NCBI GenBank assembly: GCA_905250025.1 | Contig: CAJNOJ010000018.1 | Location: 682,001 to 746,000 of the forward strand | Length of the DNA stretch: 64,000 nucleotides | Source of the DNA: Adineta ricciae | Taxonomy: Eukaryota; Rotifera; Eurotatoria; Adinetida; Adinetidae | Direction: 5' to 3' | Part shown: positions 1 to 64,000 of the stretch, in pieces | Position numbering within the stretch: the stretch's first letter is position 1 | Layout: each line of letters starts with the position of its first letter | Translations under genes and position numbers: made by a program | Notes under the pieces: model-generated | What the model saw: the letters and a program-made list of their open reading frames with translations, nothing else | What the model was told of the DNA's origin: nothing | Database searches by the model: none

Positions 1-137
1 TAGTGATGATGTCTTCAATTGTCATGTAGATTTGTTTTGGTGAGAACCACAAAGCAACGCACAAGATAAAAGTCCAGACGTACATGAACTGTAATCGAAG
101 AAACCAAGTAAAATAGTAACTCATTCTTGTGTTCAAT
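1..137 (-). CDS. Membrane-protein exon, copy A (partial at window edge)
   Basis: This minus-strand exon appears to start at 137, just after an AG (…gatttag), and runs off the left edge. It encodes a hydrophobic peptide containing the string TWFLRLQF. The same string, in the same phase and at the same distance from an acceptor-like AG, occurs in the exon at 3109-2910, so the two are paralogous. The peptide looks like a transmembrane segment. I recognise no family. It could be a gene fragment or pseudogene, because only one exon is visible. Confidence 0.4.
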
Positions 138-1728
138 CTAAATCAAATTCGAAGGTCGGCGTTAAATTCCTTTATCTAAACGATATGTTTGTGGAAAAGA
201 TTCTCAGCTAATAGGAACTATTCGGCGTTGTTATCAACAAAGATATCTAATCATTGATGGAAAATCTATGCACTGTGATATGCTTATGAGCTTGTTCACA
301 TCTTCATCCACTGATTGTTTCATAGGAATATTGCAGACATTTGTTCGATGAACATCCGAATAATCAATATACATAGAAAAACGTTCTGCTGTCATATAGA
401 AGTCTTTTATAAAATCATACCTAAATTGATCGAGAAAACTGATAACAAATTTCGTTTTCATTGATGAATAGCTTGCACAGGATAGTGATTGAGTTTTCGT
501 CATGGCTTTTCCTCTAAAAATAGTCAAAATGCTGATTATAAATATGTTCGTGCAGAAACAGTTGAGTATTTCTAAGAATCTAGTCTTCTGCCATTATTCG
601 CTTATCATGTTGTATATGATCATCGAGGTCCTATTTTTTTCCTTTCGTTTTCGTTCACGAGAACTGTAGAAGCTCGCAGTTGAACTCTATAAACGAAGAG
701 AAAGAAATCATCTTTTTCTCTTTATGACTTCATCTGTTTGTACTCGAATTGAAACTCTCGAAAATCATGCTTTTGCCGTGCGTTTAAGCGTTTTTTTCTC
801 TTTGATCTGGACTCAAAATTTGTGACAAAACAATAAAAGATCATTGTTTCTTCACAATATGAGCTGATGCAATATCTATAGACAAAAATCACACCACTAA
901 ACAATACGTTCTGATATTTTACAACGGAAATGGTTTCGATTTAGCAGATATGAAATTTCACAATATTTAACGAATTTTGCAAAAGAAATCAGTTGATAGT
1001 TTTATATCACTTCTTCTTCGATTGACTACACCATTACTATGAATCAAATGATACTAAAACACGTTTAATCTTATTCCTTATATCTAGTTGAAACGATTAT
1101 CGAATACGATAGAACATTTACAGTGAATACATATTCAGTTTCAACTGAAGTGATATTTGTTTGAGAAGAATGGATTGAAAGGAAAAACGAATGTATGGGA
1201 AAATCATCTTTCTCGACGTGTTCGTTCTACAGACAGAGAGAGGATAGTGAAAAGAATAAATTTAGTCCAATGGATGAAACATGTACCCAAACGCAATAAA
1301 GGGGTCACAGTTGGACATATCTTGAACATTCTTCTGAATCTTATGACTGGTCTTCAATAGTCAATGTCGTTAGTGTTTTTAGTCAAAAACTATTTTACAT
1401 TTTCCCCCAGTTATTCCTAAAAAACGAGAGCGTTTTACTTTTTTTTTCTTTGACAAAATCTTTTTTAATAAGTGTTCGTCTACCGTTTGGCCACTTTTAC
1501 TCCTATCATTATCGTCGTAAATAGCTTTTAGTATAGTCAAGATTTTCTCGTTAATGATAAGATCGAATATGTTGACCGTTTTGTTTCTTCTCGTCGACGA
1601 AAGTGACGGTAGTAACAGAGACTTAACGAACAAAAGTGTTAGAACGACGAGAATATGTAAGACGAAACTTTTCTTTTACTGTACATTATTTTATCACATC
1701 GTAAACGAAATATACGGAAAGAATCAAC
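138..1728. other. No confident gene
   Basis: An open stretch on the minus strand at 527-234 (97 codons) and others of 60-97 codons show no recognisable domain and no convincing splice context. The 527-234 stretch lies upstream of copy A and could contribute an exon to it, but I cannot show a matching donor. Confidence 0.4.
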
Positions 1729-2142
1729 ATGGCCATCATGAAAAATATTATGTTTTTTCTCTGGCAATATTTCCTAGTTACCATCTGCGTAACTGTACCA
1801 TTTCTTGTGTGTCTAGCTCAATCGGTAAGATTATGGGTCCAATATGAGTGTCCTTTTTATACCAACGTGGTACAAGATATGCAAGTGTTGATTACCGTGA
1901 TCATAGTATTCGTCGCAATATGCGTGAAGGATGTTGGTTATAAAATTGGTAAATACTCTTTAACGAATGTACTGAACGTTCTTGCAGCGATTGTCAGCGG
2001 TATGTTGGCCTCAACGGTACTCAAGAAATATTTGGATAAATCCGTACATATATGTTGCGAGGTTCTATTCTCAGTCATATGTGTAGTGATTTTATATATC
2101 TATTGGTCATGGTATTTAGATACGAAAGAAAAAAATGATTAA
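1729..2142 (+). CDS. Small four-helix membrane protein, unknown
   Basis: A 137-aa single-exon reading frame rich in Ile, Val, Phe, Leu and Cys. Hydrophobic stretches at roughly residues 5-30, 48-66, 78-96 and 107-127 predict four membrane helices, ending in a short charged tail (TKEKND). A canonical AATAAA lies two bases after the stop (2144-2149), which supports a real, very short 3' UTR. A second Met three codons in (MKN) is an alternative start. I recognise no family. The neighbours are other small hydrophobic reading frames, which suggests a local cluster of lineage-specific membrane proteins. Confidence 0.5.
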   Translation: MAIMKNIMFFLWQYFLVTICVTVPFLVCLAQSVRLWVQYECPFYTNVVQDMQVLITVIIVFVAICVKDVGYKIGKYSLTNVLNVLAAIVSGMLASTVLKKYLDKSVHICCEVLFSVICVVILYIYWSWYLDTKEKND

Positions 2143-2143
2143 A

Positions 2144-2149
2144 AATAAA
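2144..2149 (+). terminator. Poly(A) signal AATAAA
   Basis: AATAAA directly after the stop codon of the small membrane protein at 1729-2142. Confidence 0.5.
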
Positions 2150-2390
2150 GAAAACATTTAAAGAAAAATGATGAAACGAAAATAATAAAGGAAAGATTAT
2201 TCGCGATTTAAAAAGAATTCTTTTCTCATTCTATATCATATTCTCTCAAGAACAACGATCCTGATGTATTGAGATCAATAAGCTTCTTACACTTCTATAA
2301 CACTATTGACACATAAAAAAGCTGGTTTTAGAAAATCGACTACGATATCATAAAGGACATAAGTACGTAAGTAAAACAATTTTCACAAAC

Positions 2391-2800
2391 CTGACTGATG
2401 CAAATTTGACACCAAGGAAAAATGCAAAAACTAAACATATAATCGAATTGAACGATTGTACCATTACCACTGAGATATATCGAAAATTAAAAAGAAGTTC
2501 GAATGATCGACAAGCAGTGCTGTTAATGATTTGACTGAGAAAATTCGAAATAAAATAAACCGTTAATATTTGTCGGCCCCAACAAAACCATCGATAGGGA
2601 TTTCCAAGTGATTTCGGAGGAATGTGAATGGAACTCAGCTGAACACACATAATTAAGCTGAAATAGGCAACAAATAAAAGGATATTGAAAAAAATCATAT
2701 CCATGTAATTCTTAATTTTGATAGGAACTGTTAATGATAAAAAACATCGTCCTAAAGATAAAGAAACATGTTGGATGTACGAACTAAAACAATTCATCAT
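2391..2800 (-). CDS. Possible multi-pass membrane protein exon, unknown
   Basis: A minus-strand open frame starting with two consecutive Met codons near 2800. It contains about four hydrophobic segments (for example FFNILLFVAYFSLIMC and VMVQSFNSIICLVFAFFLG). A possible donor (TCAG|gtttgtg) ends it at 2391; reading on past it reaches a stop at 2348. The codons directly upstream contain a stop, so this is either a start exon or an independent small gene. No family is recognised. It lies just downstream of the copy B exon on the same strand, but I could not join the two in frame. Confidence 0.3.
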
Positions 2801-2909
2801 AGAACTATTTCCAAATACATCTCTTTCGCATTAGACTTTCTAAAAACTTCAACTCTTGTTCATTTTGTATTTTGTTTTCATTAATCAGACCAACTTATTG
2901 AGCACTTAC

Positions 2910-3109
2910 TAGCAACAGCCGATTCATGCGATGAATACACTACTGATGAGCCATTAATTGTGAATGTTAATTGTGGTTCAAAGTCCGATACTGATGTACG
3001 TATTGTCTGTGGCCAGAGAGCGCAAGAAAATGATATTACTACTACCACGAAGTACACAAACTGTAATCGAAGAAACCAGGTAAACAACCAACTTATTCTA
3101 GTTCTCAAC
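2910..3109 (-). CDS. Membrane-protein exon, copy B
   Basis: A minus-strand exon bounded by an acceptor-like …ttactatag at 3109 and a good donor (GCTA|gtaagtgc) at 2910. It encodes a positively charged start, then TWFLRLQF, then a Val/Ile-rich membrane helix and a short soluble segment with NGSS (a possible N-glycosylation site). The first ~55 bases are nearly identical to copy A at 137-1, and both share the acceptor position. Neighbouring exons were not identified. Function unknown. Confidence 0.4.
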
Positions 3110-3132
3110 CTATAGTAATATATACATGGCAC

Positions 3133-5048
3133 GAATGATTATTTCGATAAGAGAATTACCCAAAATGGTTCAAATAATAGAATACCGAAGTATTTGTCAT
3201 ACATAAAGATGTTTGATGAACAGGAAATAAACGAATTGTTGTCATTGATTATCTTATCAAAAACAAAAGAGGAAAATGTTTGTAAAAACTCTTGATTCGA
3301 TTACTATAACAAAGCCGACTTTTTAAGTTGAAATATTCTTTGTAGAAGTCGAACAAGATATCTCATTAGATAAACAAAGCTATTGAATTTTTGCTTATAA
3401 ACCAACAAAACATTTTCCAAATGCTTCAATAAAATGAAATAGTTTTATAGATATCCTCTAAACTAATGTCGAGTTCTCAATTCAAAACAATCAAACACTT
3501 CAGATTATACTCTTCAATAGTTTATCACATGACAGATTATACACATAGCTCACAACAACGATTAGAAAGACGAAGTTTGGGATCTTGAAAGTGTACTATG
3601 AGAATAACATGTCGAGTATTTTGAAAGTGTACATACCTATACTTCGAATATCCAAATATGAACTTTTCAATTCATTCTTCAACAGATAGTCGTTTCCATC
3701 TTTTTGTTGAGCGAAAAGAAAACAATACCAAAGAAATGTAGTGACCTTTCTATTTCGATTTGTTTGATTGGAAGAAGGAAAGAAAGAAGGCAAAGGAAAT
3801 AGAAGAAAATAGTGTCCGTCAAATGAGCAGAGAAGTTTAACAATGAATGAGATGTTGATGATTATGTTACACCAATCGTTTCTATTATTTTCACACTGCC
3901 ATACTTTATCTTCTTCATATTATTCATTGATAGGTTCATTTGTCTTTGAAAGCTTCTTTTCATACACATGATCATTGTTGAACAATGTTAAAAGCGTGTA
4001 GAAGTGTTTACATGAAGTGTCTTTTATAGAACTATCGAATACTTTCTACAAAATATTTTCGTTGCAATTCAACATAAAAGACTAATCCAAAATAAATGTG
4101 ACAATCGAGTAAAACATTGCCTTCATGTTATTAAATGTTCCTTTATATTTCAGTTTATATAAATTCATAATAAATCATAATGTTGATGATGTACTATAAA
4201 CTGATCCTTATCAAAAGGTCTTATTCCTTTTAAAACGATTTCATATACAAATACAGATATTTCGCTAATCACCAAAGAGCACAAAATGAAATTGTAAACA
4301 AACATGTTGAGCAATTTCTAAAAAGCTTGATGACGGATTTATTTTACAGAGAAAAACGATATTCTCTACTACTTCGTATATTTGTGTTTGAAAAGTATCG
4401 ACGTATACGAATTCACTTTTTCTGCATTAACGAAAACATCTTGTCTTCATTTATTTGATTTTCTTTGTGACGCGAATAATTCTAATAGATCTTTGAAATC
4501 AACTCGACAATACGATGCAATGGATGTATGCCGAACATCAGATTACAATCAAATAGTGCATTATTTCGTCTCCATATTCAACAATAAAAATCCAGAAAGA
4601 CGATCTTCTAGCGCACCTTGTAGCAGATTAAAATTATGGATACTTACAACAACATAAGCAAGCGAGAATACTAGTCTGTCCTTTTTTTCAACGTACAGAT
4701 TTATTGTAAAGTAGCTGCGACTACAATGCACGTGAAATATTTTCTGCATTCCAGATTTGGTTGTGCAATAGTTTGCGAGAAAAGAGATTATGAGTTCGTC
4801 CGAACGTTGATCAATATACTGATATACCTATGAGTGAAATAGACATGACATTCGGGAGAGAACCTTCGTCTGCAACAAATAGTCTATCCATATCGTTTAT
4901 CAAATATTTTATTAAACTTCTTTTTTAGCAACTACGTAAATAATACATATTTGTTTATACAATGATCATATTAGATCCGTCAAAAAATGGAAAAGTCTTT
5001 CCGCATTGCGAGAGTGAATTCAGTATAGAGTAAGGTGAAGATATTGAT
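3133..5048. other. Gene-poor spacer
   Basis: Only short, unconvincing open frames occur here, for example a 91-codon plus-strand frame at 4382-4657 and a 65-codon minus-strand frame at 3793-3596. Neither has a recognised domain or clear splice signals. The right part probably holds the 3' UTR of the acyl-CoA dehydrogenase gene. Confidence 0.4.
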
Positions 5049-7307
5049 TTAGAAACCTAATGGATGTATGGGTACAGTTGATTCTTTATCGACGATTTCA
5101 CGAGCTAGTTCTGTCATTAATTTTGATCTAGCTACAAACGCTGGATTTTGGATAAGATTAAGATTGTAATTTATGCGATCATAGGCTTCTTCACACCAAA
5201 TGCGTACCAAATTTGATTCGTGTACTGCTGTTGGTACTTGACTGGTGAATGATTGTGTACAACGCGATAAACCAGCTGCCATTGCATAGATATCAATGAC
5301 AACATCACCGATACGATGAACAATAAATTGTTCATCCCGAATGCTTTTACCGTATTTGATCAGAATCTGTTCGATGGTAGCGCCGAATTGATCAATAGAT
5401 TTCGATAGAAGAGTACCAGATGAATGAAGTGACGAATGAATATGTTCGTTGATGTTTGGGCCTGCTGCCATACCAATACCTCGGCGTAAGCGTTTTGAAC
5501 CTTCACCAACAATGGCATTGAAATTAAAGCTTTTCACTGCTTGTTGCAGTTCCCGTAAGTGTGCGCCAACGTATTGTAAACCAGTGAATGCCACAAACAG
5601 ACGAAGGATGTCGTTAGCGCCTTCGAAAATTCGAAAGATGCGTAGATCGCGCATGACTCGTTCAAGTCCAGTGGCTTTCATAAAGCCCATTCCTCCATGA
5701 ATTTGAATGGCTTCATCCAAAACGAACCATGCGGATTCGGATGCGAAGATTTTTCCAACTGCTGCTTCACCTGCAATCAATCCAACTTTTGAAGAAGAAG
5801 CAAAATAAATAAAAGAACTTACATTGATATTCAGGTATGCCTCGGTCCATATTTTGCGCCAAAAGATACGCCAGACTTTCAGTTATGTATTGTCTCATTT
5901 CCATACGAACAAGTTTTTCTTGAACATTACCATATGTATCAATTGTACGACCAAATTGACGACGATTTTTAGCAAAATCCTACAAATTTCATTCTTGATC
6001 ATGATGTTGAAACGCCAAAAACTTACAATTGATTTTCGAATTGCCATTTTCATTGTGCCTGACAAGCCTGCAACCATACTGAATCGTCCATTGTTCAAAA
6101 TTTTTACTGCAACCTAAAAAAACATACAAGAGATCAATAGTCATTTTCTTTCTATCCGTCATCTATACTTTAAATCCGTTTCCAACACCCCCAAGTACAT
6201 TTTCCACAGGAACTTTACAATCTTCGAAGTAAACCTCAGTCGTATTTGAGCTGTTGATACCTAATTTTTTCTCCGGGGCGCCGTTGGTAAGACCGCCAAA
6301 TTTTCTTTCGACGATGAAAGCCGTCATTTTATTCTGAGTTTGACCAGTTTTATCATCAACAGTAGGTACTTGAGCAAATACCGTAAATACTTCAGCAATA
6401 CCACCATTTGATATCCAAATTTTCGAACCGTTTAAAATATAGTGTTTACCATCAGATGACAGTTGTGCTTTGGTTTTGATCGAAGCTACATCACTACCAG
6501 CTGAAACGGATTGAAAATATAGTCTCCTTTCAGAAAAATCAATTGATTTCTCTACCTGAAGGTTCTGTTAGAGCAAATGCTGCAATCTGCTCCCCAGACG
6601 CTAACTTTTCCAAATATTTTTTTTTCTGTGCTTCAGTACCAAATAAAACTATGCCTTTGAAACCAATCGATTGATGTGCTCCCATACACACCGATATGCT
6701 CAAATCATGAGCACTAGCTATTTCAAAAAGACGTGCTGCTTGAGTATTGGTTAAGCCAAGACCGCCGTATTCGACAGGAACCTGGATACCAAATGCACCC
6801 TGTTCTTTCAAACCATTCATAATATCGTCAGGAATCTTGAATCATTGAAAAAAGTAAATTTTCATGTTATCCAAAAGAAAAAAAATGATCATTTACTTTT
6901 CCTTGTTGGTCATTTTTAGCAGCATCATTTTTCTCTTCGAAAAATTTCCACAATGGATCAATAAACATCTTCACATTTTCCCGTTGTTCTTCATTGAGAA
7001 CGTTCGGATACGGAAACAACTCATTCGGATAAAATTCACCACGAAAAAGATTCATGACGAATGACGTAGATGTCTGCAACTCTTTCTTCGGCTTTGCAGA
7101 CGGCGAAAGACGTTCTTGCTTCGTCTTTTCATGATCTTTACTTTCCTTCGATTGCGACCTCTGTTCGTTGATCAACGATTCAGGTGTGACTGGCGATGCA
7201 GCCAATGGCGCTGCCGACGCTGCAGTTCGGTGTATTACGACTCGATTCAATAGCGATGCGCACGATGGTGCACGTCGATAAACAGTATTAACAAATGACG
7301 AACTCAT
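5049..7307 (-). CDS. ACADVL: Very long-chain acyl-CoA dehydrogenase
   Basis: Mitochondrial flavoenzyme of the first step of long-chain fatty-acid beta-oxidation. Six coding exons join in frame: 7307-6897, 6835-6556, 6500-6169, 6113-6027, 5979-5823 and 5770-5049, giving 662 aa (vertebrate VLCAD is about 655). The N-terminus is Arg/Ser/Ala-rich like a matrix-targeting peptide. Visible family motifs are [20 protein letters not shown] (FAD/substrate loop), [17 protein letters not shown] and RIFEGAND, whose Glu is the catalytic base position. The extra C-terminal ~180-aa domain separates VLCAD/ACAD9 from short-chain family members. ACAD9 is the main alternative. A 3' splice site (ttatttcag) sits 2 nt before the chosen ATG, so the upstream in-frame Met codons are intronic. 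Confidence 0.93.
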
Positions 7308-7309
7308 GA

Positions 7310-7516
7310 TCTGAAATAAGATTGTATTAAAAATAACTCGGAAACATTTCATCCAGATTATATAAAAATACAAAAAGTAAAAACGCGTCGACCGTCTTTA
7401 CGATAGTATGCGAAGAACGCGTAAAGAAAAATGCCTATACGTCATGTCTCACATACACACCCTCGGCAGAGAAAGAACGAAAATATCAAAGTCCATACTA
7501 TGTAAAAAATACTTAC
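7310..7516 (-). promoter_or_regulatory. Probable 5' UTR intron of ACADVL
   Basis: A strong donor (gtaagta) at 7516 and the acceptor ttatttcag ending near 7310 bracket about 205 nt just upstream of the ACADVL ATG. The donor lies under 40 nt after the WDR4 stop, so the ACADVL transcript would begin almost at the end of WDR4. Confidence 0.45.
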
Positions 7517-7553
7517 ATAATAGAACTTAAAGCGTACGTAGTATATAATCGAT

Positions 7554-8930
7554 TCAAACAGTCTCTTCATGTTGATATGACGTTAGTTTTTTCTTTTGTC
7601 GTTCTTCGTCACTATCTATTTTACGTTTCAAACACGAAGCATCAGCACAATTGACATGACTGTCAAACGCTTCTCTATCTACTAATAACTTCTGACTAGT
7701 ATTATTCACGGCATGGAATATGTTGCCTGCTAATATACGATTAATTTCTTGCATATGATTATCTGTAGTTGCAAATAATTCTGCGTTGTCACAAGTAAGT
7801 AGAGAGGAAATATCGACTTTGAGCAGTGTATTAGTACTAAACAGAATATATAGGTAAAATTTAGTATCACCGGCATGATTATTGGATGATATCTTGTTGG
7901 GAGGGAAACGATAGTCATTGATTGTACCATAGCTGGAGTCGAATGTTAATTTACGCTGTGTATTGGTAAAATTTATCAGATTTGTTAAACTAGTTATATA
8001 AACGGAATGGAACCTCTGTGAATAAACAGAAAATGCAATGTACGTGTTAGGATTCGATGAAACTACATCCATTTTCCAAATGGAATAAGTCAATGTAGAA
8101 CTTCCATTCAGTTCATAATCTTCTAATGATTCATGTATTTGGTAATTTTCTTTTAGCATACTGTCGGAGGAATCGTATAGTTGAGTATAGAAGGTTTCTT
8201 TTGGTGATAAGGTTAATGCTTTGCCATGAATGAAGGCTCGTGGAGTACAATTCGGTAGATTCCATAAACGAAACATTCCTACAAGACAAATCCTTCTAAT
8301 AGAATTTTAAGAACATCGAAGGAAACATATACCGTCGGCTGATGCAGAAATAATGGTCTGATGATCAACTAATTTCAAATGAGTAACTACATCCTGATGA
8401 CCGAGACAATTGCTTTCATTGTGCAAAATATTCGGATAACACCGTAGACAAATTCTCTTCTCTTGATCAGCGTATAGCATCGATGATACCGTGTTATTTA
8501 TATGTACAAGAGCGATATCAACTATCACGGATGAATGTTTCAATAGACACAAATCTTCTGAAACAATCAAAGGTTCATTTCCACCATTTAATAATAAATC
8601 AATTCCGTATAAAGATCCATTCTTATCAGCGACTAACAACAATTTATCTGTCAGATCTAAAGCCACAATCAAATCTTTCATTACAACAATCTGTTTTAAT
8701 TCCCAGCAGACGCTTGATTTTGTATATACATTCACTTGTTGATCTGGTCCAACGCAAACTAAGATTCGGCCACTCGGACTGAATTTAATCAAGCCACACT
8801 CTCCGGTGTTCACCGGTTCAGAATGAAAAACTTTCCATGATAGTAGATTGTGTAAATTGAATACACCGACAATTCCATTTCGAAAAGAGATCGCTAACCA
8901 ACCTGTCGAACTGATCTCAATCGAAGCCAT
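7554..8930 (-). CDS. WDR4: tRNA (guanine-N7) methyltransferase non-catalytic subunit, WDR4/Trm82-like
   Basis: Beta-propeller partner of METTL1/Trm8, needed for m7G46 formation in tRNAs. Two exons, 8930-8333 and 8278-7554, join in phase (GACG|GAATG) to give 440 aa. Diagnostic WDR4 features are VADKNGSLYGID, a DQEKRIC…RCYPN segment, and CLGHQDVVTHL followed by ISASADG…FRLW, corresponding to the family's EKIR…CLGH..FV region. Propeller-type repeats run through about residues 1-340, with a charged, Lys-rich tail (KKKLTS). The gene lies upstream of ACADVL on the same strand with a 246-bp gap. The assignment rests on motif recognition. Confidence 0.82.
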
Positions 8931-9484
8931 TTTATCTTAAACAAAAATAAGGAAAAACGCGCAAGATAAACAAAATGTTTCTATTCATATCGATTCAATC
9001 AGCAAGTACATGGTCAAGTCATGAAGGACATCGCTGGACGATCATTAGCATTCTCATTAGTAGTCTCATCTGCTGCTATGTGTCTTTGCAATGCTTTTTA
9101 CCGTGGTTGATCAAGAGATTGGGAAGAGAAAATTTCTAGTTGTGTTTTTCATGAGATTCGATAAGTTTCTTTGTTTTGTCTTTATAGTTTCGACGCACTA
9201 CAATCAATGTTTCATCAAACGGAAACGAGAAATCGCAAAAGAAGAAACGACATCGATTACGAATCGACAATGATCATAGAAGGAATAAGATGAATAAAAA
9301 GAAGAGTACGGTATTAGAAACTGAAATCGAACAGATATAAGGAAAAAAGAAAAACAAACAAAAACAGAAAAATAAACAATAAAAATTCATCTGGGTACTT
9401 CTCTTTTTTTTTCTTTTGTTTCGAATAGATGCAATAACAAAAACAAGAACAAGAAGAGACTAATGAACATGACGTTTATCGCTT
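8931..9484. other. Short intergenic region
   Basis: WDR4 5' flank and zinc-finger gene 3' UTR. A 60-codon plus-strand open frame (9091-9273) shows nothing recognisable. Confidence 0.5.
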
Positions 9485-10955
9485 TCACATGACAGGAAAA
9501 TCAATTAATTTTAAATCATCAAAATGTTGATGATGTCCTCCCGAACTACAAGTTCTTAATTCATTTTCAGATAAAACAAATGGATTGTTTTTAACAAACG
9601 TTTCTATATCATTAACACTTAGCTCATTTAATAATTGATAACTGCTAACTGGTTCGTCACATGCTTCATCGACCAGTGACAATTTTCTCGATTGACTTTC
9701 ATCGGCATTCATTATTGTTTCATAAAACGTCGAATTTTGATCATCGTTGGCCGGGAGACTTTCGAGTGGCGGTAATGTTTCTTTGGTTTGTTCATTTGGA
9801 TTCACAAATGTGATTTCATATTCGGTACCCGATTCGAGCACGTCTTTTTTCCGTATGGTTACATCAGTATCATGTTTCTCTTTCAAATGCATACGTAGTT
9901 TTGATGCATGAAAGAAAGGTTTCGAACACATCCAACAAACGAATGGCTAAAACAAACAAGTAGAAGTTGTATGGAATGAAAAGAAAGAGAAATATTCACT
10001 TTGTAATCCGCATGAATGATCAAATGCTTTCGTAAATCATCATTGCATCGAAATGTTGCTTGGCATCGATCACAAACATAAGGTCTTTCGTCAAGATGGC
10101 CACGAATGTGTACTTCGAGTTTACATGGAGCGATGAATGTCTTCTTACAATAAGGACACGCATATGGACTGATTCCTAAATGTCGTTGAATATGATGTCG
10201 GAGATTTCCCCATTGCGAAAATCTCGATCCGCAGAAATCACATGAGAATGGTTTGTCTGAATGGAATGAAATTCAAGAAAGTTTCGCATGTGAATTGATA
10301 GTTGAAACAAACCTCGTGTATGTACGCGTTGGTGTTTTCTTAAAGCATATGCAGATGAAAATGTTGCTTTGCATTTTTCACATATTAACGATGAAACTTT
10401 TCGTTCAGGCTTGTATGTTTCTAATCGAAGCTTTTGTCCATGTTGATTGACATGTCGCTGCAAACGTTCCATTGACACCGTTATTAGACCGCATATTGGA
10501 CAGGTGAACCGAGTGGATTTGGGACCACGTACACGAGGCATATCATCGGTATTGACAGATGAAGATGGAGAAGTGATTGAAAGTTTATTGTGATTAGCAT
10601 TAGTTGCGAGACTTAGAAGATCTTCATTACTGGAACGTTCAATTTGAACGATAGAATCTTTTATTATTGAATAGGCAAGCTGGAAATCATTGGTATTGCT
10701 CATATCGAAATGAGTGGGGATTGATGGTTGAAGTAATAGATCTAAATTTTCAAGAATGATCCGTTAGAAGCCGAGAGAAAGTCGTGTTTTACCCTGAGAT
10801 AAGTTTGGTAGGCAATCAAGTTCTGGGGTAAGCGTTTCAATTGGAGAATAAGTTGTTAAGAGCTCCGAAGAAACAAATGTGGATGAGGACGTTGAATTTG
10901 AAATAAATTCATTTTTTAAATTTATTAGAAAGGCTTCATCAAGATTGGATATCAT
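9485..10955 (-). CDS. C2H2 zinc-finger protein with six fingers
   Basis: Probable sequence-specific DNA-binding nuclear factor. Four exons, 10955-10793, 10741-10313, 10256-10000 and 9946-9485, join in frame to give 436 aa. Six C2H2 fingers can be read: FTCPIC…H, LICEKC…H, FSCDFC…H, YACPYC…H, YVCDRC…H and FVCWMC…H. Fingers 2-6 are arranged in tandem with TGEKP-like linkers (TRDKPF, LGISPY, LDERPY, ADYKPF); the first is set apart by a longer linker. The N-terminus is Ser/Thr-rich and the C-terminal ~130 aa are acidic and may be regulatory. An acceptor-like …ttttag just upstream of the Met suggests a 5' UTR intron or trans-splice site. The exact orthologue is not recognised. Confidence 0.85.
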
Positions 10956-11735
10956 CGTACGAATAATCTAAAATGGGTAGACATACGTCAAGTCGATCTT
11001 CGCGAATAGTTCAACGCTATAAACGATCGAACAAACAGCTGTTCTGTTATTTTCTATTTTGGTTTTTTTCTCATTGGATACATATCTATATCCAGCCAAA
11101 TGCATTCTTGCCGATAGATGCCATTCGGAGCAATGAATTGCAAATCGTCTCACATTAGTCTTTAATGAGTATAGTTTCGAATCGAGCTTGGTTGCATGTG
11201 AATTGTGAAAATTCTCTGAATTATTTTTCGTTTTTATTGTAAAGCTTATCGTACGTTATCTTTTGTGTTCTTGTGAGATTATGTTTTTCCGCAGTTCTCG
11301 TTGAGATTTAGTGAAAAACCGCTGACTTCTGTACGAGTTTCATAATATACTATACAGACAGCTTCGAAGGCAGATTTTGCAGATGCAACTCCAACACCAC
11401 GAATTTATAATAACGATGGGTCCAAAGTAAACAGACATATTAAGCAGAGATACTTTCTGTTAAACGTTCTTTTTTCTACTTGCATCTTATTAAATCAAAA
11501 GTTTTATTTTATATTGATGATTTATTATTTATCATAAAAGTTCAATTTCAATTAATCAGTTTGATAAAAATTCAAACTATTCGATCTATTTTACTGAAGA
11601 CGGTTTCGAGCGTCCTCTACTGTATCGCATTACCATTGAGGACTGAACTAAGTACATCCATTAACCAATAATGAAACTGGATTCTCTTTCAGTTTATGAA
11701 ACCGAACGATCATACAAGTAAAGAGAAGAATATTC
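10956..11735. promoter_or_regulatory. Divergent promoter region, zinc-finger gene / SURF6
   Basis: About 780 bp between two divergently transcribed genes, with no supported coding content. A polypyrimidine tract and acceptor (ctctttcag) at about 11690, 40 nt before the SURF6 ATG, suggest a 5' UTR intron or spliced-leader acceptor for SURF6. Confidence 0.45.
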
Positions 11736-12808
11736 ATGGCGGATGCTAATATTAAAACGACTGCTGATAATGCCGTTCATCGTCGTCCTGAAGTGGAACA
11801 CTTTCTGAATTTAAATACAATTCTTCATTCCTTAGTGGATTTTATTCGACCTGAAACATACATCGCACAAGACGAATTGCAAACTTACAATGAATTAAAA
11901 GAAAAGTTTCTTCATCATGAAGAAGTAGCGAAACGAACTAAAGGGCAAACAAGCAAATCGCCTTTGGAAATCGCTGGTGTTCAGTCGATTCGAACAACAT
12001 CAGGAATCTATCGGTTTCTCGCTCATCATCAAAGTACAAAAACCAACGGGTCGACAGTGAATAACAAACAAAAAGCAAAGACAACATTGACTCGTGAAGA
12101 ATTACTCAAGAAACTTCATAGTAAAATGCCACATCGTCAGCAGCAAGCAGGTCAGTACTTACTTCGCCTGTTCCTTCTACAAAATCATTCATTCTAGAAA
12201 ACGGAACTGATCAAAGTGCTAAACGTAAACGTACGAAGGATGAAAACAAAGATCGTCAAAAGAAACCACGTACTATGACAAAAGAATGGACAGCGCCATC
12301 GTCGAATTCGTCGGAAACGAAATCATCGACTCTTCAACCTGCAACTGTTCCAACTCAGCTCACATTCGGTCGTTTTGATTTCAATACCGATGATTCGCCG
12401 TTCACCGATTCGAAGAAGAAAAAACAAAAGAAGTTTCAAACGAAGCAAAAACAACTAATAAATACATTGAAAAAAGTCGAATCCGAACGGGATGAGTTGA
12501 CGCGTTTACAAGAAGAAAATCCCGAAGAAGGAAAAGAACTCCTCCGTTCTAAACATTGGAAAACAGCATTAGCGAAAGCCAAGGGTGAAAAAGTTCGTGA
12601 TGACGTACATTTATTACGTAAGACAATTAAGAAGCAGAGCAAACTTCGTCAACAATCAGCGAAGAAATGGCAACACAAGAAGGCAGAGACGGATAAGCAA
12701 ATGAAAGCAAGACAAAATAAACGTCAAGAAAATATTCAAAAGAGAAAAGATGAGAAGAAAGCGAAAATTAAAAAACGACTGATCAAAAAAGGTCGTTTAA
12801 TCAGTTAA
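11736..12808 (+). CDS. SURF6: SURF6-like nucleolar ribosome-biogenesis protein
   Basis: Nucleolar RNA-binding protein of large-subunit rRNA processing (yeast Rrp14). Two exons, 11736-12150 and 12198-12808, join in frame (GCAG|AAAAC) to give 341 aa. The C-terminal half carries the SURF6 signature: FGRFDF, KKKQKKFQTKQK, then KHWKTALAKAKGEKVRDD and a long Lys/Arg/Gln helical tail ending KKRLIKKGRL. The N-terminal TREELLKKLHSKM matches the family's conserved N-terminal block. AATAAA at 12811-12816 follows the stop at once. The next gene begins 60 nt later, an operon-like spacing. Confidence 0.9.
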
Positions 12809-12810
12809 AG

Positions 12811-12843
12811 AATAAAATTTCTTTTGTGTGTTTTTGTTTTCAG
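12811..12843 (+). promoter_or_regulatory. Poly(A) signal plus isolated 3' splice site between SURF6 and the LYR gene
   Basis: AATAAA (12811-12816) is followed by a T-rich tract and a strong acceptor, ttttgttttcag, ending at 12843, 25 nt before the next ATG. No cis donor is available in the 34 nt after the SURF6 stop. This is the arrangement expected at a spliced-leader trans-splice site inside an operon. Confidence 0.55.
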
Positions 12844-12868
12844 ATAGTTTGTTTTCTCTTTGTCATTG

Positions 12869-13127
12869 ATGTCTTCACGACAACTCGAAGTACTTCGACT
12901 CTATCGAGATTTGCTTCGATATAGTCAAACATTAAAATACACTGATGTAAATTTTTATTTAACAAGAATTAAACAAGAATTCGCAAAAGGAAAAACATTA
13001 GAAAATGAAGATGATATACTTCGACAAATAGCGGTATTATCGTTGGGCTAACTTCGCATGTGATTGTCTCGACTTTTTCTCTGTTTAGAAAGGACGGGAA
13101 TTCCTAAGAAATAAACGTCTCATCTGA
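12869..13127 (+). CDS. LYR-motif microprotein, MIEF1-MP-like
   Basis: A 67-aa protein from two exons, 12869-13033 and 13089-13127, joined in phase (ATAGCG|AAAGGA). It begins with an LYR motif (LRLYRDLLR), then LKYTDVNFY, IKQEFAKGK and, after the splice, KGREFLRNKRLI. This matches the length and order of the vertebrate MIEF1 microprotein (LYRALLR…LRYTDRDFY…IRREF…KGLVFLNGK…). The vertebrate protein binds mitochondrial acyl-carrier protein and MALSU1 on assembling mitochondrial large ribosomal subunits. Without splicing the frame would end in AVLSLG and lose the conserved tail. In vertebrates it is encoded upstream of MIEF1 on the same mRNA; here it follows SURF6. Confidence 0.82.
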
Positions 13128-13426
13128 TATTATTCGGCGATAACAGTGGATTTTCCTTCTATATAAACCAGCATGGTGCTTGTGATTTTTTTTTCTATTG
13201 AAAAGAAAAACAATGAAACTTGTTAATTTATCACAAACTGTTGGTAAATATATTAGTTATACAAGGAAAATTACAATATGACTAACATTCGAAAACGAGC
13301 ACCTATTGTAGATAGGCGGTAACGATACAGAATATGTCTATTGACTATCAAACACTAGTGAAAGTAATTAGTTTTGATTAAAATGTTCAATGTAACTAAG
13401 CGCTTTTTATTTTCATCGTAATTTAA
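13128..13426. other. Spacer
   Basis: About 300 bp, AT-rich, with no coding signal. It probably holds the 3' UTR of the LYR gene and the promoter of the next gene. Confidence 0.5.
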
Positions 13427-14210
13427 ATGAACTATGCTATTTGCACGAAGATCGATATATCTCCAGACGCTAAAACTTATCGCCATTCATTTGATACTTC
13501 ATCTACTTCAAAACCTGAATGCGATGTAAGATTGTCATTTTTCTCTAATTGACATTCTTTTGAACTAACAGGCTTCACTGGATAAAAATGTGTTAATTTT
13601 ATTACCGAATGTTCCATTAATTGACTTACCACGTTTTCGCGACTCAATTATCTGGTCATGGAATAAACAGTATAATCTACCCAGCTACTTTACTTCGAAA
13701 TCATATATGATCGATGCACTCAACATTTCATCTCGTACTCCCAAATCAATCTATCACCATCGATCTTGTGCAATCTATCGTGATTCCTCCGATCACGAAG
13801 TTAATGTCAAACGTATGAATCGACTCATTTTTAACAAGCATTTTCAAGTCTTTGACAACCATCGTCGCTGTAAAAAGCAATACATTCACAAAATTGATCA
13901 GCGAAGACAGCAACATTCGATACCCATAATTCATCAGCATTCTTCGGCTCCGCCAAAGCATGTGCCTACTATCAATCACATTCACACATCCGTCGCTTCA
14001 CCTGTCACAAGACTATTACCAACACTTCCAGCGAAGAGCCATTTTCCTTCGCCTATCGACATTGCAAGTCACACTCGTTTTGGCAAAAGTATATTGGCGT
14101 TGTATTTTCAAAAACATCGGTTCATCTCTCCGAATGTAAACAACAAAAAAGATCAATTTCTTTGGCTTCTAGCTGCTTCTATTGATCAAACAGGAAAAAA
14201 ATGCATGTAG
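13427..14210 (+). CDS. Hypothetical basic, His-rich protein (245 aa)
   Basis: Two exons, 13427-13525 and 13572-14210, are joined by a clean 46-nt intron (GAT|gtaaga…ctaacag|GCT) that keeps the frame. The product is basic and rich in His, Ser and Arg, with a central region of many HH, RR and Pro residues. No signal peptide or membrane segment is visible and I recognise no domain. The preserved splice frame and the 639-nt open exon argue that it is real. It converges on the MCTP gene, whose stop is 172 bp away. Confidence 0.5.
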
Positions 14211-14381
14211 GAATCGATTATTTCATTTCATTCGAAAGATAATTCACCGTTTACAGAAACAAATACTACTAAGGAGAAGAATGATAAGAAAACATTATAT
14301 CTGATTTTCAACGTCTTCTGTACATCGAATGATTCATAATAACTTATCACAAGATTACTGATGGAATGTTTCTTTGTCTTC

Positions 14382-17300
14382 TTATCTGTTACTTGTCGGC
14401 GGTCGTTTATTCTTCTTTGGCGTTGGTGTACGAGAAAGAACTTTCAGTTCTCGATATTGTAACTAAAATTAAATCAACATCAAGATTACGTTTGAAACAA
14501 TGTTTTGAATACGAACCAGTTCAGGATCCGATGGTAATCGCGAGAGAAAATCCGCTAATTCATTGTTGTCGATATAACCTTTAGGCTTGCGAAATCTTTT
14601 CGTAAATTTGTTTGTTATGAATGCAAGAACCAAGTATCGAAATGGTATATAGTACAATATAATGGAAACAAGAGCAAGAACGATAATTGCGAGAAAAGAT
14701 AGCCAAGGAACAGTGAAATTGAAAACGCTATAAAGACAAGATTTTATTTTCATTTTTCGAGCCATTCTTATGTTTAGCTTACTTCTTAATGCGCTCTAAT
14801 GTCGAAGCAACATCATCGATATAGCCCTGAACTTCTAAAACAGTATCTTGAATGCCGTGAATAACGCTCAGCAATGATTTCTTTTGTTCCTATTCGAAAA
14901 CATCATCGAGTCCAGATGATAAATCTCGGCCGAACAATTTCTTACTTTAGTGTTGAGATCCGTATCAAGTGCGTCTTCATCGATAGCCATCGGTTGTATT
15001 ACTGATGATACTGTCTAGAAAAACAGACGAATCTATAGAGGAATTTCCATCAGAGATGACCTACTTCGTCTCCTAATGTAGCAAAAGGTTTCCCCAACGT
15101 TCCTCGACGATACTCTACAATTGCATTCCATGCAAATATCAACAACAATGCACAAGGTAACATATACAATTCAAAATTCCAAACAATCACCAATGACGCC
15201 TAAACCAAATCGCATTTTCGGTCGAATTCATTGCTCATTCATATACATTCTACTTACGATAAAAGTGCAGAAACTCAACATGGGATTTTCCCATTGAAAA
15301 CAGTCATTGATAAATTTCACTGCATTGACAACGGTTCTTAGTGAATTTCTGACACGATTAATATGTTGTTTGAAAACCTAAAAGTGAATATTAGTTTTCT
15401 TTGAATCGACACAATTCAATCATACAGCAAGTCGAAATTTTCCATCTTGTTGATAGTACCGAAACTGTCTGGGATTAAATGTTCGAACAATTGCTCGTAA
15501 CTAAATTATAAATACATCAGTCAGATGTAGTTCAACGTAAAAAACATCTCACATTCGAATAGACTAGTGTCGCTTCGATTTCCAAAATACCTTTGACAGG
15601 TAAAATACATTTTCTATCTTTCAATGTCATCCATTTCTTTTCGCCATTTCGAATCTTAAATTTTCATAAATGAACATTCGCAAAAATTAACTCGAAGGAA
15701 ATTTTCCTTACCGCTAGCAGTGGAATTGATACTTTACCAATAAATTCCGTTGTTTTGTTCATGTCTTCATCATAAACTGTCAATTCGAGTATTGAATGAA
15801 TATCCTGTACAGGAATGACGAATGATTTGTTCCAAACAGGATCAAGTGTCTTGTAGATTGTATGAGTACGCAAACGAGTTGAATCCACTTCAATTACACA
15901 GAATGGATCTGATTTGCCATTGATATCCTTCGCACTTAAATCTCGTGCTTGGTAAACTAAACAAACATTTATTTCTAATCAACAAGTTCAATCTTTGAAA
16001 TTACTTTTAACTTCAACAAGTCCAACATCACGAATTGATTTCATCGATCGTAATGATGATAAAAGGCTCTATTGAGATATACATGATTCATTCAATAAAA
16101 TATTTTCCCCTTGTGTCGCGACTCACATAGTGTTCAATTTCTTCGTCAGTTATTCTCGATGGCAGGATATCCATTGAGGTAGTGGATAGTGTTTCAGCTT
16201 CATTACTCAGTTCTTGTGCTGGTGCTATACCGGAAATTGTAACAAATAATTCAATCACGCCAGCATTGTCATCGAGATCGAGTAACAAACGATGCGTTCG
16301 TTCTTCATCCAAATCCGATAAATTACAAATTCCCCTAGAATTCAACATTTCCCCTAAAGGACTTCTTTTGATGTTCTCAATGTTTACCTTCCAATGAAAT
16401 CCCCCGAGCCACCGGTATCATCAATGACAGTCAGCTCGAGGGATGGAAGTTCGTTTATAACGATTTCATAAATAAATGATTGGTGCCATTTGGGATTGAC
16501 AGTTGACTTCACCGTCTAAAAACAAATGTATCGACAACAACATCTACAATCAAATCAAAGTCATTCCTACCTGAGTTCGATATTTCTTATTCGCACCAAA
16601 TTTCAATCGAACGTATGGATTCAATATCTTACTTGCACTACCAGCAATAGTTAAATTCCTTCCTTCGATGATAAATACATCGATCGTTCGACGAGTCAAT
16701 AGAGAGGAGTTTATTCCTCCTGTGCGGGCAATTAAAGATGACTTTCGGTTGGATTGCTTCGACAATTTTCGTAGTACCTATGAGGGTACACAATCAGAAT
16801 AAAAACAACTTCACAGAAGAGCAGGTTCATTTTACTTCGTCGCGAAATTCTGATGTCTTTTGTGTCACACTTATATTAATAATTAATAGCCCCGTCTTAC
16901 CATCCGTTCTCTTTTCATTCTTCAATTCCAATGTCATACTGGAACTTTCTCCGACATTTAACTTATTCAGATCGATTCTCGCCGATCCCATGGATTCATC
17001 GCGTCCAATCCGATCATAATCATACATATAAAAATATATTGGAACACCGAGATCGTTGATGAAGAATGTGACTTTTTCATTCCAGATTGGATTCAAATTT
17101 TTATATACAGTATTAGTCACGTATTTCTCTTCGGTTCCATAATAGACTTTCACATATGGATCGCTTGTCCCATTCAAGTCCTTGATCGATAAATCTTTTC
17201 CTCGATCAACACACAATTCCACGAAATAGATCGCTTCGAGTGGATTGCTCGGCAAGGAAATATTCGTTACAACCGATGTTAATGAAGGAGATTTTGTTAA

Positions 17301-19551
17301 TGAACTTCGTGTTTGCTGATTCTTTATTTTACTGTTCGTCATCCGATTCGAATTCGGTGATTGAAACATTTCTGGTACCGCATCATCATCATAATAGGAT
17401 AGAGGCGTATCAACGGAATCTTGTCGAAAATTAACTTGATTATCATCATTGACTAACATTGTGTTAATCAAAGCTTCCGATGGCTGTAAATTTCTCTCAC
17501 TCATATTTGAACTCGCGACGAATGTATTCGTTGATTTTGATTCCTAAATGGAGGTAAATGAGAGTAATTAGATCGATATACTCAATTAAAAAAATCTGCC
17601 ACCTTAATACATGAACAAAAGTATTTCATCGTCGGATTAAGAAAATTCATTTGAAAAGAAAATTAGTCTCATTCACTAGAAAGTGTCGTCATTTGATAAG
17701 ATACTTACAGTACTTCTTGTTTTCTCTTTTTTTTTCTCTATTTAATTTTTTTCCCAACTGACAGACAATTACATGGGAGACTAGGCGGATGTCGAAAGTG
17801 CAACAGATGATCAACGACAACGGGAAAAAAACTTATCTTGATCGACTGTCTCAGAAAGCAAGCAAACATTGACAAAGGAGAGACGAGAAAAAACGAGAAG
17901 AATAAATGGATTCTTCTCTTTTTCCTTTCTTCTCGTTTCACAGATTCTTTTTGCTTCCCTCGATACAATATTGTCACTTTCGCTTCCCGAATAAATGCGT
18001 GTGTGTGTGCGACACAATATATTTTATTGCATCTCATTAACAACTTATGTTCTAACTATTAGAAGAATTTTTATCCTAAGAAACACATTTAAAAGCATTG
18101 AAAGTGTCTAATTAAATTGATGACATAGAAAACTGGTTTTTATCGCGGAATCCTTTTCACTATAGAATGAACAAAAACTTCGCGCGGAAATAATATCTGA
18201 CTATTGACAAACGAACACGCACACAAATAATGTTACTTGAAAGTTGAGTGATCGAGCAAAGATTAGCCCGAGTAGATTGTTTTTATTCTTTCTAAAAAAA
18301 ACGGCTAATTGAATGGATCAATACCAAATCTTCAGTTAAATCTATAACAGCACGCGACCAAGTATGGAAAACGCTTACTAGTTAAGTCTGACTGATTAAA
18401 ATAAAATGAGTTTTCCTCACGTCAAGTGCATTCTCGCAGAAAAGATTATTCTATCAAAGGAAAAAATATCTCGTTCCTCCTGTATTGATATCAGTTTAAT
18501 AATTGCACACGTGCGTGTGTTTACCGCTCGCGGTACACATTGCTAATGTCGACATTTGAATAGTAGAACTCCGCTTTATGATCCCATACAGGTCAAAAAG
18601 ATAAATCATATCAAGTTCATTTTTCTCAATAATCTTCAAAAATAAGCTCGGCTCCTGCATTCAAATCCCTCGTTTGGAATAGACTAACATATTGATGTCT
18701 AACATATGCAAAAGAACAATAATCAGATCAATTATCTAATAGGAACGATGAGTTTATCTTGATCGACGACTGATAACATAGATATAATGATGAAAAACAC
18801 ATCCCGCTGACGTGACGCTACCGTCTCTCTATACATCTAATTTACATATTTGAATAGAAACGTATATTCTGTCCGAAAAAACAAGACTCACTACACGAAT
18901 TTGAAAGAATGTATATACATCTGTCTCCTGGATCTCAATGTATCAAATAACGTCGTTCGTAAAGTGTGCTTTGTCAAACATCAATGGCTTGTTATGTAAT
19001 TTAAACGGACAATATCTTTTTCTACACCTTGCTAATGTAAAGTAATTATTGATAAAGTCATAAATCTTTCATAATGTATTCTTTTTTATACGCCAAAACG
19101 ATGATTGAGCGTGAGCTTTAAAGATCAATTAAATCTTTTTTCATTGATCTGTTATTCTAACAGATTCTTCTCGAATAACAAATGAAATTCAACTACTTAC
19201 TGGAGATAAAATCACGGATGGCAACGATGAATGTGCATACTCGTCACTATCTAACGATGTTTGTAATCGGCGACTTTTGTTAAAACGTGATTTGACTTGA
19301 TTTAGCAATGATAAATGATGTGTAAATGAGATCGGAGTCGATTTTTTCGTAGGAGATTTTGTTTGCATGTTACTAATGTCAATATCATCCAGAGATGTAA
19401 GGTTTTTATTCACTAATGTATATACAGGTGAGTTCGTTCTTGCTTTAACGGTTTGACGTTGACGATTGATACCAGTGAATGTTTCACGTACTTGCCGCAA
19501 TAGTGAACGAGGACGCTGTTGATTATCTGTATCAATATATCCGTCAGACAT
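14382..19551 (-). CDS. MCTP: Multiple C2 and transmembrane domain protein (MCTP)
   Basis: Ca2+-sensing ER/synaptic membrane protein. Fifteen exons: 19551-19201, 17543-16836, 16777-16571, 16515-16388, 16334-16127, 16068-16005, 15956-15712, 15654-15553, 15500-15426, 15377-15258, 15199-15065, 15014-14946, 14889-14783, 14727-14517 and 14462-14382. They sum to 936 aa in frame. Three C2 domains carry the family's Ca2+-binding Asp motifs: DLNGTSDPYVK, IIEGRNL…KILNPYVR (binding residues partly lost) and DINGKSDPFCV. The C-terminal region has two hydrophobic hairpins (VWNFELYMLPCALLLIF; FTVPWLSFLAII…YYIPFRY), then NKFTKRFRKP and DNNELADFLSRLPSD, typical of MCTP. The second C2 domain has NPY in place of DPY, so it may not bind Ca2+. 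Intron 1 is 1.66 kb; all others are short. An acceptor lies just before the ATG. Confidence 0.93.
17544..19200 (-). other. MCTP intron 1 (long)
   Basis: A 1.66-kb intron in a gene whose other introns are about 50-60 nt. It has a donor gtaagtag and an acceptor …ccatttag. I see no gene inside. Such long first introns often hold regulatory sites. Confidence 0.6.
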
Positions 19552-21184
19552 GGTTTACGCACTAGAAAAAAAAAGAGAAAGAATGACTCGAGCATTATAA
19601 ATACCATCTTCGACTCTGCATCAATAATTTAACTAAACATCTGTCAAAGTTGAGAGTTGCAACTGTGGCTAAATATTGATCATCTGTGGAGGAAAAAGTG
19701 TTTTCGTTACATATTCCTATCCGCTGTTTTTTTTCATTCGCTAACAGCGAATAAACAACCTACACGACTTTTCAACGTTGATTTTAAGAAAAAACACGAG
19801 GGCGTGGTATACTCAAACACTACTATGGCATCGTGTGAGAAGAAATAAGCAAAGAACAAACTAATACGTCATCGATTAAAAAACAAGTTCACTTTAGAAA
19901 CATTCGACGTCATTTCACGTTTGCTACATGTGAGTACTCCAGTCGAAAATATTCAAAGTGCGCTCTGTTTAGAAATGTCAGCGTGTTGCGTTCGAATCAA
20001 TAAAGAGACTCTTCTCCAGTAAATGCTAATGATTATCCTGATTCGAAAGAAATCAAGTTCATTGATTATACATTCGATTAATGTCTGTATATATATAGCG
20101 TCGAAAGTATTTACTTTTATCTGTTCTATCAATAATAGATATATAGTATCGTTGATACAAGTCAATATTGATTTGTCAAGAGAAAAAACGAAATATCAAC
20201 GTCGATTTTTTTTCGTTTTCGATATATGAAAAAAACGGTTGGAGCGGATGAAGAGAGAGAAAAAAGCAAAATAATTGTAAAGATCAACTCGATTAATAAC
20301 GATTATGCCTATCGGGAATGTTCGCTCTGCCTAAATCCTCCGTGTGCGGAAGAAAAATTAGGTTATCTATTTCTCATAATCGTATTTTTTCTCTTTGATT
20401 CCTTTATTGATGACTAAATGTCATGTACTCCCTTTCGATTAGAACTATCATTAATAAGATGGTTTTTTTTTGTCTTTCTAAACGATGAAAAAAGGAAAAA
20501 AACAAACGAATGAAATTCATTCATCGACCCGAACATGCAAATCAACAGTAATGCACAGCTGAAGCAACTGTCATGAAAAAGAAATGTATATAAACAAGTA
20601 TGTGTCACAAGCCATCGAAATATCTTATCGATCTTTCCTTTTGAATAGCTGCTGACAACGTCGAGTTAGATGTTCGATCAGTGCGAAGTTTTTCTGCTTC
20701 TCTACTTGAGTATTCAGTATGAAAACGAAGAGATAACGAATGAGAACTATTTGTTGACATGTGAAGAAACGCCGAGAGAATTGCTTTCAAGAAAATTGTC
20801 AAGATAATTCACTTTTCTTTCTACAGAATATACGGGATTTTTCTAGCGAATAAATTCATCGACGAGCGAAAAAAAAAAGAAGAAGACGATCGCCGATCAA
20901 CCGGTTGTGTTCGTGGATAGTCGAATAAACAAACAATATCATTAGAAAAAGAAGAAAATATACAAATCGCATTTGTTTTTCTTTCTTTCATCGATTCAAA
21001 CATTCGAAAAAAGATGTGCATGCTTCAATTGAAAGAATTTTCCTATATTTGTTTGGTGTCTAAGTATTAGAGTGATATATTTCACACGTTTTTCTTTCTT
21101 GATGATGGTTGTGCTATAGTGACAAATAACAAACAGAATAGTAATAACAAGAACAAAAGGAAGACACAGTTAACATTTCTCCGG
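19552..21184. other. Intergenic region, MCTP 5' flank / RUVBL2 3' flank
   Basis: No coding frame over about 70 codons and no recognised motif. It begins with a pyrimidine-rich acceptor (tttttttttctag) 9 nt before the MCTP ATG, pointing to an upstream untranslated exon or trans-splicing. Confidence 0.5.
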
Positions 21185-23860
<2,676 letters not shown>

Positions 23861-23867
23861 TGAGAGT

Positions 23868-23875
23868 ATAAAAAG
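23868..23875 (+). promoter_or_regulatory. TATA box of a putative RNA gene
   Basis: A canonical TATAAAAA followed by GGC, about 30 nt before the start of a stretch that is GC-richer than its surroundings and has no long reading frame but strong potential secondary structure. Confidence 0.45.
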
Positions 23876-23897
23876 GCTGCGCACAATAGCAGACATT

Positions 23898-24190
23898 AAG
23901 TTATTCTGAAGAACAGCACGGTCAAGTGTCGTAACTTGTTCGTTCTCTCAGCTTCCGTATACTCACAAAACTGCATCGTAGTCTGGAAACTTTTCAAAGC
24001 TTCCTAACACACTTTCCGGTCTTCGGGTGGTACGTTCCAACACATGTCTGAATGTGGGGAAGCCCGGCTATCTTCCATCGCAAGATGAAGCTAACGGGCC
24101 CCACGAGTCCTACCACTGGAGGCCCTTTCTTCAAATAACTGTATCAGTCAGCACAAGCATTCAAATGTGTTCGACTGATACGTTATTTCG
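23898..24190 (+). ncRNA. Candidate structured non-coding RNA, family unknown
   Basis: A compact non-coding stretch downstream of a TATA box. A nested fold is visible. GTGGTA (24027-24032) pairs with TACCAC (24111-24116). Inside it, GTGGG (24054-24058) pairs with CCCAC (24100-24104), and after a GAA bulge GCCCG (24062-24066) pairs with CGGGC (24095-24099). At the tip, CTTC-c-ATC pairs with GATGAAG around a GCAA (GNRA-type) tetraloop (24080-24083). A separate 22-bp hairpin follows at 24133-24188. I found no Pol III box pair, SRP, RNase P/MRP, U-snRNA, SL or ribozyme signature. Start and end are estimates. It could also be the 5' leader of an unrecognised gene. Confidence 0.4.
24133..24188 (+). 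ncRNA. Long hairpin (miRNA-precursor-like or 3' structure)
   Basis: AAATAAC, then GTATCAGTC, then AGCACA on the 5' arm pair with TGTGTT, GACTGATAC and GTTATTT on the 3' arm. That gives 22 bp with two single-base bulges and a 10-nt loop (24156-24165). The length suits a short miRNA precursor or a stabilising 3' hairpin of the candidate RNA upstream. No known miRNA seed was recognised. Confidence 0.4.
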
Positions 24191-25171
24191 TAGTTAGGGC
24201 ACCAGTTTATCGTCGATTATTTGCAAGACAAACCGTGCGATTGCTTTTCTTTTAGGTTGCCACGAATTAGATTCACAATATGTAAGAATAAAAAGAGTGT
24301 ATTTGTTTTTCTCTCAACACACCACGTGATATTTGTTGTGGAGGAAAAACAGTGATTGCAACATACTTCAATAATCTTGTGAAAGCTGATGGATATATTC
24401 CATTTTTGTGTATTAAGAGGAATCGAACATGCTAGCAATGCATTTTTGACCCGTTGACTTTTAGTGCATGTGTTTCTTGATAAGATCGTGTTTGCAATAA
24501 GTTTCGATTTTCGAATGAAGAAGCAAAAGAAAAGACTTTTACATTTCGTGCTGAGTCGTCTCGAATAGATTGATATCATTTTAATAGTTCATTGAATTGC
24601 TCTGTAGAAATTAAGTCAATTGTTCGCAATCGTATTGTCTATCTGTTGCTTGAAATAAATTGATTGCGAGATAAAGATCTCAGAGCAAAAGGAATCAATC
24701 AGTAGTAAAGCACTCTCTTCGCTCACTGCATAGACATTTTCCCAGCAAATTCACACATATGGCACTACTAGAAATGTGCTAGTGCGATTGCTTGCGGCAT
24801 CAACTGACACATAGCCATAGCGAACAGTTTTCTTATGCTTGTACGCTACTTGATCCACTCGTTGAAGAGCACAGATATATAGATTGTTTTTCTGGTCGTG
24901 TGCGTAAGTACGCTCATTCATTCTTGTTGCCGCAAAGAAAAAGTTTGATTAGTGCGCTTGGTTGCACGCATTTCTGATAGGAGAAAATTGAGATTAGAAG
25001 GCGAAAGAGAAAAAAAGAAGAAAAGTGGCACCTGGCACGTTCATTCAATCGAATATGTTTATATCTCATATGTATGTATAGATATATGTATTTGTCAAAA
25101 GAGCAGAAGAAAAAAAAATACAATAGGCAAAAAAAAGAAGAAAACGGCAAGCTTATAATAACAAAACGGAG
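24191..25171. other. Intergenic region
   Basis: No supported gene. Short open frames (24579-24217 minus, 24792-24977 plus) have no recognisable domain. The right end is the 3' flank of the AP-2 gene. Confidence 0.5.
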
Positions 25172-30992
<5,821 letters not shown>

Positions 30993-33258
30993 CTTAAGAC
31001 ACGTTTACAAATAGAGAATCGTTTTGTTTTCTTCGTATAAACACGACCATTGGTCAATATATTTAGAGTTTATATTAATCATTCTCTCCTTTCTCGCTCT
31101 CTTTTTCTCTCTCCTTCTCTTTCTATTGGAGATATCGATCGTTATTCGTCGTTCATTACCGTCAATTGCAAAAAAGGGTTCCTTTTTATTGAAAAAAGAA
31201 ATACAGCTGCTACTGATATTTGAAGTTCATCTTATAAATTTCATTCTATTTTATTGAGAAAAATAAGGCTGGGAAAAGATTATCAATCATTACCTCCTCC
31301 CGATCAATAAGCGCTCCTCTCGTTTTCTTTTGAGTACGTCATTGAACTAGTTGTTGCTGGTGTATATATGCCGACTTTGCTTCTATACACTTTTCACATT
31401 ATACATTTGATTTTCCTGATCATTGTCGTCGACAATAAGTGACTCTCTTTTGTGCTAGGGCGCTTTAAATTTAACATCGATAAGAAGAACTTAACGTTGA
31501 AAGTAAAAGAAAGCCATTCCACTCAACGGCGACAAGACTTTTTCTTAATCATGTCGAATTGAATGATTAAATCGGTGTGTGAAATCGAAACTCTCAAACT
31601 TTCCATGTATTTTGTTTGGGCTTGATCGAGAAGAAAAATCAATCATCATTCACATAATGATGTGTGAAATGTAATCATGAATATGCATTCATATTGCTGA
31701 ATTTTATATTGTTATTCAAGCTAAAACACCTTGCACTATCTAAACAAAAGCTCGTGTCTGAGAAAAAAAACAAAATGACGAGTATAATGTTTTAAAATAA
31801 CAATCACTAGTGACTGAATCTGATTCGCAAAGAGTTTTGTTTTCAAATCATCATCGACGTCGTCTCTTTGGCTAGTTATTGGCGTCAGTGAAAAACATCC
31901 GGAAATGGATATAAATACATGCCTTGTCGAAACATTCAGTGCAGGAAATCAATTAAAAAAAGCCAATAATAACAACGACATATTTCGTCAATTTGGCTTA
32001 AAAACATTCTTTTCTATGAAATAATTAGTGAGATCGATATAAATAGTATCTATCCTGCTGAGCACATGCCAGCTCACATTCTTCGTTTGTTGTTTGATCT
32101 TCATGTAATATGACATCATACATATGATTATGTCGTCGTCGTTCAAGATGACTCGTTTTACTTTTGCTGCCCTGTAATCAAATGAAATTGCTCGTGCGTA
32201 TGTATCTATTGAGTTGTCGATCAACAAGTCGCTTGCTGAGATATATCATTGCCGCGTATTCTTTTGATGGAACACACACACACATATATACTTAGTTGTT
32301 TCTTCTTCGAGTATTTTGACTCTTGTGATGAAGTTACAAGAAAACAGAATGAACCAGGGAGTCCATTGATGATCAATTGGCAAACGAAGAAAATGACACT
32401 TAACACAAATATGTGAAGATGATATCGAGAAGACGAAAAAAAGTATCTTACTGACGAATCTTAATTGAAATGTGGTCAGTTTGTTATACAGGATATCAGA
32501 TCAAATGAAATTATCAACCTTCGTAAGTGAGAGATGGCTGAAAACTCGTATACATGTCAAGTAAGCATGCAAAAAAAAAGAAGACGAACGCAAGTTATTA
32601 CCTTGTCATTAAGGTACTAATGAGTCTATAAAATAAGATTCTATCAATTCTCTATTATCGACAATAAAGAAAATGCGATGAACTTTTTTAACTAGTCCAG
32701 CTGTCGATGTTGTTAACTCAATTCGCGATTCAGACTTGTCTAGTCATTCTGTGTTGATGATCATCGAGTGTTTGTTTCTTCTGCGTACATTCATACGGGT
32801 TAGTCCAAGCACGAAATTACACATGTGTATATGTATGGCTGTATAGAAAGAGATACAAGCAAAAGGAAACAGGAGATGAAACCTGTAATAGCTTATATTA
32901 GACATTAGTATACGGACGAATGCATTTCTTTAGAAGATTGTTCGTTTGCATTCGAATCTGTAATCTCGATGCATGATTTGATAAAAATATACGGAGCAAA
33001 GGACATACATACATCTGGATATGTCTTATCAGTTGAAAGATTTCCGTTATATTGTGATATGAGCGAAAGAAATTATCAGAAGAAGACGAAGAATATAAAA
33101 GACACAAAGTAAACGATCGACACATTATTTTCACAATTGTACTGTTCATATCGAAGATATCTTTACTTCACCAATATTAGTATAATATTTGATTCCATAT
33201 CGTATTATAAGTATAGAAAAGAGTTTACAAGCTGAAGGACAGAGAGAATGGTCATAAT
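30993..33258. other. Non-coding region upstream of known AP-2 exons
   Basis: About 2.2 kb with no recognised gene. The missing AP-2 first exon and promoter probably lie here. Several short AT-rich repeats and pyrimidine tracts occur, but no motif that I can assign. Confidence 0.4.
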
Positions 33259-34230
33259 TTAAAAGTAATCACCTTGCCAAAACGTCGCATGACCACCCAA
33301 ATAAGCAGCTTTAATCTTTTCCAAAACATCTCTTGACAATCGGATATTTCGAATCATCGTATGATCATTTTTACTGACAGTAACAACACCTGCCCATTGA
33401 TCTAATTCATTCAAACCCATGTATTGTGGCACTGTATGTAAACGAATTGTTTTTAGCTGTGGATGTCGTCTATGTACTTCATTTGCTGCTAATTTCAAAA
33501 GTTTCTTTTCGGTTTCGACATTCGCCGCTCGCCATTCTGATACGTAGGTATTTTCTGCACTATCGGGATGAGTAATAACAATGTAACCCTGGTCGGATAA
33601 TAAATATGCAATGGCGTTTTCTTTTCGCCAATTCCAGCCAACCCAATGTTGAAACATGCTGACCGGTGATCGACTGAATTGGTATGTTCGAGGTTTATTC
33701 GAATGAATGTCGAGTAAAAGTTGACAATTAGATGAAAGTAGGTCATTTATCGGGTACCATTGATGGTGATTATCTCCAGAGGAGCTAAAATGATTCCACT
33801 GAACGCTAATGGGCGATGGCAGGGCGATTTGTTCCCAACCCAGAACTAAATAATGATTCGGCCGGCCTGTGCCTAATACAGATATATCGAATTCTTCACT
33901 TTGTTCCATTTTTGTTATAGCCATTCGTAATAATTCACGTGAATAACCATGTTTTCTATGCTCCTCTAATGTAGCAACATTTGATATGGCACCACATAAG
34001 TATTCTACATTGTCATCACGAGATCGAATATACAATCGTCGGATATGTACTGCACTAACGAGTTTGTCATTCACCCAAGCACCTAAAGTGTCACCGAATT
34101 GATAGCGAGGTGATTCTTTTTCCGAGAAATAACGCTCAAAATACTCTGGTTGAGTTTTAAACACTGCATACCACAAGTCAAGTGCTTGCTGTTGTTCATG
34201 TTTCTCAACGGGACGATAGATAACTGACAT
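33259..34230 (-). CDS. GNAT-family N-acetyltransferase, bacterial Eis-like
   Basis: An intronless 323-aa protein. The N-terminal ~150 residues form a GNAT fold with a core acetyl-CoA-binding stretch (SNVATLEEHRKHGYSREL), preceded by LVSAVHIRR and a Cys-Gly-Ala strand. The remainder looks like the second GNAT-like and C-terminal sterol-carrier-like parts of bacterial Eis-type acetyltransferases (COG4552-like). That assignment is inference from length and N-terminal pattern. Substrate unknown. No signal peptide is seen. An uninterrupted 972-nt frame among intron-rich neighbours, beside PEPC, suggests acquisition from bacteria. Confidence 0.75.
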   Translation of the reverse strand: MSVIYRPVEKHEQQQALDLWYAVFKTQPEYFERYFSEKESPRYQFGDTLGAWVNDKLVSAVHIRRLYIRSRDDNVEYLCGAISNVATLEEHRKHGYSRELLRMAITKMEQSEEFDISVLGTGRPNHYLVLGWEQIALPSPISVQWNHFSSSGDNHHQWYPINDLLSSNCQLLLDIHSNKPRTYQFSRSPVSMFQHWVGWNWRKENAIAYLLSDQGYIVITHPDSAENTYVSEWRAANVETEKKLLKLAANEVHRRHPQLKTIRLHTVPQYMGLNELDQWAGVVTVSKNDHTMIRNIRLSRDVLEKIKAAYLGGHATFWQGDYF

Positions 34231-35047
34231 GCTAATTTTCTAATTAAATGAATATTATCTACGGAAAATAAATTGCAAATGTTAAATGGAAATATAAGAC
34301 AGAAGAAAAGAGTTATTGAGTAAATCTATTAAATAATCTTTTAAGTAACAATAAGTTACCTACGCGTCAGTATAGATTTGTTCTTTACACGTGTATTAAT
34401 ATGATGACTAGATTCTCTTCATTAATGGAGTTTGATGATCATTGAAATATCAAAAAGGAGTTAGCTATATAAGGTCTACCGTTTGAATAGGTGTTTGTTC
34501 TTTATCAAAGAATAAAAAGAAAGTTATTGACGTATAAAAAAAGATACTTTTATTCTGGACTTGTCAGTGTACTTTGTACTTTCACTTCGAAATGATAGAC
34601 TCCTGTACGTTGCCCTTTCAATGAAATCTGTTATTTTGCATATATATATATATAAAGATAAATTGCTAAGAAAAATTTTAAAAAATGTAAGTATTGAATG
34701 CTTTTCGAGACGAGTTTTCTTTGACTGACTCTGCTCACACGGTAATCAGTGAGATATCTCTTTTTGTACTTGTCTAACGACAAATGCTTCTGTGGCCTTG
34801 TACTTTCGTTTTAAAAAAAGGTTTATCACTAACCCACCCCTTCTTAAGGTATCCTTATGACTCATGTTCGAATAGGGTGGTGTTATTCTTTTTCTCGCGA
34901 AATTAAGACGATGAAAATAGAAGAAAGTCAAACCCGAACATGTTTTCAATGAAAATCAATCTAATTTAGGCCACGCTTATATAAATAAAAAGATGTGTCA
35001 ATATTTGCATAATAAGATGTAAAATTGAAACGAAAATCTTATCCATT
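34231..35047. other. Intergenic region
   Basis: Between two same-strand genes. No supported coding frame. A short TA run lies at 34640-34653. Confidence 0.5.
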
Positions 35048-38000
35048 TTAGCCTGTATTTCTAAGACCTGCTGCGATGCCTGCCATAGTAGTCATCATTG
35101 CTCTGGAAATATCAGCCGGTATATCATCTGGTTGCTTATCACGATTGCGTTGCATTAATTCTGCTTGTAGACCATGTAATGGTTCAATGTAAGGATTGCG
35201 TAATGAAATGATATGTGCCAGTTGTGGTGCGCGTTCTAAGATCTCCTTTTGATCAGTGATACGGAGAACAAGTTCACGCATGTGATGAAGTCGCTGACGT
35301 AGAGATTCACTTAACTTTTGTATGGAAGAATTGGGTTCAAGAAGTTGTTGTTCATAGTAGGCAGTGATGTCTGCATCAGCTTTTGCAAGAACCATCTCAA
35401 GCATATTCATATACATGCGAAAAAATGGCCATGATTTACTCATTTCACGTAATCGGTGAATACCGTCTGGATTAGTTCGGAGATATTCATCGAAAGCATC
35501 ATCGGTACCTAACCAAGCAGGTAGCATAAGTCGAATTTGTCTATAAAAGCTCGTTGTAAATGAGATGCAATACCATGTCTTTAAGTATGAGTACTTACGT
35601 CCAAGCAAATATCCACGGAATTGCTCGTAATGTTTCAACACCACCGTCTTGCCTTCGTTTCGCAGGTCGAGAACCGAGTGGTAGTTGTGAAAGTGCATTC
35701 AACGGAGTAATTCTTCGAAAGTAAGGTACGAAGTCGGGATTTTCACGAACAATTGAATTGTAAGTTTGATGTGCACGATTTGCTAGTTGATTCATTTCTC
35801 CTCGCCATGTTTCTTTTAGTTTTGGCATTGGTAGTAGAGTTGCTTCTAAGACAGAACTTGCGTAGATTTTCATGGATGAGACAGCTAAACCAGGCAGACC
35901 AAACTTGAATCGAATCATCTCACCTTGTTCAGTCACTCGAATGCTATTATTGACAGATCCAGGTGGTTGCGATAGGATAGCTAAAAGATCAGTTAAGATT
36001 CTTTATAATTCACTTAATTTCAGTTTTGACTGTATACCAGAACGTGCCGGACCACCACCTCTTGCTACAGTACCACCACGACCATGAAATAATGTTAATT
36101 CAACACCGTGTTTTTGACAAACTTCTAATAAACGTTCTTGAGCTCGATATTGTGCCCATGCAGCTGCTAATTGACTAAAGTAGAGATAGAGAGTTTTATT
36201 TCACAAACTAATTCATTTTAATCATTACCCGGCATCTTTTGCCGAATCGGAGTATCCAATCATAACTTCTTGTTTATCATTAATCAATTCTCGATACCCT
36301 TCAATTGATAGTAATCGATCAATGACATCACCCGAACGATCCAAATCATCCAATGTTTCAAACAATGGAGCAATCTTAAAAAGAAAATTTTAATACGAAA
36401 CTAAGAATGATGTCTGAACGCTTTCTAACCGGTAGGGTCTTTCCATTGGCCAATTCTTTCATGAATAATGCCACTATTAACACATCCGATGGTTGTCCAG
36501 CCATTGATATGATATAAGTTCCTAATGCTTCCTCACTATCCTTTCGTCCGATGATTTCAAACGTATCCAAAACTTCCTGCGTGTCTGTTGTCCATTTCTG
36601 TCTATGGGAAATTAGTGGTCGTTTAGAAGCCAATTCTTGAAGTAAAAACTTTTGTCTCTTCTCTTCATTCCATTGCGCATATTTTTCTTCGTTTGGAAGG
36701 ATATGTGATAAAATTTCATTTAGTGCATCTGTATGACGTGTCGATTCTTGTCGCAAGTCAAGTTTTGTTAATGTAACACCAAAACAGGCTAAACGACGTA
36801 ATGTGTCCAGTAGATTACCATTCGCAATCAGATCGAGTTTATTTTCGAGTAACGATCGATAGCAGACTTCAAGAGGCTTTTGTAATTGTTCTTTCGAATG
36901 AATTAATTTCGTTTGTGGAGGAATTTCAAAAAATTGATTATCTAATTGAGCTTTCAACCAATCACGCGTTGTTCGAATTTGATGAATCAACTGTTTCAGA
37001 AGTACTCGATAAGGTTCTTTGGCATCTTTATCATCAATCAAATCCAGTAGTTCATCTCTATAAATCAAAACATGAAGTGTACTCGCTCTTTTGAAGACGT
37101 ATCACTTACGATGCTTTGGTCATGGATAGCTCATCTTTGAGCTTTTCCAAATCGAAAAGATAAAGTTCAGCTGCTTGCCAACGACCAAGTAATAAAACTT
37201 CTCTGGTCACTGCAGCAGTGACATTTGGATTACCCTAGGCGAGAAAATCTCGATGATCAACACTGTTCATAGTAGTACGTATCTGAAACTTACATCGCGA
37301 TCACCACCCATCCATGATGCAAATCGAATGGGTGATGCATGTAGAGGTAAACGTTTTCCGGTAATTTCAAGAAGTAGTTGGTCGAGATCTCGTGAGAATA
37401 TTGCCAAAGCTTCCCAAAGTGAAGTTTCCACAACAGCAAAACCCCATTTTGCTTCTTTAAATAGAGAAAAGAGGAAAAAAGTCATTCTCTTCCAACAGGA
37501 TAATTCAACTTACCATCAACAGGTGATGGCTTTTCATGTCGAAATTCATTTGTATGCCATGATTGACAAATTAATTCTTCCAAACGTTCTCGTGTTCGTT
37601 GAACTCTTCTCGAAATGAATTTCTTATCACTTTCCGTGTTGAACATTTCGAGTAATCCTAAGCATTCTTCGATTAAATCATATTTTTTAATTAATGTTCG
37701 TCGTATCGTTTCTGTCGGGTGTGCAGTTAGGACTAATTCGATTCTCATTTTCGAAAGTGTTTCAAATAATAAATCTTTAGCATTGTTCTTTTCGGTTTCT
37801 ACACGTTTGAACACATGACGAAGTGATACACCACCAGCACCGCTCCGATTATAATCATCGACTCCTCCTTTGAAATGAGCTCGATGATGTTGTTCGGCGA
37901 TATTGGCTAATTGAAGAAATTGATTAAATGCACGTGCAACAGGTAGTAAATATTTCTCAGGAAGATTGCGTAAGTAATCGTGTAGTTCTGTTCCATCATC

Positions 38001-38319
38001 TCGACGTTTGGCATATTCGCGTATCGTTTCGATTTTTTCTAGGAAATCTTTACCAAGATCGCGAGTAATTGTGCGTCCGAGACTATCGCCAAGAAGTCGA
38101 ATGTTAATACGAAGTGATTCGTCAACTAGATTATTTTCATTCGTTGAGGTCGATGCACTCTTCGATGAAGGGTAATTGTTCTCATGTCCAACTATGATAC
38201 AAAATGCAATTATCAAATCAATTGAGAAGAACATCCCATAACTTACTACTCAAAAATCTACATTGATTCGTTAGACTTGTAGATTGCAATAGAAAACATC
38301 GAGATGTACGAACGATCAT
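35048..38319 (-). CDS. ppc: Phosphoenolpyruvate carboxylase
   Basis: Carboxylates phosphoenolpyruvate with bicarbonate to oxaloacetate, an anaplerotic step of plants, bacteria and some protists. Nine exons: 38319-38247, 38191-37514, 37454-37294, 37234-37110, 37057-36430, 36374-36229, 36174-36038, 35980-35599 and 35540-35048. They sum to 940 aa in frame, full family length. Visible are LVLTAHPTE with the catalytic His near residue 182, [28 protein letters not shown], the glycine loop [40 protein letters not shown] and the invariant C-terminus RNTG. The glycine loop has Ala where Gly is usual. The first exon encodes a short N-terminus ([12 protein letters not shown]…) with three Arg and no acidic residue, resembling a mitochondrial presequence. 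Nothing is frameshifted. Animals generally lack the enzyme, so horizontal transfer followed by intron gain is likely. Confidence 0.95.
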
Positions 38320-39171
38320 TTTCATTCTTTCATAGTCAGTCTGTGTGTTACTTAGTATTCCGTTTTATCATATACATTTTTATCAAACACTTGTAAAAAG
38401 TCAATTCTATTTATCGCTTACACGAAAACCAATAGTTTTCTCTCTCTGCTAATCAATATTCATACTTGCATGTTTTGCTAAAGAGGTCACTCTTCTCTTA
38501 TTCTAACTGAAGTTGATTCAAAGACAGTTTCTATTCCTTTTTCAAAAAATGGACAAGTTTTGTTTATAAATGAATAACTTATTTCGTAGTTATTTTGGCT
38601 CGTCTCAATTTTGTGTCCATTAGAAATGAGGAGGAATAAGTACGAAACCGAAGTTCAACAGGTATAGTTTTATGCTGCCGTAATAATATGAGATTAACAA
38701 GAATTATTCTGCCAGCCGATACAATAGCAATTCCTTGAAAATAGAGAATGATCAACAAGAGGAAGCGAGACAGAAAAAGCAATAATCGCGTAATTCGAGG
38801 TCATTAATTCATAAAGAAAGAAACAACAGACCTTCGCAAAACATTATCTTACACCGGTTGAAAATGCATCCATGGAAGATAATTATGATATGCGAAACAC
38901 ATAGTTATGTTCATTTCGATTATTAGATCAATAGAAGAATAAACTTAACCTCTATGGATATAACAAGATTAATTGTTAGTGTAAAAATCTCTTTCGAATC
39001 ATTTGGATTTAATTACGAATAAAAAACAAATTGTATGAAATAAAATACAAGGCATGAGCACGCGATTTGCTGAGTAAGAGGTGAGACACTGTTTCAAAAT
39101 GCATATCAAAATGACAAAAGAATACCAGAGAGAAAGGAAGTGAGAAATGAATCGAAGTGAAATCATTTGTT
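38320..39171. other. Intergenic region, PEPC promoter / protocadherin 3' flank
   Basis: AT-rich with no supported coding frame. Confidence 0.5.
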
Positions 39172-42100
39172 TCAAATACTGTATTCTCGTGATGTTATCG
39201 ATGAATTTTTCGCATAATTTACAGTTGTAGGAGGAGGAGGTGGTGTGTCGATCGAATCGTATGTTAAATACGTCGATTGTAAATCAGCGACAGGTCTCCT
39301 CGTGAGTGATTGAACAGTTTTTTTGAAAGTCGAATGAGTCGATGATGTCGACGATGCTGCAGGTGAATGAAATGTTTTCAAATGCTGTGATTGGTGAACA
39401 TTATCATCATGAAATCCAGTTGATTGATGAATACCTACAACAACCACTGTTGATGGTTTGTTATTAATCGATGATTGATGTCGTTGGGCTGGTACAGCAT
39501 AATCAACACTTGTAGAGCTCAAACTCGATGAACGGTGTTGCGCTGTAAGTAGAGGTCGAGCAACTGCGTGAGCACTTGAACTTGATCGAGATAAATCATT
39601 GCTTCCATAACAACTATCTTCCGAACTTCCGCCACTTCCAACTCCCGCGCAAGTTTTGATATCATCATAGGGTTCAAGATGATGATGATGATGATTTGCC
39701 ATTAATTTCTAAAAGTAAAACATATACATTATAGCCATCAATCGAAGTTAATTAGATTCCATCTATTTTCCTAATGGTTCGTTTCCTTGATGTTTAGCAA
39801 ACAAGACAGACTGATCAATATGATTAACAGTTATGTAAACAAAACTAGACGATGTTTGTGTTGTAATGACTATTTGTTTTTCGAATGTTAAATAGTACTG
39901 TAACCTTTTGATCGAATTTAACTGGCAATCTTCGGATTAAATCTGATCAATGTTCGCACAGGTAGATTAATAGAGAGACATGAAAGGTGACCTTTCGAAG
40001 AAATTAAAAGACATAGTGACGATCTAACATACTTTGCTGGTCGTTAGGAGTTTGTCCGCATCGGTCGATTGAAGCATTTCACATGGTTTTTTCAACGATG
40101 TTCGATGGATGTGTCGACATCGTTTTTGTTTGCAGAAAAAGGCGATTAAAATACCCATTGTAATACTAAATATCAATGTTAAGATTGTCGAGATGATGAC
40201 AACAAGAATCATTTCACGTGTAAAGACTGTTTCATGATTATGAAAATATTCTTTACGTTGAAGATCATCTTTTGCCAATTGTTCGGACGTCAATGATGTG
40301 GTGTAGAAGATTTTTTCGCTATATTCACCGATTTTTATATTAACATTGGCTGTTGAACATTTTGTGAATGATTCACCTTGATCACAGACTTTGATTGTCA
40401 GACGATGATGTCCTTGTGGTAAATTGTTCGATTGCGCATAGATCGTTCCATTAAATTCATTTATGTGAAAATATTCATTTTGATTTCCATCAATTATGAC
40501 ATACGTTAGATTGCCATTCATGCCATCATCACGATCGTGAGCAGTGATTGTCGTAATCATAATCATTTTTGTTAAATTTGTGGGTATCAATTCACTTGGA
40601 ATATAGATGGCCGGTGGCGAATCAACGAGTGGTGTATTATCGTTGACGTCAATTAATTCAATTGTAACTGTGACACGATCGGAATGACGGTAATCATTGT
40701 CTTTAGCAGTAACATATACTCGATGGATGGGATGAGTTTCGAAGTCAAGTAGAGCTTTTGTACGTAGCTTTCCAGTTAATAAATCAATTTCGAAAACATC
40801 CTGATCATCAATACATGTGAGCTCATAGTGAATCGTTGTGTTTGTATCGCGATCAGTCGCTTTGAGTTGACCAATTAACGTTCCAATCGGAATATTTTCT
40901 TGAACACGAAATGAATAGGATTCTTGTTCAAATTTTGGTTGATTATCATTAGTATCATTGATATAGACAATAAATGAATGCAGAGTCTCCAGACGTTTTG
41001 GATGTGTTCCATGATCACTGATGTTCAATACTAAATCGTATTTCGATTGAGTTTCGTAATCAAATGAAATGTTATTTGCGGCTGAAAGAACTCCTGTGAA
41101 AGAGTCAATGTGAAATAAACGAGAAGTGTTCGATGCAATTAGAGAATATGTTAGAAGACTGTTGGATGTATTCGGAGCGTCGAGATCTTGTGCATGAAAT
41201 TGAACAAGTTGACTGCTGGGAAGATTATTTTCCTTGATACTGATGGGTGTCGGATATGGATCGAGTGTTGGAGGAGAATCATTGATATCGATAAGAAGGA
41301 TAGTTATATCTTTCTGAGTAATTAATGATGGACCCGTACCTAAATGAATTGAGGAAATTCGAAAGTGCAAAAGAAGGGAGAAAGTAGATGATAATACTAA
41401 CCTTGATCTCTTGCTTCAAAAGTTAAACGATATTGTTCTTGTTGTTCTCTATCGAGCCTTCCGATAATCGATAAACTGTACAGATCATTGAATTGTTCAT
41501 TCAATTGAAATAAATTATTGTATGTTAATAATTTTAAGATAATTTTATCATTGATAGAATCTTTATCACTCACACTTAAATGAAATAAACGCGTATTGAC
41601 AGGTTGTTCTTCTTCGATGTAGAATATATGTTTTCGTGGATCGATTTTACTCGGATCGGCATCCGGTAGAATAAAATCAATATCTGGTGGGCAATCATTG
41701 ACATCCAGAATATCAATTTGAATTTGAGTATAAACATTAATTGCATCCGGTCCATTATCTCGTGCACGGACATTGAATCGATAATTCGTCTCATGTTCAT
41801 AATCTAATGCTTGACGAATTTTGATAACACCTGTTGTAACATTGACTTCAAATGGAAACGACACGGCCGGTGTGTCAGTTATGATTGTATAGTTAATTAA
41901 AGCGTTTAAACCTTCATCATTGTCATAGGCATGTACATGAAGAATATCTGATCCGATAGCAGCATCTTCGCGTAGTTTGATGTGATATTGTTCATGTTCG
42001 AACTTTGGAACATTATCATTTGAATCGAGCACTTGAATATCAAGTGATAGAACGCCGGTTTGTTCACCGTCGGTCGCTAAGATTTTCATTTTGTAGAAAT

Positions 42101-42719
42101 TTCGCGTTTCGCGATCGAGAGATTTCAGTAGACGTAATCCGAGTTGATTTTCTGTATGTAGATCAACAATAGCAAATGTTTGTAATAAATCCTCGTCATT
42201 CGATTCGTCAGACGGAAGAATACGATATTCCAGACGATCTTGATAATCCAAATCAGTTGCTGATGGAAACGATGATACATGACCGATATCAGTGTTTTCC
42301 GATAGACGGATTTGAAATGTTGAGACGGGAAATTTCGGAGAATTATCGTTTATGTTTTCAATTGTGACGTCTAATGATAAGATATCAATGGTCTTCGATG
42401 ATGCGATTATTTCCAATGTTAAGACGCATCGTTCACAATTACAGATATGCGTTTGGCAGAGTTCCTCGCGATCGATCATACGTTTGACAGAGATACGTCC
42501 AGTTAAGGAATCAATCATAAAAAACGAATTATGCGGACTGGAGTCGGATATAAATGAAAACTTGTAGAAGTTGGATGAAGACGAATACACACGACGGAGA
42601 TCATAGATAGATGTTCCGATTGAACTTTGTTCTTTAAGAGATATTGCTGGTAAACGTTGAATTGCCATAGAAATAGGTTGGAAAATAAGAAAAAGTAAGA
42701 AGAACTGGATCACAAACAT
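39172..42719 (-). CDS. Protocadherin-like cell-adhesion protein
   Basis: Single-pass plasma-membrane adhesion receptor. Three exons, 42719-41402, 41339-40033 and 39708-39172, sum to 1053 aa. The N-terminal signal peptide is FFLLFLIFQ-like. Six EC-linker motifs are visible: NINDNSPKF, DSNDNVPKF, DVNDCPPD, DINDSPPT, DTNDNQPKF and DVNDNTP, so about seven cadherin repeats. Ca2+-binding DxD/DRE residues are present (LDRETRN, LDYEHET, LDREQQE, LDFETHP). One TM helix (VVIISTILTLIFSITMGILIAF) is followed by FCKQKRCRH. The cytoplasmic tail of about 190 aa lies mostly in the last exon and is Ser/His-rich with a five-Pro run. No catenin-binding motif is seen, which is protocadherin-like. The ATG is preceded by an acceptor (ctttatctag), implying an upstream untranslated exon. 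Confidence 0.9.
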
Positions 42720-43329
42720 TGTTATATTCTATCTAGATAAAGGAGAGTAAATGAAAAAAATGAATGATGAACAGTAGCTTTACATGAATAATCCCTGTTC
42801 TAATGAGTTAAGACTTGAACAAAGATCAAGTTATACCTATCTCTTTCTCTCTAGTGAATGTTAAAAAAGAAAAGCTGATTGTGCTCAAGATTGTATATGT
42901 TGTTTTTCTTCCTGCATGTCAAAAGAGAGAAAGAGAAGAAAACGAGAAGAGATAACATAGAGATGTCTAAGTACAAAATCGGTGAAAGCGTGTTTATGAT
43001 TACAGATTTTAATGAACAACTTGGTCACGCACCAATTTCCTTTGCTTCGTTTCGTACTCGTTACTGATGCTGCTCAACGAGATTGTATCGATTTGATATG
43101 TACATACATGAATATGTATATGCATAGAAATCGTTCGTTGAACGCTCCACCCAATTTTCGAATTAATGACCGATAGCTTACAAGTGTGAATGGTCATCAA
43201 CCAACGGTGATGTCTTTCTTTTTCTCATTTAGCTCTTATAAACAAGAAGAAGAAAGAACAAAGAAGATGATGAATGTGTGTGTGTATATACAAACTTGTA
43301 TACGACTACAAAGTGACTTCCTTTCCGGN

Positions 43330-43649
43330 ATGTCCGTAATTTCGGTCGACGTTTACTATTTTTTTCTTGTATTTTGTACGACGAACACCCATCATCATCG
43401 AAGAAAAACTTCTTGTCCTACTCTTCAGCAGATAATTGATATTGGTATAAAAATATTGACCTTTACTTTATTTTCATAAACGAAGTGTGATGATATATAC
43501 CGCGACAGACGATTGAATATTTGTTTTATGTCAATAGAATGTATTTTTCTTTGGACATACGTACTGAATCGGATTAATGATGATGATGGGTGTTCGTTGT
43601 ACAAAATACAAGAAGAAAAATAGTAAACGTCGACCGAAATTACGGACAT
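43330..43649. repeat. 71-bp inverted repeat beside an N
   Basis: The arm at 43330-43400 and the arm at 43579-43649 are reverse complements with only a few differences, separated by 178 bp. The left arm begins directly after the single N at 43329. Confidence 0.85.
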
Positions 43650-46456
43650 GCGACCTCGAAAGAAAGAGCGGACAAATACGCGAAGATAACAAGTCATCTT
43701 AGAAAGAAATTTCCGGGGATTGTCTTCTGATGACTATCGTATATACTCAATATTTCTTATCTTCTCAATTCAGTTCCGCTCGATGAACTCAATTAGGAAC
43801 GTGCATAGCGCATCTCTAATGGTCATCATTTTCTTTTCGAGAGTCTCTTGTTTACTACTCGACTGTGTCGGCTATCAGTCAAGCAAGGCTAAGTGGTCAA
43901 TATTCATTTTTTCTGCTTCTCTCTCTCGCTCTTTCTTTTTTCTCACTACCTCGTAATTTCCTTCTTTATTCCTAACCACCAGTAGCACTTGCCAATGACG
44001 TACTCGCTTCGATCACGTACGTAACCTTCGACATTGAATTGAATAAAAATTTCTCTTTCTTTTCAACTAAGTTCACTTTACCTCTTATCAAAACATATCA
44101 AGATATATACATACGCCTTTTCACTTTTCTTCTTGGATGTGATTTCATTGAGTTTTGTCTATCATCAAACACTCATACATATGTGCAATTCTCTTCCTAG
44201 TGATTGATGCTTTCAAATCAAATATATATATATATATGTGTGTAATGTTCATGCGACTTAATCAATGTCAACTTCCTACTTTACAATCGACCTCATGAGA
44301 AAAATAAGTAACAATCACACGTGTCTCACCTTTATGATTTCTTTTCTTATGTATTGAAGACGGTCGAATAATCTGAGAAACAATAATGACGATGATGATC
44401 AGACACGCCGCCCAAAGTGGTAGAGTTCATCCATCGTTACTGCAAATACATTTGTCCAGATATCCATTGCTCTTTTCCTTTTCTCGACCATCATATGTTC
44501 ACTATCATACTTCTGACATTCTTCTGTTCTTCTCACACCGACTCTACGACATCCTCTAAGCGTATATAAAAAAAAAAGAGAAGCATGATTTTAATGAATT
44601 CTTCTTTTCTCGCTTTCTCTCCTCTGTCCAGCACATAGAATACGCACAAATTCTCATTTCCTGTTAAGTGTGAGAACGAAGGAAAAAGAGACTTCTTCAT
44701 CGTTCTATCTTATAATACAGATATAATGAAAAAATATGAACAGCAAGAAGACGATGAGGACGAGAATAAGAAGCGTCTAAGACAAGCGTCATCAATAGAA
44801 ACGGTGATGAGTGAAGAGCATCATAATCTAATAGAGACTAAAAGAGCAAGGAAAGAGAAAACATGGTAACGTCAAAGTGATTACCGTTAATCGATCAAAG
44901 TTAGAGAAAGAGAGGAAGAAGTCGACAACACGAATCTAACTTATGTCTAGGTTAATAACATCACGTCGGCCAGATATCTTTCTCATATATAATGACGCAA
45001 TGGATAGTTGTCGATCTCCTGTGATGTTCTCATGTCTAAACCAGAAGAATTCGACACGGTAGCGGAAGAGAAGCTCATACTCACACTACCGAGCTCTGCG
45101 TTTGTCTTTTCTAACTTAAAATTAAGTATCGAATTATGATATAACACTGAGCTCATCATTATCTGCAAGTTGAAGACGAGCAAATGCTGAACGCGATGAA
45201 AAAAAGAACACTAGCTCTTCTTCCTATTAAATGATCACATCATTTAAGTGTGAAACCGAGCACTGAATCATGATATTTATCATCTTTATTTCTTTGCGTA
45301 ACATACACGCGCACGACCGAGCGATTATTATTGACCAACAATGACCTTTGCACACAGTGATTTGTTGCCTGTGATGTTATTATTTATACAGCAAAGAAAT
45401 ACAACTAATTGTGTCCAAAACGAGCAAATAATAAGAATAATAATGATAAAGGAACCTCTAATATTTTATATTAGCTCGAAGAGAAATAGAACCTATACAT
45501 ATACATAATGCAATTGGTGAAAGTAGCTATTAACTGACCAGTGAGCAGCATTGCAGCGTGTCAACGTAATCAATAAGATGAGTATAGGGTAACGAGAAGA
45601 AAGTGATGAACGTTCTTTGACTGTGAAAAGCTGAATTATTAATAGATGTTGACCAGTCTAGTAAATTTCTTTTTCCAAAGACATGACAGCAAATAATTTC
45701 TTAATGCAATGATCGAGTGTTCTCTCGAGAATCTTCAAAGAATATTTATGCTGAGCAAGAAAAGAAATATATGGATTATCTAGGTGTAATATTGAAATTC
45801 TCTTGTGGGTTTTCGTTCATCTCACTGCAGGATAAGATGTTGTCGATATCATATTTAGCCTCAAGTGTGTGAGTGAACAACTATCGTTCTCTCTCTCTTA
45901 TCTCTCCTCCAGGAAACCTGTCAAATAGCATCCACCAACGTTTATAGTACGCGTAAACACAACAAATACGAAGGTTTTCGCTTCATGTAGATCTTCCTAC
46001 ACACATTACTATTTCTATTCTTGCCATTGTTGATGTGAACAGATCATCGAACAAATGTGAAATCAAAAGTGTTTATACTTTTCTTCCCATTGAAAAAGTC
46101 TGATCTAATATCAGTTGATTATGATCAAACAAAATCTGCCGACTGACAACGCGATCTTTTGCATAATAATATCTCACGATGTAACAGCTTATCCACTAAT
46201 TGGCGGTTATCTAGAACGGTTAAGATCATATTCAGTCATTTGCGCTTCACTACATCTCGATCACATGCTGAATTAGATTCGAATAGAAATCGACGCGATT
46301 GATTACTAAACATCCTACAAGTGTTACATCATTTTTGTTTTTCATCATCAGCATCGACTTGTACCAATCACTTCACTGCATACACGTGAAAAGATGAACA
46401 TTTACTTTCTCGGATGTACTAAAACACCTGACAATTTCTATGAAAAATACTCAACT

Positions 46457-46500
46457 TACCACTGTGGACGATCGTTGCTAGATTCTTGGTTGGTATTTCG
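46457..46500 (-). promoter_or_regulatory. Possible 5' UTR exon end of the protocadherin
   Basis: A donor-like CCACAGTG|gtaagttgag on the minus strand could splice to the acceptor …ctttatctag just before the protocadherin ATG, 3.7 kb away. The exon start is unknown. Confidence 0.25.
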
Positions 46501-48439
46501 AGGGAAAAAAGAGAAGAAATGACTTTGACGTGTCTCAAGAACGTTCTTTTGTCTAGTAGCTTTGAAATTGTTCATTTGTGATCGGCAGTGGAGGGTGGAG
46601 TAGAGAAGAATATGAGTGTAATAAAGATAAGAATTGGAATCAATTGATTTTGCAACGGACAATGTATACAGTCACTATTTATGGCGTCGGCAATCGGACG
46701 GGCAACGTTCACATCAAGAGTACTCGTTGACAATAAGACACAAGAAAGGTGTGACAGAAGAAAAAATAAATATAGCATTGATCTCCTCGAGGGCATCTGT
46801 GTCATTGATTAATTTTATGAATGGAACAGGAAATAAAAGGTAATATCAAGTGTAGCAACAAAATCATTATTTCGTTTTTTTTTATATTAAACTAACCTTC
46901 GAGTACACTTTGTCTTCATAGACCTGTTTCAATTATCGGCCTATATATATCGAATAGATAGACAAGATTGTTACTCATTTACATGCTATAAATCAAAAGA
47001 AACTTTTCGAACATAAAATATTTTTAATTATAACATGAAAAAAGAAAGAAATCTCAATCATCTTCTATGATTGACAAATGATGTGTATCATCATCATCGA
47101 CTATAATCGTATCTCTCATCGGATAGATAATGTTTGTAATAAAAGCTATAATCTCGAGGGATGTACAACACTGCAGACTGATCGATCATTGAGCACATAC
47201 ACACAGTTTGAAAAACAGAGGAAAATGAAAGGAAGTTTTGATGCATGCAGTAGATAATCCTCGACAACATGTTCGATTGATCCATCATGTTTAGTCGGAT
47301 TTTACTAATAAGACAATCCACATCTGCATATAAGCTTTCATATCAAGACTCTTTATAATAATCCATCTTGATTTAGACTACTTCATACTTAACATATACA
47401 GATCATATACGTCAAAGTGAGTTATAGGAGAGCGAGTTGTTGTTCAAGATCATAGAGAGAAAACGAAATATTCGCTCCGATATTTGAGTGACAGGTTGAC
47501 AAAGTGCTACTCTTTATATTGATTTGGTTATCGATCAATGTTATTCGTAATCAACACTCGACAGGGCCGAGTCCGTGTACTTAACACGCTTGAGTTATGT
47601 AACTCTTTCCGAATTGGTCTTTGCAAAGTTACTAGTTTGTATTTCATATATGATCTGTACTGTTATCATAGAATTTCTTTTCATTGTTTCGATTAAAGTA
47701 ACAATATGTAAAAGAATTTTATATCTCTAAACTTGCTTCGTAGCCGATGTCGCAAATTGACATAGTAGTAATGTTTGTTATCGTATTTTTTCACCGCTTT
47801 CATAATAACATATGATTTTAACCTAATAATAAATAATGCAAGGAAATTGTGATTCTGAGTGGTTTGTAATATTTCTCGGGGAAAACTTCAATTTGCGTCT
47901 TTGACTCAACGAATTAACCAGTACAATTCCGTTATAAATAACTATTATAACTTGAGTACAGATTATATTTGCATGAAGTTATGTAATAAGAACGAATCTC
48001 AGTAAGATCAACACTATTAATAGATTCAAATCCAGAAAAGGAAATCTGGTAGTGATTGAATTTCAAACATATCCTTGCACACGTCTCTTATTCTTGTCCA
48101 ATGTGCGAAGCTTCTAGAAAAAATTTTTCGATCGCTAGGATGTATTCGCGCTACTATTGGTGTAAAGTTAGTAGGCGGATCTCGTAGTAAAAGCAGCAAA
48201 ATGTTTTTTTTAGGTTAGTAGAAATGTAATATCATGATATTGTTCTGATCGAAAAGATGTATTGACTATTTATGGTAAAAAAATGTATATTGTAAAAGAT
48301 TTTAAAGAAAAAAAAGTAAATTTTTATCACAAGTAAAATAAAATACTGCTGTTCTGTCGGACATAGTCACTTCTGCATTCACAATAGTATAGTCAGCACT
48401 CGTGGGTTCTTCTAGTTTAAATGTAAATTACAAAATTCA

Positions 48440-48922
48440 TTATCGAAACGGGATCAATTCTTGTCTGAGTTTGATACCATATACATACTGCAAAGCTTTC
48501 GAAACTCTATCGACATCAGTTTGCCAGTAACTATACTGTAAAATTGAACCGGCTTTTACTTGCCGTATGCAAGTAGCATACCCAACGCTGACTTTAATTT
48601 CTCCGCTTTCAGGGTGTCTTTCAAATAAAATTTGTGTTAAGACAGCTGATATTTGACCATCAGTTCCATAATCGAATGTAATACGCTTGTCCGTGTCGGA
48701 ATCCGAATTGACGTGGAATAAAGCTTTGATATCGTTTTTCATTTTTGCTTCTTGATCAGAAAATTTTTTCTCAATATAGTCTTCGAAAGCTGCTTGAGTT
48801 ACGTTGCTTGGAAATGTAGTGAGTATAACTCGGCGGCGAAAGTCATCTTTTCCGTGTCCCACCTTTCCTGGCCACGAATCAGGTAGAATCTTGCTTTTGT
48901 TGTATGAATTGATTCGCTTTGA
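48440..48922 (-). CDS. Unknown-family paralogue, minus copy (start unresolved)
   Basis: An open exon of 160 codons whose left border matches an acceptor (cttatttggtag) at 48922. It contains RRVILTTFPSN, FEDYIEKKFSD, ITFDYGTDGQISAVL and ISV-type VSVGYATCIRQVKAGS, and ends HRF-less in LRQELIPFR. These blocks align with the plus-strand gene at 49402-50004, so the two are divergent paralogues. No ATG lies in frame before KMKND, so either an upstream exon supplies the start or the copy is decaying. Upstream, a stretch near 48992 reads IGSLVSK, resembling the paralogue's MGSIVSQ with ATA in place of ATG, but in another frame. No domain is recognised. Confidence 0.5.
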   Translation of the reverse strand, partial: SKRINSYNKSKILPDSWPGKVGHGKDDFRRRVILTTFPSNVTQAAFEDYIEKKFSDQEAKMKNDIKALFHVNSDSDTDKRITFDYGTDGQISAVLTQILFERHPESGEIKVSVGYATCIRQVKAGSILQYSYWQTDVDRVSKALQYVYGIKLRQELIPFR

Positions 48923-49401
48923 CTACCAAATAAGATTTAGAAGCAGGGAGAAGTTCAGGAAGAGGAAGAAATTTTGATACTAAGGAACCTATCTGTGAAA
49001 TTTTCCTTCAAGTGATAGAAGACGTCGTTAAATAACATTAATACACGTAGAAAAGTATGTCGTCATTTGTTTGGAGAATTCCAGATAAAAAACAGAATTC
49101 GCTCAAATCTATGATAGAGATACTTAGATAAGAAGATAATGAAAGTATATGCGGATCGATTTGTATTTTAGTGGGGAGAATTCCATATTTCGTAAGATAA
49201 AATGATGATAACACTCGTGTGTAAATAAAAACTATTTCGTAGATTGGATTATTACCTACTTAAATATGCGTTAGCATCGATGTTATCTTATTTATGACAG
49301 ATACATTTTATCCTATACGCGACTCGTTCTCACTTATACGAGAAATATATAAGCGATGCTTGCTTGAAAAACTCCAGCTATTTATATCAAATTTGAATCA
49401 A
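48923..49401. promoter_or_regulatory. Shared spacer between head-to-head paralogues
   Basis: About 480 bp between the two divergent copies. It holds the degenerate IGSLVSK-like stretch and AT-rich sequence. Confidence 0.4.
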
Positions 49402-50004
49402 ATGGGTTCTATCGTCAGTCAGTCCACATCAAAGGATCGACCGTCAGACAAACCGAAGAAGGACTCAAATGAACCGGCTGATTATACATGGTTCTTCGAA
49501 AATTATCCTGAAGATATTAAACAAGACTCTTATAATGATAGATGCGTAATAACAACATTGTCAAATGATTTTCAAATCGAACATATCGAATCATTTGTTA
49601 ACCAAAAGTTTTCGGGTTTAGATGATGATATGAGAAAACAAGTTAAACAATTAATTATGACTAACAGGGTTGAGAAATGGAAAACTGATCGAATGTCACC
49701 CTCACCCTCATGCGAAGAACTTGCCAATGAAGAACGTGAAATCAACGAATATTGTGCTGTTAATAGCACAACAAGTAGTCTATCATTTCGTTATGAAGGT
49801 GCTGATAAAATAACAGCTACTTTAATAAAAATACAACTTGAAAATAATTCTACAGTTGATGAATTGCAAATCACTGTTGGATATATTAAAGTTAAAAGAC
49901 AAATAAAGAATGGCTCGACGGATATGAACACTTATTGGAAACCTAATGAACGTCGAATTCACAGAGCTCTATTGCATAAATTTAGTCAAAAATTCGATAA
50001 ATAA
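49402..50004 (+). CDS. Unknown-family protein with N-myristoylation motif (200 aa)
   Basis: A single-exon frame. An upstream in-frame Met at 49294 would add 36 aa, but I prefer 49402 because it gives MGSIVSQST, a match to the N-myristoylation pattern MGxxxS. The rest is hydrophilic, with Lys/Asp-rich N-terminal residues, then DRCVITTLSND, SFVNQKFSG, a variable Glu-rich insertion and LSFRYEGADKITATLIKIQ…ITVGYIKVKRQIKNGS. The second half aligns with the minus-strand paralogue. It looks soluble and membrane-tethered. The alternating charged/hydrophobic strands suggest a beta-rich fold. Function unknown, probably lineage-specific. Confidence 0.6.
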   Translation: MGSIVSQSTSKDRPSDKPKKDSNEPADYTWFFENYPEDIKQDSYNDRCVITTLSNDFQIEHIESFVNQKFSGLDDDMRKQVKQLIMTNRVEKWKTDRMSPSPSCEELANEEREINEYCAVNSTTSSLSFRYEGADKITATLIKIQLENNSTVDELQITVGYIKVKRQIKNGSTDMNTYWKPNERRIHRALLHKFSQKFDK

Positions 50005-51478
50005 ACGACAACTTTTAACTTGGATAACTTTATGTAACTCAGATAAACCCGAAAACAAGTTTTCAGATACTATTTGAAAATTTGATCTTTTTATATATTT
50101 TTATAGCCACTTCTTACTAATAAATTCAACAAGACTTTTACTGAATTGACTATTTGTAAGAATTTTTCAAGTCAGATATTAACAACAACCTAGCTAATTA
50201 TGAAACTGAGTTAAGTAGATGTATGAGATCTCGCCGAATCCTTTTGAAAAGCCAAGTATCTGAAAGATGGAAAATTTTACACTATTTTGTAAAAGAAACA
50301 TGTGAAATTAAGGTATAAAAGGAAATCAGATGATTTGTTCTCTTGTATCAGGAGGACAAACACAGTGCTGTTGGGATCAATTTTAGAATTTTGTAAGATT
50401 AAAAGAATAGAAATTTATTGTCTTAAATTCAGGCAAGGTATATATCTCACGATTTGTAAACCATGAAGTATTTTGTTCGGCTAAAAGCATATCCAAATCA
50501 TCGTGCCAAAACCTGCACCTTGATACATTTGATAATTTCTTATAAAAATTCGGAGATTTAGAATCATGTACATGCTAATATAGACAGATAACGGTAGGTT
50601 GTAGTGGTAACGAAAACAGAAATCATTGCAATGGTCTAAAGATTTTGAGCTCTGCCTATCAGTAGCCATGTAACTTTATTCAGTCACTTGTAAACATGTT
50701 ATCATCGTAAGATATTTGAAACTTATGACCATATCCGTACTGTGAACGCGCGCTCATTTCTCTGATGTGGTAGATCTTTCGGATTGTGTTGCATAAAATT
50801 TTATCGTGCGGTTAACTGTTCTGTTGTATATCCGTCCCTTTCGTTTGTGAATCTTTTTGCTCACTGTCGCATCGAATTAGAGTCATGGAGATTTTTGAAG
50901 GTGATTATTATCTTCTAAGTTTGTGATCTTGCCATTCAGAAAAATTCTTCACTGATTGATTGTGAAAGTGTTTTTTCATCTTTTGCATTCTTCATATAAA
51001 AATATAGTGCTGCGTCTGTTTCGGACAATTCTTCAGTCAAGAGAAACTGAAAATGTGCTAAGAGCATTTTATTTTCGAATGCCATTTTGTGTACAAAAGA
51101 AATAAATTAAAAACATTAGAGTACTTATAGTTTTTCGAAACGAAGTTGCTGAAATAAAATCAGTTAAGCAAATGTCAATTGGTTTGGTTAGCTTATTCAA
51201 CAGATGTGATAGATATATGAGTCACTTCTTATACTGGACATCTTCTGATATTACTAAAGGAGATGCATCGAAATTGAAATTTAGTCATTTTCCATCAATT
51301 TTCATGACTACAGTGAACAAAGATCATGCTGCCACTTTCTACAAGATGTATACACATGCCTACTAATGACTTCTTCGCTAATAGAGTCAATTAAATGAAT
51401 TGTTTGTCGCAGATGAAAACCTATGTATAGTTTACATGTAGAATTGCTAAACATCTAGGAAGATTTATTTATGAAAAG
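50005..51478. other. Intergenic region
   Basis: No supported gene. A 64-codon frame at 51172-51366 and a 62-codon one at 50669-50481 have no recognised features. Confidence 0.5.
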
Positions 51479-52043
51479 TTATTTAAACTTTTGTGCTGCT
51501 ATTTCACAAGGTGATAGTCCTTGTTGTCGTGCTTTTTCTTCTTCTTCTTCATGATGTGCTTTCTCATCATCTTCACATTCCCGAATCATGCGAGTATTAT
51601 CAAATAACATGTACGGTTTGACGACTAAACCTAATCAAAGTGAAAACATCGATTAGAAATTTCAATGCTTCAAATAAAGATAATGATACATACGATAAGT
51701 ATTTTCACTAGTTTGAACAGTTTGTAACACTTGTCGGCGAAGAAAACTATCTGTATCTTTTGCTGCACGGATTAACTACCGAATGAAAATAGTTTGTTGT
51801 AACTTCAATGCAATTTGACTTACTTCTTTGATGGTTTTTTCGTCGGTAACATTTTTATAATGTGTGAAATTTTCTCGTATGCCTTGTGTCATACCTACAG
51901 CAGATAGACATAAAATAGAAATCCATATGTATGCCAAGTAACTCACTAGCAATTCGTACTGGATCATTTTGGAAAACATCCTGTGCAGTACGAATTAATT
52001 TCTTATAATGTGCTAACACTTGTGAGCGTAGCGGAGTTACCAT
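51479..52043 (-). CDS. LYRM7: LYR-family complex III assembly factor, LYRM7/MZM1-like
   Basis: Mitochondrial matrix chaperone that stabilises the Rieske iron-sulfur protein before insertion into complex III. Four exons, 52043-51947, 51894-51824, 51775-51694 and 51630-51479, sum to 133 aa in frame. Family features are VLAHYKKLIRTAQDVFQNDP (LYR-helix region, with HYKK in place of LYR), IRENFTHYKNVTDEKTIKELI and FLRRQVLQTVQTSENTYRL, close in order to LYRM7. The C-terminus is a longer Glu-rich helix ending AAQKFK. TTTATT at about 51464 gives AATAAA on this strand. The ATG lies 124 bp after the SARS1 stop, with an acceptor tttttatag 7 nt before it. Confidence 0.75.
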
Positions 52044-52167
52044 TTCTTTTTCTATAAAAAGTACAGAAAGATGATGAGTTCGCAAGATAGTGAAATGCGC
52101 TTTTCTTTTTGTATTTTTATATTGATAAATAGATGATGAAACATCAAGAAAAAAAAATGGAAAAATG
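52044..52167 (-). promoter_or_regulatory. Operon-like spacer with 3' splice site, SARS1-LYRM7
   Basis: A 124-bp gap between same-strand genes. It ends with a pyrimidine-rich acceptor (ctgtactttttatag) 7 nt before the LYRM7 ATG and shows no convincing donor or promoter, as expected for trans-splicing of a downstream cistron. Confidence 0.45.
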
Positions 52168-54000
<1,833 letters not shown>

Positions 54001-54397
54001 TTTGACAATATATGACAATACAAGTCATGTTGCTCGTTTATATACGATTGCATTGCATTGCATTGCATCAGCTATGACGACTTTCGTACTAATCAAGTAG
54101 GAAAGTTGGTAGTGGTACTTTGAATGGACATTTCTTTGTTGAATTGCTGAAAATAAGAAGACATCTTGGGTATTAAGATGCATTTATTTACATTTGCACA
54201 CACCTAGTCAAATTAACTAGCTGAATTTTGAATGGATGCAAAGAACGACTTATAATATTGACAACAAACGTACATTCGTTCTTTCCTTCTATTTAGATGT
54301 CGTTGCCGATCGATTCCAAGCAATTATAGTAAAGTTTGTATGCAAGCAAAGACAAAAGATCGCTGACATTTATTACAGAGTTGTTCTTAAAAAAAGA
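54001..54397. other. Intergenic region
   Basis: About 400 bp between TMEM231 and SARS1 (same strand). An acceptor-like …cttattttcag lies about 150 nt before the SARS1 ATG. Nothing else is assigned. Confidence 0.45.
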
Positions 54398-55315
54398 TTA
54401 AGGAGATTTTTTAACAATTGTTCGGACAAGCTGATTACTAAATACAAATTCTTTCACTTTGTTCATTAGGTATAAAAACGGGATCAAAGCAGTAACATAT
54501 TGAATCCATTGCCAACGGAATTCTTTCCAAAAGCTCGGTACATAACGTATTGTTTGCAAACTGGAAACAACAATTATTTTTACTGTTAATTTTGTTCCGC
54601 CAACACTGGACGATGACCACTGAACATACTCTTGATCGAATGTTGTGAAATATGGACGAGATGTATAATTTTTTAAGATCTGATCAAATGATGGTACGAT
54701 GGAATATGATCCGTAATCAATAATTGAAGATTGAAGTGATGATATGTCTGTATGATTCGAGATTGGCTGTAGTTGTTGAAAGCGAAGTTGACCATAGACA
54801 GTAACGATTGCATTACTTAATAATCCCCGTGGCGCTTTTAATGATATGAGTCCAAGCGCTTCCATTGAGATTTCTGGGTATTGTTTCAATTTATATGAAA
54901 ATATAGGCCAGATATTGACAGTTTTGTCCGCAACTGAACTTGTCAAAATGACCTGGTAAGTTATGTTTTGTTGATCAATCGTACCATCACCATCAATATC
55001 CCATGGAACAGCTGTTCGAAGAGTGCTTGGAGCATAAATCGACGAAAAATAATTATTTTCACGTTGGTCCGTAGAAGAAAAAACAACATCTGATGATGAA
55101 CCGATGATCAACTGAAGTTTTTTAAGCGAAGATATATTAGGCTGCTCAGTATAAGTTAGCTCTTTATAATAAAATCCGCTTGTAAAATAACTCGTGAACA
55201 ACGGTGACAAAAATGTTAAAAGAAGACACCATAGTTGAAACAACACCGCACTGGAGCACGGATGCGCAAAATATCGAATTCGATGATCTTGAGAATAAAC
55301 TTTGTATAATACCAT
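54398..55315 (-). CDS. TMEM231: TMEM231-like ciliary transition-zone protein
   Basis: Component of the B9/MKS complex at the ciliary transition zone. A single 305-aa exon. It starts MVLYKVYSQ, close to the family's MALYELFSHP, with Met at 55315 chosen on that match although an in-frame Met lies further upstream. A membrane helix at about residues 21-42 is followed by SGFYYKELTYTEQP, a luminal domain with DIDGDGTIDQQN (compare EDRNQDGKTD), FSYKL, a GQLRFQQLQP block and SIVPSFDQIL. A second helix (YVTALIPFLYLMNKVKEFVF) is followed by NQLVRTIV, as in the family. Potential N-glycosylation sites are present. It fits a ciliated animal. Divergent to the LIM gene. Confidence 0.88.
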   Translation of the reverse strand: MVLYKVYSQDHRIRYFAHPCSSAVLFQLWCLLLTFLSPLFTSYFTSGFYYKELTYTEQPNISSLKKLQLIIGSSSDVVFSSTDQRENNYFSSIYAPSTLRTAVPWDIDGDGTIDQQNITYQVILTSSVADKTVNIWPIFSYKLKQYPEISMEALGLISLKAPRGLLSNAIVTVYGQLRFQQLQPISNHTDISSLQSSIIDYGSYSIVPSFDQILKNYTSRPYFTTFDQEYVQWSSSSVGGTKLTVKIIVVSSLQTIRYVPSFWKEFRWQWIQYVTALIPFLYLMNKVKEFVFSNQLVRTIVKKSP

Positions 55316-56149
55316 TTTATCTACCCGACAAACTATATTATCATCAATGATTAAATTCATCCAACATGATGATTTAATCTTCTAACATATAACTATGTCA
55401 ATACCTCTATAGCTGTGTTCGATCGTCGTTTTGATCATGATAGATGGAGTTAGTAGTCTATTCTGTCTTGTGAGCTGAAGATGAGGATGAGAATGCAGTT
55501 TTTCTGCGGTGATTGAATGAAAATATTTCACGTACAATATAAACAGATTTCTGAATATTTTCATAAGATAAACACTGAAGACTATTGTTTTGTGAAGGTT
55601 CTTTTCTATACAATATAACTCCCGAGAGATACTTTCAGTCAATTATGTAGTATATCGATTTATCGGTTCATTAGTAAGGGTAATCAAATAGAATCCCGCT
55701 GTTAATGACTATCAACGATCATAGACTAGGGAAGGTGAATCAGAACATATCCTTTTGTTGACACTGTCATTTGACCTGTGTTGTAGATTCATCATCATTA
55801 TTTCTACAGCCATGCAGCCTACGCATCGATACGACTACGTTCTTCGTAACAGGCCAGAGAGAAAGCTCGAGTTATTTTAGGGTAAAGAGAAAGAATAAAC
55901 AAGAGTAACACCAATCGGCCGACGGAGATTAGCAGTTATACAGTTGTACTTATTATTCTGTAGGAAAAGGAGAACATACTGGAAAAAAAAAGAAAAGTAC
56001 TATCGACTGAAAATCGCCTACATCTTATCAGAAAAGAAAGAAAAGGCCGAAAGAGACACATAATAGCCATTTTTGTGCTCTGTTTCATTCTATTGCGTCG
56101 TATTTTGCCAGCATTTTGTACAATTTTACACGTCTAAACAGAAACGAAC
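55316..56149. promoter_or_regulatory. Divergent promoter region, TMEM231 / LIM gene
   Basis: About 830 bp between divergent genes. An 86-codon minus frame at 55642-55382 has no recognised feature. Confidence 0.4.
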
Positions 56150-57041
56150 ATGTCTACAGGTCCAACTGCAAATCGCCCATTGACAAAAACATTTTGTGCA
56201 ACATGCCAACAAGCATTTACACCGAGAGATGCGATGCAAATATATCAGGAGAGATATTATCATCCTCATTGTTTTTGCTGTTCAAGTTGTGGAAACACAT
56301 TAGCCGGCAAACCATTCTATCCGAAACCAAACAATCAATTTCAATGTGAAGCATGTAACCATGCACTAGCACCAACGTAGTGATCTAATATGTTCATTGC
56401 ATTCGAAAGTCTTCCTCTTTGCTTTTTCATTATTCTAGTTGCTGTATTTGTAATCAAAAGATTCAGTCAGGTACGGCAGCAAAACGGTACCAAGATCGTC
56501 ATTATCACAGTGGATGTTTTCGGTAAAACCATTTAATCGAATCTATTGAATTCTCCCTTTTTGTTCATCTTTAGCTGTTGCAAATGTAACGCAGTTGTAC
56601 CTGATGGTAAATTGTCCTGAAGTTCAATTGATTTTGTTGCATATAGATTCATTTAGGACATAACTTTGTCGATATGTTGGACGGACGTTTTCAATGTTTG
56701 ACATGTTCGCATCATATCACAGGATCATATCAAGGCAAAGAACATGCTCCTCATTTGGAAAATATCCTAGGTGAAATAGTTCCTGTTCAGTGTGATCAAG
56801 CAGGACGTATTCCCATTTGTGACAAATGTGCTCGGCCTGTCTCAGGCGACGAAGATGCATTCAAACTTGAAACACGTTATTATCATCTGGAATGTGCTCG
56901 CTGTAATCGTTGTCGTAAGAAACTTTTGAGAGTTCCATGTCGAAAACTTGGTTCAGCTTTGGGTAAGTTGAAATATATTAGAGGCCAAGCAAAATGAACT
57001 TTCCCTATCTCTCCCTTTTAGTTTGTCACACATGCTCATAA
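56150..57041 (+). CDS. Three-LIM-domain protein
   Basis: Zinc-binding adaptor of cytoskeletal or nuclear complexes. Five exons, 56150-56376, 56439-56522, 56575-56606, 56657-56962 and 57022-57041, sum to 222 aa. LIM1 has FCATC…HPHCFCCSSC…FQCEAC; LIM2 has CCICN…HSGCFRCCKC…FQCLTC; LIM3 has PICDKC…HLECARCNRC…VCHTC. A 30-40 aa Gly/His/Ile-rich linker separates LIM2 and LIM3. The protein ends right after the last zinc ligand. The final exon is only 20 nt. No PDZ, SH3 or homeobox is present, so it is a LIM-only protein; the subfamily is not assigned. AATAAA lies at 57174-57179. Confidence 0.85.
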
Positions 57042-57173
57042 CTCACCAAATACATGTCTACTCTATACAAATAAGCCTGATTTCGATATATTTTCTCTCT
57101 CCTTAATTATGAAATACCCCTTGATCATCTTTTTATTTTACACAGTATGAAAATTTATTCTTTTCTGATAAAA

Positions 57174-57179
57174 AATAAA
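57174..57179 (+). terminator. Poly(A) signal of the LIM gene
   Basis: AATAAA about 130 nt after the LIM stop and 7 nt before the stop of the convergent ANKUB1 gene. Confidence 0.5.
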
Positions 57180-57185
57180 ATCATC

Positions 57186-59746
57186 TCAATTAACTTCAAC
57201 TGCATTTGATTTACGAGGTGATATTGTTCTCGTCGAATCATCTACTGAATAGACTGCAGAATTTCTATTCATTCCATTGGCACGAGCGAGACGCCGATGA
57301 ACTTTATGTTTCACCATTTCTTTACTTATATTCACTTGTTTCGTCCATGATTTGCGTTTGAAATGATTTGCTTCTTGGATACAATTGATCGCGGTCGAAC
57401 GCGTTGATGCACTCGCATAACGCTCGTAAGGTTTAAAAGCTGCTTGACGAACATTGAGATCGTGACGAGATTTTATCGAACTAGTACCATAATTAACTGG
57501 ATGGTCAGGTAGAGCTAAACAGGAGTCGATGTCGATCATCGAACCACGCGGATTCGGCAATGAGCTCGCCAGACGATTGGCTGAATATGCGGTAAGTTCT
57601 CGAATTTGACTTGGTGGTTGTTTTTGTTGGACTTCCTTAACCGATTGTTCAATTTGTGTAAATAATTCTCGTCGTTTAGCAGCGTTTCTCTCTTCGATGT
57701 CATGAGCGAGGCGCGAAGATGAATATATATAGGCATCAGCTGATGACATAACTGATTGTGATCCGTCCTTATTGTGGATTGTATCGGAGTAAATTGATAG
57801 TGCTGATATTGTTGGTGATTGATTTGACATTGAAGACATAATCATGGGCAAGACGTGTTTATCCTTTTCTTCTTGAAAACTAGTGCGGGATGTTGGCTGA
57901 GGTGTATGTATTGATTTCTTAGATTTGCCTTGAAAAGAAGAAAATACAAGCAGGTGTGTCAGAATAGATGAAATGTGAACTGAGGAAGATCATTTACTCT
58001 CGTTTCGAGAAGGATTGCTCATTGACGATGATGGTAATAAGGTCGGAATTGTTGAATGGTTGCGTTCAACAATTGATCGGGCTGATTTTAAATCTGATAA
58101 ATAACAACAAATGAAAAATGTTCTTGTGAATAGATTTTCGAATGAGTACAATACTTGAGGGTGGATGTGGAGTCATGACTGAATTTTTTCTATTATTGAA
58201 GATGATGTCAGAGGGTAAAGATATTGATGATTGTCCGATGTGATGCGATGCAATAATTTGTTTGAATCTTCGTCGATCGTCTGAATGAAAACTTTGCATG
58301 AAGTTTTTTGTCCGTAGGATTTTTTCTCGATCTTCTTCACTAAAACCAGTAGAAACATCAGGTTGTGAGGCATTTCGTGAATGAGGTAATTGAAGTTGCT
58401 CAGGTGGTACTTCGAACGTGTTATTATAGCCATCAATTAAGACTTTATAGCCAAGTAAGCCGGCTTCAGGATAGACTCGTTTTGTTTGAGGAGTAGAAAA
58501 TTGGCCACCGAATCTTTTCCACGTTTTTTCTCTGGCACGTTCGCACCAACTGTAATTAAAAAAACCGTTGTCATCGACAAAGGACAACACATGCAGAGCG
58601 ACGTTTTACCTGATAATTCGACAATAGAGTGGAAGGGAAGTATAAACAGGGTGTGCTGGTAGACGATGAACAGCATTCGTGTTATTTTTCGATGCTAAAA
58701 GATTCGAAATATATTCACCATCCGCATTCAACGGTATTCGTAGATAATATTGTTTATTGTATAAAAAGAAATAAATGGAAGTAAAAGAACTCTTTTGTTC
58801 TTTGTCTTTTGTTCGGCTTAAAAAAGATAATGCCATTCTGTATGGTAGATTACCCGTGATTGGATCTCGTGCTTGTGTGCATAAGATCGAATTTTGAACA
58901 AAACAATTAACGAGTAACATATATCCTCGTTCAACAGCGATATGAATCGGGCATCGGAGTGTTTCAGGAAATAGTTCGACAGCTGTATTAGCCGACCATT
59001 GACGCGATGGCGGTTCACCAACAGGTCGGTCACTTCTTGCACCTTGTCGTAGAGCATAGGTAGCCAATTCTAAATGCCCTGAACAAAACAATTGTATGAA
59101 CGTTAATGGGTTTCTACAACATTTCAAAAGAAGCAATTTTACCGTAAAAAGAAGCAATGTAGAGTGCCACTTGTGCCTGATAGTGCCGTGCTAACTCGTC
59201 AGGTGAAACACGTTCTACATGATTCTTGACACACGCCGCAATAAACTTATCAAATCCTTGCCATACTTTCAAGTAAACATGATCATGAATTTTAATATCA
59301 TAATTTATTAATTTCATTTCATCGTATAATCGTTGTGTTCCTGTATACGTTTCCAGACAAAACGTACTCAATGGTAAACCAATCTTTTGCGAAATAATCC
59401 GTCGTATCGTACCGATTTTCGTTTCTATGGTAATCGATGAATCGTAAATTTTCAATATGTGCTGATCAAAACCGCAGTAAACATAAAGCTCCGGTGCCTT
59501 CACTTCTCGGTATATACAATGAATAATCGCGCCCGACGGAATACTTAAATCGGACACACACCATTGCGGTTTCAAATCAAAACCATTATAAGCAAGAACC
59601 ACCGATGTTTCCGACGGGCCATTACCATGCACTTTCAAACCGAATCTTCGTTTGGCTAATTCAAGAATTTCTTCGACATGAACATTTTCATCGATATCAA
59701 TTAATATCATCGATTGAGTGACTGGATAAAAGAGATAATAGCGCAT
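57186..59746 (-). CDS. ANKUB1: Ankyrin-repeat and ubiquitin-domain protein, ANKUB1-like
   Basis: Five exons, 59746-59143, 59078-58610, 58549-58155, 58093-57998 and 57928-57186, sum to 768 aa. The N-terminal ~170 residues hold two ubiquitin-like segments (VEEILELAKRRFGL…LAYNGFDL; IGTIRRIISQKIGLP…LINYDIKI). The ankyrin part reads VALYIASFYGHLELATYALRQGAR…CPIHIAVERGYMLLV (split around a splice site), a close match to vertebrate ANKUB1. The conserved C-terminal block NHFKRKSWTKQVNISKEMVKHKVHR is also present in shortened form in vertebrates. The middle ~250 residues are Ser-rich and disordered. Longer than the vertebrate protein. Molecular role unknown. An acceptor lies upstream of the ATG. Confidence 0.85.
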
Positions 59747-60793
59747 TTTTTTCTCATTTACGGCATTTCCCTATTCAATATCAACAACATATTATACATT
59801 TGGCGAATATCATCATAGGTCGTAAGTACTTCACAAGTGTCATTCTACGGAAATAGTCATGATATTTCTTATAAATATAATGAGAAACTACGTATTTCAA
59901 CTCGGGTCATGATCATCAACAGATTTCACCGTAGACGTGATTAGCGTGAGAAACTAATCAGTCTGTGATTAAATCTTGTAGAAGTATTAGAAAAACTATA
60001 TTTAATGATAAGTTTGTCAAAGAATTCAATCTCCGTTCGAACAGTGTTACGTGAGAAATAATTTCAGTTAAGAACATGCAAAAATCTTTTTTTTGCAACC
60101 TTCTTACTATTTTAAAAGCTGTGAATTTAGCTTACCATTGGTGAACTATTGTTCGGTCGTTTCCGCAATTTCGTGTCCATGACGATGCCAAATGCGATTT
60201 TGTTTTTCGGATTAATCTGAAAAACGTCAATGATTGAAATGATTCTTCATGTGCATTGAAGAAGTCTATTAAAAATATTTGTTTTCTTTTTCTTTCTTTA
60301 CTATTCGATTTAATAACGTTTACTTGATTCGTTTCGAAAAGAAGGAGAAAGAGTGAACGATTTTTTTCCTATCGTAACGAAACATTGACAAACATAATTG
60401 AATCAATAGAAATCCTGTTCGGTGTTTGTTTTCGAAAATTTCAATAAAATACTGTTTTTGTCATTCCATGCACTAACACACTCACCCACAACGCATAGAT
60501 AATAATGGTAAAAACTTAAAAGGAAAATGTTTGCATAATGTTTTTCAAGAATGAATGCTTTAAGAAGCATTTTGTGTCAATAGTAAAGATGAGTGGAAAA
60601 TATTAATGGATCAGAATATGTCTAAGGTACTCGAATATTGAAATACGCAGTTTGGAAGTTATATTTAGACTCAACATCGATATGATATTGATTAACAGCG
60701 AAGTTAGACTTGAATATAGACAAACATATGTATACAATCCCAAAAACGACTTTTCGAATGTCCTACAAATCAGAGTGAGAAAGGTATTAGACG
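59747..60793. promoter_or_regulatory. Divergent intergenic region
   Basis: About 1.05 kb between ANKUB1 and the orphan membrane protein. AT-rich, no coding signal. A 3' splice site (attgaatag) lies about 27 nt before the ANKUB1 ATG. Confidence 0.45.
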
Positions 60794-61612
60794 ATGGATA
60801 ATGTTAATCGATACTTGACTGTGTTTTGTCTTTATATTTCATTGAAACTTAATGTTTGCGAAGTCTTTCCATTTCTTATACAAGCCGATCAAATTTTTGT
60901 CAAATGTTCTGATGGTAAACTTGAATCATTCAATAACAATCAATTTACGCTTCCAACATGCATCGAAAAATCGCAAATAGAACGAATTAATGTCTTTCAA
61001 ATTTACATTCAATGTCCCGATGGGCGTTTACATTTCGAACTGAATCGGACATTTCCTTTTCATGCATCGAGCTCGGAATATTCTCTGACGAGTTTACATC
61101 CGCATTGTTTCATTGATAAACTCAATCATAACCGTTTTATTTCTTATCAGACTCGTTATTTGTCAGAAAATGGAACATTCGCGCAAATAATCTCATTTCA
61201 ATGTGAAGGTAATTCGACGGTTGTTACTAATGAACAGTGGAAATTCCACGACGAATTTTATTTGTTTTTTAAATTGATGAATTATGGACTCTGCCGGTAT
61301 TTGGTGCAACTAGTATATTCGAATGGAAAATGCAACCGATTTTATCAGCAAATATATAAGATTCAACTGCAAATCAAACAATCGATATGTTATTATCAAA
61401 TAGGACTTGATTCTTCGGATATTTCTTTAGAGTATCTTAATCAATTAGTTCGTAAAAATCTTTCATTGAATATTCAAGCAGTTTCTTCGAATCATTCAAT
61501 GAATTCTTCAATAATGACTATGATTATTACCACATCCATCACAGGTCTATCTCTTATTCTATGTGGTTTGGTGTTTATACTTATGTATCGGTTTACTCTA
61601 CTTCGAAGATAG
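60794..61612 (+). CDS. Orphan type I membrane protein (272 aa)
   Basis: A single-exon frame. The N-terminal hydrophobic segment (LTVFCLYISLKLNVC) fits a signal peptide. A Cys-containing ectodomain of about 200 aa has a repeated pattern KCSDGKLESF / QCPDGRLHFE, which suggests two related small modules. Several N-glycosylation sequons occur (NRT, NGT, NST, NLS, NHS, NSS). A C-terminal helix (TSITGLSLILCGLVFILMY) is followed by a tiny basic tail. No known domain is recognised. It converges on the aquaporin gene. Confidence 0.6.
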   Translation: MDNVNRYLTVFCLYISLKLNVCEVFPFLIQADQIFVKCSDGKLESFNNNQFTLPTCIEKSQIERINVFQIYIQCPDGRLHFELNRTFPFHASSSEYSLTSLHPHCFIDKLNHNRFISYQTRYLSENGTFAQIISFQCEGNSTVVTNEQWKFHDEFYLFFKLMNYGLCRYLVQLVYSNGKCNRFYQQIYKIQLQIKQSICYYQIGLDSSDISLEYLNQLVRKNLSLNIQAVSSNHSMNSSIMTMIITTSITGLSLILCGLVFILMYRFTLLRR

Positions 61613-61710
61613 ACAATGATCAACGGAGTGATCTTCCTTAACAACAATAGACCGATGTTTTTTTTCCTTCTCATTCATTTAGAGGTCAACATTCTTTGAT
61701 TGTGCAGTAT

Positions 61711-61724
61711 AATAAAAATTTATT
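61711..61724. terminator. Bidirectional poly(A) element
   Basis: AATAAAAATTTATT gives AATAAA on the plus strand (61711-61716) and on the minus strand (61724-61719), between the convergent orphan membrane protein and aquaporin genes. Confidence 0.6.
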
Positions 61725-61804
61725 ACCGCGAATTTATACGTGATCAATTAAAGGAGAGAATATAGGAAGTCGATAGAAATTCCTTGCATAATTGTCGTTG
61801 TTAC

Positions 61805-62578
61805 TTAGACCTGAAGGAATTGCGTGTTTCTATTGAAATTCCATGACCATTTGTAAAGACGGAAAAGAATATAACCTACAAGAAACCCACCAATTGGACC
61901 TACGGCATAGATCCAAGCTTCGCCATGATATGTACCAGAAGCTACAGCTGGGCCTAACCAACGCCAAGGATTTAATGCAGCACCATCACGATCAGCACCA
62001 AGCAAAAACGAAGAAAATACCACAAGTCCAATTGGGAATGCGGCTTCCTTATGTTGATTGTATGCTGTTGTAAAACAAATGACGAATGAAAGTACTATAG
62101 TACAAAGGAATTCAATGGCGAATCCATGCATCACTGTCACATTTGGTTGGAGCCCTGGAGTGCCTAATTTGGTACCTGTACCATATAACGCAAGAAGTAA
62201 TGCTCCGGAAAGTAGCGCACCTGCTGCTTGTGCAATAAGATAACCAACGACTTCAATAATTTTCATTTTACCATCGAAAGCAAATGCTATGGTTGCTCCA
62301 GCGTTGAAATGTCCGCCGGACACAGGTCCAAATACATAGACTAACCATACCGTCACTAGTGCATGGGCAGCAGACACAGTTAAGAGATTATCTGTTTTAG
62401 TTGCGCAACCTGCACCGAAAAAAATAAACAAGCAAGTACCGACTAATTCACATATTAAGCGCACACGAAGTGGTGGCGGCTGTACGAATCCATTGTCGAG
62501 ATTGTCAGATGACAATTTTGTGTATGGTTCCGATGAAACTGCATCAGTTGGATTGATTCGAATGGCACTTAAAGACAT
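61805..62578 (-). CDS. Aquaporin-family (MIP) channel with altered NPA motifs
   Basis: A single-exon 257-aa membrane channel. Six hydrophobic helices are visible, from LICELVGTCLFIFFGAG (helix 1, with its conserved Glu) to WIYAVGPIGGFLVGYILF (helix 6). The first pore motif, normally HFNPA, is HFNAG; the second, normally NPAR, is NPWR (AALNPWRWLGP). The Arg of the aromatic/Arg filter is kept. The changes sit at the helix caps in mid-pore, so selectivity may differ from water or glycerol channels. The N-terminal ~35 aa and C-terminus are cytosolic and hydrophilic. Intronless, so it could be acquired or a retrocopy. The family is certain; the substrate is not. Confidence 0.85.
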   Translation of the reverse strand: MSLSAIRINPTDAVSSEPYTKLSSDNLDNGFVQPPPLRVRLICELVGTCLFIFFGAGCATKTDNLLTVSAAHALVTVWLVYVFGPVSGGHFNAGATIAFAFDGKMKIIEVVGYLIAQAAGALLSGALLLALYGTGTKLGTPGLQPNVTVMHGFAIEFLCTIVLSFVICFTTAYNQHKEAAFPIGLVVFSSFLLGADRDGAALNPWRWLGPAVASGTYHGEAWIYAVGPIGGFLVGYILFRLYKWSWNFNRNTQFLQV

Positions 62579-63214
62579 CTAAATCAAGGAAAAGCGAAGA
62601 AGCATATTCAGCGTATAGGATCTTTAAAAAACTACAAATGTTTGTCGTCATCATTCTGTTTTGAAATTTATTTGAGTTTTCATTCGTCACCTTGACATAC
62701 AAAAATTTATATTCGCTTGTTGATAGAAGATAAAGGTAACATCTTCCTATTTTTTCATCTTTTCCATTCATAATATCACCGTTACATTGTAGTTTTTTTG
62801 CATTTTATGTTATCTTAACTTCACCTGCAAGATGGTTTTGTCAACATCATACTTATTCTTTCAGATAAAAAACAAGAATCTAATCTTGAAAATAATTCTA
62901 TTTCATGCACAATATACATAATGTACTTTGTACACTACGAAAAGGAACTAAATCTCTATTGAGTCTAAATTTAGCAGAGTTTTACTCTGAAGGATGTTGT
63001 TTATATTTATAAGAGATTTTTTGCAACTGTGCCGAGGTAATTGAATTTCTATTGCATGTCTTTTCTTTCTTTCTCTCTTTGTAATTTGATCTGCTAGTAT
63101 CTATACCGTACCATAAAACTCAAAAAGTAAAAGCCTTTCTTTTTTCTCTTATCTCCTTGTGTATGTGTGCGGACGGCCCTATTGTTGATATAAGATAAAT
63201 CATATTATTGCGAT
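62579..63214. promoter_or_regulatory. Divergent promoter region, aquaporin / SMP-30
   Basis: About 640 bp between divergent genes, pyrimidine-rich near 63060-63160. No coding signal. Confidence 0.45.
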
Positions 63215-64000
63215 ATGTCATCGAACAGTACAGGTGTATTTGATATCTGCGACGAATCTTTTCACCGTTTTATTTCTTCAACAGCTACACTTCGTCGACT
63301 TTATACAGGTTTAACATGGGCTGAAGGTCCTGCATATTTTCCCGCACTACGTATACTTATCTTTTCGGATGTCGCCGAAAATCGTTTACTACGCTATGAT
63401 GAATGTAATGAGCAAACAAGTGTTTTTCGTTCCCCGTCTAATCACAGTAATGGTAATACAGTTGATCGGCAAGGTCGTTTAATAACATGTGAACAACAAA
63501 CGAGACGTGTAACCAGAACTGAACATGATGGTGCAATAACCGTACTCGTCGATCGTGCTGAGAATGGCAAACGTTTTAATAGTCCAAATGACGTCGTAGT
63601 GAAATCCGATGGGTCAATTTGGTTTACCGATCCAACGTATGGCATTGATTCTGATTATGAAGGTGATCGAGCAGAAAGTGAAACGGAAGGGAATTTTGTT
63701 TACTGTCTGAAAGATGGAACATTACATGTCGTAGCACGAGATTTTGAACAACCCAATGGATTAGTTTTTTCACCTGATGAACGACGTTTGTATATTGTTG
63801 ATACTGGACGAACCCATCGACCAAAGAATGGACCAGCACATATTCGTGTTTTTGATGTAGGAGATGACGGTATTTCATTGACTGGCGGAAATGTGTTTGC
63901 CGAATGTTTAACTGGCTTTTATGATGGGCTACGCATTGACACATTCGGTAATATCTGGACTAGTGCTGGCGAAGGAGTTGAATGTTATGATGGAAAGACT
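63215..64000 (+). CDS. SMP-30/gluconolactonase family protein (runs off window)
   Basis: The first 262 codons are open and intronless to the window end. The six-bladed propeller shows family motifs: WAEGPAYFP (Glu metal ligand), FSDVAENRLLRY, HSNGNTVDRQGRL, RFNSPNDVVVKSDGSIWFTDP (Asn ligand) and IVDTGRTH with YDGLRIDTFGNIW (Asp ligand). The spacing matches bacterial gluconolactonases, so a lactone hydrolase role is likely. Vertebrate regucalcin is the other family branch. No signal peptide is seen. The C-terminal blade is outside the window. The bacterial-like sequence and absence of introns suggest horizontal acquisition. Confidence 0.88.
   Translation, partial: MSSNSTGVFDICDESFHRFISSTATLRRLYTGLTWAEGPAYFPALRILIFSDVAENRLLRYDECNEQTSVFRSPSNHSNGNTVDRQGRLITCEQQTRRVTRTEHDGAITVLVDRAENGKRFNSPNDVVVKSDGSIWFTDPTYGIDSDYEGDRAESETEGNFVYCLKDGTLHVVARDFEQPNGLVFSPDERRLYIVDTGRTHRPKNGPAHIRVFDVGDDGISLTGGNVFAECLTGFYDGLRIDTFGNIWTSAGEGVECYDGKT

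Follow-up and report, generated by a model that had tools for sequence, protein, structure and literature searches.

An intron-bearing phosphoenolpyruvate carboxylase gene of bacterial type in the bdelloid rotifer Adineta ricciae and its candidate mitochondrial presequence

The bdelloid rotifer Adineta ricciae carries a phosphoenolpyruvate carboxylase (PEPC) gene that, judged by its sequence, is genuine and intact, and its relationships mark it as a horizontally acquired gene of Halomonadaceae type. It lies on the minus strand (38325-35048) of the window, by which we mean the whole analysed stretch of 64,000 nucleotides (positions 682001-746000 of contig C18, in a host assembly of 130.46 Mb and 1033 contigs). 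We propose that an ancestral bdelloid took up a gammaproteobacterial ppc of the Halomonadaceae type, that this gene would then have gained eight host-type introns as well as an extra first exon, and that it was presumably retained under purifying selection as a working enzyme, for which the predicted reaction is PEP + HCO3- -> oxaloacetate + Pi. Taken as a whole, this account (acquisition from a Halomonadaceae-type source, domestication, and a working PEPC with a mitochondrial presequence) appears to us slightly more probable than not. That a bacterial PEPC has been re-addressed to animal mitochondria by a newly gained presequence exon, which would bring about biotin-free CO2 fixation into oxaloacetate, is put forward more tentatively, at a little under an even chance.

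Gene model, enzyme family and bacterial relatives

The gene model comprises nine exons, which join into an open frame of 942 residues, and eight introns (55, 59, 59, 52, 55, 54, 57 and 58 nt), all of them GT-AG. The predicted start is the ATG at 38325, two codons ahead of a second Met at 38319, with an in-frame stop further upstream (38367); the preliminary description had put the upper end of the gene at 38319, which is a valid in-frame Met, but only the second one. Exon 1 (38247-38325, minus strand like all the following) supplies the start codon and a 26-residue candidate mitochondrial presequence with an RFL|S end, and is followed, after a GTAAGT donor, by intron 1 (38192-38246; 55 nt, GTAAGT...ATAG, phase 1), which is similar in length to the other seven. 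Exon 2 (37514-38191) encodes a linker that runs from residue 27 to about residue 44, followed by the beginning of the homology to bacterial PEPC (ESLR..., residue 51 on) and the TAHPTE motif (182). The GGDRDGNP motif begins in exon 3 (37294-37454) and continues into exon 4 (37110-37234), which encodes the rest of it. The RQES motif (residue 450) is located in exon 5 (36430-37057), SDSAKDAG (599) in exon 6 (36229-36374), FHGRGG (635) and RGGGP (644) in exon 7 (36038-36174), and SRPAKR (755) and LRAIPW (769) in exon 8 (35599-35980); exon 9 (35048-35540; PF00311 755-919) encodes the C-terminal part with its RNTG end and the stop codon.

The Pfam profile PF00311 matches residues 53-942 of the spliced protein over its entire length (1-919 of 919, 1020 bits), and the score with the NCBIfam model NF000584 is 1016 bits, where the curated cut-off is 815. 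Motifs and alignment identify the catalytic residues as H184 (TAHPTE), R450 (RQES), K603 (SDSAKDAG), H636, R638, R644, R756 and R770; we take their counterparts in the E. coli enzyme to be H138, R396, K546, H579, R581, R587, R699 and R713, respectively. The inhibitor-site residues K832, R893 and N940 are present too, and the C-terminus reads RNTG (E. coli: presumably K773, R832 and N881, and a C-terminal NTG). In an alignment with 120 gammaproteobacterial rows, i.e. 120 of our 138 bacterial proteins after omission of the 18 most distant (the entries L011 and L112 represent one gene), the rotifer PEPC keeps 172 of the 176 columns that are invariant in these rows, and it is gapped at 5 columns where more than 90% of the bacterial rows carry a residue. 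With 942 residues and a match to the full PF00311 profile, the earlier reading of the locus as a full-length PEPC with catalytic motifs, eight short introns and an unbroken frame is borne out.

A peptide-pattern search of genome contigs matched 316 stretches, 233 of which encoded relatives. The best 80 of these 233 are 60-63% identical to the rotifer protein (over about 890 residues for Halomonadaceae) and come from Halomonas, Vreelandella, Billgrantia, Modicisalibacter, Salinicola, Halovibrio, Cobetia and one unnamed gammaproteobacterium. Matches were found in 166 of the 274 genomes sampled by class and in 130 of the 194 sampled by order; in both samples only a few Halomonadaceae-like genomes reach 61-65% identity, all other matches listed being at 54% or below. 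Among plasmid records, 124 had a match, none of them at 60% identity or more, and the 11 pattern matches on viral contigs included no relative. A phylogeny against bacterial PEPCs had been suggested in the preliminary description; in our trees, where every row apart from the animal protein is bacterial, the Halomonadaceae-type grouping was recovered. In the 25-row tree (24 of the 138 bacterial proteins plus the animal protein) the animal row falls with nine Halomonadaceae-type rows, with support of 100/100, against 15 others, on a long branch (0.8) and with a letter composition unlike that of the rest of the alignment; a quick tree of 58 rows (57 of the 138 bacterial proteins) has the same grouping. 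The rotifer protein may branch either inside Halomonadaceae or beside it, and a eukaryotic go-between may have taken part in the transfer.

The rotifer PEPC resembles the ppc product of Halomonadaceae (Halomonas, Vreelandella, Cobetia, Salinicola) in its motifs and C-terminal RNTG, but differs from it in the eight introns, the approximately 44 extra N-terminal residues and the host-like GC3. Plant-type PEPCs have the enzyme family and the active-site motifs in common with it. Among the PDB chains, 1fiy, which we take to be the E. coli PEPC, scores 895 bits, and the other 11 chains (5fdn, 8oj9 and others), presumably plant PEPCs, score only 610-642 bits. A plant or algal donor was considered and rejected on this comparison, which is limited to PDB chains.

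The first exon and the location of the enzyme

Residues 1-44 are extra with respect to bacterial PEPC: exon 1 contributes 26 of them and exon 2 the rest, a linker rich in Ser, Thr and Asn. The alignment with bacterial proteins begins at residue 51 in 68 of the 138 rows; in 33 of the 138 it already starts upstream of residue 45. These 33 rows are stop-to-stop frames with 0-5 identities in the upstream part, apart from one row (L122) with 11 of 42, and this upstream identity is chance-like. In the Halomonas-type frame (MSHDLHESLR), with start codons that are assumed and not annotated, the first Met corresponds to rotifer residue 45, and the common alignment start at 51 lies six residues later. 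The 26-residue peptide of exon 1 contains 3 Arg and 1 Lys (net charge +4) and no Asp or Glu, the first acidic residue of the protein being residue 30, so the Arg-containing, acid-free, separate first exon noticed earlier is indeed there. Its C-terminal end is R-F-L|S, the form commonly known as the R-3 cleavage motif of presequences, and intron 1 starts one base past the Ser26 codon.

Because of this acid-free, Arg-bearing composition and the cleavage-like motif, we lean towards import of PEPC, with exon 1 acting as a cleavable mitochondrial presequence. As a presequence, it would let the enzyme make oxaloacetate in the matrix, as an anaplerotic step beside pyruvate carboxylase. How common such N-termini are was estimated with a charge rule (no acidic residue, at least 3 Arg and at least 4 basic residues; coding stretches and nested ATGs included), which picks out 30 of the 759 other stretches of 26 codons in the window that begin with ATG (4%; the raw count is 31 of 760, one being PEPC's own nested ATG) and 16 of 256 N-termini of bacterial long ORFs. 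The hydrophobic moment of exon 1 is reached by 340, 843 and 984 of 3000 shuffles for segments of 11, 14 and 18 residues. For the window ORF at 6867-7397, which we take as the N-terminus of an acyl-CoA dehydrogenase (ACAD) although Pfam gives no match for it, the respective counts are 572, 295 and 140 of 3000; its 18-residue moment is 0.36, versus 0.27 for exon 1. The mitochondrial location proposed in the preliminary description is plausible: composition and RFL|S fit a presequence, but the amphipathicity is no better than that of shuffles, and the 30 other stretches match the charge rule as well.

The weak amphipathicity also speaks for a cytosolic location of the domesticated bacterial PEPC, in which case exon 1 would be a recruited 5' exon that provides a start codon and otherwise just a disordered tail. 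This alternative is a real contender, though we think it somewhat improbable. A start had to be recruited anyway, as exon 2 has no early Met; PEP is produced mainly in the cytosol, and bacterial PEPCs are cytosolic, while those of plants are for the most part found in the cytosol or in plastids. Without import, the same enzyme would act in the cytosol between PEP and oxaloacetate/malate. Mere recruitment of a start, however, need not yield an acid-free peptide with three Arg and a cleavage-like RFL|S: when the motif R-x-[FLY]-[SATGC] near the end is added to the charge rule, 1 of the 759 other N-termini remains, a weak figure, since both motif and position were picked after seeing the sequence. 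We also considered that exon 1 could be a copied presequence exon of another gene; a limited DNA search of the rotifer's own genome for a second copy of the exon-1 region returned only the locus itself.

Both the mitochondrial and the cytosolic reading presuppose that exon 1 is used. No Met occurs after residue 3 until residue 175, and a full-length enzyme can therefore be made only with exon 1 or by initiation at 38234 without splicing. There are six spliced 5' models with introns of up to 400 nt, and only the exon-1 model combines a GTAAGT donor with the usual intron size; we infer that exon 1 is spliced onto exon 2. If intron 1 were unspliced or optional, translation from the ATG at 38234, which is in frame with exon 2 with no stop between, would give a hydrophobic N-terminus (a membrane or secretory signal), or two protein forms would be made. 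We regard this as very unlikely, given that the intron has canonical GTAAGT/ATAG ends, 55 nt and 29% GC, as in the other seven introns, and that secreting a PEP-using enzyme makes little sense.

Genomic setting

The GC content is 35.5% and the allele divergence found here is about 5%, similar to the values in print for A. ricciae (GC 35.6%, median allele divergence 4.55%, according to PMC5916493); the sizes of the introns agree with printed A. ricciae values as well. Ten neighbouring ORFs were scanned for families, and two had none; the neighbours include cadherin repeats (40.0-42.7 kb), an aquaporin, a C2-domain protein and, at 5 kb, an ACAD9/VLCAD-type dehydrogenase, which among PDB entries is matched best by mitochondrial very-long-chain acyl-CoA dehydrogenases. 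The GC3 of PEPC is 0.25, compared with 0.28-0.31 in five neighbouring ORFs or exons. The partners of the C18 region are contigs C24 and C35, which share 94.3-95.4% identity between themselves but only about 70% with the window; these levels resemble those of alleles and ohnologs in a degenerate tetraploid bdelloid. Both partners are collinear with the window at 25.0-32.26 kb and at 39.09-42.7 kb, i.e. on either side of PEPC. For the 6.8-kb interval from 32260 to 39085, which holds PEPC and an ORF of a GNAT-type acetyltransferase, no counterpart was found in C24 or C35 by blastn or tblastn, the partners having 3.06 and 2.59 kb in its place, and the ohnolog stretches (L099-L102) contained no relic of PEPC or GNAT (lowest tblastn E 0.91).

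The plainly bacterial kinship of PEPC is what bacterial contamination or a decayed insertion would give, but both readings, like that of a pseudogene, have practically no probability and are ruled out, because the gene has eight spliceosomal-type introns, an unbroken frame and host-like GC3, with animal genes on both sides and collinear ohnologs that lack it. The earlier view of this PEPC as foreign to animals yet domesticated stands on its bacterial kinship, introns, intact frame and host flanks.

The GNAT and PEPC pair may be a gain confined to the C18 copy, or the other lineage may have lost it. A near-identical allele of the C18 region (window 20000-42800) was not found, though C24 and C35 are both present; the C18 segment may be collapsed in the assembly, or its homologue may be missing or lost. 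Between 32200 and 39200, a search for repeats that would point to a mobile element gave nothing beyond pairs of 18-31 nt at 71-94% identity. The GNAT-type ORF (33262-34230, minus strand) is intronless and encodes 323 aa, with a match to PF13527 (Acetyltransf_9) of 67.9 bits; related DNA at 66-68% occurs on C336 (two stretches) and C218, and the ORF was possibly acquired jointly with PEPC, or independently. Within the equivalent of the GNAT and PEPC interval, the two partner alleles contain stretches that are unalignable with each other, of 981 bases on C24 (L099:5033-6014) and 493 bases on C35 (L100:4412-4905).

Elsewhere in the genome there is a second PEPC-like protein (922 aa), encoded without introns on C243 (L009:3673-6438) and C301 (L010:3542-6307). 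The two copies are allele-like, with 104 of 2766 bases different and a pN/pS of about 0.13 (simple count). The protein matches PF00311 with only about 111 bits, and SDSAKDAG is changed to SDTVRRNG and FHGRGG to FSGGGA, so that it looks like a protein that may be conserved for a role other than PEP carboxylation. The pair is very divergent from the PEPC described here, and the possibility that these PF00311 loci are its alleles was ruled out.

Known PEPCs and metabolic context

We know of no earlier case of PEPC in an animal mitochondrial matrix; in the diatom Phaeodactylum tricornutum, a mitochondrial PEPC2 was reportedly described by Yu et al. in 2022. A diatom PEPC in mitochondria, as proposed here for the rotifer copy, is described in PMC8670125; in the parts of that article considered here, P. 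tricornutum PEPC2 is an algal enzyme discussed in connection with carbon concentration. For animals, the relevant portions of Peng et al. 2012 (PMC3521007) list just two doubtful hits. Transcripts of a eubacterial PEP synthase and PEPC from A. ricciae, with the suggestion of CO2 fixation, were reported by Boschetti et al. 2012 (PMC3499245), so that a eubacterial PEPC expressed in a bdelloid, as we propose, has a published parallel. That PEPC transcript possibly belongs to the present gene or its orthologue, or could stem from the divergent pair on C243 and C301. From these printed transcripts, which are not necessarily of the same gene, we infer that the present PEPC is expressed. The gene structure is given here; the sections of PMC3499245 that were examined give neither a structure nor a location for PEPC.

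As far as these sources go, the bdelloid PEPC and its expression are largely known and already in print, and the novelty claimed in the preliminary description was overstated with respect to both the A. ricciae transcripts and the mitochondrial PEPC of a diatom. In the part of the open-access literature that was covered, we found no statement on the location of any bdelloid PEPC. If located in the matrix, the rotifer enzyme would show clearly how a gene gained by horizontal transfer can be redirected to an organelle through one added exon.

Oxaloacetate is replenished in animals mainly by pyruvate carboxylase. The genome of A. ricciae has PYC_OADA (pyruvate-carboxylase-type) domains at two loci and PEPCK-GTP matches on six contigs (C4, C10, C99, C190, C405 and C463), and because these genes are present in the same genome, PEPC would add a route rather than replace one. 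Thus, of the anaplerotic route beside pyruvate carboxylase suggested previously, the addition to the existing gene set holds, but the matrix location is plausible only. A PEPC in the matrix would work against any PEPCK located there, and the two could form a PEP/oxaloacetate cycle if such a mitochondrial PEPCK exists. With a retained PEPC, bicarbonate would enter the central metabolism of an animal in the manner of plants and bacteria. A single PEP-utiliser domain was found on C8 (611400-611612), inside an open frame of 935 aa; this locus is a possible candidate for a PEP synthase partner of PEPC.
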